Assembly: GCF_001619985.1 (NCBI RefSeq)
Contig: NW_017264201.1
Coordinates: 1,116,001-1,180,000 of the forward strand
DNA length: 64,000 nucleotides
Direction of reading: 5' to 3'
Origin: Xylona heveae TC161
Lineage: Eukaryota; Ascomycota; Xylonomycetes; Xylonales; Xylonaceae
This document shows positions 1 to 64,000 of this stretch, piece by piece. Numbering within the stretch: position 1 is the stretch's first letter; every line of letters begins with the position of its first letter. Made by a program: the position numbers and the translations under genes. The notes under the pieces are model-generated. The model was not told where the DNA came from. It did not search any database and worked only from the letters and a program-made list of their open reading frames with translations.

Positions 1-155
1 TACCATAAGATTACATGTGATCAGGGGAGAAGAAAAAAGAAAGATTGAAAAAGTCCACAAGGAAAACCTGAAACAGCATAGATAGTCAAATTCAAAGCCG
101 CAACTTCGCCGTGATCAATCGTCACCCTTTTGTCCCAATTTCCTGTACCAACACC

Positions 156-2240
156 TCAGTTTGCCATGTAAGTGCTAGCATCGATACCATCGGCAGGGAA
201 CTCGCTGCGACAGGATTAGTACGGTCAATCATGTATCAAAAGGATAAGGTCTGGCTTACGGAAGCTCCACAGCGAATCGGCTCTGGATCTGCTTCAACAC
301 CTCCTGGTCTGCCTCGCTGCTGACAAAGGAGATTGAGAGACCCTTGGTACCGAAACGACCGGCACGGCCAACACGGTGAAGATACGAATCGGCGTCCGCG
401 GGCAAGTCGTAGTTAATGGCCAAGTTGATACGTTCAATATCAATACCACGGCCGAAGACATCGGTAGCGACGCAGATTCGCTTGTTGAATTCCTTGAATT
501 CCTTGTAACGTTTGATACTGCGAAAAAGTCAGCCACTGTCTCACTCGAGCTGATATGAGTTACTTACCGCTCTTCCTGACTAACACCAGAGTGCACCGCG
601 ATACTGGGGAAGTTGCATTCACGAAGCAACTTATCCAACTCAGTAGCACGGACAGTGCTCTTGACAAAGATGATGACCTGGTTAAACTCGAGGCTGTCAA
701 GCAGGTCATTCAGCTTTCTGTTCTTCTCGCCTTCAGCGAGCTTGATGTAGTACTGCTGCAAACCGTGAAGAGTGAGCTTCGTGTCGTTGTCGACGTACAG
801 CTCAAGAGGAGACTGCATGAACTTCTTGACGATAGGTCGAATCTCTTGAGAGAGAGTGGCACTGAACATCATGACTTGCTTCGAGGAAGGAGTAGCGCGG
901 AAGATTTCTTGAACATCACGACGCATGTCTACCGCAAAGGGGCTTTAATCAGTGGTCGTCGAGGAATACAAGAACATATGTTTGGCTTACCAACTTGATC
1001 CAGCATTTTATCGCACTCGTCCAAGACGAAGACCTTAACGCTTCCCAAACGAAGACGCTTATCGCGGACCAAAGCGCACAGACGACCAGGGGTGCCGACG
1101 ATGATGTGGGGGTGGGTGTCTTTGTTTGCAAGGGTCTCAATGTCCTTTTGCATAGGGGTACCACCGTAGAAGACAGCAGTCTTGACATCCGGAAGATATT
1201 TGCTGAAACGAGCGTATTCGTTCTTGATTTGGTATGCCAACTCACGGGTGTGGCACATAACAATCACCGAAGTCTCACCCGGAACGGGATCAATCTGCTG
1301 CAAAGTCGTGAGGACGAAGACGGCAGTCTTTCCAAGACCAGATTTGGCCTGACAAATGACATCGGTACCGAGAATAGCCTGAGGAATGACGGCTTGCTGA
1401 ACTGTAGGGATGAATCGATGCGCGTGTTAGACTTTAATTCCGTGCCATGAAATTTGCAACAACGAAAAGCCTCCACCGTCCGCCCGTCCGTCTCAAGATG
1501 AATGTACAAGACACACAAATGACATTGATACGAGTCAAGTATGTTGAAAGGGTTTCAGCACCTGCGCTCTGTGCAAAGGCAGATGAAGCGGTGCGAAAAT
1601 TCAAGTCTCTCTTCTACCGCCAACCGGTGGTAGCGGCGAAACGCCCGCCTCTGATGAGGCATATGGGCGGAGCAGGTCCGGAAGCCTCTTTGGATATCTC
1701 GCCTTACTAACGCCATGAGATGACCTTTCATCCTTTCAGGAGAAGATCAGGAAGGGCAATCCCTAGTATCGGTGCCTTCACGCGAGTATATGCGCCGGTT
1801 GAATGCTATCCACAGTCGATATGCAGTATAGCCAGCCCTCAGAGGCTTCCTATCGCCACCCGCAGAAATCCGCACCAGAGCGGACTCACAATTTCATTTG
1901 CGCGATACATGTAGATGGACGAACGGACGAACGGACGGACGCTGACAGAGGGATGAAAGTAGATGAAGCTTGGGAGAAAAACTTAAGACTGACCCTCCGA
2001 TGGATGTTCGAAACCGCAATCCGTAATGGCACGAAGCAACTCTGGCTTCAACAAGAAGTCGCGGAATCCAGTGGTGTGGATGCCAACATAGCTACCCTTT
2101 TTCTCAGCACCAGCGGGGACGTTCAGATCACCCTTCTTCGCATCACCGTTGGCACCGGCCGACGCGGCGGCGGGCGCATTAGCATTGGTGGTAGTGATTT
2201 CCTCGTCCGAGTAGTCGATGAGATCCTCTTCGTGAGACAT
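156..2240 (-). CDS. SUB2: ATP-dependent RNA helicase Sub2/UAP56 (DEAD-box, TREX complex)
   Basis: Nuclear DECD-box helicase acting in spliceosome assembly and mRNA export with the THO/TREX complex. Exons on the minus strand: 2240-1994, 1401-991, 928-568, 517-260, 204-156, giving 441 aa, the usual length. Visible motifs are the P-loop [12 protein letters not shown] in [15 protein letters not shown] in MMFSATLS, and motif [12 protein letters not shown]. The N-terminus [14 protein letters not shown] is typical of the family and fixes the start at 2240. The first intron (1402-1993) is 592 nt, about ten times the other introns (50-62 nt). The gene diverges from the RNase P subunit gene at 2693. 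Identification is secure because all helicase motifs are present and exon phases fit. Confidence 0.97.
1402..1993 (-). other. Long first intron of SUB2
   Basis: This 592-nt intron has donor GTCAGT and acceptor CTACAG. It includes a short run of GGAC/GAAC-type tetranucleotides near 1915-1941. The short open frames in it have no recognisable protein. I see no snoRNA box pair or tRNA. Confidence 0.85.
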
Positions 2241-2692
2241 TATGACTGATCGAAAAACGCGAAAAGCTTAGGAAAACCAAAGATGGAAAGTAAAGCAGGG
2301 GAAAAAAGCGTCAGCGATGGTCGTTGCGAACAAGGTGTTGCCTCTGCAGATCCGGCAGAGTCAGAGAGGGTCGAGTGCGGAAAGACGACCGATCCGAGGA
2401 AAATCTTGGGGCAGTTTTGTCGCTGCAAAGCCCTCAATGGAGGTATTCAGAAAGAGAATCCCCTAAAGTCAAAAATGAGATGAATTTGGAATGAAATTCG
2501 AAACTGGATGGAGGTTGAAGCGATGGGAAGGAGGTTGAAAGAAGAGAACCTGGCCGATACTGATCAGAGTCAAGCTGAGGCGGCTCTGCCGACGATCGAT
2601 TCTACGCTAAGCCAAATCCGGCTGTGTCGCTTCAAGAAAGAAACATTGAGCCACGACACAAACAACAGCTCAAACGGACTTCCCAGCATCAA
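2241..2692. promoter_or_regulatory. Divergent promoter region SUB2 / RNase P subunit
   Basis: These 452 bp separate the start codons of two divergently transcribed RNA-metabolism genes, so both promoters and 5' leaders must lie here. No specific factor site stands out. An upstream ATG at 2624 is in frame with the RNase P gene but lies in a stretch that does not look conserved. Confidence 0.6.
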
Positions 2693-3337
2693 ATGGCGAA
2701 AGGCACGGCAAATTCTGCTGCGCAGAATGCGCAGAATGTGCCAAACAAGCATTTACACCAAAGAATTTCATTTCTTTATCAGGCAGCGGCATATATTGCG
2801 AGCCAACCATACCATAAACCCTCGACTACGGTGACGGAAACACCAAGGCAATCAAATAGCCACAATATTAGTACAGCGGACTCTGACACAATGCAAATTG
2901 ACACTTCTGGGCTCGAGAAATCGACATCTAAGCAAGAACAAGACGGTTCTCATAAAATTTCGGACGAAAACCCTTCTGGTGCCTCTACATCATCATTATA
3001 TTGTTCCCATCACTCTCGGCGCCTCATCTCCCAGCTTCGCGGCGTTTCTCTTAAATCTCAAATCCGACTCTCCCCTGAGCTAAAACGTTCGATATGTCGG
3101 CGTTGTGATACGCTGTTAATTCCGGGCTCCACATCCACGACACGGCTTGAGAACCACAGTCGTGGCGGAAAGAAACCTTGGGCGGACTTGCTCGTGGTCG
3201 AGTGCAAGGCTTGTGGGTCAGTGAAGCGTTTCCCGGTTGGAGCGCAAAAGCAAAAAAGGCGGTCGGAGAGGCAAGACAAGCAAGACTTGCATGCCGCACC
3301 TGACCAGGATACAAACCCGCCTGCAGCAACCTCATAA
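2693..3337 (+). CDS. RNase P subunit Rpr2/Rpp21/Snm1 domain protein
   Basis: A 214-aa protein of the RNase P Rpr2/Rpp21/SNM1 family, which binds the RNA of RNase P (tRNA 5' processing) or RNase MRP. The N-terminus has the family helix (HLHQRISFLYQAAAYI, about residues 17-32). The C-terminal half has a zinc ribbon with CRRC (near residue 139) and CKAC (near 177) as metal ligands. A low-complexity Ser/Thr-rich linker separates them. I chose the ATG at 2693 over 2624 because MAKGTA leads directly into the conserved helix. The gene is intronless. Whether it is Rpp21-like (RNase P only) or Snm1-like (MRP only) cannot be decided here. Confidence 0.85.
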   Translation: MAKGTANSAAQNAQNVPNKHLHQRISFLYQAAAYIASQPYHKPSTTVTETPRQSNSHNISTADSDTMQIDTSGLEKSTSKQEQDGSHKISDENPSGASTSSLYCSHHSRRLISQLRGVSLKSQIRLSPELKRSICRRCDTLLIPGSTSTTRLENHSRGGKKPWADLLVVECKACGSVKRFPVGAQKQKRRSERQDKQDLHAAPDQDTNPPAATS

Positions 3338-4484
3338 TTCGTTCAGAATACCTTCGATCGAAATCTGCGATAGGTGTGCCGCGCGGGAAGTGATTATATT
3401 GTATTCAACGTCATGGCGTTACATTAGATTTGGCGAATGGATATTGCGCAGAGCAGTAAGGGCGATCAATGATTTATGCTTTTAGTCAATTTTAAGATAC
3501 CCTGTACATGATCAGAACAGAATCGTTTATTTATTACCAACGTTGAGAAACTTTTGCATCTCTGATTCCTCGGCGTTTTTGAGTTTGATGAATATATGAC
3601 TCTATGGTCGTCACTGGAGTCCTATCTCAGCACGCGTGGTAGTATGAGGGAATCAAGCCGGGAATTTCATGCTTCTAGTATTAATTCGAAGAAAAAGCTA
3701 TCTTTTAGGCGGACGAACTTTTGGGAAAAGAAAGGGAAAGGCGGATGCAGATTTGAATAGCGCTGTTGCTCTAAGAAAAAAGAAATTGATTAAGTTGTAC
3801 CATCCTACTATGGCGACGAATTAGGTATGTGATAGAAGCAGCATCTCTGGAAATGCAGATGAGTAATTATGCGCTCCAATGGGCTCCGAAAAGGGACAAC
3901 TATCTTGAAGATAAACACCGAAAAAAAAAAAAAAAAAAAACCAATTGCACACAACGCTGATACAGGATGTTGACATGAGTTTCGAAACCACAGGATCACA
4001 GTATAAGTAGAAGGTTCTTAGATGATGACAGACGAAGGAAATGAGCACACCAATGGAAGAAAGAGTATAGAACAAGAGTTTATGAGAGGCACCTCATGCT
4101 AGCGCTATTTTGGACATCAAAAGTAAGGATTTTGGAAAAACGCTTATCGCTTGATGCTGTAACTCCGAATCCCTCTTCCTGGAAAAAAGTAGGCCCACAT
4201 AAAGCAGTAGAATGCATAAGGTATCTTGCGAGTGAAGCGGACAATAAAGGCGCGCGAATAATTTTAGCGTTGCTGACAATGGCTAAAGAAACAACATTTA
4301 AGTTCGAAGAGCAATAGAGTAGAACTGAGATTGAAGGGTTTTTAGTCCATTTTTAGGTCGCTTTGGAATGTCGAATGTTCGGATTACTTTTTGGTCTGTG
4401 ATGAATGCCAGCAGGCTGTTCAACGGTAAATTCGACGCCTCGGCAAATAAAATTGAAGAAAGAGATGGGCAGGTGAAATCTCCT
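3338..4484. other. Intergenic region between convergent genes
   Basis: About 1.15 kb of 3' flanks of two convergent genes. It has a run of about 20 A near 3919-3940, next to AT-rich sequence. The open frames are short and unlike known proteins. No RNA gene was recognised. Confidence 0.6.
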
Positions 4485-6741
4485 CTAGTCAAATCTTGGG
4501 CGAGCAGCCAGGCCCTTAGTTCGCTTGATAGGCGTGTCGTTGCTGCTTTCGAGTTGAGCAAGCCGACGCTTGCTCATGCTACTGAGAGGAGTAGAGGACT
4601 GCGCAGTAGAGAATGATTGATCATTGCGGCCCATGTCAGCGACGGGGGCCTGTCCGGGCGCAGGAGGAGCGCCAGCCGGGGTTTTCGCGTATGTATCAGG
4701 ACGATGTAATCTGGCGGAGGGAGTGTTGTTGTTTTCGACTCCGCCGCGGCTTCGGCCATCTCCATTCGGAACGATAGCCCGGCCAGAGCCACCTGTGTTA
4801 CCTTCACTAGTATTGAAACGCGCCAGCTTTGGTTTTTTCCCACTCAGGCCCTGGCCGAGGTTTCGAGTTAGGTCATTATCATGAGAACCGTCCAAGGGTT
4901 GTGCATGAGTTCCTGCTCCACCGTCGCCATTATCATCTTGATCAACGCGTGAAAGAGGGGGTCTCTCTCCAGCTTCGCGGTCGATCTCCCGTCCGGCGGC
5001 TGTAGATTTCCTGGGGCGTTGACGGGTAAGGCTGCTCGCTTTGCCGCTGGCAGGAAGCGCATCATGTGTGGATTCATCACCTGCCGCGATTCCCTTTGCT
5101 TGGGCTGGGGGCTTCGGTGTTGAGAAAATAGGCGCCTCATCGCGGAGTTTTTGAATACCGTCGATGTAGTCCCAAACAAATTCCCAGGTTCTTTTGTTCA
5201 GTTTCAGTTCAGTAAAGTTTTCTCGAAGAACAATTCGGAGCCGATGGATGTCCTCGGCCAGCTGTGCCCTACCACGATGCAGGTAATATAATGACAGAAG
5301 TACCCCAACAGCCGAAAACTCAATAGGGGAGAAAGATTTTGTATGCTTAAGAGTGTCATGTTCCTTTAAAAAATGAGGCCAGTCACGAATGAGCCTGGCG
5401 AAGAGGTTAAAGACTTCTCGGAAAAGCTCTTGTGCGTCTTCCGTAAGGAGATACGTTTGCTTGAACAAGGCCTCGAGAACGCTCTCGCTACTTTTCACGG
5501 CTGGAATTCGTCCTTTAGGGGTGGTTCGCACGGCGACTATTTGCGCAAAGCAAGATGCTATGCTTCTAAATCCACCTGAACGCTTGTTCTTAATCACTGA
5601 AGGGGAGAATATGATCAGTACCTGTAATAGTCAGAAAATTGGGAGAAGAAACATACGGCCCGCAACTGTAGGATAATCTTCTTCATAATCTTTGATGAAG
5701 CTCTGCCAGGGACCGGATGTCGCTCGGAGCTTCTCAGCGGCGGTCAATGTAACGCCCTCTTGAACTCGGGCAAACAGGTCCTCCTCGTGCTCCCGACCCA
5801 TATCTTGGTACTCATAACAGACAACACTCTTGTTGCGGAATTGATGTTTTGCAGATTCCGGTAACACTCGGCGCCCGGACTTGCCATTGCCATTATCAAC
5901 GTAGTACCTCATCCAGGATTAGCTTAGCTTCATGACTTTGAGGCAACTGATAGAGCTCATAGGTACCATTTTCTACCATGCTTATCCCGTATTGGTATAT
6001 TTCCGGCAAGAAATTCACGTATAGAGGTAAGACGCTGTTTTCCATCTACGCAAATGCGCTTGTACCGTGCTTCGTCGCCTTCATCAGCGAGCCTGACAAC
6101 ATTGAAGATCACTGGCGGAACGTAAAAGTTCTCTGACACGGAAATGTCAGCAATGATTTGCGGTTTGCGACTGTGAACCAGGTCATCAGAGTCCATTGAG
6201 AGGGAAACTGACCAATGAAAGATTCAATTAGGGCACTCATCCGAGACTCTTTAAACATTTTGAGATCAGTAAGGTCGCAATTCCCCCTGTGCCTCATTTT
6301 CTCAAGGAGCTTACCATTCCAAACGACACCTCGCTGGTAGTCCGGACTGAGTTCGAGATACCGCGAATTCAGAATCCCTAGGATTGATCAGACACGTGAC
6401 CTGATAATATGAACAGAGATGGAATTGAATGACTTTCTCTGATCGAACTTTTGGGTCTGTGGTCACTCTCAGGGTAAGAACTCACTTATGATTTCTCCGA
6501 TGCGGCGCTGACTTTGCATGGGCTCACTGATCGCTGTCTTAGGTTCATATGTCCCATCATCTTCTTCCTCTTCACCATCCTCGGCTTCAAAGTCATCATC
6601 GTCGATGCGAACCTCAGCATCTACATCTGGCTTAATAGCTGGCTCATATGCTATGCTGGGTGCTGATCTATCGTTCTCGTCCACAAAAAGGCCACCGCTG
6701 TTGCCATTTCGCTGCGCCCGCGGCCGAAGCTTCGAGCTCAT
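4485..6741 (-). CDS. DUF262 domain protein (GmrSD/ParB-like fold), 627 aa
   Basis: Exons on the minus strand: 6741-6486, 6377-6315, 6248-6213, 6132-5967, 5907-5657, 5596-4485; they sum to exactly 628 codons with stop. The protein starts with an acidic segment, then a DUF262 domain (about residues 85-300). It shows the family motifs SPDYQRGVVW (near residue 95) and VDGKQRLTSI (near 147-156), the latter matching the DGQQR-type nucleotide-binding loop. In bacteria this domain forms the NTPase part of GmrSD type IV restriction enzymes; the role of the fungal version is not established. After about residue 400 the chain is low-complexity, rich in Ser, Pro, Gly and basic residues, and ends in a basic stretch (SKRRLAQLESS...). 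No nuclease (DUF1524, HNH) domain is seen. Confidence 0.85.
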
Positions 6742-7955
6742 CTTGACCTTGAAATTATTTTGTTAGTGTTCATTTATTTTTGCCATAGAAAGCCAACTTC
6801 GGGGTGAGTGGAGTGTGAGAGGGATATCTGTAACCCCGAGCACTTTCAGAGATTAGAGCACTCAGACTGGTATCTTTATAAAGAGACCAATGAATCGAGG
6901 CTAAAGCTCCAGCTTCCAGACGTAAACTCGAAAAAGTCGAACTGAGATATCTAAGAATGCCCACTCAACATTTCAGGCAGAGTCTCATACCCCTGATTAT
7001 TGCACATGAATATCAAGCTCGACTTTCTCAGACCGGCAGGCTTCATTGTTTGGTTAAGCCAGCAGGTACCTGGAGCCAGCTTGGCTCAGGTCCAAGTCTG
7101 AACCTGCTAGCTTAAATCAAGAATGATGGTACTGGAAAGCATATTCTTCTGGACAAGATATTGGTCTTTCTCAGAAGCCGAGACTCTGGCACTGATTTAT
7201 AATGCAGTTTAAAGGAAGTAGAAAAGAAAATCTTGTAGTGACTTACACTTGAGAGTCGCGACCGGGTCACTGGGCGCGTATCTTCGAGCCCGTCGCGTAA
7301 CAGGATAATTTGCCCCTGAAAGGTACTATTTGGTTATCCTGTTCAAAAGATTTAAAATCCTTGAAAGTTTCAAGGTATGATCAAATAAGTCAATACCTAG
7401 GTAGGTAGTCAAACACTCATCAGTAACAGAATGAAATGGGTGCTAGACTTGGTTGAAAGAGATGATACAAGGAAATAGTTTAGGCTAATAGCTTAAGTTT
7501 AAACTCAGATGGTCACCCTCAATTCATATTCACTTACTACCTAGGTAGGTACCTAAACTTTAGAAGACCCTAAACTAATGTAGGTAACTCAGGTAACTAT
7601 TTTAATTGGCCAGCTTTACTAAAGTACTTCAAGACTTCAAGAATATGTCTATATTCCAGAAGTTCAAATAGTTTTAGAAAAATCTAAATTCCAATCATAA
7701 GGTTTGAGATATGGTTAACTTCATGATATAGATACGTTTGTTTTAAAGATTATATTAAATTGCATCAAAGCATCCCCAGATAGGTTTTACAGTTCTACTT
7801 ACTGGGCTGTTGTCACCCACGAAAGACAAGAGCCGCTTCACTCTGGGCCATTAAAACACCCCTCTTGATGACGCTTCTTATAATTTTTTAAAGGGTATCA
7901 TAAGTATTAAATCAATCGCAGGCGCTGGAACAGGAAGACTTTGAGTGTAGTAAAT
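6742..7955. other. Intergenic region with hairpin and CCTAGGTAGGTA motifs
   Basis: This 1.2-kb stretch holds the DUF262 promoter (right side of that gene) and the 3' flank of IPI1. It has no supportable gene. Two copies of CCTAGGTAGGTA lie near 7398 and 7541. A GC-rich hairpin sits at 7257-7297. Confidence 0.6.
7257..7297. repeat. GC-rich 41-nt inverted repeat (hairpin)
   Basis: CGCGACCGGG at 7257-7266 pairs with CCCGTCGCG at 7289-7297 with one bulged base. An inner GGGC/GCCC pair nests inside. It stands in otherwise AT-rich intergenic DNA. It does not fold as a tRNA. Confidence 0.5.
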
Positions 7956-9156
7956 TCAGAACTCCCTTGAATAACCTTCCATTCCTTCGGACACGGCTTT
8001 CCGAACACTGGCCGCGGCCCGTCCTACCTCACCGCCTTCCTTTCTCGCATTGTCCAACCCCCGTTCAATTGTCGGCTGGAACTTCTCAGCAAAAATGCCC
8101 TGCCGATCTTCTCTGTCCTCGTACATCTCACTTTCTTCGTCTCGTGGTGCGCCAAAGAGGTTCAGGTGAGCGAAACATGCCGAGCGCTTCGGTAAAAGAT
8201 GCTGCTCTGTTTGCCAGAGTGGAAACGTTATGATGTCTTGTTTTCCTATCAATCCATCCTCCGTTGGCGGGAGAAGGCCCGTACGGAGGAAAAGTGCCAG
8301 CGCATGCAATTTCTTCACTAGGTATTTGCCGTCTGATCCCGCCTTTCCAAAAGTCGGCTTCGCTGTCCCTGCCAACGACGTGGACGTCGATGTCCACTTC
8401 GACGCTGTACCAGTCTCCACCCGCCATCCCAGCAGTGCCAGGAAGCATTGTAACGTTTTCACCCACCCTCCCGCACATGATACTACTTCCAATCCTGACA
8501 CATCTAAAAGCCATTCGAGCAGGTCGAGCGACGAACTTCGGATGTCGGGAGCCAGGTGCGTCATCCCGGCCCGAATGTAGAGAAGAATTTCATCGACATG
8601 GTCATCGACCTCATCACCCGATAAACATTTCACTAACTTGAGGAGCTGCTGCCGAACGCCGCCAGAACCATCGAGCACGAGTGGGAAAAGTTTCGGAAGT
8701 ATGACCCCAAATGGCTGCGGCGGGGGTGTGTGAACAGGTCGCGTAGAAAGTGCAGTCGTCAGGAATGAAAGAGATTCTCGTCGCTGTGTGTCAGAGCGGT
8801 GCGTAAGCAAAGAGAGGTGATGATTGAACAGCGCGGCTTGAGTTGGTGCATTTGCGGCAAGAGATTGCTGGTTTACAACGATAGCTGTGGATTTCTTAGC
8901 CCAATGAACCCCACGGATTCGCAAGTACATTCCAGATTTGAAGAGAAAGGGTTTTGATAAAGGCTTTCTTACGCACCTTTAGAACTGAAACTAGTGTCCG
9001 TAAAATTCGATGCCTTGGGCTTTGTCTTGCCGACTTTGAGCTTCGCTTTCTGTTTGTTTTGTCAGTAAATTACTCTTGGAGGACAAATTTTTCGTTAGTA
9101 AATCCCACCTGAAAATCCTGCTTCTTCTCCTTCTTCTTTTTTGCGCTGGAGCCCAT
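7956..9156 (-). CDS. IPI1: Pre-rRNA-processing protein Ipi1 (TEX10 family)
   Basis: Nuclear component of the Rix1 complex, needed for ITS2 processing and 60S maturation. Exons on the minus strand: 9156-9109 (16 codons, MGSSAKKKKEKKQDFQ), 9049-8977, 8884-7956; 349 aa in total. The Lys-rich start, then a segment with DTSF and AIVVNQQSL, then helical repeats (LFNHHLSLLTHRSDTQRRES, LPKLFPLVLDGSGGVRQQ), match the Ipi1 family. The start at 9156 is far more convincing than an in-frame ATG inside intron 2, since it restores the family N-terminus. It diverges from the roadblock gene. Confidence 0.92.
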
Positions 9157-9518
9157 ATTGATTGGACGGGAATATGCAGTGGCCAAAATTGAAAGAAGAA
9201 ATCGTGAGGGTTTGATTTGATGGCTTTATCGATAAACGCAAAAGGCGATCTCCTCGCTAGCGTCGCTTACAATAATACGTAGGAGGTACGGAGTAGGTAC
9301 AGTGCAACAATGCCGCTTAAGGCCCCCAGTCAATTGCGGTAAACAATAACTAACCTCCAAACCTCATTCGACCAGCCTGTGTACAGGTCTTGATCCGTAC
9401 AGCTCATGGATTAGGACTACTTGCGGCTCTTATCAAGGTTATTGGCCTAACAAATCACTGCCACAGCTAGAGACAGGCCAAAAGCCGCATAGTATAACGC
9501 TTTCCAACAGTCGACAAC
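9157..9518. promoter_or_regulatory. Divergent promoter region IPI1 / roadblock gene
   Basis: These 362 bp lie between divergent start codons and must contain both promoters. A run of TAGG/GGTAC-like repeats occurs near 9278-9300. No defined factor site was recognised. Confidence 0.5.
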
Positions 9519-10214
9519 ATGGCGCAAACCGCGACGGAAGAAGCAACAAACCTTCTAAACCGCCTCTCCCAAAAGCCCGGCGTCCAGAGCGTCCTCATCT
9601 TATCACGCGAAACCGGCGCCATAATTCGTTCATCTGGGCTGCCGTCTTCTACTACCAATTCGAACCCTAACAGTGCTCTCCCTCCATCCATTTCTGCAGA
9701 CCAAATAAACGGCAACCAAACGTCTAGTTCTGTGGGCATTGATACCGGTCTCGTCAACCGCGGATCAGATGAGCGAAACGGATTGCCTGCTCGGCCGAGG
9801 TCAAGTCACGCGTCAGCGGGGGTAATGTCCGCCGAAGAAGTAGCGCGCAAAGTCTGGAGTTTTCTGAGCGCCGCAGGTGGACTGGCAAGGGACTTATTGA
9901 TACATAATGAGGGCGACGGAGAGCAGGACCGTGATTCAACAATCAATGGCTATGTGCGGGGGCAGTCTGAGCAGCGAGGAGCAGCTTTGGATGATGTGAA
10001 ATTGTTGAGATTACGGACGAAGAATAATGAAATTGTCATAATTCCTGGTATGTGGTTTCATGCGAGCATCTACGGAGGCCGACAGCTGCTCGTGCAGATC
10101 ACTCTCATGACATAATATTGAATTGAAGGAATGAGAGTCCATGACTGACTTTGCCTTCGTAACGCAGACAAGAAATTCCTCCTAGTCGTCATCCATGCTA
10201 CTCCAACAGCGTAA
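9519..10214 (+). CDS. Roadblock/LC7-domain protein (dynein light chain type)
   Basis: Exons 9519-10047 and 10168-10214, 191 aa. The N-terminus (LLNRLSQKPGVQSVLILSRETGAII with GLPSS) is the first half of a roadblock fold. The C-terminal part (VKLLRLRTKNNEIVIIPD, then KKFLLVVIHATPTA from exon 2) completes the sheet. A low-complexity insertion of about 90 residues, rich in Ser and Asn, splits the two halves, so the protein is roughly twice the usual length of about 100 aa. Roadblock proteins serve dynein or Ragulator-like GTPase scaffolds; which one applies here is inference. The second exon encodes only the last 15 residues but ends in the typical family strand. Confidence 0.85.
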
Positions 10215-10795
10215 TTTTTTCATGAGTTCAATTAGGGAGCATGCTACGATTCGTAGCAAGTTCAGAACAGAAACGTCGAACGGACTGCTCACTCTGCAAC
10301 ATCTTTATTTCTGCGAAGATATACCCTTTATTTGCATCACTTGTTGACAGCACATTTATGGGGGGGACGCAGCGTGGCTTGGAGAAAACTTTTGGGCATA
10401 GCGAGAAATATTTTGATTCTGGTCTCAGACTGGACTCAATCAGACATGTCTCGTCAGGATCTTATTTTCAAAATCTTTCTGCATCCCAATTCCCAAAGAC
10501 CATTCTTCGGGTGATATTGTACTATAGTCAACTCTCATGACCGAGAAGATCAACAGCAATATTCAGCTCAATTTCCTTCTACGTCGGCCTTTGCCTTCCC
10601 CAGTTGGCTTCCATGGCAGCGCCGCCGGGCGTGCCCTCATGCAACGATACCAGGAACAGTGAAGTTTGGAGAAACATACAACGCAATCACTACCAATGGA
10701 CTCCCGCTTCGCCAGGCCTTGGAATTGGTGAAATTTCCCATACTTTGGCCTTCCTTTTAACGTTTATGTTGGGTGGTTAATATAATCTTACTTAA
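10215..10795. other. Intergenic region between convergent genes
   Basis: These 581 bp join the 3' ends of the roadblock gene and the aminotransferase gene. Open frames here (for example 10241-10540) have no recognisable protein features. I see no RNA gene or repeat. Confidence 0.55.
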
Positions 10796-12460
10796 TTAAC
10801 CAAGGACATGGTTGACTACTTCCTTTGTCCGCTTGACAATTTCCTCAAGGTCCGATCTTGTTGATATATACGACGGAGCAATGATGATATGGTCACCATC
10901 TTTTCCGTCAGCAGTTCCATTTCCTGGCATCAAAGAGATACTATGTTCTGGCAAGATGCCAGTAGCATGCATCTTCCAAGCCACCTGCTTCGCTGCCGGG
11001 AAGGGTTTCTTGGTGGTTTTATCTTCTACGAATTCTAACTAATAGAAGATTACAAGTCAGAACCGACTGTCCTAGAAGGGGAAAAAAGGATATACCGTAT
11101 CAAGGACTTACACCCCAGAAAAAGCCACGACCACGGATGTTGCCAACGTTGGGATGATCACTCAATTCAGTCTCAAGCAATTCGCCGAGATAGGGCCCAA
11201 GCTCTTTGACATTGGCGACCAGGTTCTGCTCTTTGATGATAGATTGGACCTCATATGCAGTGGCACAAGCCAGCGGGTGCCCTTGATACGTCTGGCTGTG
11301 TGCAAAGACCTTTGTACCAGAATCTAAGACACCCACAACACGCTTGTTAAGAAGAAGAGCACCAATTGGGGCATAACCGCCGCCCAAACCTTTGGCAACA
11401 CTTTGAATATCGGGCACAACACCTTCCTGCTCCCATGCGTGAAGGCTGCCTGTGCGTCCAATTCCAGACATGACCTCGTCCATGAGGAGCAAGGCATTGT
11501 ATTTATCACAGACGGCCTTCATGGCCTTGAAATAGCCGGGAACAGGCGGGACACATCCAAGAGTCTGGTGGAAATAATTAGCATATTGGCCACGACTCTG
11601 CGTTTCGGGAAATGTCGCCACAACGGTACGGTTTGGGCAAGATTTGAAGAAACTTACGCCTCCAGAAACTGTTTCAGCAATGAATGCACACACAGTATTA
11701 GGCCCTACTCGCTGAAATTCCGCGTCGAGCTCCGCCGCCAGGCGTGTTACATACTCTTCTTCATTCTCCGACTCTTTCATGTCTCGGTAGGGATAGCAGG
11801 GCGACACATGAGACACGTTACTGCTAAGCATATCCGTATAGATTGCCTTGCGGGCGACATGGGATCCAGCGGCAAGCGCTCCCAGGGTATTACCGTGATA
11901 AGATTGCTTGCGCGCGATGAAACGGACACGCTCGGGCTGGGGCTGTGGCAGCTCCATGAAATATTGCCGCGCCATTTTTAATGCAGCTTCAATTGCCTCG
12001 GAACCTGGATTATATATGGTCAGCCGGTCTGCGCATGATCACGACATATGGCCAGACCATAGGATCCCGCACCTGAACTGACAATAAATGCTCGGCTCAG
12101 CTGGCCGTGCGTAGAATCGGTCAGAAACTTGGAAAGTTTCTCTGCCGGAGGAGTCGTGAAGAATTGGGTATAGCAATAGCACACACTGTCAAGCTCCTTG
12201 GCAATGGCTGCTTTTACTCGTGCATTGTTATGGCCAATACATGCGACTGCAGCACCACCAGTTGCGTCAAGAATCTGCCGGCCATCGTTGGTGTAAAGGT
12301 AATTGCCATCACCGTTGACAACGACTGGAGGCTTTTGTCCGAGGGAGCGGTAAAGCACGGAACTCAGGCTAGGATTGAGATTGTTGACAATGTCAATTTC
12401 ACCGACAGGAGTATCGACAGGAGTATCGACAGGGGTATCGACGTATGCTGAAGGCGACAT
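10796..12460 (-). CDS. Class III (PLP-dependent) aminotransferase
   Basis: Exons on the minus strand: 12460-12073, 12004-11658, 11564-11112, 11038-10796; 476 aa. It is a fold-type I omega-aminotransferase. The PLP-lysine motif is SVAKGLGGGYAPIG, the cofactor aspartate lies in LLMDEVMSGIGRTG, and SGSEAIEAALKMAR and YHGNTLGA are typical of this subgroup. The fungal subgroup is often annotated as acetylornithine- or omega-amino acid:pyruvate-type; the substrate cannot be read from sequence. No mitochondrial leader is evident. The N-terminus contains a DTPV tetrapeptide repeated three times, from a 12-bp tandem repeat. There is no clear functional partner next door. Confidence 0.92.
12408..12445. 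repeat. 12-bp coding tandem repeat (DTPV x3)
   Basis: Three copies of a GTATCGACAGGA-like 12-mer lie near the start of the aminotransferase reading frame. They encode (DTPV)3 before the conserved region begins. Copy number is likely variable between strains, an inference from the near-identity of the units. Confidence 0.75.
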
Positions 12461-13761
12461 AATTGTAACAAACCGGTACAGACGACCTGTGCCCTCAAGC
12501 GTCCAGAAAGAAGATAAATTGCGAGGTTATAGAAATGAACTCGAAGGAAGAAAGAAATGCTGATGGTAGATGTGTTTTGTTTTCGGACGTGTTCTTCCTT
12601 TTCCATATATATATTCGGTGTTTGAACCCCGTTATCGTCTTCCAAGGCCTACGATATCTTTGAGCTAGCAGCCTAGTGTATGCAATGCCCAGTCCCACTA
12701 TCCCATTATCATCCTCTTAAGGGTTGGAGAGTCTCGACAGCTTGCCGACCTCAACTGATCCAAGATTGATTCACATCCAACCCTTGACCGTTTCTCATTC
12801 TACTTTCCATAAGAAGTAGGGCTTTCCCGAGCAAATACAGATCCTCCCGTTATCTGCGTTATCCACTAACAGTATAACTGCATACAAAGTGGGTGTCATA
12901 GCAATGTAAACGCCCTAAAGACATCCCTGAGGAGGGGGGAGGGGGTTTGGGGTCGGAATCTTACCACGGCCATAGGATCGGCGAAAGATATCAATATCCC
13001 CTGTCAAAAGTAAAGCCGTCAACCCGGCCCGGTGACCCTTTCTTACTCTCCGAGTGTGACTTTCCGGAGATCCCTGACATTCCTGACAACAGACATTTGT
13101 CTCCTTTTACTTTCCATAAACAGGTTAGGGCCAAGTATTAGGGTTATCTTAGTTTCACATGCATCAGATAAAGCATTTACTTATCGAGTAGACCCCTCAC
13201 TAAGCCCATTGTGGAATGTAAAATGAGACTTTCAGAGAAATGACGGAAAAACCACACTTCAGGCTCTCAAAGCTCTCATGAATGATTGTTTGATGAAACT
13301 ATTTTATTAAACCTATCAATGACATGCATTTCCTAGTTTTCTGTTCGTGAGTATAGCGGGAGGCTAGTTGATCTTCATATTCATTGTCAACGGGGGCCAG
13401 CGGAGGGTCTGCTGTAGGTTATGCTGACCGTGACACGTTGAACTTGCGGTGGATTTTATTAATAGTCAGATATGCAATGTGATGTTCAGGCTGTATTTTC
13501 CTTGAGATAAAGTGAAAATTAAAATAAATAACATAAAGTCTTTATCATTAGATATAAATAGAGGGGTTTTTGGACCTGAGACCATGGACAACCTCTTATA
13601 CAATAAAAATGCCGAAAAGTAAAAATTCAACTCGACATATAGGCTAAAATATATAGTAATGACTGAATTTCAGTACAATCAGAAAGCATATTGGTATGCA
13701 AACAGGTCACAACTTAGGTATAGATCCTCCTTTTGAAGCATATTGCCAGTGGATTGCCGGC
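12461..13761. other. Intergenic region, AT-rich in part
   Basis: A 1.3-kb stretch with the aminotransferase promoter on its left and the 3' flank of the viroplasmin-fold gene on its right. The part at 13490-13680 is AT-rich. Short open frames (for example 12947-13226) show no family signature. Confidence 0.55.
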
Positions 13762-14363
13762 TTAGAGATCAAGTCCTCGCATAGAAGAAATGACACCGTC
13801 AAGCTTGCTTTCATCACTAGCTTTCTGCCGCCGCCGCGTTTCATCGACATGAAATTTCCGTATTTTATATGTCTTATTGAAATGCTCTGCCTCTTCCCTG
13901 GACCCAACACGTACGTGGCATGCACCAGAAAATCTTTTCACCTGCATCTCTGCATCGGGCCTATCTCAAGTTAGCCGTCAGCTCTTCCATCCGATACATT
14001 CTCCTTACCACGAATTCGGATAAACGCCGGGCTCTCGTCCTTCGGAAACAGCATGAAAAGGTCCTTCGGACTTGAAAATAGGTGTTGTGATCATGGATTT
14101 ATCGTCTATATCCATGTAATATGGTGGGCTCACGCCTTTGAGTTGCATCCACTTCTCCGCTTCCTCAAGGGTCGTGAATGCTTTGTGGCAATTCCCTTTG
14201 CAGCCAGTCACCAAAGGACTTGCTTTTGCCCTATAGTCAAGACATGACTTCAGCTATGGTGTGAGAATTTCCTGAACCGCTCACATACATACCAACTGTC
14301 AAAGATTCCAGGGGCCGGTTCACATTGCCCTCTGTAAACAGCATAGAATTTTTTCTTTGTCAT
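13762..14363 (-). CDS. Small protein with two tandem RNase H1 N-terminal (viroplasmin-fold) domains
   Basis: Exons on the minus strand: 14363-14293, 14230-14009, 13960-13762, 163 aa. Domain 1 (residues about 5-58) reads KKFYAVYRGQ, then PGIFDSW, then KAFTTLEEAEKWM. Domain 2 (about 90-132) reads FHAVSEGREPGVYPNSW, then AEMQVKRFSGACHV and SREEAEHFNK. This is the YAV-x-GR-x-PGIY-x-W ... F-x-T-x-EEA pattern of the domain that binds RNA/DNA hybrids in eukaryotic RNase H1. Both introns interrupt the same Trp codon position of each domain, which supports internal duplication. There is no RNase H catalytic domain. The C-terminal tail of about 30 residues is basic. Its function is unknown; hybrid or dsRNA binding is inference. 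Confidence 0.8.
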
Positions 14364-15725
14364 TGTTGCCAAATCTAAATGTTCCAGCAGTCATCTTGCA
14401 AGTATGCTTGGAATTTCACCAATTATATATATTCGGCACACCCACTTGTCAGCGCAGGACTGGTGCTAATAGCAAATACACACTGGTCGATCCGTCGATG
14501 AACGAGTGACCCGTGTCAGATTTGCTGACTGCATGATTGCTCAAAAGCCAGAACCGCCAAGACGTCCTTTGATGTCGCTCTCTGCGCTCAGGAGGGTTCG
14601 AAATATTGGTGGTGTGGCTGCGGAGGTTAGGAAGCGGGTGATATACACTCCTACAGCGAAAGCCTTCATTTGTGGAGGTTGAAATGCTGTGCCTCATGCC
14701 CTGAACGGCATTTAGGCTGCCCCAAAAACAAAGCTGAGAGTTTAATTATTCGTGGGTGTAGTAGGGAGGGCGAGCATAGTCTGTATCAACTCTGGAATTT
14801 TGCATGGTTTATCCGAAATCCGCGATTGTGACTGGTCCATGCCCTTCAAGCCACAGCCTCATCAACGCGATATGAAGAATCACACAGGGACGCGGTTGGG
14901 CGCTTGCGTATACAGTTTGGTTTTCTATCGATGCTTTTTCCAAGATAAAACGTGCAACTGTGTTTCCTTTCTCTGGCTGGACTTCGCCCTCCCTCCCTCC
15001 CTCCCTCCCTCCACCACACCAATAATGCTGCCAGGTTGCTGACAGGGATATGCGGGTGGTACATTTTCCTCCACCTGACTGTTGTGCCGCTTTCATGGCT
15101 GAGAGTCTCTTCAGACTAAACACCAATCAGACAGGTTGTCCATATCGTTTCTTCCTCTATAGTGTGAGTCATGCTTTTGCACACATCCTCTTCTCGGTGG
15201 AAAGAGCACTTAGCAACCCAATCATGCAAATGCCAGCTTCGAGGCACAACAAGCAATCGCAACGGTATCCCCTTAGGTCACTCCCTGCGGTATCTATAAT
15301 ACCTTGGGGCTTGAGCCAATCGTCAGCTTTTGAGCTCTAGCTAAGCTCTCGCTTTCGGGCCGCTTTAGGAGCGGGACCATGGCAACTATTATACGTAGTT
15401 AAAGTAACTATAGTTAGTAGGTGATCGGGGGCGAGAATCGAGGAGGCTGAGGAAAGCTAGCGTCAGCGTTCGGCTGGATCAAGTGTGTAACAGAGACCGT
15501 TTCCCTTCTGGAATACCTCCTGCTGTGCCTTCTTCCCTCTGCTTCTTTGACCTGCACAGTCGCATGAGTCTAAGCATGACACGTCAGGTATTGTGGAAAA
15601 ACAATTCTTTTGCTCGCCCTTTGTGCCTGGTGGACCTTGCACCCTTCAGGTCAATTTGCACAGATAGACGCCAATGTTTCGGCTACCGATTGAATCCAAT
15701 GCAGCGACCTGGTCATTGCGCACAA
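14364..15725. other. Intergenic region with CCCT microsatellite
   Basis: About 1.36 kb between divergent genes (viroplasmin-fold gene on the left, kinase-like gene on the right). It has a CCCT tandem run near 14988-15013. Open frames here (such as 15483-15785) look non-coding. A start for the kinase gene further upstream than modelled cannot be excluded. Confidence 0.5.
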
Positions 15726-17435
15726 ATGTCTACCAACCGTGAGATGGATGCGAGCTCAGAATATCGTGAACATCCATCCCCATAACATCAATGATTGCCA
15801 TAATAGCTCACATTCGTAGATACAAAACCTGATCCTGTCAATTACACGAGTGGCCGGTGGCTTCGTGGCGATAAGCTGCAGCGAGATGCTCGCCATATAA
15901 AGTTTGATTTCGACGCGCTCTGCCGCAGAGTTATTGAACTATGTCCCGGAGCAGAATTGATCGCGAGTTATGTTAAAATGGAAGGAGGATTCAACCGAGT
16001 TTTTATTTTTACCATGGATAATTCCAAGCAGATCGTAGCCAGGCTTCCATTTGTACCGGCTGGACCGCCCACGCTCGTCACAGCATCTGAGGTTGCCACG
16101 ATTAAGTATTGTAAATTGGCACCCAGAGTCTATGGAATGGCAGGACAGCTGATCAAATGATTCAGTACAAACCAGGACCAGCATCCCTGTACCAAGCATC
16201 CTTGACTGGAGCAACGATGCTCGCAATCGCATTGGTGCCGAATACATCATCATGGAACATGCTGTCGGTGTTCAATTGCACAAGATATGGCCCGCTATGG
16301 CTGACGATCAGCAAGTCAGATGCATAGATGCTATCTATCGGAAGCTCAAAGAAGTGGTTGACATGGATTTTCCAGCTTTTGGGTGCCTATATTTTGCTGA
16401 TACCCCGCTTGATCCTGCCTCCAAGATCTTCCTGGACGAGGACTTCTGTATCGGGCCCCATTGCGGACCTCGCTATTGGGACTGCAATGTTGGCGAGCCT
16501 CGATATTACCATCGCACGAGACCCAATCGTGGGCCATGTACGTTTCGCGCGGACTTTCGACTCCTGAGACTTGAGAGTCTACTTACAAGTTCAACTTAGG
16601 GACCAATCTTAATGCATATTGCGACGGTCTCATCGATGCTGGTCTTTCAAGGATTCCTTTGATCGATTCTGAGACCGAGAAGCAACCACTATATCAGGGA
16701 TCTGTTCGAACGCACAATACCCTGCTGGAGTGTGGCCGCGCCGTGCTCAAACAAATGTCAGCCGATCCTCGGATTCAGGACGCTGCTACACCGGTGTTAT
16801 TCCATCCAGATCTCCACAAGCGGAACATATTTGTTTCGGAGGAGGATCCCGCAGAACTGACAGCTATACTTGATTGGCAAGCCGGTAGTATCGAGCCAGC
16901 TTTTTGGTATGCGGATGAGGTACCAGATTTTGCAACGCCGGTTGATCCGGACCACGACCTATGTACCAGGGCTTTCAATCTTTGCTCGCAATTTCTGACA
17001 CCGAAGCTTTCCGGCCCTCGTTCGATGGATGAAAATTTATTTCGACCATTTCGCTACAGCTACCGGACGTGGAAGGATGGCGCCGTGGCTCTACGCCATG
17101 AACTGATCGAAACGTCTCGTCACTGGACGGAGTTAGGTTTTGTGGGTACATGCGCATATGCCAAACCTACTCTGGAGGAATTGTCCGTTCATCAAAAGGA
17201 GTACAGGTACTTTGAGGCGGCGCAAAATCTGAGACGTGATCTGTCAAGCTTGCTTGACATCGCATCTGATGGATGGGTTCCTCTCGAGAACTGGGAGGCA
17301 ACCAAATCAGCACAGAAGGACACGTTCATCGGGATCCTCCATGCTGTATCAACGAACGAGCCTTCGGGCGATGATGAGCCGATTCAAACCGAACAGGACC
17401 TAAAGTCCATCTGGCCATTCGACCTAGACGATTGA
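15726..17435 (+). CDS. Aminoglycoside phosphotransferase (APH/AIM9-like) family kinase
   Basis: Exons 15726-15738, 15820-16110, 16166-16537, 16600-17435; 503 aa. The kinase-like fold is shown by the N-lobe (GGFNRVFIFTMDN, IVARLPF), the catalytic loop HPDLHKRNIFV (HxDxxxxN pattern) and the following metal site ILDWQAG. Fungi carry many copies of this family, with largely unknown substrates; some resemble the mitochondrial protein Aim9. The first exon is the least certain part: ATG at 15726 with donor GTGAGA joins in frame to YTSGRWL, a common family start, but other starts are possible. The other introns restore continuous family sequence (KYLQTRTSIPVPSILDW; NRGPWTNLNAY). Confidence 0.82.
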
Positions 17436-18305
17436 CTTCCTGCCGTAATATAGGTGGCAGTGGCGGCGGCAATAACAGACTTTCAAACCTGGCAGGACCA
17501 CCAAGGAAGGCCGGGAAAGAAGACAAACATGAACAAATCAGTTGACATTTGGAGTGATCCGATTCTAGTCCAGATGTCGTGAACAAAACACTTTTTGTGT
17601 CTTTGCATGGAGCATCCCCCAGACACGCCAAGCCCGATAATTACGACGAAGCCGATGAAACCTTTGATTGAGTGACATATCGGGGAACTTTTAGTATTTA
17701 CTGAAAGTAGTTGCTCAGTCGCCCCTGAACTCATCGAAGCACACATTTTTGAAGACCTTGAGCAGTCCTTGGAGGCAGAAGCCTATGTGATCTTTGCCAC
17801 AATCCATCCAATTGTACGAATTCTCCGCTGAAGACGGGGCAATTTAGCTAAATCAGTGGTACAGCCAGAGTAGACCCAGAGGGCCAGAATGGAGTGGGAG
17901 TAGTTAATTAGAGATAAAATAGGTAGGGGTGTAGCTTAGAAATGAGGGTATCAATCCTTGTAAAGGAATTTGATGGTGAGCACAAGCTTAGACACTCGTT
18001 CTACTATACCAAGATCTCATTTTCACAGTCATGTTGGTTCTATATAGTAAATCACCAGAATAACCATTTGAATATAATTCTTATTATTGGTTTATATTCA
18101 GGCAGCATCATTAAGTAGATCTTAGATTACAGACATTGGCCAGAGTCATTGATAGATTCTGTTCAGATCTGGGTACTCATCCCCAATTCTCTCCCGGCCG
18201 GGTTCAAGGAACTCGTCATTGGCTCAGTCTCTCGGGAACAAGAAAAGGCGTAGAGACATGAGAAATAGTATGTGGATAGACATGTGATTGAATGCACATT
18301 CAGTG
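17436..18305. other. Intergenic region between convergent genes
   Basis: These 870 bp hold the 3' flanks of the kinase-like gene and the Zn2Cys6 gene. The sequence is AT-rich after 17880. No gene, RNA or repeat could be supported. Confidence 0.55.
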
Positions 18306-19938
18306 CTACATGATGAGAGCCTGGCTTGGCCCGCCAAGTAGACTAGTCCACCGAATAGCTGATTTCAAATTCCATATTTTCTGGATTTGCTCGATTCCCT
18401 TCAAGATGTTCGGAGCTCCGGTTCTGCCATGCAATGCCTTTAGTCTATTCATCCAATAGACTCGATGATCCGCTGTAGAGCTCTCCGCTGCAACGACAAA
18501 GTAGGACCACCCCAAGAGGTGATGACCAGTGATGTCGCCGTACCTATCGACTTTTTCGCTCAACGTTTTGCAGCGCTCTATCAAAGGTGCTGTTTCGTGT
18601 ACCATTGGATTGTACGTTGCCCGCTGCACGTATATTTTACAAGCCAGCGCAATGAGCTCGTACAGGTTAGCCACCAGCTCTTGATGTTCTGGGTGAAGCC
18701 GCAGGCAGAATCGCAGAAACTCGAAGCATCGCTCGCCGTAGGTAAGCAGAAATTGGGCGCCGTATGTCTCGTCGAAAAGCGCTTCCGCGAAGAGCCTGAC
18801 CCTGTGTGAAACCTGTTAATTGGAAGTTATCCCCTATCTCCCTCCCCCGCCTCTCATCCTGCATTGTTATGGTAAATACCTTAAAATCTGGATCTTAAGA
18901 AATTCACCCAGTTGGGAGTATGGATACTCGAACACGAACCCGTCTTTGGCGGCATTGAGCAATGTTCGCAGCGATCCGTATACCAGCTTGAAATCATCGC
19001 TTCCTGAAATGATTTCTCGCAGATGCAGCAGTAAAAGCGCAACGATACTGGATTGGTCTGTGTAGGGAGGCCGGTGGTGTGATCGTATGATAAGGTCCCG
19101 GATGAGCTCACTGTATGTGTCTGAGGTCGTCTCGAGCGTGCATTGGTGTCCGAACCGCGAAGACATGTGCTGAGTCGATACCACTGAGATTACCTTGCAT
19201 ACTAGCGGATCCGTCTCCGCCAGCGGTAGGATGAGGTCGCGGTATCCGTTGAAGCCTCTGTCGATGACGGCCGTCGCGGGGGCAACATGGATGGAGACTA
19301 GTTGTTATCATTAATATACTACAAACGGAACACACTGGCCAAGAATGAGTTAGGAGAAGAACTTGCAGTAGTGAAGCAGATATCGCGTGGCGCGATCGAC
19401 GTTATCAAGCTCTGGATCGATTTGAGGTTGTTGTTGTTGTTGTTGTCGCGCTCTTTGTGTTATCAAAGATTGAGAACCGTCTTGCTCATCGCTTTCTCTT
19501 TCTCTTTCTCTTTCCCTTTCCCTTCCAGAATCGGCCTCGACCTCGGATTCCTCGGACGATCCAGCCGCCAGAGACATACAATTGTGAGGACTCCGAACAT
19601 ACGACAACAAGACCCCCGGCTCTCTCTTCCCAACCAGCTTCCCTCGGGATGCTAGGCCGTCATTGAATCGATATCTGATGCCCAGCCCGGTACAATTGAT
19701 CCCCCGCGCCGAGCATTTTCCGCATACCGGCTCCAGACGATCACAGTCGATCCGGCGCCTGGAGCACTCATAACACCCTGTTCAACAGCAAATATTATTT
19801 GATCTTGCATCTCCCACTTGATCATCGTTTCAAAAAGATCTTGAAGCGGCTGCTATTTACCTTACCTTTCACCCGGCCCCGCCTGCGAGGTACTTTTTTG
19901 ATATGCTGTGAAGCGTTCGGCTTTGTTATTCTTGTCAT
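18306..19938 (-). CDS. Zn2Cys6 fungal transcription factor, 465 aa
   Basis: Exons on the minus strand: 19938-19866, 19777-19367, 19297-18880, 18801-18306. The binuclear zinc cluster spans residues 26-53 with spacing C-x2-C-x6-C-x6-C-x2-C-x6-C, preceded by a basic stretch (VPRRRGRVK). The block GLGIRYRFNDG and SRGKL is typical of one fungal-specific subgroup. The rest matches the fungal transcription factor domain (STQHMSSRFG, LLLLHLREIISGS, VRLFAEALFDETYG). The linker has an Arg-Glu dipeptide run (about 110-119) and six Gln (136-141). The second intron appears to use a GC donor (GCAAGT). At 465 aa it is slightly short for the class. The target genes are unknown; the kinase-like gene lies next to it, tail to tail. 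Confidence 0.88.
19489..19526. repeat. Coding (TTTCTC)n microsatellite, Arg-Glu repeat
   Basis: Repeats of CTTTCT on the plus strand encode RERERERERE in the Zn2Cys6 protein on the minus strand. A separate GTT run at 19429-19447 encodes poly-Gln. Both lie in the linker after the zinc cluster. Confidence 0.75.
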
Positions 19939-20633
19939 TAATCTATGCCGGGGATTATGACAGAATTCATTAAACTAGTAAATCCGGGACAAGTATTAAA
20001 AATTGGAGAGAATAAGAGGGAGTACACTTTCTCAGTGTAACTCTGTATAAGGTGCTTATCAACCCTCACAAGACATGGGATAGTTATTCCCGGGTATTTT
20101 CTGGTTATCTCCGCCCAGCAGCGGAGCTAAGTGATAGCGCCTGTAGCTCTCCCGAATGTAACTGTCAGACCTGTCAGTTAGGCTTAGGGCCGAGCTTACG
20201 CTAACCGTATCGAAGTATTGGAAGCAAGCTGCTCCGCGCGGGCGGCTTCTACCAAGTTATTGTCCCCGGGCTATTATTAAAATAAGGATCCCGTACGGAG
20301 GTATATATTTGGAGAATTTCAATAATATAGTACGTACGACCATAGACTGAGGAGAACTGGGCATCCCGTCCGCTCTGCCATACATAAGCCTCAGATCGGC
20401 GGACTAGTAGTTGGGTCGGTGACGACCAGCGAATCCCCGCTGTTGTACGTTATTTTTCTCCCTCTTCTATTTATTTATTTTTCTTTTCTTTTTTTGGTGG
20501 GTAGAAGGAAAGTGATCAATTTTTGTCACAGAATGTATTTTCACTGATAATTTTCAACTCATTATGATAATGAAATGGTGGAGATAAGAAATTCCATTTC
20601 CTATATACAATGTTCGTATACAACGTAAAAGTC
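19939..20633. other. Intergenic region upstream of Zn2Cys6 gene
   Basis: These 695 bp hold the promoter of the Zn2Cys6 gene and the 3' flank of POP1. A small hairpin CTCCGC...GCGGAG lies near 20108-20126. No gene was supported. Confidence 0.5.
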
Positions 20634-23600
20634 TCAAATTAATTCCCACCGGGCTAAACGGCCAATACCATGTCCTGCTTCACGAACGATACATAGCGTC
20701 CCTGGCGCACTTCCAGGTGGGCCACCATGCTGAGAACCATCAAGAAGATTTCCAAGAGAAAGACATCCAATGGACGTTGCGCGGCCTTGTCCGAGGTTGA
20801 AATTTCCCGTCGTCACAAACCCGATGAGATCCTCTGCGTCAGGAACAACAGGATAGTCAGCGTCGCCGGCCTGGGGGACAAACTCGCTGCCACTTCTTCG
20901 CTGTTGTGCAGAAGGGACGCCGTTGAGAAGCGACGCGGCAAGCTCTTGCCGGCGGAGTATATGAGATGAATGCGATGTATTATCTTTTTCAGTTGGTTTA
21001 GGGCCTTTATTCTGCTTTCTGCGACTACGCGCTGAAGGGTTAGACGGGTCGAGAGAGAGCCATTTCGCGCGCAACGCAGGGTTATTCGAGGGTAGACGAT
21101 AGATGCGTGCGCAAGACGTCGGGACACCGCGGGCCAAGAGATTGATTCTGACGGTGCAAAGCGCGGCTCTGAGAAAAGAAGAATCATCGCGGGAAGCAGT
21201 GTCCACTCCGAGATCATGCAGTGCCTGAGGAAGCTGCGTCCGCTTTGAAAGAATCTGCTGAGTCACAGCAAGTGGGAGGTGGATCATGCCGTGTGGTAGC
21301 AGCAGAGACGGAGAAACTCCTGACGTGGAGCTCGGGGGATCGTGTTCTTTGATCGGTGGAGGAGGCACGCACGCGGCGGCGGCGGCGGCGTCGGCGTCTT
21401 GCATTTCAACGTCGTTTGAAGAAGACTTGGCCAGTGAATGTGCGGGCTTTTCGTCAGAAGAAGAAGAAGTAGTCTTCTGCTCCTTTGAATCGGAGTTGAA
21501 TTTGGCATTGAACAGGACTTCCCAATCGCAAGCCCATCCATCGCCGATTTCTCCTTTTCGGCCTTGGCCCAGATCCAAGCTGGTCCATTCAATTCTCTTC
21601 CCTTTGGGCCGGCGCGTCCAGTCGTCCTTTCGTTTTGCTCGTTCTTGCAGCTCCCATTCCCAACCTGCGCGAGTGCCGGGGTAATCTCCGGGAAACCAGG
21701 GACTGGAAGATTCAAAAGCCACTTGTCGTAATTCATTGAGGCCGCCGAATCTGACATTTCCACCTGATGATAAAGGGTAGTACATGAGCGAGTACCATAC
21801 GGGCAGAACGCATTTCCAGGGCAACAGGACAGTCCATGTGCTTTGCACGGAAGATCTGTTGCGCGAAGGGTAAATGATAATAGGTATACGAGGATCCTTT
21901 GGAAGGGCCTCCGGGTATTGTCCCGGCAGAGCAAGAGCTTTTCGTCTATTGATCGCTTTCTGGCTGGGAAGTTGGCGTGATGCTGTGAGACGAGCGGTGC
22001 GATCGAAAAGTGTGGGCGAAGCCTGGGAATTGTCCGGCGGCCAAGATGCCATTATGCGCAGGAGCTCATAATCTGCGGTACATTCTGATCCTGGCTTGGA
22101 GACGGTTCGTGGAGGATGGTGCAGGCGGGGATCGGAGATGTTGAAGCCGAGGAGAACACAAGATGGGAGGGCGGCGGGATTTGTCAGGCCATTCAAGGCG
22201 AGCCATGTGTGTTCAGGGCTACCAGACGTGTATGCTCCTCCTTCTTGAGCCTGAGAAGGCTTGAGCGTCCCAAGAAGCGCCTCCGTGGAGGCAGGACCTG
22301 TGATCTCAATACTGCCAATCTCGAAGCGCAGATCCTCGACGGAGATTTGCGGCCGTTGCGTCTTGGCTATTGCGACAAGCTCGTCCCATAGTTGCAGAAA
22401 TGCCGAAGGCTGTACTCTGATGAAGATTCTTCTCTTCAAAGGCGACTTTGAAGACCTTTCTGTGGCCATTTCACTGGTGGGGTTTCTAGCGCACCACATG
22501 ATTGTCACCGACGCAATCGCGTCGCAGGGACAGGCATTGCTTTTATAGACCCAGCCTTCCCAGGTCCTGGAACCATTACGCCATTTGATCCCCTTTTTCT
22601 CCCACAAGCCGTGACTTTCTGCTGTTTGTCCCACGCCAAGCTTCTTGAGCATGCCCTCAAGGCTCGTTTCGGTTCCCTCGAGCCCAATCGTGGACATGTA
22701 ACTCATGTCCCATGCCACTGCGCCTCGAGCAGTGCTAGCTCGATGAGTCGGACGATAACTCTTCTCAGACGGTCTCAGCGGAATTGCGAACCTCCAGAGC
22801 GGGTATCTTGGTTCCGTTAAATGGGCGCGTTTGGTGTGAAATATGTGTGTAGGTAGCCAGGTCTTATGAATTTGCCGTTTACGGTATTTGGAAACTGGTT
22901 TGGGCGGCGCTTTCAGCGTGTTGCGTTTGATTTTGGGAAGTTGTAGTCGCACAGTGTTGGCGCGATCCAATGACTGCTCATCATCTCGTGTTTGCGATGC
23001 CTCCTTTTGAACCTTTGCCTTCTCGCCAAGTCTCTGTAGTCTGCTTGCGATATTTTGCCGCAGCCGCATGTGGTGAGTAAGCTCTCGTCGCCGGGCTGTC
23101 ACGGTGGGTGTATTATCCTCTGCCATCTAGATTTTGTTGACCGGTCAGCGCATAAACTTGTAATAGATGCCACGGATACCATAGACCAAACATAAGCCGT
23201 CTGATAGAATGCAAATACACTTACTTCCCGCCCAGCCCTCCGTCTTAACCTCTTCGGCACCCTCTTCACATTGTGACTTGCAGTCCTCCTCCTTAGATTT
23301 CGTGGGACTTGCTGGAAAGCTCGGGTGGTCAAGGCTCCCTTTGCGCGGCCCATACTATCCTCGAGCGCGCGGATTTCGAACTCCCGCGCCCGTACAAATC
23401 TATCCACATCCAATTCGCCATTCCCATTGAGAGCTTTATCAGATGTTTGAGCAGCAATAGCACGGGCATCTTGCGATTTTGCTCGTCTCCGTGACTTAAA
23501 GTTGGAGTTTTGATTTGGTCTGGCATTGGCACCGGGTTTGTTATTCCGCTGTATATCCTTCCCTTGTTGGCCTTTGTTGCCCATAAATTTTGCCCTTTTG

Positions 23601-23686
23601 CTATCGTCTGCACGCGATGAACCTGGCGCGCTGCGCTTCAGCGAGGATGTGCCTGCTGAGGAAGCTTGAGGGTTCGCAGGGGCCAT
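20634..23686 (-). CDS. POP1: RNase P/MRP subunit Pop1
   Basis: Exons on the minus strand: 23686-23225 and 23126-20634; 984 aa. Pop1 is the largest protein shared by RNase P and RNase MRP and scaffolds their RNA. The POP1 N-terminal region is seen in the Arg-rich block (FVRAREFEIRALEDSM, RAFQQVPRNLRRR, RVPKRLRRR) and MAEDNTPTVTARRR, then the segment KRAHLTEPRYPLWRFAIPL. The POPLD region is in the middle (VLLPWKCVLPVWYSLMYYPL, GGLNELRQVAFE), and the C-terminus ends with LIGFVTTGNFNLGQGRA and ARWELI. The intron falls between GRE and MAEDN. Length is slightly above the yeast protein (about 875 aa). The window also carries an Rpr2/Rpp21-type partner at 2.7 kb. Confidence 0.96.
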
Positions 23687-24021
23687 GGCAAAAAAAGTGT
23701 TTTTCGATCCCCAGGAGCAGTCTATTTGTTGACTAGGCTGTAATTCTGAGCTGAAATAAAATCGGAGCTTGTGTCAACTTTGCTTCGGCCGTTATATAAT
23801 GCGCGGATCGTAAAGTGAAAATGTTTTTGATGAGGAGGGTTTCGGCGTCAATTGAAAGCGTAGGTCGGAGGTCCCATGATGTTGAGCTGTAGTAAAATGT
23901 ATATTCTGCTATGCTGCGGAATTGATTTTTTGTTTTTTTCTCCTTGGACAACCTTGAAAGAAAGAATGGAACTGAGCTTAGTGTTGGTGACATTACAGCA
24001 GAAGCGCAAACTCCGATGCTT
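23687..24021. other. POP1 promoter region up to transposon
   Basis: These 335 bp separate the POP1 start from the left end of the transposon inverted repeat. No distinct site was recognised. Confidence 0.5.
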
Positions 24022-24141
24022 CCAAGGCTCGAAGGAAAAAGTCGTTGCGCCCCTCCGGTCGGGGGGTGACTTGCGAAAGTTGGTTAGGTACATGGGATCA
24101 CGTTGAGAGATGATGCCAATGATCTTGGGATTAAATTCCAT

Positions 24142-25218
24142 CTAATACTGGGTCTGAAGCCCCTTTCTATCTATACATTCAGCGATGCGTTGTGGCATCT
24201 GCTTAATATATTGATTGATTTCTTTGTAGGTGATTTTGTCCCACTCTATTATAATTGCCTCCCATAGCTGTTGAGGAGTTTGAGGCTTCCACTGTTTAAC
24301 CCACTGTTTAAGGATCCTCCATATATTCTCAATAACATTAAGATCTGGAGAGTGTGTAGGCCAGTCATTAAAGTAGAGAATTCCTTGAGATTCCTTAAAT
24401 GCTCTGACTAGATTATGAAGACTCCTTGTTCTATGAGATCCATCATTGTCTTCTTGGAGTATAAAGGATTTGTTATGTTTCCTTGATAATTCTTTCATCT
24501 CTAGAGCTATAACTCTTTCCAAAATCTTCTCCAAATACTCTTGTTGAGTTAAGTTACCTCCTTTACCTCTTGTCTTATAAAAGACTAGGGGAGATTTGTA
24601 GTTATATCCTACCATTGCCTAACAATGAAAGACTAAAGCATGTCTTTTCTCCTTAAATTGTATACAATCAAGGCAATTTCTTTCTCCTTTTGTCCAAATA
24701 ACCCATTTAGTATTCTTTGCAAAAGGAGCAAAATGTACTTCATCTATAAATAGACAATTTAACCAGTCTAACAAGAGGTAGTTTTGACAAAAATTCTCCT
24801 GCTATTGTTGTTAAGAAGGGCTAAGATACTCCCTTTGACAGGCTTTACATTTATGATAACTATGCTTAGCCATTGAGTTCTAGATTATATCCTTACAAGC
24901 ATTGATTCCTAACTCCTTTTCTAAATTCTCCCACCCTAAGATATAGACATTATAGTGGCCATTTAGGTAGTTGATGATGTATTTAATGTCTTCATCCTTT
25001 AGGATACAAGGGTGGCCTAATTCTTTCTTGGTATGATGGAGGTTGTTTTGGAAGTTAGTGATATACTAGATTGTACAAGGGGAGACACTAGTCAATTCAA
25101 AGATTGTATCTTTCTTCTTCCCTCACTATTTGAGGGTAATAATGTAAGTCTTCATAGGAGTATTGTACTCCCTTAGGGACATGATGGGTCTACTTTGGGT
25201 TGATGAGCTATGAACCAT
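24142..25218 (-). pseudogene. Tc1/mariner-like transposase, left copy (decayed)
   Basis: Read on the minus strand from ATG 25218 to a stop at 24142, 359 codons in one frame, interrupted by several in-frame stops. The catalytic (DDE) part is well kept: LFIDEVHFAP (first Asp), QEDNDGSH (second Asp) and HSPDLNVIENIW (Glu), as in DD34E Tc1-like enzymes. The longest uninterrupted piece is 24142-24615. The stops fit CAG/CAA to TAG/TAA or TGG to TAG/TGA changes, as expected of C-to-T mutation. The N-terminal half, where the DNA-binding helices belong, is more decayed. Confidence 0.88.
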
Positions 25219-25222
25219 GGTT

Positions 25223-25313
25223 AAGGCTCCCAAGTAGCACCCTAAGTACTACTCTTGATTTGAGAGGTCACTCTGACTGAGAGGGGTGCAATGACTTTTT
25301 CCTTTAACCCTTG
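25223..25313. repeat. 91-bp spacer of the inverted dimer
   Basis: This spacer is a mutated copy of the sequence directly right of the dimer (26515-26607). The differences are C-to-T on the plus strand, mostly at CpG or CpA (for example CTCGATTCGAG against CTTGATTTGAG). It therefore shows a second copy of the flank caught between the two elements. Confidence 0.85.
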
Positions 25314-25317
25314 AACC

Positions 25318-26394
25318 ATGGTTTATGGCTCATCAACCCAAAGCAGACCCATCATGCCCCCAAGGGAGTACAATACTCCTATGAAGACTTACATCATTAT
25401 CCTCAAACAGTGAGGGGAGAAGAAAGATACAATCTCTAAATTGACTAGTGTCTCCCCTTGTACAATCTAGTATATTACCAACTCCCAAAACAACCTCTAT
25501 CATACTAAGAAAGAATTAGGCCACCCTTGTATCCTAAAGGATGAAGACATTAAATACATCATCAACCACCTAAATGGCCACTATAATGTCCATATCTTAG
25601 GGTAAGAGAATTTAGGAAAGGAGTTAGGAATCAATGCTTGTAGAGATACAATCTAGGACTCAATGGCTAAGCATAGTTATCATAAATGCAAAGCCTGTCA
25701 AAGGGAGTATCTTAGCCCTTCTTAACAACAATAGCAGGAGAATTTTTGTCAAAACCACCTCTTGTTAGACTGGTTAAATTGTCTATTTATAGATGAGGTA
25801 CATTTTGCTCCTTTTGCAAAGAATACTGAATGAGTTATTTGGACAAAAGGAGAAAGAAATTGCCTTGATTGTATACAATTTAAGGAGAAAAGACATGCTT
25901 CAGTCTTTCATTGTTAGGCAATGGTAGGATATAACTACAAATCTCCCCTAGTCTTTTATGAGACAAGAAGTAAAGGAGGTAACTTAACTTAACAAGAGTA
26001 TTTAGAGAAGATTTTGGAAAGAGTTATAGCTCCAGAGATGAAAGAATTATCAAGGAAACATAACAAATCCTTTATACTCCAAGAAGACAATGATGGATTT
26101 CATGGAACAAGGAGTCTTCATAATCTAGTCAGAGCATTTAAGGAATCTCAAGGAATTCTCTACTTTAATAACTAGCCTGCACACTCTCTAGATCTTAATG
26201 TTATTGAGAATATATAGAGGATCCTTAAATAGTGGGTTAAACAGTAGAAGCCTCAAACTCCTCAACAGCTACAGGAGGCAATTATAATAGAGTAGGACAA
26301 AATCACCTACAAAGAAATCAATCAATATATTAAGCAGATGCCACAACACATCACTGAATGTATAGATAGAAAGGGGCTTCAGACCCGGTATTAG
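25318..26394 (+). pseudogene. Tc1/mariner-like transposase, right copy (decayed)
   Basis: Plus-strand counterpart of the left copy, same length of 1,077 bp, from ATG 25318 to TAG at 26392-26394. It starts MVYGSSTQSRPIMPPREYN and keeps QEDNDG and SLDLNVIENI-type blocks. It carries more stops than the left copy in the last 500 bp, for example TAA for CAA in the block AACTTAACT(C/T)AACAAGAG and TAG for TGG before the PDLN region. Confidence 0.87.
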
Positions 26395-26514
26395 ATGGAA
26401 TTTAATCCCAAGATCATTGGCATCATCTCTCAATGTGATCCCATGTACCTAACCAACTTTCGCAAGTCACCCCCCGACCGGAGGGGCGCAACGACTTTTT
26501 CCTTCGAGCCTTGG

Positions 26515-26918
26515 TTGAGGCTCCCAAGCGGCACCCTAAGTACCACTCTCGATTCGAGAGGTCACCCCGACCGAGAGGGGCGCAACGACTTTTTCCTTCA
26601 ACCCTTGTTCGGATATTTTTACGCCGACCCCGAACCTCGTTGGCCTGAACAGTGATATCCCTACGACAGCCGGGACTGGAGAATAAGCCACTTCTACCCT
26701 TGATTGTGACATTTGCAATAATATGCACTTTACCCATGATTCATATTGTCAGAGAAGATGGAGAAAATTAGATAAGGTTAGTTATTAAATATCTGGTATA
26801 CAAATACGTGGTTTTCTCCTACAAGGAGGAGCCTGAGCTAAAAACTTATATTAATGGCCGCAATAATAATTGGGGTATTAATATCAAAATACACTTGAAA
26901 TGGAGACGTTGCTCTGGA
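26515..26918. other. Flank of transposon with second terminal-repeat copy
   Basis: The first 93 bp (26515-26607) are the less mutated version of the dimer spacer. They hold a perfect small palindrome CTCTCGATTCGAGAG and another copy of the motif GACCGAGAGGGGCGCAACGAC. The rest to the cry-DASH stop is unremarkable; the open frame at 26395-26655 is not a gene. Confidence 0.6.
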
Positions 26919-28988
26919 TCAAGCAATAGCCTCTTCCAAAGTCGCGGCATTATCCATTCGCCCCATATTTTGCTTGCGGCGCGGGGTTTCATCAGTTGTA
27001 TGTCCCTTTGAACCGCCACGTCCACCGCCTCGACCTCTGCTCCTACCCCTGCCCCTGCCCCTTGCCCGCCCCCATCCTCTTCCACGACGATGATTGCTGC
27101 TCCCTCTGCTAGTACCTTGGGCTTCTTCAGCAGCATTCGCTTCATCATTCAGGTCATTCCTTCCTTGCCCTTCCTGCTGACGATTGCGGTTGCCACTCGC
27201 GAAGGTTCCGGAACCTTTAGACGGCTTGCTAACATAAAAGTCAATACGCTTCAGTGGATTTTCCACCCATTCGACTCCCTCCAGTCCCAAAGCTTTTCGC
27301 TGATCCACAGGAAGCCTCCATGCTTGGAACACAGCTAAAGGATCCTCAACATCTCTCAGTTCAGGCACCCATGTTTTCACGTACTCCCCTTGCGGATCGT
27401 AGTCAAAGGCCTGTTTAATGGGGTTAAACACGCGACCTTCACCTCGCGGGTCATTCCCCACGCCGGCATTATATTGCCAGTTCCCCCAGTTGCTGCTGAC
27501 ATCATAATCGACAAGTTGTGTCTCATACCATTCAGCACCTAGGCGCCAGTCAATCCGAAGATGCTTGGCTAAGAAGCTCGCAACATTTTGACGAGCCCGA
27601 TTTGAGGTGTAGCCCGTCAGATACAGTTCACGCATGCTTGCGTCAATGAGACCTGTTCCGGATCGGCCCTCGAGAAAGCGCTGCAGAGCCTCAGCGGCAT
27701 CAACGGCGCTGTTGCTATGGCGTCTCTTGTTTTTCCTTTCGGCACCATCAACGTATTTCCAGGGGACAGACTTGCCGTGCCGGAAGCCGTCAATATGAAA
27801 TAATCGTGCGCCAAACTTGCGTGTGCACAGCCGCATATAATCACGCCAAAGGAGTTCGAACCGGACAGCGGCAGTGCCTTTGTTTTCACCATTGCCATAG
27901 CCAATGGCGTCACTGCCGAGAGCGCTCGAACCGTCTTCAAATTCTAGAAGGTACTCATGGACCTGTCTCGCGGTGATGCAGCCCAATGCTAGCCATGCGG
28001 CAAGTTTCGTGCTGAAATCTTCGCCCAAGAGGCCATTGCGTGTGTCCTTGTAAGCGCTCATGCTCCCGGAAGTTACGAGGTGCTTGATGCGCTCATGACC
28101 TGCTTTTTCACCACCGCTGAAGGGAAAGGCTGAATTTGCGCCATTCGGCCATTTCGGTGGATGTTCGAGCTCGTCGTCATTATGGAGAGGTTTCTCAAGT
28201 GCTGCTATGAGATTTTCAAGCGAGGATGGCTGAACAAAAGGCGATGATTGCGGGGGGATTGAGTCTGGCAGCGGGAGCAATTGTGACGGCGGCGGGACAG
28301 ATTTTCTAGGAGCCTCACGAAGCGGCTCAACCATCTTTCGGTATGAAGTAAACACATCCGGCAATTCTTTCGGATCTTGGAATGGTATATCTCGACTGGG
28401 CCCCAAATCAATACTAATTTCTTTTCGTACGTAAAAGATAAAAATGTAAGTGGCTGACAAAACTTACTCATCAATGAAATATTTCTCATCCTTCCAAAGT
28501 TGGAATTCTTTACCCTCTGCCTCAACCACGGTTCGCACATTTTCCTCGTCCTGCTTCTCCTCCCAACCTTCCTCCTCTGTCATCCAAACGGCGGACACCT
28601 CCCCATCAAGTGTTTTGTATGCCTCTAGCATATCCTTGATAACTTCACTTGTTACGCCCACGCGAATTTCCAGTCCGCTGCCGACTTTCTCCAAGGAACT
28701 CTTCGTATCCCATACGCTTTCGGCGAGGAATTTAACACGATGGTGTCCTGTTCTCCAGAAGCCACCGACCTTCGATCGAGCTTCTGCATAGGGAGAGTCT
28801 GTTGTGCCTGGGGATAGGAAGCCCGATACTTCAACTTGCTGAGCTGGAAATACATAAAGAGGTAGTAGATGAGTAAAAGAAGCATTCTGGGAAGATCGAA
28901 GAACGCGAGAGACTTCGTGCAATATTGGATTATCAGCCAATCGCAAATCACGACGAAGGACATAAATCAAGATTCGAGATGAAGTCAT
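26919..28988 (-). CDS. Cryptochrome DASH (photolyase family) with RG-rich tail
   Basis: Exons on the minus strand: 28988-28468 and 28413-26919; 671 aa. It is a FAD blue-light photoreceptor or ssDNA-type photolyase. The N-terminal photolyase domain starts ILIYVLRRDLRLADNPIL. The FAD-binding region shows STKLAAWLALGCITARQVHEYL, RFELLWRDYMR, TGLIDASMRELYLTGYTSNRARQNVASFL and the DASH-typical WRLGAEWYETQLVDYDVSSNWGNWQY. Beyond the fold, residues about 607-643 form an Arg/Gly-rich tail (RGRGWGRARGRGRG), as seen in some fungal DASH proteins and common in RNA-binding proteins. A GATC pair upstream (29464-29476) may be a light-response element. Confidence 0.95.
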
Positions 28989-29753
28989 GCTGTTGAGACA
29001 TTCAAAATGTGAATATATTGTAACAATCCACCCAATTTCTCAGAAACAAATTGCAAAGGGGCTAATAGCGACAAGAATCCATCGCCTGAAAATATAAAAA
29101 CCATGAAAAAATGTAAAAAGAAAACAGGGTCATGACTGAAAGCATTTATGGGGGACGAGCAACAGTATGGCAAAAATTGAACAAAGTGCCAATGGTTTAG
29201 GTGCGCCATGGTCGGGTCTAAGCCCAATGGGCAGAAATATCGTGAATTGCCCTGAGTATCGAAACATAGCCTACAATTGAATTGGGCCCCGCGGCGGTGC
29301 AGATCGAGGACATTGGGAGAGGGAAAGATTGCCGGTCCAGAAAAAGTCATGAACTCATGACGCAGAAACTCGTCTCATACGAGTTTAGTCGCGATCGGCA
29401 AAGAAAGGGCCCAAACGTTTAAACGCCCAAACGCCGCCTAGTTCGGAACCACCGGGGCGTCATGATCGGCGCGATCAGCGAGTCTCTCTCCGATTGACAG
29501 CTCCAAAACTCTGGAGACCGATGCCCAATGCTCCGGGATGTGCCATTTATTTCCAGTGGCTGTTGTGGCTGATTCTTGATCATCACATTATCTCCCGCTG
29601 CGAAACATCCATTTACGCAAAATATGACATTCAAAGATTTACACAAATAGCCAGTGACCAAACGCCGACCCTCATTAAATACTTTTTCCCCCAATGAATG
29701 AACTCGTAATAATTCTCGACCACGGTTTGGCTTTCCCCGTTTACCCGATATTT
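28989..29753. promoter_or_regulatory. Promoter region of cry-DASH
   Basis: These 765 bp lie between the cry-DASH start and the 3' end of the glutamate decarboxylase gene. Two GATC cores at 29464-29467 and 29473-29476 (9 bp apart) resemble GATC-repeat light-response elements bound by White Collar GATA factors. A further GATC lies near 29394. The assignment is an inference from motif spacing. No gene was found here. Confidence 0.4.
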
Positions 29754-31634
29754 CTAGCAGACGCCACGATGGATTCCCTCATGAGGGGGATGCTTAGCCT
29801 CATGACGATTCTTGTGACGGAGACCACGGCTCGCGAGTTGCTTTTCTATCGACGATGAAGAAGGCTGGTAGGCGGCGAGATCGACAGGGTCCGTAGTCAT
29901 CAACGTCTCTGTCACGTCGCAAATGTCACGAATCAGCCGCTCCACGAGGTCCAGAGCCATGCTCTCCCGAACAACAACGCGCAAGATTTCGGTCTTCTCT
30001 TCCTTGGGAGGAAGGGGATAATCTGCTCCTTGTTAGTCCCATAGACAATAAAGCACTCTTACTCATGACTTACTGGGGACAATGTATTGCTTGCCCCGGA
30101 GCAGGCCGCTGACACTGCTCTGTTTGATGTGAGGAAACCGTCGCTTAAAGTCGTCGGAAAAGCGGAAAGCTACTACCGGCAGTCCGGCATTGTACTCGGC
30201 ACTTGTTTCGTTACCGGAGCCAAAGACAGCCTCTGCGGCTCCGAGAAACTTGTGTTGACCCTTCTTTCGGTGTATGTCACTTACACATACATACCAACCG
30301 GTTGCTTCAAGGCTCTTGCTCAACACCCGGGCATTGGAAAGACAGTTTTCCATGATACTTCTGAATCCTTCAAATCCGAGATGAATAAGGTTGTAGTACT
30401 GTGCAATCACCTGCGCTCCTGGACGAGAGAAGTTCAGAGTGTATGATTCCTCGGTGCCACCAAGATAATGCAGTTCAAAAATGAGATCATGGGGAAGGTA
30501 TGACTCGTCTCGCCAGATAATCCAGCCTAACCCCGCGTAGACAAGGCCAAACTTGTGTCCAGAGGTGTTGATGGATTTGACTCGGGGAAGAGCGAAATTC
30601 CTGAAGATGATGAGGACATTTGTCTTCAAAGTTGGGGGGGGGAAGGGGTCTCAGTGGCTTACCATTTAGGTCCACCAGCTTTCGCATGGGTGAAAGGCGC
30701 AATGAAACCGCCGCTCGCAGCGTCAACGTGGATGGGGATGTCGATTCCCGTTTCTCTTTCGTAATCGTCGAGAATCGTAGCAATTTCAGCTACGGGCTCG
30801 TAATGACCAGTATAGGTGCTACCTAGAATGACAAAGACACCGATTGTGTTTTCGTCGATATTCTGTTTGACTAAATCCGGGTCCAGACGATAGTTGCTCT
30901 TTTCGCTGACGTCAAGGATCCTCGCTTCCACCTCAAAGTATCGGGCAAATTTCTCGAGAGCTACTTGCGCATTGGCGCCCATGATGATGTTTGGTTTAGA
31001 GGCATCTTTGCCTGCTGCTCGACGCTTCTCTTGCCAGCGACGCTTCATGGCCAAGCCACCGAGTTGGACGGCTTCGGATGAGCCAGTAGTAGCAGAACCG
31101 ATGGCTTTCTCACCTTTCTGCGCTTCCCAGAGATTTGCAATAATGGAGATACAGCGTGCATGCATGTCCATCATGGCGGGATATTCATCGGCATCTGACA
31201 AGTTCTTGGAGATATTCTCTATCATCAGTTGTTGGGCATGATCCTCCATGTAAGTTCCGACGAAACTGTTGATACCCAACAAGTCAATACGATGTTGAGG
31301 ATATACGACGGGTTATTCATAAAAGGTGTACCTAGCCAGATTCAAGGTTGGTCTTCCATCGAGATCGAGTTCATCTCTCAGCAGCTGGTGGACTGTGTCT
31401 GCCGGGGCACCCTCCCGAGGGATGCTGAATTTGGACAGTTCTTGACTACTGCCATAACGCGTAGAATACGGGGTAATGTGTGAAAAGGAGCGCTCCGAGG
31501 TTCCATGATGCGGCTGGCGAGGAGAGCTCTCCTGAAGACGCTTCAGGACTTCTTCAGGGTCGATCTAGTGCCAATCAGTATGTATTTTTGAGATTGGGAA
31601 ATGTTAGAGCACCCACATGTCTTGCTAGAACCAT
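29754..31634 (-). CDS. Glutamate decarboxylase
   Basis: Exons on the minus strand: 31634-31617 (MVLARH), 31564-31332, 31265-30663, 30600-30074, 30022-29754; 549 aa. A PLP enzyme that turns glutamate into GABA and CO2 in the GABA shunt. Family blocks are LRDELDLDGRPTLNLASFVGTYME, GSATTGSSEAVQLGGLAMKRRW, HVDAASGGFIAPF, and the PLP-lysine motif NTSGHKFGLVYAG, then SRPGAQVIAQYYNL. The C-terminus carries the typical RVVVRESM and a His-rich end (RHKNRHEAKHPPHEG). The first exon has only six codons but has good splice signals. Length fits fungal GADs (500-550 aa). Nothing nearby belongs to the same pathway. Confidence 0.95.
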
Positions 31635-32843
31635 TGCGGCGAATATTGCACAAAGCAGTAAGAGGAGCCCAAATCAAGTAAGTGGAATTGAAATTTGAAT
31701 AATTCTTTGCGGATTAGGCGGTTAATAAATGGAACTGGAGGAGGGGAAATGCGAAGCAGAAAAGCAGGCTGCCACTGCCGTTGCCCAAGACCTTGATTAC
31801 CCGGATGTTTTGGTGACGTTATGCTTGTCTAATTACCGTACGTTGTTAGGAGTCATGTAGGTACAACTCATAGTGGGGGTTTTAGCTGCATCGGTTATGA
31901 AGCGATAGCGGGGCTTCGTCCTGTAGATGACTTCTCACTGGCCGAGAGCGGGAATGCGGGGCCGAGAAAAACCAGGGGAATTCGGCTACTAAAAGAATCA
32001 AGCTTTGTCAAGCTCACGCCTGGGCCGTTTCAGTGGCCGAGGATCAGAAAGCGGTCCCAAGAAAGGACGTGAAGCAAAGAACAGGTCTTACCAAGCCGTG
32101 ATAAATACATTGGAATAAGATATAGTTATCCATTTTCTGGTTGCCACAAATGGATTATTAAAGATTTCATTGATCAAATGTTGATAATCGATGCAGGGAG
32201 TGTACAAAATAGTCAATCTACCTTACTCTGTGGTCCTGAAGTGATGATTCAACTACAATCGTAGCCTTCAACGTCCTTGTCGTCGTTACAAGCAATTTGG
32301 GAGAGCTGACAATTTGATATCAAATATCCATGCCAATGAAGGTGTGATTGGTCTCTCCTCAAAAGCTCCAGTAGCTGAAGCATCTACCTGTAGGTAAGCA
32401 CGTAGAAGAAAGGCGGCTATATTTGGTCACGGATAGAGCAATCCCGACATTCCGATTGTTTACTTTGCAATACCTCTCCGCCACACCATATGCCCTCCAA
32501 ATTGAAAGTATCGCCATGTTCCCCGGGTGACGTACGCTGGGGGTTCCGGAAGGACCAACGTCTCACATCGTGTCGTCATTTACTGAATGCATCGCACCAC
32601 AACAACACGAAGTCACTTTACCGCATGAATTTGCTGCAAGAGGACTTGTATGAGGGGGGAGAATTGCTTACCTCCTAGGCCACGCAAGCTATATGGATGC
32701 CTACAGATTCGAGAAATGCTTACTTTTGACTACGCTCTCGCATACTACCTGAGATAGTTCTTTAGAAAAGACTTTATTGAAGCTCATATTCTTTACACTG
32801 TGCCCTTCATCACTACTTCTTGATTTTGCTGCTAATCTTAGGT
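31635..32843. other. Intergenic region between divergent genes
   Basis: About 1.2 kb with the promoters of the GAD gene (left) and the fasciclin gene (right). Short open frames, for example 32490-32678, show no family features. No RNA gene seen. Confidence 0.55.
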
Positions 32844-34456
32844 ATGAAGTGGACTTTACTCCTGCCCTTGGCGGCCGTCACGACCGCCTTTGTGATTCCC
32901 GACGATGAAGTAGCAAATCAACTCGTCATTGAGCCGGAAAGACCCTCGACAGCCCTTCAGGACAAACTTCCACCGGCTGAGCAGCTGTTCGCCGGAGTCA
33001 AGTCAAAGTTGGAAGATATTGTGGAAGCCTCAAAGCAAACCGTCGATGATGTATTCTCGTGGGCGTTAGAAACCGGCCGAGACGCCCACAGCAAGGTTAT
33101 CACATCGTCCTTGGATGCATTTGACCCGCAGTCATGGCTCGATTCGGATCTTGATACCCCTGAGGATGATGAAGACATTTGGGATTCTGACTTCGACTCA
33201 TTCGGCGGCGGAGAGCATCCTCCTCACCATGATCCTCCACCACACCATCGCCCTCCTCCCCATCATAAACGTCCACACCATGGTCACCATAAGTCCAACC
33301 TCACAGTATATCAGCTCATCTCCAAGAGCAAATATACCACAAAGCTGGCAAAATTGATCAATGAATATGACGACCTTGTTGACCTCTTGAATGGCACGAA
33401 AGCAAACTATACCGTCTTTGCTCCCACCGACAAGGCCTTTGCCAAGATTCCCAAGTGTGCTCCGAAGCCTTCGAAGGAGCTTCTCAAGAAGATTCTCACC
33501 TATCACATCTCTGAAGAATTTTACCCGGCCGGTAGAGTTCTTGTGACAAGGACCATCCCGACATTGCACAAAGAAGCAGCATTGGGCAAAGAGCCTCTGC
33601 CGCAAAGACTGAGCACGAACATCGGTTTCAATGGACTGACTGTCAACTTCTACAGCCGTGTCGTAGCTGTAGATATTGTACGTTACTTTTACGTCAACTT
33701 CTTTTCCTTTCCCTTGAACGTCGTCTGTCCGTCCTAACATATAGAAAAACTATAGTTTGGAACCAATGGCGTGATCCACGGCATTGACAGCATCCTCCTT
33801 CTTCCACCTAAAGCCGCGGAAATTATCAACTTCCTGCCTGGTGAATTTAGTACGCTCGAGCTTGGGCTGGTAAAGACGGGTTTGCTCGAAAAGATAAACA
33901 CGACGGAACACGAGGGCGGCACGCTCTTTGCGCCGTCCAACTGGGCATTCAAGAAGCTAGGACCCAAGATCAACGCCTTTCTCTTCAGTCAATATGGACT
34001 CAAGTATCTAAAGGCTTTGCTCGAGTATCATATTGTGCCCAAACATACCTTATACTCGGATGCGTACTACAGCCCAGACACTGAAGCACAGGGTCATCGC
34101 ATCCCCAAGGGCCATTTCCATGTGCGTATACCCCACTATCAAAATATCTCTCAGGCGAGCTTCAAGACCAAAACGCTAATGGCTATAAAAAGGTTGATCT
34201 CCCAACTCTTCTCGAAGAGAGGTCGCTGAGTATCGATATTGGCCGCTTTGGACGTCTCATCACGATCAAAATCAACGGCTTTAGCAATGTTGCTGTCCAG
34301 AATGGCATTGCCAGGGACGGGGTAATTCATGTTGTCAGCAGCGTCATTATCCCGCCAAAGAAGCTGAGCGGCGGCAAAGTCGCCGAATGGCAAGGCGAAG
34401 AACTCACTGAAGATGACCTGAAAGAGAGACTCGAGCCATATGTCGACGAACTCTAG
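32844..34456 (+). CDS. Secreted fasciclin (FAS1) protein with His-rich segment
   Basis: Exons 32844-33677, 33756-34121, 34193-34456; 487 aa. A signal peptide is clear (MKWTLLLPLAAVTTAFV). Two FAS1 domains follow: the first starts LTVYQLISKSKYTTKLAKLI and has the family blocks YTVFAPTDKAF and NFYSRVVAVDI-F-NGVIHGIDSILL; the second includes TLFAPSNWAFKKLG and GVIHVVSSVIIPP. Such proteins act in cell-wall or surface adhesion. Between the N-terminal segment and FAS1-1, residues about 121-148 are very rich in His and Pro (HPPHHDPPPHHRPPPHHK), a possible metal-binding stretch. There is no C-terminal GPI hydrophobic tail. I chose the ATG at 32844 rather than 32820 because it starts the signal peptide. 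Confidence 0.92.
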
Positions 34457-35146
34457 TTCTCGAATATCGAAGCATTCGGTGTTCCTCTGACGCTCATTTG
34501 ATGAAACCACTTTTTGATCAAAGTTGCCTGACGAAGATACATGACGACCTTTACGACCACAAGTAGGGATTGCTAGCTCAAGTGGAAGCAAAGACCAAAA
34601 AATAGGTGAAACCCAAATGGCAAAATAAAAATTCAAAACGGCTAAATGTTGATGCTCGCGCTCGTTTCAGGTAGCTTGTTATCTTAGCTTAATGCAATAT
34701 TTCTACTGGCAGCCTTCCCTAAAGCTTAAGCCAACATTCTTGAAAAGTACATCACTCTGTGTGTTTACGTAGATGTTCTCCTATTCAACAATCGACAAAA
34801 GTTCAATTCCTGCACCGTAACCCTGACCCTGATCGTGGAATTGCTTTTGAACAAGTCTCCCATGCTATATAACCTGCCTCATAGTAACACAAAACTCAAT
34901 GACGCCATGTAATTATATGTAATTATATACAATATATATACTGCTGTAGGTATATGGCCAAAACACATCTCTCTAGATGCTACATGCCCTTGGAACCTGC
35001 CCAAAAAAAGAAAAGGTGATCAGATCCCAAGTTCAGTTGACCCTGTTCATTTTATCCCGCTCAGTTATCCCGTTCATTTTACCCTTTTATTGACAGGTTG
35101 GCAGTGAATATTCTTTCCAACGAATGATAGAAGTAAATCAGTCCGT
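34457..35146. other. Intergenic region between convergent genes
   Basis: These 690 bp contain 3' flanks of the fasciclin and thioesterase genes. An ATAT-rich stretch lies near 34910-34940. No gene supported. Confidence 0.55.
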
Positions 35147-36160
35147 CTAAAACCCGTCTTTGATCTCTCCGAGTTTGAATCCCTTGGGCACAACAAAGAG
35201 GCCTTTGGCCTCCACGCAGACACGCCCGTCAATGGTCTCGAGCGTGGCGTTCACCCAGGCTTTCCGGTCGGTTCGACTATCAGGGTGCACAGGGCCGGCT
35301 TTGATGACGTAGAAGCGGTTGACGAGTGTTGGTGCGCGGTATTGCAGTTCGAGGTTGGCTGTGACGGCTGCAGGATGGGGTATATGGGTTAGTTGAAAGG
35401 TGAAAGGTGAAGGATATCAGTCAAACGTACCCGTCCTGGCGGGCATGCTCTTCGCAGCAACCCGCCCTAAGCTCTCATCCAGCAACGTCGCCAACGCTCC
35501 GCCATGCGTGACGCCCGGCCAGCCGCCCAAGCCGCCGCCAATAAACACTACAGTGGTTGCTTCGCCTGTAGCCTCGTTCCAGAAGACGCGCTGCACGGGC
35601 AAGCCTCTTGTGCCAGCCATGGGGCCGGTCGTAAGCCTGTGCGCCCGATCCGCAGGATCCACAAACGCGCTGTATGCTTCCCATTCGCGACAGTACGGGT
35701 CGGCGCGCAACTGCTGGACAATGTCCAGCTTGTCCAGGTCGCCGACTAAACTGGCGATAAGGAGCTTGTCCTCGTGACTGTGTGGTAGCGGAAGCGGCGG
35801 CGGCAGGACGGAGAAGCGCACCATCTGGCCTGCTGTAAGGCCGAGCATGAGAAAGACGGCGGCATAGATTACGCGCCGGAGGTTGCGGCGGTCCTTTCGT
35901 TGCGGCGGCTTCTCGGGAGTTGGTGGAGGAGTGGGAGGAATAGGCGGAGGGGTTGAGTCGGATCCATTGGTGGAAGGGGAAGATGATGTTGCGGCGGTTT
36001 TGCTCGAATTGGGAGTGGTTTGAGCGGCAGGATGTGTTTCGATGGTGGTTGCATATGTTCGTAGTGTGCAAGACCCCGTAGAGCTGCGCATTGAGGAGAT
36101 GCGCCCAAGTTGGGCGGATACGCGCGGAGAGGACCGCAGTTGGCGCAGCGTGGAGAGCAT
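35147..36160 (-). CDS. Hotdog-fold thioesterase (mitochondrial, THEM-like), 316 aa
   Basis: Exons on the minus strand: 36160-35431 and 35367-35147. The N-terminus is basic and Ser/Arg-rich, as in a mitochondrial leader, followed by a Pro-rich stretch and one membrane segment (VIYAAVFLMLGLTAGQMVRF, about residues 97-116). The hotdog domain then has FIGGGLGGWPGVTHGGALATLLDESLGR, with the HGG motif and the DE pair of acyl-CoA thioesterases, and continues in exon 2 (VTANLELQYRAPTLVNRFYVI, VCVEAKGLFVVP). The substrate is unknown. Such proteins are found in most Pezizomycotina. The neighbours give no clue to its role. Confidence 0.88.
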
Positions 36161-37144
36161 TTCAAGATGCGAGATTTGGAATATTTCCAGTTGACGGATG
36201 ATAGTGTGAAAAAGAACGCTGAGATTGGTTCGTAATTATTAGAGTAGGGTTATTGTCATCTGTGGTTTATGTACATGATGATGGCGCAATTAATAAAAGT
36301 GAACGTTTATTGCTGATGTTTGTAAAGTTGGAATTATCTAGAGTCTAGTTAGAGCGCGGTATTTACCGAGATCTATGGTGTTTGCGGCATAACGCAGGAA
36401 CGAAATGCGGAGCTGGCCCACAGGTTCAAGAGCTTTTGAATGGGAGAAATTTAGATGGAATGTTTTAATAAGTTATTTGAGGCATTCAAGCATACAGCTC
36501 GTTTTGGGGGAGCGTGAATCGTGTATAGAAACGTTTAGTTTGGAGTTGGCCGTACGAGATGCATACTCGTCCGACAGTCTAGAGGAGTGTGCAAATGATG
36601 TCAGACGGATGTAGCTCCGAATATCGGCGAAAGAGCCGCTCAGTAAGGATTATGCCTCTTGGGAGTATTGGAATAATGCGTGAAATGTTTCAATGTTAGT
36701 GTGATGCTCGGATTGGATGCGAGATCTCCATGAGCAGGAATGGCGGGGAATGGTTGTTTGTCAATTTGGGGTCGCAAGCTGTACGAGGGGCTTCGCGGGG
36801 CAGATTGGAATTTGGAATTTGGAATTAGGAATTAGGTAGTTAACTTACCGACGGTCAGCACTGGGTTTTGTGGCACTTATCTTACTGCATTGAGCTCTGA
36901 TCTGATCGTTAATCTATATCACATCATCTCTGTACCATTACTTTTTTGATCAAGTGGACCCAGAGCACCTTGGTGAAACCCATATTACTTATACTGCGTC
37001 TATTTCTCGACTCATCTTTCGATACGCCCTTTCTTCCACACTCTATTTCCCCTCCCTTTTAAAGTAAACATCCCACAAACACCTCAGCTCACACTTCTCT
37101 TTCATCCTTCCACCCTCGACCAATTCTCATCCAAAATATCCAAA
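36161..37144. promoter_or_regulatory. Intergenic region upstream of peroxiredoxin gene
   Basis: These 984 bp hold the divergent promoters of the thioesterase and peroxiredoxin genes. A short GGAATTTGGAATT/GGAATTAGG run lies at 36809-36834. The leader before 37145 is rich in CT, typical of strongly expressed fungal genes. I found no clear Yap1 site. Confidence 0.45.
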
Positions 37145-37884
37145 ATGTCGGGCCTCAAAGTTGGTGAACAGTTCCCCCAGGACGTTGTCTTCTCGTAAGT
37201 TTTGCGATTTGTGCAGTCCATCTTTTTACGTCTGCTGACTTCTCAGTTACGTTCCTTACACTGAAGAGAAGTCCGACATCACTGCTTGCGGCATCCCCCA
37301 GAACTACAACGCAAGCAAGGAATTCGCCGGCAAGAAGGTCGTTCTCTTCTCTGTCCCTGGTAAGACATGAAATGAGCTCAGTTTCGCACTTTTGATGATC
37401 CATCCTCTGACCGTTTTCGTAGGTGCTTTCACGCCTGGCTGCTCTGCACGCCACCTGCCCGGTTACATTGAGCACCTCAAGGATTTCAAGAGCAAGGGCG
37501 TCGACATTGTCGCCGTCATTGCCTTCAACGACGCCTGGGTTATGAGCGCCTGGGGTAAGGCCAATGGCATCAAGGGAGACGACATTGTAAGTTCACTACT
37601 GCAACACGATTCAATATATGTACAGATAAGCTAATTTCTCCACTGTAGCTTTTCCTCTCCGACCCTGACGCCAAGTTCTCCTCGAGCATCGGCTGGACGG
37701 CTGGTCCCCGTACTGCCCGCTACGCTCTCGCTCTTGACAACAACAAGGTTATCTATGCTGAGAAAGAACCCGCTCCTGGCGAAGTCACGGTGAGTTATTC
37801 CGTCTGGAGATTCTATTTCCCCAACATCTTTTGCTCATATAACTGCAGGTCTCTGGCGCCGAGGCTGTCCTCGCCAAGCTCTAA
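37145..37884 (+). CDS. Peroxiredoxin PMP20/Ahp1 type (Asp f 3-like)
   Basis: Five exons: 37145-37194, 37247-37359, 37423-37586, 37649-37789, 37849-37884; 167 aa, the family length. It reduces peroxides with thiols. The peroxidatic cysteine is C61 in [14 protein letters not shown], and a second Cys lies at ITACGIPQ (residue 31). Other family blocks are [16 protein letters not shown] and RYALALDNN. The last three residues, AKL, form a peroxisomal targeting signal of the PTS1 type. Codon choice is strongly C-ending and the leader is CT-rich, as expected for high expression. The fungal family includes the allergen Asp f 3. Confidence 0.97.
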
Positions 37885-38879
37885 ATACCTTCTGTAAGAC
37901 GCGTGGTACCACCCAACTCTGGAACAATTGAATGCGTACTCGAAGCTTCGCCTTTGTTCTACTCTTCATCGGATGCGGGGACCAGAGATAGAGGCTGCCA
38001 TCACAAAGATACAATAGCTAGCTGATGATAGATGAGAATCATGAATTATAATTTAACGATCAACACGCAATCTTTAACCAGCTTTCTGCGGTGATGTTGG
38101 CGTTTGGGGTGTGGCAGTAACTATCACAGTTGCGTTTGAAGCTTTACGGTTAAGCTGATATGCTTTTGCTGAGGCGTCCTTTTACCTGAGTTGTCGCCAA
38201 GATGACGCGACGCGGGTGGGGTCATTTGGCTCGGTAAGCACGGTTGCGACGGCCCGTGGGCAAGTAGAGCCGCTCCAGTCAGGGCAGATACACGGCAGTA
38301 TACCTACAACGACTACTTAGTATACCTAGAGGAGGTTTGTACTAGAAACCCTGAGCCACTAACTGGGACGGCTGTTTGATTGAGAAAGGGACTCGGAGGG
38401 GCTCCAACGCTTCACCTAAACCCAATCAGTTTTGGTCTCATGAACCTCCGACTCTGTAGGGGCTGAATTGTCAAGTGTTTTGGGTGTGACGCAGCTCCCC
38501 CAATGTGGCATGTTTCTGATTTCTTGATTTTCCTGTCTGTTATTATCTGCGGAAACCGACGCCACATTTATTTCGACGAGGGACACTTCATCACATCCTG
38601 CATTGTTGGTCTCGACTTATCGGTCCTTGGCCATGGTATCACAACTTAATGGCCGTAGGCACCGTTACTGCTATTTCCCTGGTTGAAATTGGGCCCTGAG
38701 ATCTTCCAACCCTCCTTCCCCCTCATCACAACACCACAACACCACCCCCCCCCCAAAACCCCTAAAACCTTCCCATTCAAGCCTCCAATCTCGTGTGCAC
38801 CTCGTCATGTTTGTCGCGAGACAAGTAATATTGTGCTGTCATTGTCGATTTCACCTTGCAAAGCTTAACCGCCGACACG
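37885..38879. other. Intergenic region, peroxiredoxin to 1,125-aa gene
   Basis: About 1 kb between two plus-strand genes; it holds the 3' flank of the first and the promoter of the second. A C-rich/A-rich run occurs at 38730-38775. No gene seen. Confidence 0.55.
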
Positions 38880-41800
38880 ATGCCTTTCTCCCTCGCTCGA
38901 CGACCCAGGGCGAGCACGGATGAGGACTCGAGGAGTCGCTCTGATGATTCTGAAAAACCTCGACGTCGCAAGACCTTGCGCGATCTTCTCTTAAAGGGAT
39001 CAGGGAAGAAGCAAGACGCGTCATCGGATGCGTCCAGCGATGTATGTATTGAAAACTGTAGACTATCTGTTTACCTTTACCCGATGGTGAACCTGTCGCT
39101 GAATATCAGCAATAGACATCAAGAGCATCTGCCACCTTCCCCAAACCAGAGAGCGCGCGGTCATCATGCAATGTAGACAAACCTCTTCCTGCGCCGCCGG
39201 ATTCACATGAAGGAGTCCAGCCTGCACAACCCAACGCCATGTCTCCTGCAACCCCAGGCAAAATACAAAGAATTATGCATCCACTGAGCTGGGCAGACGT
39301 GCAGAACCTCTTCTCGGGCGCACCTCAATTCTGCATCAGTCGAATTCCACATCGTCAGCATCACCCGGTGGTAGTGTTCCCATGGAACCTGGAGCTTCAA
39401 GTGCGCGACGTAAGTGACTGCCTCAGGATACAACATCCGGCCCTAGCGGCGGCGACTCTGTCTCCCAATCTCCCAATTCCAGACTCATCGGCCAGACCTC
39501 ACACCGGAAAATCTTCCGAGGCAGAAAATGATTATGGTTGGCGTGGAGGGTTCGACTCTGGCATCCACGAGCGACCATGCATGCTCAGCAGTCACGGCTC
39601 AGAACCTGGAACGGTGGGCTTCATTCATTTTCTCGAGATGGAGGTGGCAGACACGCTCCAGATTCCAGAAGCGCCCAGAAAGCGCAGTCATGCAGAAGAT
39701 GAAGACACTGGACCAAAAGGGAGAGAGAACATCCACTGGAACGATTTCTTCCACCGCCGACAAGACAAGGGTGAAAAGGTTGGGATACGTAGCATCAACC
39801 TAAGCACCATTGTTGATCGCTTGCGCGAGCTGAGTGATCTATTTCATACTGTGGGAGACGATAAATTATACGGTGAAGTACTGGGGAAGCACACCCCCGA
39901 GCACCTCTACACTGATCTCTTCACGAGATTACTTTATCCTCCAAGCCGCGTGGGAGAGCTCGATGCAAACGATCCATACAGTCTGAAGGTACAAATTGGA
40001 GGGCTGATGAAGGTCCTAGGACTGCACGGGCTCTGGATTGATTTCAGCTCCGTCGAATGGCGGATCAAACTTGGTCAGATTCTCTGGACAAATTTCTCAG
40101 AGGAAAGCCATGAAGCTCTCAGCGTAGAGGCAGATTCGCCTGAACGTCACTGGCTGCTTCTTCAGATTCTCTTGTCTTGCGAGCTGCTGCTCCGTCTGGA
40201 CGTGGTTGTAAAGGGCACAAATACTACGGTGCTGGAGGAGATGCATTTAACCAAGCACGAGATTCACCACTTCAATAAGCATCGGACACGAAAGATTGAT
40301 TGGGATCTTATCCTCGCGAGACGTTTTCTGGTCAATGTCAAGGTGGTTCCGCATAAGATCAGCCCTCCACAACCGAAAATGGCCAGACCTGGATGGTTTT
40401 CGTCTTTGCTTCCTGACCACTCTTCATCCTCAAATGGGGGTATCGCACATTATCTTCATCCCAATAGCCATGATGAGAAGCACGATGTTTATCATGATGC
40501 GACCTTTTGGCCTCGTCATCCAGCAAGCCAGCTTTCTGGGCTCATTCATTTTGCCCGCAGCATTGAGTGGCCGAACATGGATGTTTTGGAAACAAAACTG
40601 ACAGAAAAGTTTGAGGCTTCGCCACTGGCGAACCCTGACGCGACGCCCGGACACAGCATGGCAAGCACTCCTGCAGCGGCTACACCTGGATCGACAAGGA
40701 CGACACAGAGTAGCTACTTTTCAGGAGCGCCAGTCAGGCCACTGCCACATCGTAAGCTAACTCAGCGCTCTCTACGTCTGTCCCCACATCCATCATCGCT
40801 TGATCCGGAGGCGGTCAACATGGGCGGCTGGCTCAGTAGATCATGGTTCACCGGCTTCATCTTACCGGGAGAAGCCATGTCGCATTTCTTGATTTCGACC
40901 CTGCTAGAAAACGATGGAGAAGCAGTTGAGAAATTGGGTGACTCTGCCAATCTGTATGGCGGCTTTGCCTATCAAGGCCGCAGTTTTTGGAGCAAAAGCT
41001 GCGTTGTGGGACGGGTGCTTGCGCCAATGGAAGGTACAAAGGAATGTGCATGGTGGTTGAGTCTTCCCATTGTTCCGCGTGGCTTCGAAGATGGATGGCT
41101 AGATATTGAAGCTATTCCGATGACGGGACACGGAAAAGCAAGAATCGAGGATGGCGAAATCGTTTCCAAATCCTCGCGGCTCCTTGGCATGGGCAGTCTC
41201 GACAGTGGGATCCTCCCGGGTGATTTCACCCTACCGATCGATCCTCATGCCGTACCTGGGCACTCTGAAAATATGGAAATCCGCTTCGAGGATTTAGCCC
41301 TGGACGCTGTTGATGAAAAAGAGTCAATGCTGGAAGGCGAAGAGGATGACGGGAACGAAGAGTCCAGTGACGGGGGCGAAGAACATGATGAAGAGGAAGG
41401 ATCTGGACATTCCGAGGAAGTTACCACTGATGCGACAGAGCCGCCGCCCTTACGGACATATTCCGCTTGTATCAACTTCTCAATACACGACCTTTCGTCG
41501 TCTGGCGCCGATTCTACAGATGCCACGCCTCACAATGTTGCCCTGCGCCTTTCACACGATGTCTATTTCGTCACATCTTTTCCATGTCACTACTCACCGC
41601 ATACGAAACTGATTAGTCCGCCCAGCACACCAGGTGGATCTTCCACAGTCCATCAAACAGACGGAGACAACCTGGCACGGTCCCAGTCAGCACCAGTACC
41701 CCCTCCAACATCTCCTTCGCCAGTCTCTATCCCGCCGGTTGAGCAGACGCCTGCTGCAACCGTTAAATCTCCTTTAGCGACACCGATACCTTCGTCACAA

Positions 41801-42331
41801 GTGCTGGTTGAGACTAGCAATAGTACTGCTTCAAATAATGTTACTTCTACCGCTCCTGCATCCCAATCTCTTCCTCAAACCTCGCAAGCTGGCACAGGCG
41901 CACTTGCAAACCTATCCGACTCACCATACCATACTCCTCATCATGCATCCTTCCGGCCACACCATCCGCTACTTCACCTGAATCATCGTCTACCGGTTCA
42001 TCCCTTACATAATACTTACTCGTACGCTTTTATCTCGCTGTCAACTCTCCTGTCGTCTGATCTGTCCGAGATCAAGGCGGCAAAGCCATACTCACAGCAA
42101 CAAGGCATGCTCGGAACTCCAGACCGGCCACGAGGCGAAAAGAACGAAAAGGCATTGCCGGTGACCAAAATCATTGATGCTCGTGGCCCCGCGACAAACG
42201 AAGTCTTTGCCCGAGCCTGGTGTGCCCATCATGGAGTTGGCGCAGTCATTGGCCGCAACGGACGTACCTGTCTTAGTTGCTGTGTACGCGAAGCCAATGC
42301 CCTCGGTCTAGAATTTGTCATTCGCGTCTAG
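38880..42331 (+). CDS. Conserved fungal protein of unknown function, 1,125 aa
   Basis: Exons 38880-39041 and 39116-42331. I do not recognise a named domain; the pattern HPLSWADVQNLFSGAPQF, PWNLELQVRDVSD and GSEPGTVGFIHFLE is one I associate with an uncharacterised Pezizomycotina family. The N-terminus is Arg/Ser-rich. An acidic block near residues 770-800 (EEDDGNEESSDGGEEHDEEEGS) is followed by a long Ser/Pro/Thr-rich low-complexity part. The C-terminus is again ordered, with a Cys-containing end (RTCLSCCVREANALGL). The intron joins DASSDASSD to TSRASATF in frame; the upstream ATG at 38880 gives MPFSLARRPR. No signal peptide or membrane segment. A role cannot be given. Confidence 0.8.
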
Positions 42332-43618
42332 TCCAGTTCAAATATGTCATCGTTGTGTCTTTTTCAGTTGAGACTGTCCAGCTGAGACGGTCCAGTTGAG
42401 AAGCACATACTAGCGTCGATTTTCCAACTGTCCTCTGCGAACACACCTTGATAATGTCATTAATTATCATTTCACGTTTCCACGACCTCTATGACCTTTT
42501 TCGAGCATGTCACGCATCTGATCCTAACAGTTGCTATCCTCGCAGACTTTGTCTCTTGGTTTCCCTTTTCTTCTCGAGATGTTGCCGTTTCGTCTCTCAG
42601 TTTTTCGTTTTGTCCCAATGTTTCCCCTTGTCTTCCTAATACCCCTAATATCCTGCCTCTAATATTAGTTGCCTCTTCGTCTACGACTCGTTTTGTCGCG
42701 ATATTCCCCCTCTTGTAACCTGCAATTGACTCTTGTATTGCTTTATTCAGTACCATCCTCTTTGTATTCAGTATTATCTTCTTTGTGTTCGGTATTATCC
42801 TCTTTGTATTCGGTATTAATCATCCCTATTTGACTAGATTGTCTTATTTTTTTTCCCCACTCACTTTTCTCCTCCCCCTCTTTTCTTTCTCGTTTTTTTT
42901 TCCTCCTTCAAGTCCTACGTCCATTCTACATCCTCCCAAGCAATGCGCTTCTTATGACAGAGTCAATACCAATACCCCCTGCTAGTTAGTTTGTCTAGTC
43001 TAGTCTAGTCTCATCAAGTCTACTCAAGTCATATAAATTGAAGACAGTAATTCCTTGAACGATTCCATCAATTTTGAAATAATCAATCATTCGATTCACA
43101 TTGCCTTCAATCACGACTGATTGATGCCATTCGTCGTTGGGGCGCGTTGTGCTCGTCTAGTATCCTGTATTGTCATCCTCATCCTGCTTCCTCATCTTGC
43201 ATCCTCATCTTGCATCCTCATCTTGCATCCTCATCTTGCATCCTNNNNNNNNNNNNNNNNNNNNNNNNNNNNNNNNNNNTCCTCATCTTGCATCCTCATC
43301 TTGCATCCTCATCTTGCATCCTCATCTTGCATCCTGATACGATACTGTTACGATGCTGTTACGATATTGTCACTGTTCTGATACTGATACTGTTCTGATA
43401 CTAATACGACACTGATACTGACGGACACGATACTGAAATCCTCCCATGGCAATGACAACAATGTAATAGTTTTAATACAGAATTAATTGTCTTTTTATAT
43501 ACTAAAACGTCGACTTTTATCTTCTTTCTCTTATAAGGTTCGACTAGAAGTGGAATTGGTTGGACCTGAGTGTAAAGTAACTGAAGTGGAATGACAGAGG
43601 GCGAAACCCAGCGGGAAA
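42332..43618. other. Intergenic region with minisatellite and assembly gap
   Basis: About 1.3 kb between convergent genes. It is pyrimidine-rich on the plus strand (42840-42940), then carries CTAGT repeats (42990-43010), a 13-bp minisatellite with 35 N, and GATACTG-like repeats at 43335-43430. No gene could be supported. Confidence 0.7.
43185..43335. repeat. 13-bp minisatellite spanning an assembly gap
   Basis: The unit CTTGCATCCTCAT is repeated head to tail on both sides of 35 N at 43245-43279. The gap is therefore most likely a collapsed or unresolved part of the same array, whose true length is unknown. Confidence 0.92.
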
Positions 43619-44824
43619 TCACCAATGCTCCTCCCCAATAACCACGTCCTCGACCCCCTTGACTCCCGCTCCAAACCACCGCTCGTCCCCGCCGAGTCCC
43701 ATCCCCAACAGCACGTCGTTGCCGCTCATTTGCCGCTTCCGCATCCGCCCGTCCGGCGCAAACGTCCAGTCCTCGAGCCCGTAGCACCGTTTCCATTTGC
43801 CCTGGCCGATCTGCGGGAGGTGCAGCGTGATGAAGCTGTCCAGCGCGGCGGCGAGGTCGATTTCTCGTGATTCGCGGGATTCGCTGGATTCTGGTCCTCC
43901 TGTGCCCGAAACCGTCGGCAAAGTCCCTGCTCCTGACGTCGCAAAGCCAGCCCCGACAGCCGCCTTGGCCGCCTCAATAATGTCCTCCCGCGTCAAGACA
44001 TCATGGGCGTCGCGATACTCGTACCAAAACTGCACGGCGATGCGATTGTCCGTGAAAGCAAACAGCTCCTTGCGCAGAACATAGTCTTGCTCTTTCGCCC
44101 ATTTGGCGCTCAGGAACGTCTTGATGGCGTCCTGCCCGCGCAGGAAGGTCGACCGGTTGCGCCAGACGCTGTCGGGCGTGTATGCCAGCGCGATCCGCGC
44201 GGGGTCTCTACTCCATGTTAGATTCGGTCCGTAGCGTTGGGTGATATGGATTGTAGAATATGAAGGGTTCAATGTTGAGTGTGGAGTGTGGAGTATGGAG
44301 TACTGAGTATTGGACGATATGAAAGGGTGGAATGCATGTGGGAGTTATAAAGTATGATAGCATGTAACCGATATATCTCCCCAACATGGGCAAAAGTGAC
44401 ATGTTATAGGTGAAAAGAAGAAGAAAAAAGAAAACGGAAAATAAGATGCTAAGAGAATGCAAACAGCCATTTCAAGAAAACAAGTAGACGTCCCCGCAGA
44501 AGGCTTGCATGACAACATGCGTCATACAAGGTCTTCAAGCGTGATAGCCAAGCAACCAAGTTATAGCTGGGTAACCACCCAGGAAGATGAAGCGTTGAGA
44601 GCTAACAGCATGATATTAAGAAGCAAACGGAAAAAATGTGTACAAAAAACATCAGAAATAATATCGAAGCCTCAAAGAAGTGATATCGAATACTAACAGC
44701 ACTGATAGCGAAAAACCAAAAGTGTCTAAAAACCAAGTACGTACTGCGTATTCCACAAGTCCTGCGCGGCTTTGACTTTCTGCCGCGCCGTCTCTGCCGT
44801 AAACGGGGGTTTATTCGCAGCCAT
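43619..44824 (-). CDS. NTF2-like (DUF1348/SnoaL) family protein, 222 aa
   Basis: Exons on the minus strand: 44824-44745 (starting [26 protein letters not shown]) and 44207-43619. The fold is shown by [43 protein letters not shown] and [26 protein letters not shown]1348 proteins are usually about 150 aa; here a Gly/Ser-rich insertion of about 60 residues ([17 protein letters not shown]...) breaks the fold between YEYRDA and KWKRCYG. The intron is 537 nt, unusually long. The ATG at 44824 gives the family N-terminus; the open frame from 44272 would replace it with a non-conserved start. Function unknown; some members are steroid-isomerase-like. Confidence 0.88.
44208..44744 (-). other. Long intron of the NTF2-like gene
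   Basis: This 537-nt intron has donor GTACGT and an acceptor GAGTAG. It is purine-rich on the plus strand, with TGGAG repeats at 44274-44300. Its short open frame (44457-44696) looks non-coding. No embedded RNA was recognised. Confidence 0.75.
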
Positions 44825-45662
44825 TGCCCCGTTCTACTTTAGGACAACCGTGACAGTAGATGAGATATAGAAGCTGTGTAACTTCTTTTCTAAGGTCTCT
44901 CTTTAATAGGTGTTTGCATGAAATGGGACGAGAATTAAGACAAATAATTTATTAGAATCATGTATTGCTATCGTAGCTGTGAGTAGGTTGCTGACATGGT
45001 GAGTCAATAGAGCACCCTGGCACCGAGCAACGCACCTCGCTAAGTGAGCTCAGTCGGCAGATCAGCATGGCAGATGAGGTTGGGTCGGAGTTAACATGCG
45101 GGGTTAGTTGCGGTACGTTGCCCTGCTGCGGGGCTTACGATTGAGATGGAAATGGATCTGATAAGATCGGTAGCCCGGCGGGCGGGTAAGGCGGAGCTAG
45201 GGTTACCTACCGTAAGTGAGGTCACCCAAGAAAAATGGGCCGGAAATAACATGAATGCAATTGCGTGCAATGGAGACTTGCAAGTCAGAATTTAGAATTT
45301 GCGGTTGGGTATTGGTATAGAATTGCTGAGGATTCTGTAGAGGTATCTCGACAGACAAGATACTTGAGCTAATATGCATGAACCATAAATCTGGAAAAAA
45401 TTTAGCTGTTTATTTAGTATTACAGAGCCCTTAGTCCTTCCCCAGAAGGCCAAAGATTCTAGAGACCACAAAGACAAGTAAGATTCCTAAAGGATAAGAC
45501 ATTTAGAAGCTCCTTTGATAGATTGGCCATAAGAATTAACTCCAGAAATCGGATCGCGCCTCGATGATGCTTAGATCCCCAACTCCACCCTGGATATCAT
45601 TCGTAAACAAAGAACAAACGGGAAAATATCAAGTAATTGCGGAATTTGAAAATGGTTTGTGG
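44825..45662. other. Intergenic region between two minus-strand genes
   Basis: These 838 bp hold the promoter of the NTF2-like gene and the 3' flank of the MTC5-like gene. No gene supported. The middle part (45000-45230) is GC-rich without repeats. Confidence 0.55.
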
Positions 45663-48600
45663 CTAAGCACGGTTCTTCTCATCAGGGATGAACCCGGAAC
45701 TACTTCGTCTCAGGGAAAGTCTGGCGCCTTTGCTCTGTGAGAGGCCTCGGCTGAGGCCGCCTCCGACGCCGCGGCCGAGTGCCGCCACTGCCAGCTTCTC
45801 CCATGGATCGTCAGACCATTCTGGATCTTCTTCCATGACTGTATCGAGACGCCCATCGCCAAGTAAATCACCGTTAGAAGCGTGGATATCCCTGCCGATC
45901 AAGGCGTCTCGCGGACAGAGACATCCGCATCCAGCAGCGCACTCCACAGTAGTAATTGAAGACGTCGATTGGCTGCCATTAGGGCGATTGGATCTGCCAG
46001 AGCTTTTGTCCTTCTCTTTTGTTTCTGGCTGGCTTGAATCTTTGGCGTCACCATCGACCGTTTCACGGGGGCCGGCCGCAAACCACTCGGCATGACAAGT
46101 CGAATGCGTAACATGCCCACAGCTCAGACATGGGGTGAAAAGACCACGCACGATTTCCTGGCAGATGGAGCAGCAAACATTCTTACGGACCGATTCGCAT
46201 GACTGGCATCGGCTCGCTGGGCTACCTGGTCGCGCCTTTGGTAGTAAATCCTCGCATTGAGTACAGTTGACGCCTAGTTCAAGGCCCATCCAACGATCCT
46301 GCATTTGGTCCACAGAAGCCCTCTTGCCAAGTGCCATGAGTGAATCTTTTTCTTCTTGCGACAAAGTTGAAAAATATGGTCTTAGCATATTGAATTTTAG
46401 GACCTCGCAGCTCGAGAAGCGCAAGCCCCAGATATAGAGCAAGTTTGCGTATGCTTCACGATAACCACGGCATTTTGATTGCTGACTTGGATTAAGCAGC
46501 GCCATAGGAACACGGCTTTCGTCATCGAAAAGATTTTGATTCTTCAGGGAGACTTTGACACTGAGCTTTTTCGGTGCTGGCTCTTCTTGTTCGGTATCTG
46601 AGCCTTCGACAGACAAATGAGAGTAGATGTTGCGGTGCTCTTCTCTAAGAGCTGATTCTTTTCCGAGGGTTGCAGTCCCGCCCCGACTTATACCTTGTCC
46701 AGTGGTAGCTCCTGAAAAAGGCTCGTTTGGACTGGGACGTTTCCGTGTCTGAGACGGCGGCGAGGAAGCGGCAACGTTCGAAGAAAACGGGCGCGCAAAG
46801 GACGCGGCAAAGACGCTGGCAAGATTTGAGTTTGATCTCCGAGCATGCTGTTGCTCTGGAGACGTGGAAACGCTTTGAGTTTGCGATGGAGGCTCCAGGA
46901 CGGCGCGAGATGACTTTTGTCGGTGAGGTGGTGTGGTGCCGGTCGAATAAGGGATGATAGGGTCGTTGCCCCACAAACCATTTGACGAATTTGCTGAACC
47001 ATAGGTGCGCTCTATCGATTGCTGAGTCTCGATGTTGGAAGCTACCCGAGGGCTAGGTTGAAATAGACTCCATGCAACTTCCTCCGCGGCAAAATAATCC
47101 AAAGAAAAGGCGGGAGTCTTCATAAAGAGCGGTGCTTCCTATACATAACATGAGCGTCACAGCTTGCAAAAAGCCAAAGCACCTAAGGGGTTCCTCACAT
47201 GTTTCTTTGGTTTTGTAATTGAGGTTGCAACAGCTTCCTTGGCTTCTGGTTCACAAAATATGCAGGATAACATAGCGAGCATCTGCACGTCCGCAAGCTT
47301 TTCAAAGTATTTAAACCTAAAGCGAGTCAGCCCAGTGAAACCGTACCGTGAGACTTTGAAATTTTCGCAGCTTACAATTCCTCAACAAACCAAGAACCAC
47401 CGAATGGATGTTTTCCCCATCTGACACGGCCCAAGAATTTAAATCCTTTCCCTTTCGAGCGTTCGCTGGGTGTAGTCTCAACGGAGTTTGGTTTCTGCCG
47501 AGCCCTGCTCACACCACGCTTCGCAAGCACAAGAACGTGCTCTCTCCGATGAGGTTGTGGCATTATTTCGAGTGGCACCTCATTGTAAAGCACAAGCCCA
47601 ATATATTCCCATATATCTGCAATGTCGTATGCACCATGCTCTGCCGCAACCTTTGAGTTGTGTGCGCAAACTTCCGGCCCGTCTCCGAATAAGGCATAAT
47701 TCATGGCAAGCTCCTTCTTTGCAGGGAGCAAATCCTCCAAATTGTGGATAGAAATCACAGACTTCGGAGCATTTCCCTCCGTTTTTGTGTTCAAGGTGCC
47801 AGCGGCACTAGACTTTTGAGAAAGATCAGTCGAATTAATTCTCTGCAGCCGCAGAGGCTTCCCATGCCAAGCCATCGGAGGTTGAAATCGGCTCGGCAGG
47901 CCTACTGTACTTGTCATCGATTCAGAATCAGAAAAAGATGTCAAAGAGTCATCAGAGGAGTCTGATGCTTCCTCATCTTCATTGATGGAGGTCATCTTAT
48001 TCTTAGGGCCAGGGGATCTTGCACGTAATCGCCCAAACCCTTCAAAGAATTTCGGAGCACCAGACAACCTATCATGGTCTCTTAGAGTAATAGCACTCAA
48101 CAAGGACTTGGTTTTATCTTCTTTAGGCGGAAAGAAGCAAATCAACCGTCCAGTCTCCGACCAAATGGCGCCGCAGGCTTTTGGCAATGGGACATTCGCA
48201 TTCAAATTCGCGGGCCCAAGCAGATCGTTGCCGCTCATCTCCATGTCATGAAAATCACCCACATCTACTTCTTCGTCACTGGAGCTTTCTCCTTGGCCCC
48301 CAACATTGATGCCATCTTCTGTCTCTTCTGGGCCCAACCATATCGTGCTTTCCTCCAGCTTGCGTTCACCGAGCAGATAACAGAGAACTGCTTCAAGACA
48401 ACCTTTCCCTCTTGATGCATAACTTGCGGCAATCGTACGGAGTTCACGGGACATCCTTACAGCTGCATCTCCTGCGAGTGACGAAGTCTTCTCAAGTTTA
48501 AATGAAGGGGCAGAGGGTCCCGGATAGTCATGTGGAAATTTAATCTCGACTTTGACATAAACCACTTTCCCGTCAGAGCCCCATGGTCCGTTCATCGATA

Positions 48601-50199
48601 TGGTCACTGTCCGATTTTGTATATCCACTTTATCGAAAGTGACTTTGCTAAATTTGTCTCCGACATACGTTACCTCGTCTCCCAGCGTTTCTGGTCCTTC
48701 CCAGAATCCACTTCCACGAAAGCCAGGCGATAGCAAAGACGATGCAGACTCTGTCATATTAGGAGGTTTGGGTAAAGGAAAAGCTTTTTCTTTTCCGATT
48801 TTGACGCCCTTCATCCACGTGATTGGGTTTGAATCCTTTTTTGCAGATGTCATCCCATGGATCGCGGCCTTGGACGTCATATAGCCACTTCCAACCCAGC
48901 CACGTCCGGCAGGAATAGGCACTTTACCCATGCCGGCACTCAAAGCCCCTCGAGCAAGCCCACGCTCAAGATTATTCCCTATCGCACCACGCTGTCCCTC
49001 ATGGTCTGCTTGGACATCTCTGTAAGATCTATAAACAGCATCTTTCCTCGTGATGTAGATATTCTTATGTGCTCCTTTTCCTTTTTCGTAGCCTACGCTA
49101 CGCAAAATCTCAGGGTCGACCCGATGTAACCGCACCTCCCTGTCCGTTCCCCATGAAATCAATTGGAATTCGCGATTATCAATGCCATCATCTATCCCTC
49201 CCCGAGGTCTCCATAAGAACTCTTTCACTTGACCGGCATGACCCTCAAACTTGTGGACTTCTGGTACGGCATCATCCGGCTTCATGCCTGGGGCGAGACG
49301 TCGATCATAAAGATGTAAATCACTATTACCCCGTTGTGGCATCGCCAGCAAACCACAACCAAAAGGTGTGTGCCGAGCTCTCCATACAGGAAATGGTGTG
49401 TCTATGACCCTCTCGGGACTAGCTGACTCGGAAGTATAATCCCAGAACTTAATCGTCTTGTCAAGTGAGCATGTTGCAATAGCTCCCGAACGGGTTCTGT
49501 TCCAATCTACTCCATAGATTTTCGTCTCATGCGCTTCGATGGATTTCAATGGATATGCACCCTTCCTATCGTCCCAGATATGCAAGTATTTATCATGTGA
49601 GGAGGCGATGATATGAGAGTCCTGGCGATTCCATCTCACTTGCGTTGCACCGGCAAACCAGTCACAAAATGTCATGGCCGGTCGTGCAGGACGGCGCAAG
49701 TCCCAGCAATGAACAAAACTATCCACAGCGCACGTTGCAAGCAGGTCTGGATGGAAGGCGGAGAAATTGATATCGGTAATGGCTCGGCTGTGGCCGTGCA
49801 AGACGTGCTCAATTGCTGAATGATCCGAAGCCATCCCAAGGTTCCACACAAGAGCCTTCTGATTTGATGTGCTTACTACCCAGTAGTCTCGCACGGCGAA
49901 TGGCGACCATTGCACATCAGCTACCTCCCACGGAGTATGGTGGGGCAGGTAGCGGGGTGGTGAATACGGCGAATCGAGGTCTATAACATGCAACCCTTCA
50001 CGGCTATTAAGAGGCTTTTATTAACTATTGTCACATAAAAACTGAAACTGTGAACTTACGAAGCAAGCACTACATCTCGTCCACAGGGGGAGATTGACAT
50101 GGACCCAACTGCCTGAGGCCCCTTCAAGCTCATCTCAACATTGAATGTCTCACTTTCGAAGGGCGATTGAGGCTCATTGTGCCTCTGTGAGCGCGCCAT
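45663..50199 (-). CDS. MTC5: SEACAT/GATOR2 subunit Mtc5 (WDR59-like)
   Basis: Exons on the minus strand: 50199-50060, 50003-47376, 47316-47199, 47138-45663; 1,453 aa. The protein is part of the SEA/GATOR complex at the vacuole membrane that controls TORC1 in response to amino acids. It has an N-terminal WD40 propeller (about residues 60-370; repeats with HVLHGHSRAITDINFSAFHP, HCWDLRRPA, HETKIYGVDW), an RWD domain (about 510-610; VEIKFPHDYPGPSAPSF), and a C-terminal zinc region (about 1250-1370; CTQCEDLL, CQSCESVRKNVCCSIC, CLSCGHVTHSTCHAEWF, CAAGCGCLC) typical of the family. The four exons restore one long frame. Length agrees with fungal Mtc5 proteins. Confidence 0.95.
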
Positions 50200-50837
50200 C
50201 TTGCGTCAATATAAAAGAATTCTCCTTTATGCTGCATATATAAGAATGATACTAAGATCGCAGACAACAGTCAAAGACATCTTCTGAAGGAGAATTGCAT
50301 AAAGCAATCATCTTTAATCTGGTATTAGAATTGAGAGCTTAGGACGAAAAGATCAGCCTTGTGGCAAATTATGCCGAGAATCTTGTACACAGTACTCCTA
50401 AAGGAAGTGCACGCGCATTATGGAGACAGTGCTTGAGTGACCATTTCAGTTGGAGCTCGACTCAGACTCGTTCTTTGGTGTTGACGCAAAGTGGTTATGC
50501 TGCCGACAAGAACTGGGAGCTGGGGTATCGGTCTACTCGGCCGGAATTACCCGTGCACCACGGCATGAGCTCCGAATCCTGCGCGATGGCGGGGTGACTT
50601 GAGCATATCAACCTGGGGAGTCGCAATACACTTTCTTCATTCCCTTTCATTTTACATTAACCTTGCTCATTCTATGAGCAACGCGCTTCCGAATCACTCT
50701 GTTTGCTTGTTAGATATATTGAATAAAGACTGTTCTTCTTTAGTCTTTAAAGCATTGCATTTCTGCTTACAAAAGTCAAATTCTCTCATTCAGCCCCTTC
50801 AAGGCAACGTGTTTGGTGCATCGTACACGGCATCATC
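50200..50837. promoter_or_regulatory. Divergent promoter region MTC5 / UBC13
   Basis: These 638 bp lie between two divergent genes. No defined site was recognised. An open frame at 50361-50597 has no family features. Confidence 0.5.
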
Positions 50838-51474
50838 ATGGCCCTGCCCAAGAGAATAATAAAAGAAACAGAGCGACTCATGGCTGAGCCGTAGGTCTCC
50901 TAGCATCTCGGACCATGCTTGAAACCTTGTTGCTTTTAGCTAAGATATTATCTTCCGACAGTGTCCCTGGGATTAAGGCCATTCCTCATGAAGATAATCT
51001 AAGATATTTTGATGTTGAGGTTCATGGGCCATCGCAATCACCATACGAGAGTAAATATGACACTATCGATCTTACAGCGCTGGTACTGACCTAGAGCATA
51101 GACGGCATCTTCAAGCTTGAATTGTTTTTGCCCGACGATTATCCCATGACGCCCCCAAAGATTCGATTTTTGACAAGGATCTACCATCCAAACATTGATA
51201 AACTCGGCCGTATCTGTCTCGATGTTCTCAAGAGTATATTTGCTGCTCCACTCCTCTCAGAAAATACCATGTAGCTGAACGATAATTAGGTAATTGGTCT
51301 CCGGCTCTCCAGATTCGCACGATCCTCCTGTCCATTCAAGCTCTTTTGGGCGCGCCTAACCCCGATGATCCGCTTGCCAATGATGTCGCTCAACGATGGA
51401 AGGAAGACGAACCGGCAGCGATTCAAACAGCTCGCGAATGGACCCGCATGTATGCCGTTAGTGAGAACCGGTAA
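50838..51474 (+). CDS. UBC13: Ubiquitin-conjugating enzyme E2 Ubc13
   Basis: Exons 50838-50890, 50962-51050, 51102-51233, 51290-51474; 152 aa, one residue from the usual length. Ubc13 pairs with an Mms2-type partner to build K63-linked ubiquitin chains in DNA-damage tolerance. The order of blocks is [83 protein letters not shown], with the active-site Cys in GRICLDVL, then [19 protein letters not shown]. The protein matches Ubc13 rather than other E2 classes. The start is fixed by the family N-terminus. Confidence 0.96.
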
Positions 51475-52196
51475 CGCGACGAAAAGACGGAATTTCTGTC
51501 TACATTAGAGACTTCTGGTAGACGCACGGTCGTCCTTGAATTAGCAAGCAATTACTTTCTGGCGAATAGGAGCAGCGTGGGTTGTACTTCTCTCAGCAAT
51601 GCTAAGGTGCCAGCGATTAGAACTATACAAACGAGAATCTTGCAAATTTCTGCTTTTCTTCGTTACGATTACCAGGTGCTGGTTCCATGCATATGTGCGT
51701 TTTTTATGACTTGCAACACCGTTCTTTGCATGTTTTTTTAGGGTTTATTGTTCCAATGTGGCGGCAAGATGACGTCGTCCCATTTGCATGCGACTGGAAA
51801 ACTCGAATTGAAGGATCATTTGTTACTCACATTTCCAAGATACGGAAAGCCCTTGTCGGTTACAAAGGCGGTTAAGGCACCCATACTCATACGCCTTCGT
51901 ATATCCTATGCTTTTCCACTATAACATTCACTCTCCCCGGCCGCTGTCGCCTAGAGCATTCACTTTGCTGCCATAACTCCTAAAATACACCGATCACAAG
52001 CGAGTTTATTAACCCAAGAGTAAATAGGTGCAGGCAAACAAAGTCCCGAAAAGGAAATATTTGCTCGAATCTTCCAACTCCCATACAATTTTGGCAAGTC
52101 CTTGATAGGACTGCATCGTTCATAATCTCTACACAACCAAGCAAACCGGCCACCGTACCATTACGGACTTCGACAGGGTTCATTTATGCTGGCATC
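51475..52196. other. Intergenic region, UBC13 to Cys-rich membrane gene
   Basis: These 722 bp include the 3' flank of UBC13. The open frame at 51687-51875 is not recognisable. No RNA gene seen. Confidence 0.5.
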
Positions 52197-53881
52197 ATGG
52201 GGGCGGTCCAGTCTATTGTTGTTGCTGTTTTCCAGCAGGGGTCTTCTCTTGCTCAAACTTATCTGCGAGAACAGTACGATGCTGTCTTAAGCGGCAGCGT
52301 CCAACCCCTTCTTTTTAACATTATTGCTGCGTCTTTAATCCTAGCCATGCACAACCTCTACAAGGGACGCAAGAAGCAGTCTTCCCAGACCCCAGAGCTT
52401 TCAATTAATCTGGTCTCAAAACAGGGTTCTGGTCAGCTTGGACAGGCCGAGAACGAATCTACCATGTCTAGTGTATCGAAAGATGAAGTGCGGAAGCCAA
52501 ACAACACCGAGGATCGTCTCCTCTCCCCTCTGGATCCTAAAGGGCCTAAGAACTCTGGATATCACCCTGACCAGAAATTGATTGGGGGCAATTCAGTCCC
52601 AGGCCACGATGCGATGTCATTCCAGTCGGATCTCATGGACGCTCTGCACCTTAGTCCTTCTTCCTCGAAGGATGTGTCCCAGTCCTTCGCGAAGCAGACC
52701 TCTGCCGTCCCGTCCGGAGCTAACTCTCTCTCCCCTGCCCCGAATGAATCCGCTCTTGTCGTTCCGGTGGGAAAGGGTAGCGATGTTGATGAAATCTTTC
52801 AGGCTCAGACCTCCATGGGAAACGAAGAAGGGGTGATGATATTTCAATGCGGTCACTCATCATCCAAGCATTTCGAGAACGTCGATGTCAACGAGAACAT
52901 GGAGAGTCCCGAGACTTCTACAGCCAATACAAACAGTGAGGAGCGTAAGAAGAAAGGAGTTCAACCCGCGTATAGTTTGGTTGGCGGAAATCCATCGTCG
53001 AACGATGGAAAAGCTCAGGGAGTTGGAGATTTATCCCATACTGCAGAGGGCCTCGCCGATGAAAGCTTGTCTCCTGGGAAAAGCACTAACCCAGAGCTTA
53101 CTGGTTTTGTGAAGGCAGAGGATCAACATACTACTCCGGTCATTGACATTTCTGGAATCGGAGAGCGTAAGCTCATTCCAGCCGCCACTCGGCAGAGAAG
53201 CTCCACCCTCACAAAATCCATCGACGATGGTCAAACTACTCAAGGGCTGCCTGGGTATATTTTGGACAAAGAAGATGCAGTTCTGGAGCAGTTCAAGGAC
53301 GAAAGTCTTCGCAAAGAAGATTTCATAGCTTACCAGGTAAGACATCTCAGCTCATGCTCTGACCTTGACCACTGAAAATCTGATTGTTTTAGAACGAACA
53401 ACTTCGGAAACGGCTTGGTGTTCAAATCGATGTTTATCAGCCAGGAGATAGACGCCCCCGTCATCCAAACCATCACCGTACCTGGTATTCAAAGAATCTC
53501 TGGTGCACCAAATGTCATGGCCGCTGCCAAAACTGCATGGCTTGGTGTTGCAAATACCAGGAGTCTTATGCCATCGCTCTTGGAAATAGAACCAGCGTAG
53601 AAGTGAAGGACAATGCTCACTCTATAATTGAGGCGATTAGAATGTATAATCCTACTGGTACCGATAACCCAACGTTCCTTAGGTGCACTACCGAGGGTTG
53701 CCGGAGACTGGTTTGCCCCGAGTGCTGCGGTATCTGTCCCAATCAGCTGCTTTGTCAGGACCTTCAGTGTGTTGTAAGTCTCCGTGATCAACTCAATCTT
53801 TTAAAGTCAGTATGCTAATAGACCGAACAGCGATGTAAGCCGGATCCGTGGGTTGAGTGCGACTGGCATGTTGGTCTCTAA
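52197..53881 (+). CDS. Unrecognised Cys-rich membrane-anchored protein, 523 aa
   Basis: Exons 52197-53336, 53393-53773, 53831-53881. I do not recognise the family. The N-terminus has one membrane segment (LLFNIIAASLILAMHNL, about residues 38-54) followed by basic KGRKKQ, so the long Ser-rich middle (residues 60-365) likely faces the cytosol or lumen as a disordered chain. The C-terminal domain (about 380-523) has many Cys arranged as zinc ligands: WCTKCHGRCQNCMAWCC, then CTTEGCRRLVCPECCGICPNQLLC, QCVRCKPD and WVECDWH. The last exon, only 17 codons, ends in CDWHVGL. The splice signals are good and phases fit. A zinc-binding role is inference. Confidence 0.78.
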
Positions 53882-54874
53882 ATTGGCGCACTCAATGGAG
53901 ACTGTCTTGCACGACCGAGTGGTCCCGTTATTAGCTCCTATTTGTGGGAAACTTTGCACCTACGATCTTTTTAGATTTTCATTCTGTGTTATGGACAGAT
54001 GATTCATGTTATTCAGCTCTGTTTTAGCGGACTTTGAGGTTATGCAGGAGATCATGAATGACGAGATACTTATGACACAGATTAGAGATTAATTTCATTA
54101 AAGCAATATAGGTTTGAGCTGCATAATTTAGCTGTGCTGTGATTACGCTTTGTAAATACTTCACTGAAAGCTGAGATGCATTCGATATTATACCCTCGTT
54201 GTTGCACTAAGACCAATCACTTCGTTGAGAGCCGTATCTATTTTGGTGAGCAGCTTATTTGCAACTCTAAAATATAGTAACCCTGTACGAGTCAAAATGG
54301 CCGCAAGGATGATAGGTTGATAGTCTCTGAGCTTTTGTTTTGCCCTACTGCATTCATTTAAACACGAGTTTCAGATATTGCTGTCAACGATGTGACGAGA
54401 TTAAGAGGGTACTCAAGGTGGGGAAAAAATAAGAAAAATAAAAGTTATTGCTACTGATCGATTAATGCAATACTCAGACCAATAGGAACTTTCCTTGACA
54501 CTGAGAACGCTGTGAGAGAAAACAATGCCTCTCTGGAACAATTTCAGCAAGATTTCATTGAATGCGTTCAACGAAAGAAAATCCAGGAGAGCTAGACAGT
54601 CCTCCAGAGTCAGCCAGCATGAGACCATGGTGATCAGTCGCAACTACGGAATAGAACTAGTCATTGCCATGACAATACACGTCCATCGTGAGGTTGCTCG
54701 AGCATTGATATGATGCTTCGTTGTCGGTTAGGCTTGTGCCCTAGCCGACGGGTGTTGCCGCTTCGAGACTAGTCTTGGCCACAACGGGATTTCGACCACC
54801 AGGTATCGTCAGTCTACAGCGAGCAGTGCGCCGACAACCTCAACAGCGACAAATACGCATTTTCAGCCACCAAA
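53882..54874. other. Intergenic region upstream of eL24
   Basis: About 1 kb between two plus-strand genes. Short open frames (54525-54713) are not recognisable. The part next to 54875 contains the eL24 promoter and leader. Confidence 0.5.
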
Positions 54875-55805
54875 ATGCGTACCTACGACGGTCAGTGACT
54901 GACGAATATCCATATTTCCATGATCAAATCCAGGCTGATGGTTTTTTGAATCGACAGACTCCTTCTCCGGTCGGAAGATCTATCCCGGCAAGGTCCGCAG
55001 ATTCCCCTCGTCCTTTTCCTGTCGAAATAATTTTACACGAATATACCACTGCTTCTCGAGACTATCGCCCGCAAAACACTGCATGAGCAATTGAGAAAGG
55101 CTTGGAAACTGATAAAATTTCGTGACGATATAGGGTAAGCTCTACGTCCGTGGCGACAACAAGATCTTCCGTTTCGCCAATGGCAAGAGCGAGTCGCTGT
55201 TCCTCCAGCGCAAGAACCCCCGCCGCATCGCTTGGACCATCCTCTACCGGAAGCAGCACAAGAAGGGTATCTCTGAGGTTAGTCGATCGCAAGGACTTCC
55301 TATAAATCTGTGGTTCGGAAGGGCTCGTTGGAATGGCGGCAATAATCGCGAGAGGCAGTCTAGCAAAGAATGTTGCAGGAGGGATAGAAGACCGACTCCT
55401 TGAAGGACGAATTTCTCGATTGCCGCCATCTCCTCAACAGCCTGCAAGAATCAACAAGGTGGAAATGATATGTTTTGGAAAGCGCTCGGAAAGCTAACGG
55501 GTATTTGTGGCATACAGGAAGTCGCCAAGAAGCGCACTCGCCGCACCGTCAAGAGCCAGCGTGCCATCGTTGGTGCTTCTCTTGATGTGATCAAGGAGCG
55601 CCGCGGCCAGCGCCCCGAGGCCCGCGCGGCCGCTCGCCAGGCCGCCATTGCCGCTGGCAAGGAGAAGAGAACCGCTGCTGAGAGCAAGAAGAAGGCTGAG
55701 AAGGCCAAGACTGCCGCCAACGCTGCCAAGGGCCAGACCGCCCGCATCCAGAGCAAGCAGGGCGCCAAGGGCGCACCCCCCAAGGCCGCTGCCAAGTCGC
55801 GTTAA
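54875..55805 (+). CDS. RPL24: Large-subunit ribosomal protein eL24
   Basis: Exons 54875-54890, 54958-54992, 55134-55277, 55518-55805; 160 aa. The protein starts [29 protein letters not shown], has [22 protein letters not shown] in the middle, and ends in an Ala/Lys-rich tail; all are typical of eL24. The four exons have the intron-rich start usual in fungal ribosomal genes. The second intron uses an uncommon donor, GTCCGC. The third intron is 240 nt; I looked for snoRNA C and D boxes and found none. Codon use is strongly biased to C-ending codons. Confidence 0.95.
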
Positions 55806-56458
55806 ATAAAATGCTGCTTGTCTGTGCTTTTCTTTTTTCGAAATTTGTGTCTGGGCGCCTGATGAAACATTGGTCGGATGTTGATGAAATAGTGGCGACT
55901 CTGGACGGTCTATCATGACCATCTGGATATCATATCCTAGCAATGAAAACATCACATCTGTCACAATAACAAAGTTTACGTCAATTCATACGACGTAGAG
56001 CCGACAGCTTCTGGATGTGATCCGTGATGTGAGCGAGACAAAAGCCGCTCTTCTTGAAAGATGAAAGTCTACTTCCCGCCCTGACTTCTGGACCGTCCTA
56101 CAGGGCGATCCCAACTGTTCTTTTTGGTTATAATTCTGTCTTATTGTATTATGATATTGGCATATGCATTGAATTTTCGCTCACGGAGAAACAAAGTAAA
56201 CAAATCGGTAAGTGGTTTGATAATTTGATATGTAGGTCTTTCAGCGTCTCGGTGAAAAGTCCAGCTTTCCGTCCCGAAAACCTCATATGTCAAGCACATT
56301 TTATGCCTTTGCCCTTTCCAAGTAGCGTCCGTAGGGAGTCAATATGCATCAGATACTTTGGGAAATCTGTGTCTATGTCTTCCAGATTTTCGCTCTCGTT
56401 TCAGAGACTATCGCCCCAAATTAAATCTATACACCCAAAGCCATGAAACAGTAGAGTC
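55806..56458. other. Intergenic region between convergent genes
   Basis: These 653 bp contain the 3' flanks of eL24 and GNA1. The open frame 56054-56446 overlaps GNA1's 3' end on the other strand and has no family features. Confidence 0.5.
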
Positions 56459-57218
56459 TTAGCTGGCTTCATACTTGCTCTTAGGGGGTTCGAAATAGTG
56501 TGCCATTTCCAAGCCAGCGCGCTTGAAGCCGCACTTGACGTAGAAACCCTCATTCGCCTCGGAACAGTCGAGGATGGTCTGCAATTTACATCCGTGTCAG
56601 CAGACCGATCAAATCTAATCACTCGAGCATTCCACGAGAAACGCCAAAGAAAATGACTTCACAACTAACCTTGTAGCATCCAACCTGCTGCGCCACATAG
56701 TCCAATGCCTGAATGATCTTCAACCCGAGTTTTTTACCCTGCTGATCCCGCGCGACAGCAATGTCTTCAATGTGGCCAACGAGGCCGAGATTATGGATAC
56801 TATTCGCAGGTATCTCAAGTCAGCCTCTCAACTCTCTTTTGACAACCATTGCGTCGCAGAACTTCCAACAGTTCTTTCCATCTTGTTTCTTTGTCCTTGA
56901 AAGCAAACTGGAAGTAACATACAATTTCCTCTCAACAATCAATGCCCCTGTCGAAACAATCTTCCCCGTAGGATCCGTTATGCACAAAAGGAAATACTCG
57001 TCTGCCCGAGTCGCCATCCAGTCGTATCGCGCCTCCCATTGCTCCCGCGTCACATCTCCGACTGTTGTGAGCACGCGCAGAACGTCGAGGAAGCCGGCAT
57101 CAAAGTCGGTCCGCTGGATAGGACGGAGAGAGTGGCCCTCAGGCAGTGACGCCGCGACGGCAGGAGAAATGAGCTCCGGGGAGAATAGAGGTCCTGAAGA
57201 CGTCGTTGTTGAAGGCAT
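56459..57218 (-). CDS. GNA1: Glucosamine 6-phosphate N-acetyltransferase
   Basis: Exons on the minus strand: 57218-56923, 56799-56670, 56578-56459; 181 aa. A GNAT enzyme that acetylates glucosamine-6-P in the UDP-GlcNAc (chitin, GPI) pathway. Family blocks are SLRPIQRTDFDAGFLDVLRVLT, KIVSTGALIVERKFIHNLGLVGHIEDIAVARDQQGKKLG (with the acetyl-CoA loop QQGKKLG) and TILDCSEANEGFYVKCGFKRAGLEMAHYF. The start at 57218 gives MPSTTTSSGPLFSPELI, as in other fungal Gna1. Length is normal. The first intron is 123 nt. Confidence 0.95.
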
Positions 57219-59130
57219 GATGGAGAAAGTATGCGCGTAGTCGGGGCTTTTCTCCGGTTTGCGATGGAGTGCCCGGGTAGGTAGTTTTGGGAGACAAGGG
57301 TCGGGTGTGAAATTCGTCAAGGGAGTAATATATATGCGCAACGAATGAAATGCGAATCGAGTTGTAGATGTTGCTTTGAAATGTATCCCCGGATGAGTTG
57401 GGGTATTTATCTATCAACTAATATGCGATTGGATTGCAACGCGGGCTGCGGCAAGGATATCGAGTATGTGACAAGTCTGTTGGTGATGGATATATGTGTG
57501 AATCGAGATCAATATAATCTGGACCAGGGCCCTTCACCTCAATAAAACCAGGTACGCAGGGTAGGAAAGGAGGGGGGAAGGGACAGAGGGTAGTGGCTTG
57601 ACTGCCATTATAGGCTTAATGGCTGCTATTTTCGGTGGTTTCAGCCTCAGGCACCGCCACCCTTTGTGCCCTGAAGATCGGTTCCCTTGGCTCTAACTGA
57701 CCTGGGAAAGGGTTCACCAGGAACAAATTCCTAATGAGAAATAGGAGTAACTTACAATGGCTTTGTTTCTGCGAGGTTGATGATTCAGGTGGGATATTTT
57801 GCGAGCGGCTTGTGAAAGGAAATATAATTGAATTGATGATCTACTACGTTGTCTATTCCAACTGCCGCGGAAGAAGGGTGATAGTGATTTAGCAAAAATA
57901 ATAGAGACAAAAACAATGGAAGAAAAGGGAAAAATGAAAATTCATGTGAATTATTCTGCAACTTTAAAATACCCGGAAGGCAGAGCCATATTTTTATAGG
58001 GTTATCTCCATCTTTTTCTTACACTCTCAATAGGTTTCATGCAAGTTAGCCAAGGCAATATGTAATAGAACATATTGCTCTTCGATTCCACTGGGAACAT
58101 GACGATGATTCCATCACCGTTAGCTGTTGCGCTTCTCTCGGATCGCATCCGCTTTTTCCCGGCTCTTTCTCCGTCACTGCCCTGCTCGAGACGACTAACC
58201 ATGAAATTTAGTCCCACCATCGCCACGTGGGCAGCCATGTATGATAAAAAGAGCTGGTAGGATGTCCTTCAGAAGGATTGGCGTGACAGACGAGCCTTAG
58301 TGTGTTCTAGCTCAAGGGTCGGATATGATGAATTGGGCTTCCTCCTGGCGTCAAGCATGCGAGAAAATACTACAGAGTAGACTACCGCGCTTATGACAGG
58401 CTCAAGTGTATCCCGCTGATCGGGCACACGTGGGGGGTATCAATTTGGCAATGGGCTACGAGAGGGTCTTTGCTGAAAGGGGTGGGCTGATATTGCTCCC
58501 ATGGCTCTTCTCTAATGTATCTCTTGCTTAGGTATGATGGCGCTAAATACTTGACCAAGCACTATAGAAGCTGCAGTTGCGGAGAAAAAGCATGTTCGGG
58601 ATTTAGCCGGACTTCAGTGTAAGAATATCAATCAAAACGTGGTCAATGTAAGTCATTTTGGAAAGATCAGTTGAGAATCTCGGATGAGCAGAACAGGCGA
58701 AGTGCTAACTTAGGTAGCGAAGTAAATAGCTCTAATTTCCATCCCCATGGCGGCGAGTGGGGCTGGCTTTTAGTTATAAAGGAGTCAAGCTTTCATAACA
58801 GCCACTCATTTCGGCACGTTGACTTGGACCCTTGCATCGTCTCCCCGCTTATTCCTCCAACATGCAGAACCCCATTGATCCTTCACCCCAAGGCTGCAAT
58901 TGTGCAGCCCGTCAGATGTAGTCGCGTATTCGTCATTATTAGAGTAGGGTCTGATTTGAACGTATTCGGCGACTAAAAGCCGTAGGTGAACCGTCTCTTT
59001 AATATGATGGAGCGCCATCGATCTTCCTTCTTCCTGTTCTTCTTTGGCTGTTGTGGGGAGCCAGCCAAACCACCTCAAGTATCCAAAAGGATCTCCCCAA
59101 TGTGAAATTCTTCCTCCTTAGCTCCTTGCA
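57219..59130. other. Gene-poor stretch of 1.9 kb
   Basis: The GNA1 promoter lies at its left end. Several short open frames on both strands (58002-58238, 58671-58976, 58806-59078) have no family signature and no good splice partners. No RNA gene, transposon end or tandem repeat was recognised. Confidence 0.5.
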
Positions 59131-60348
59131 ATGAACCGGATGAGCTCTGGTGACTTTGAAGACTGGCCTCTTCGACTACCGCAGCGAGGTAGCAGCATTT
59201 CTTCCTCGACTCAAGATTCTGATTCCGCAAGCATTCTATCACTATCACAATTTCCCGTTCCCCCTAGCCCGGCAACGTCTTCCGCAACCAGCGGAAGATC
59301 AAAATCCATACAATCTTTTCAGGATGAGACGATCAGATTGCAGCTTCATCCCGCTGTAACAATGTGCGCTACCGGCTCAATTTCGTTCAAGAATAGTCCA
59401 TAGTGTGATACTAATTGGAGACTACAATGTGCAGATCATTCTTACGCGGAGCAAAATTGTTCAAGATACAGCACGCATTTATTGATATTTGCAAGGACGC
59501 CAGTGGCCATCTCAAGTATCTAGAGCTGGGGGGCGGAATTGGTCATCAAAGTGTCTTTCTTCATACATGTGAGTCAATAGACTTGTACAGTGTCTCTTTG
59601 GAGAGACGGGTTTGCTGAGACAACGTGTCAATATAGTTCAAAATACCAAACTCCCTGTACCGCATCTCGAACAACCCAGACTTACTGGAGAAAAGACTTT
59701 CCGAGTGTCATTCCTTGAGGAGCAAACTGTGCAAACCGGGCAGACCGTTTTCAATACACAATTATCATATACCTTTTATGACTGGGAAGGTGAGATGCCT
59801 GGTTCCAATCTCTTTGGCGCAAATGCTTATCCATTACGTACAGATTGTGTTCGTTTCCAAGAATTGCTGCTTGCATCAAAAATCATCCTCACTGCAAGCC
59901 TAGCTGAAGCAAGCTCCAAGGGCCGTGGGGAAGAATGCATCAGCCAAAACTTGCGCATACTTCAAGGGTGGAATGATCGACGAGTGATTCTCTTTTTTGC
60001 CAATTCTCAACGAAAGGAAAAGAAGACTTATGTTTCCATACCACGTGAGTTGAAGATCGACAAGTTTGTGCTATCCTGAGGCTGACCGGGTTAGTCCATT
60101 GCATTGATCGCGTGGTCAATGCCAAGAAGGCAGGGCATCCGGTCGCGTTGCATCTCTGCCCTAATTTTGATATCCTTTCCCAGATGAAAGTGTTGCGGGT
60201 ATCCTTTCTGGATGATGAAGGTACGTTTTTTTTTTTTTTTTGGTTTTACCCACGAATCTCAGCCGAGTTAAATTACTGACATTCCCTCGGACAACCAGAT
60301 CGAATAGCCTTTTTCCAGACGGTATCTCAGGGAATTGCGCATCGATAG
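59131..60348 (+). CDS. Unrecognised five-exon gene, 316 aa
   Basis: Exons 59131-59363, 59435-59568, 59637-60044, 60095-60220, 60299-60348; they sum to 317 codons with stop and each donor/acceptor is canonical (GT-AG). I do not know the family. The N-terminal 75 residues are Ser-rich and low-complexity; after this comes an ordered part (FLRGAKLFKIQHAFIDICKD, HLKYLELGGGIGHQSVF). The motif RVSFLEEQ occurs near residue 155 and RVSFLDDED near residue 297, hinting at two related modules. No signal peptide, membrane segment or cysteine pattern. Intron 4 begins with a T run of about 19. The gene would be easy to miss in automated calls because no exon exceeds about 400 nt. Confidence 0.65.
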
Positions 60349-61427
60349 CTGCAAATCTCTCTTTTCCACCTTGCCTCTCCAACGACCGCCTTTACAGTTT
60401 CATCACTGTGTTTCTATGATATTTGCGGCTCAGGGCATTTTGCGATTTGTCAGTTATTTTCATTGTCGGGAGTTTTCGTGACGGATAGAAATACCCTTAA
60501 TTTACGATAGTTACGATGTCTCTCCAATATCATTACTACGACTGCAATCTAAGCAAATATACATGCTACGATTACCGCCATGCAACCAAACTTGTCTCCA
60601 TGAATGAAGGGTCCGTACTCTATATCTTTGGTGCTAGTTGCGGGGATAGTTTCGTTGGTCTTTAATATAGTCTCTTAAGTCAACGCAGTTCTTGAGTTGA
60701 AACCCAATCTCCCGGGATGCCTCCCTACCAACGATGGGCGACAACGGAGGTAAGTCTAGTACGGTAGAGAAAACCGAGGGGACGGGAAGAGGGACGGGGC
60801 GTCGGCACCTTTCTGGTATTTAGCGCCAACTGCCGTCACAGTAGCAGGACCCCGGTTTATCGCTAAGGGGCTGTCCTGCCAATTCAGTTGAGAGTCAGGG
60901 AGCACGTGGGGGTTTGAATCGCACGGAACACCCGTTCCCCTTCCCGCCCAAAGCTGTCTGACTGTGCCTCGACTCACTACTACCACTGCAATGGGTAGGT
61001 AATCTCGCAATAATTCCACAGCATTAATCTTAGACCATGCTCTCTCTCCATATTTTGCACCTCATTAGGTGCCCATTCGCATCTGATATATTAGAACTAA
61101 ATCGATAGTACGGGCAGGGGTCATAGCGATTAATACGATTAATATTATCTGCTTTAGGCCCGCCCCGCTTCCTGTCACGCCTGGTACTAAGGGTAGTCAT
61201 GCCATCGTAGATCTCCACGTCTTTTTTTCTTTTCTTCCTTGACTCTTCTTTTTTTCTACTGTTACTTAGGCAGAGAGATGCCGTCATGAGTCTGTTTCCT
61301 TACGGGTTCATCAAAGTACGAGTTGTGTGAAGAATTGCCGTTGAATCCATCCTGATCAACGCGAGCGACGTTAAGCGCTGTCCTTTGCCTAGGACAGGAC
61401 TTGTGAACCGCAGCTTTATTATTCAGC
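60349..61427. promoter_or_regulatory. Promoter region of phosphate transporter gene
   Basis: About 1.08 kb. It holds a PHO box at 60903-60910 and otherwise no clear sites. The last 250 bp contain a T-rich run (61221-61258). No other gene supported. Confidence 0.55.
60903..60910 (+). promoter_or_regulatory. CACGTGGG PHO box (Pho4/NUC-1/PalcA type)
   Basis: CACGTGGG is the high-affinity binding site known for Pho4-family bHLH factors that switch on phosphate genes in low phosphate. It lies about 520 bp before the start of the phosphate transporter gene. A chance match of 8 bases in 1 kb is unlikely but possible. Confidence 0.6.
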
Positions 61428-63047
61428 ATGGGGAAATTTCGTAGTAGGCTGTACAAGACTGATCGAGCCCGAGACTTTGATCATGAACAGGTGTGTCCTT
61501 GTATCCAACCTTGTCCACAGCGACATGCAAAGTCCTAATTCTGCCACAGGATCGCTCTATACGAATACAACAAATCTATCAGACCATCGATCGGCAACCG
61601 TATCAATGGATCGTGGTTCTAGTTGCCGGGGTTGGCTTCTTCTTGGATGGCTATTCTGTAAGTCTATTACACACCTCCTTCAGCATCAAGGTCCAAGCCT
61701 CTCATAAAGACTTAGCTCTTTGCCAGCAATATGGCTCTTCCAATGATGTCCTATGTTTACTGGAGAGATAATGCCGCTTCCAGGAGACTTACCCTGATCA
61801 ATATTGCAACTTTGGCTGGTACCTTTTTTGGTCAAATTCTGTTTGGTTTCCTAGCAGACAAGAATGGACGGAAAAAGATGTACGGCATCGAACTGCTTCT
61901 TGTCATCGGCTCGACGCTCGGAGCTGCCATGGCGTCGACCGGTTACGAGAATAGTATGAGCATATTTGCATGGCTTATCTGGTGGAGAATCATGGTTGGA
62001 ATTGGTGTAGGAGCGGATTATCCCCTCAGCGCTGTAATCACTTCCGAGTAAGCCCGTCTCATTCCCTCATATCTCCTTATTGCTTCTCTCAAACTCACGC
62101 TCGAGCCCAATAGGTTTGCGCCGACCAAGCACAGGGCTCGAATGATGGCCACTGTCTTCTTCATGCAGCCGCTTGGTCAGATTTCCGGAAATCTCGTATC
62201 ACTCATTGTCATTGCCGTCAGTAGACAGCACGGTAATGACGACCTTGCGCGCAGCGTAGACATTATGTGGAGATGGGTCGTTGGCATCGGCGTCATCCCT
62301 GGCGCTATCGCACTTCTATTCCGCTTTGCCATTCCCGAGACACCGCGTTTTCTATTAGAAATCGAGGGTGATCCGGTCAAGGCCGAATTCGACGCAACCG
62401 CTCTCTTCAATGAATCGCCAACGAGCCATGAGCTCGACTTTGCAAACTGGAACAACATCAGTCTCCCCACAACCACTCAGCGCAGTCTTGGTTCCATAGA
62501 CGAAGACTCCGCTACGGCCCATACCGACATTAGCATTCAGCAAACGACGCTCAACTCCCACTGGCGCCTCGCAAAGGCGGACATTATCCAATACTTTTGG
62601 ACCGAAGGAAACTGGCGGGCCTTGGCCGGCACATCCTTGACCTGGCTGCTTCTCGATTTCGGATTCTACGGCATCGGCCTCTCGAGCCCTCAGTTCCTTG
62701 CCAATATCTGGGGCTCCCTCCACATATCCGGAGCCGCACCGCCCTGGCAGACCGACGATCGTCCCGACGCAAACCTCTACGACATGTTCATGAACACGTC
62801 CATCCACGCCATGGTGATTCTGAACATTGGCAGCGTCATCGGCGGGTTGCTCCTGATCTTGTTCGCCCATCGTATCAACCGCATCAGCCTGCAGAAATAT
62901 GGCTTCGTTGCCCTCGCAGCTCTCTTCATCGCCCTCGGCGTCATCTTTATCAACCTCAAGAGAGAGGGGCCTTTTGCCGTTGTCTTGTACATTATCGGCC
63001 AGCTCTTATTCAATTTTGGTATGCACTTTATTTCCCTTATAACTCTA

Positions 63048-63078
<31 letters not shown>

Positions 63079-63536
63079 TACCTATCCCAGTCCTACTTTT
63101 ATCCCTCGTCATCCCAGTCCTACATCTCCCTCCCCCTTCCCCACACCAAAAAAACCAACCAAAAACCCGAACGCTGACCACCTTACTCCCTACAAAAGGC
63201 CCCAACGCAACAACGTACATGATCCCCGCCGAAATCTTCCCCACCCGCTACCGCGCCACATGCCACGGCATCAGCGCCGCCTCGGGCAAGCTCGGCTCCA
63301 TCCTCGTCCAGATTTTCTCCGCCTACTACAAATTCGGCTCGTCGCCTGGCTCCGGCCAGACGGTACGATACGGCTGGATCCTCGTCGTGTTCAGTGTCTG
63401 CATGATTCTCGGCGCGCTTATTACGCATTTCTGGATCCCGTCGATACAGAGAAAGGCCGACCGGGGTAGGCTCTGGGGAGGCAAGCCCGAGACGCTGGAG
63501 ATTCTGGCGCAAGGTCGACGTGGAACGCGGAAGTAG
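61428..63536 (+). CDS. Inorganic phosphate:H+ symporter (PHO84/PHS, MFS)
   Basis: Exons 61428-61490, 61550-61657, 61716-62047, 62114-63018, 63199-63536; 581 aa. A 12-TM plasma-membrane transporter of the phosphate:H+ symporter family. Typical blocks are YQWIVVLVAGVGFFLDGYS, TFFGQILFGFLADKNGRKKMYGIELL, GIGVGADYPLSAVITSEFAPTKHRARMM, FFMQPLGQISGNL, and ETPRFLLEI, then a hydrophilic central loop (about residues 265-330) and GPNATTYMIPAEIFPTRYRATCHGISAASGKLGS. The fourth intron (63019-63198) contains a run of 30 C. The start at 61428 gives MGKFRSRLYKTDRARDF, a short cytosolic tail. A CACGTGGG site lies upstream, consistent with phosphate control. Confidence 0.94.
63049..63078 (+). repeat. Homopolymer of 30 C inside an intron
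   Basis: A run of 30 C in the fourth intron of the phosphate transporter gene, about 30 bp after the donor site. Length is uncertain because sequencing of such tracts is error-prone. Confidence 0.9.
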
Positions 63537-63537
63537 A

Positions 63538-63568
<31 letters not shown>

Positions 63569-63574
63569 TCTTTG

Positions 63575-63673
<99 letters not shown>

Positions 63674-64000
63674 TTATTCTCTTTTCTTATTATTATTATC
63701 ATCTTCTTACTTTCCCTTTTGGCTGCATTTCATTTGTAGACGTATGATTCATGTACATATATAGACCTACCTTGGATTTTAGCTTATGGGGTGCAAGTGT
63801 TGTTTAGATGGATACCCTATACATTATACCCTACACCAGATACCAGATACCATATACTATAGACTCTTCCTTGGTTCGCTTCGATATATAACTACCCAAA
63901 GTTACCTTATATACTCCGTACCAATGGCAATAGAGATTTAATTGCATTTCTTATGATTGTTACTTTCTACTTGGAACTTACTTTTTACGCTCCAAAGACA
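63537..64000. other. 3' flank with (TTTC)n microsatellite
   Basis: The first 130 bp are a T/C tract made mainly of about 24 CTTT units (63570-63666), starting directly after the transporter stop codon. The rest is AT-rich with ATACC/TACC repeats near 63810-63860. No gene seen. Confidence 0.8.

Follow-up and report, generated by a model that had tools for sequence, protein, structure and literature searches.

A 2.6-kb palindrome in Xylona heveae, probably formed by inverted self-insertion of a Tc1-like element and mutated by a RIP-like process

In the genome of Xylona heveae TC161, two transposon copies lie head to head around a short spacer, and the question is how such a palindrome arose and what has happened to it since. 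We analyzed it within a window of 64,000 nucleotides (the whole stretch of DNA under study) and searched the genome for related sequences (24.28 Mb in 17 contigs, where match counts from DNA searches are lower bounds). The first-pass annotation had described inverted-repeat arms of 1,201 bp and a 91-bp spacer, and these positions and lengths stand: the arms lie at 24022-25222 and 25314-26514 (1,201 nt each), are 96% complementary and enclose a spacer of 91 nt. Their base-by-base alignment is gap-free and shows 52 mismatches, 100% of them transitions. With a 14-base seed, the palindrome is the sole inverted repeat of at least 60 nt in the 64-kb window, which excludes a chance origin. The spacer is, as had been proposed, a mutated copy of the stretch to the right of the dimer, since it differs from the 91 bp outside the palindrome at 12 of 91 positions, every time by a transition. 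The head-to-head arrangement also holds, with transposase coding frames diverging from the palindrome centre. In contrast, the equal length of the arms, taken earlier as a sign of a single event, tells nothing, because an inverted repeat by definition has arms of the same length. The neighbours in the window are POP1 domains (20634-23126) and a photolyase FAD domain (26919-28460). The features of the locus are:

24020-24022, no strand: left copy of the outer 3-bp target duplication, TTC (edge sequence)
24023-24055, plus strand: left terminal inverted repeat of 33 nt, with 94% complementarity to 26575-26607 (inverted-repeat search and alignment)
24023-25222, minus strand: arm A, the first copy from its left end through the GTT target (inverted repeat and model fit)
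24142-25221, minus strand: frame range holding the transposase remnant of arm A, 7 in-frame stops
24189-26385, no strand: CpG-free stretch, the hypermutated zone (flanking CpGs at 24188 and 26386)
25220-25222, no strand: GTT, arm-side entry site of the second copy inside the first
25223-25313, no strand: spacer R*, the 91-bp right end of the element, oriented as after a flip (CpG absent; differs from the outside copy by 12 transitions)
25281-25313, minus strand: terminal inverted repeat at the end of the spacer (inverted-repeat search)
25314-26513, plus strand: arm B, body of the second, inverted copy (inverted-repeat search)
25315-26394, plus strand: frame range holding the transposase remnant of arm B, 14 in-frame stops
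26481-26513, minus strand: left-type terminal repeat of the inverted copy (direct-repeat match)
26514-26516, no strand: GTT, second copy of the inner 3-bp target duplication
26517-26607, no strand: R, right end of the first copy (91 bp), beyond the palindrome and with all 7 CpGs preserved; the unmutated reference for the spacer
26608-26610, no strand: right copy of the outer target duplication, TTC

The element dimer spans 24023-26607. Of the bounds given earlier (24022 to 26607), the right one is correct; on the left, base 24022 belongs to the flank and the element begins at 24023. The dimer measures 2,585 bp, that is, 2 x 1,291 + 3 bp, so both copies of the element are complete. A complete element of 1,291 bp is read from 24023 through the GTT at 25220-25222 and continues with the 91 bp found at 26517-26607; it starts with CAAGG and finishes with CCTTG, and its outer inverted repeats are 33 nt long and 94% complementary. 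At the left edge of the dimer GATGCTTC is followed directly by CAAGG, and at the right edge CCCTTG is followed directly by TTCGG. TTC hence adjoins the dimer on both sides, and both insertion sites carry 3-bp duplications, TTC at the outer and GTT at the inner one. From the letters, the target duplications could also be taken to be 2 bp long (TT, AA), with the third base belonging to the element.

Regarding the family of the element, both copies had been called Tc1/mariner-like, and the open part of arm A agrees, matching DDE_3 with an E value of 7.9e-13 (window ORF). Two relatives with open transposase frames, at C12:166761 and C1:2303130, are 54-55% identical to this 157-residue open part, and the protein of one of them, L051, shares 42-44% identity with the two arms over most of its length. 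These two relatives, L050 (L050:2263-3593) and L051 (L051:2200-3532), have inverted ends of 117 and 118 nt, match DDE_3 and HTH_Tnp_Tc3_2, and differ from each other at 17 of 1,331 compared positions, all by transitions. Read from their flanks, their target duplications are apparently 4 bp long, GGGG (inside a G run) and CGAG. A PDB search with L050 at E 0.01 returned the Sleeping Beauty transposase as its only match. Besides, the genome holds a decayed Tc1-like relative (L072, C10:746144-747145), 26% identical to the L051 protein and interrupted by two TGA and two TAA stops.

The dimer element thus resembles the IS630-Tc1-mariner group in DDE_3, in HTH_Tnp_Tc3_2 (in its relatives), in its terminal inverted repeats and in its length of 1.3 kb. 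Unlike the usual members, it has TTC and GTT in place of the TA target duplication that is a Tc1/mariner hallmark, and 39 residues between the second D and the E in place of the 34 of DD34E; L050 also has 39, and L052, described below, has 34. Members of the Zator superfamily duplicate 3 bp, as the dimer element does, while its nearest relatives apparently duplicate 4 bp. Judging from these features, the element would work as a Tc1-like transposon minus the TA target and the 34-residue spacing. Such departures are known, since excerpts of PMC9977792 give DD34E as the usual IS630-Tc1-mariner motif, with DD37D, DD37E, DD38E, DD39D and DD40E as exceptions, and excerpts of PMC7386202 give TAA and TAAA as targets of Fot and Fot-like elements.

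How the two copies came together was assessed by fitting models to the whole dimer. In the double Ds structure, one copy lies inverted inside another. Such a self-insertion, with its target duplication, matches the locus once the spacer is taken as flipped: all 2,585 positions then fit without gaps, with 64 differences, all of them transitions. Without the flip, the same nested-inverted model leaves 117 differences, 35 of which are transversions. Three other arrangements were rejected: direct nesting, which gives 917 differences; two side-by-side insertions, as the right end of the second copy is on the far side; and a separate small element as the centre of a perfect palindrome, as the spacer equals the right end of the element.

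We consider it probable that a nested inverted self-insertion, a spacer flip and RIP-like mutation together explain the locus. The 1,291-bp Tc1-like element would first have resided at TTC. Into this element an identical copy, which may have come from the sister chromatid, would then have inserted in inverted orientation, at a GTT that is followed by the last 91 bp of the element. The GTT would thereby have been duplicated and the 2.6-kb palindrome created. Recombination between close inverted repeats turns over the intervening DNA, and recombination between the 1.2-kb arms would have flipped the 91-bp spacer in this way. A RIP-like process that recognises repeats would finally have changed C to T in arms and spacer, at CpG first and then at CpA, leaving untouched about 80 bp at the outer end of either arm, the 91 bp beyond the palindrome and the flanking DNA. 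We infer the order of these steps, the flip and the involvement of RIP; against this reading, the flip that it requires has left no other trace. The empty site expected from it is GATGCTTCGGATA.

The flip would be unnecessary if the dimer had arisen in one step by alternative transposition, with the left and the right end of the element taken from different sister chromatids and both joined at the element's own GTT, giving A-R-A'-R. RIP-like mutation would then have come after this event, or had started before it. Such a joining predicts the observed orientation of the spacer and needs no other copy of the element, and none was found in the genome. Alternative transposition is known mainly from hAT and P elements and is rarer than nesting; from the sequence alone, its product is indistinguishable from that of nesting plus a flip. 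For maize Ac/Ds, excerpts of PMC3744419 describe sister-chromatid transposition accompanied by inverted duplications. We regard this one-step origin as possible, if on the unlikely side. More doubtful is its broader version, in which a fungal Tc1-like family with 3-4-bp non-TA targets formed the dimer between sister chromatids, and the palindrome then acted as a potent RIP trigger while the dispersed other elements escaped.

The first-pass annotation had offered aberrant inverted transposition or fold-back repair as examples of an origin. The former comes close to both scenarios above, and the latter is disfavoured. It is established that replication template switching and fold-back repair can produce inverted repeats without a transposase, but their breakpoints would fall anywhere, whereas here the junctions match the element ends and two elements plus 3 bp account exactly for the length, which argues for self-insertion by transposase. 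We consider an origin by either of these mechanisms very improbable. Palindromes are also a known type of assembly artefact, and our data are the assembly sequence; yet an inverted chimera of a single copy does not account for 52 transitions between the arms and 12 between the spacer and the outside copy, and the likelihood of an artefact is negligible.

Coming back to the nested self-insertion and its mutations, the change in the spacer had been noticed before, but the C-to-T mutation of the arms had been missed. The CpGs at 24188 and 26386 are 2,198 bp apart with no other CpG in between; the window counts 3,309 CpGs, and its next longest gap is 439 bp. This CpG-free zone is contained within the palindrome and reaches neither its outer ends nor the unique flanks. 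The 91 bp outside the palindrome keep 7 of 7 CpGs and the spacer has 0. Both arms retain all 6 CpGs of their outer 80 bp; in 24101-24263, 5 further CpGs can be inferred, each lost in at least one arm, and deeper inside none can be inferred. Elsewhere in the window, the second-longest gap (7296-7735, 439 bp) falls in a region around 7251-8000 where GC is low and the TpA index high. A genome search with 6950-8050 matched itself alone, and the gap maybe marks an old mutated repeat. At 20001-20500 and 60501-61000 the TpA/ApT index is high and GC is not low.

The complete absence of transversions among the 64 differences has a probability of about 5e-12 if one third were expected. If the outside copy represents the original state, 12 of 12 changes in the spacer are C to T or G to A. 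On the top strand they affect CpG in 7 of 7 cases, CpA in 2 of 6, CpC in 1 of 12 and CpT in 0 of 7; on the bottom strand, CpG in 1 of 7, CpA in 1 of 2, and CpC and CpT together in 0 of 13. CpG loss is therefore strand-biased (7/7 on one strand vs 1/7 on the other, p=0.005). Among the changes private to one arm, with C or G taken as original, we counted CpA 32/310, CpG 6/44, CpC 9/262 and CpT 5/334, so that CpA is favoured over CpT and CpC combined (14/596, p=6e-7). A strand-run test within the arms showed no clustering of one-strand changes (p=0.72 and 0.58). Before the common end of the frames, arm A has 7 in-frame stops and arm B has 14. Of the nine that are private to one arm, arm B has 8 and arm A has 1; opposite all nine, the partner arm encodes Trp or Gln. 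Of two RIP indices, only TpA/ApT is raised in the arms (0.92-0.94 vs 0.66 in the rest of the window), and (CpA+TpG)/(ApC+GpT) is not lowered (1.28-1.36 vs 1.32); this result and the lack of strand runs count against RIP. Read from the affected contexts and the private stops, the mutation of arms and spacer fits a RIP-like process; RIP itself operates during the sexual cycle.

A rival explanation for the mutations only, compatible with any structural reading, holds that the inverted repeat attracted CpG methylation and that the methylated sites were then deaminated, with no part for RIP. CpG is indeed the most affected context, as the top strand of the spacer illustrates, and cytosine methyltransferase genes are present: PF00145 has 4 matches in the genome, at three places. 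One of these methyltransferases, L057, carries a BAH domain. For L058, Pfam gives DNA_methylase only and the best PDB match is the HaeIII methylase, one of the bacterial methylases; L058 may be a relative of RID/Masc1, and L059 may be one of DNMT5. The presence of these genes likewise agrees with RIP. Against deamination alone, CpA is favoured in the arms too, 7 of the 8 CpG changes in the spacer are on one strand, and the copies are separated by no transversions or indels, so that little time seems to have passed. Deamination in place of RIP is in our opinion rather unlikely. The first-pass annotation had further suggested a cruciform or hairpin RNA that feeds small-RNA silencing; with Piwi and RdRP matches in the genome, silencing through hairpin RNA from the palindrome would be possible.

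The stops also bear on the timing of the mutations. Six are common to both arms, compared with 2.6 expected if the arms had mutated independently (p=0.007), and the excess persists in the inner 200 codons alone (p=0.013). This suggests that mutation began before the duplication, or was copied between arms. If part of it is older than the duplication, the transposase would come from another copy. The 91 bp outside show that the right end was undamaged when the duplication occurred, although it may have been spared merely for being an end, like the left 80 bp.

A DNA search of the genome with the dimer gave no further copy: besides the locus, there was one 66% match, at the C1 relative. With the right end, the locus itself was the only match. 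Solo ends or MITEs were sought with a 17-base core, which at up to 3 mismatches had 148 matches where the reversed control had 159; its 4 occurrences with at most 1 mismatch all fall in the dimer locus. A scan of viral contigs with the transposase of the relative gave 4 pattern matches and confirmed no relative. Another Tc1-like family is present as five 1,351-bp DD34E copies with TA at both outer ends (L052-L056, on C1, C1, C3, C3 and C6), which are identical, with 0 differences in 10 of 10 pairs. They are apparently a recent burst that escaped mutation, hence RIP is not acting on every repeat.

In order to contextualize the locus, we compared it with known systems. In maize double Ds, as here, an inverted copy sits inside a copy of the same kind. 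Excerpts of PMC3260210 and PMC3744419 deal with the maize elements, and sister-chromatid transposition of Ac/Ds likewise gives inverted duplications with target duplications; here, unlike in maize, the element is fungal and Tc1-like, has a 3-bp target and a flipped spacer, and the dimer is mutated from C to T. In autointegration by Sleeping Beauty, piggyBac and mariner, a transposon also attacks a site within its own sequence, but the products in excerpts of PMC3952818 are circles of one excised copy, whereas here two copies remain in the chromosome. The Neurospora repeat-linker-repeat RIP constructs have two close repeats and a linker as well, with C-to-T mutation in the repeats and less in the linker. 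Excerpts of PMC11969663 describe repeats of 802 bp, a linker of 729 bp and linker mutation that depended on DIM-2, and those of PMC12543289 a k-mer shift in the repeats and not in the linker. Our palindrome differs in being natural and inverted, in its 91-bp linker, and in that this spacer is clearly mutated, against the weaker linker effect in the excerpted construct data. A surface-level literature search, in which absence is not proof, found no report of a self-inserted inverted element with RIP-like mutation.

Each component of this locus is of a known kind, and the record kept at this palindrome is unusually clear. It is a natural repeat-linker-repeat whose linker, unlike those of the Neurospora constructs, has an unmutated twin outside, 1.2 kb away, so that no outgroup is needed to tell in which direction, on which strand and within which limits the mutations occurred. 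With the five identical dispersed copies in the same genome, a comparison of RIP on close inverted and on dispersed repeats is feasible in strains of this fungus.
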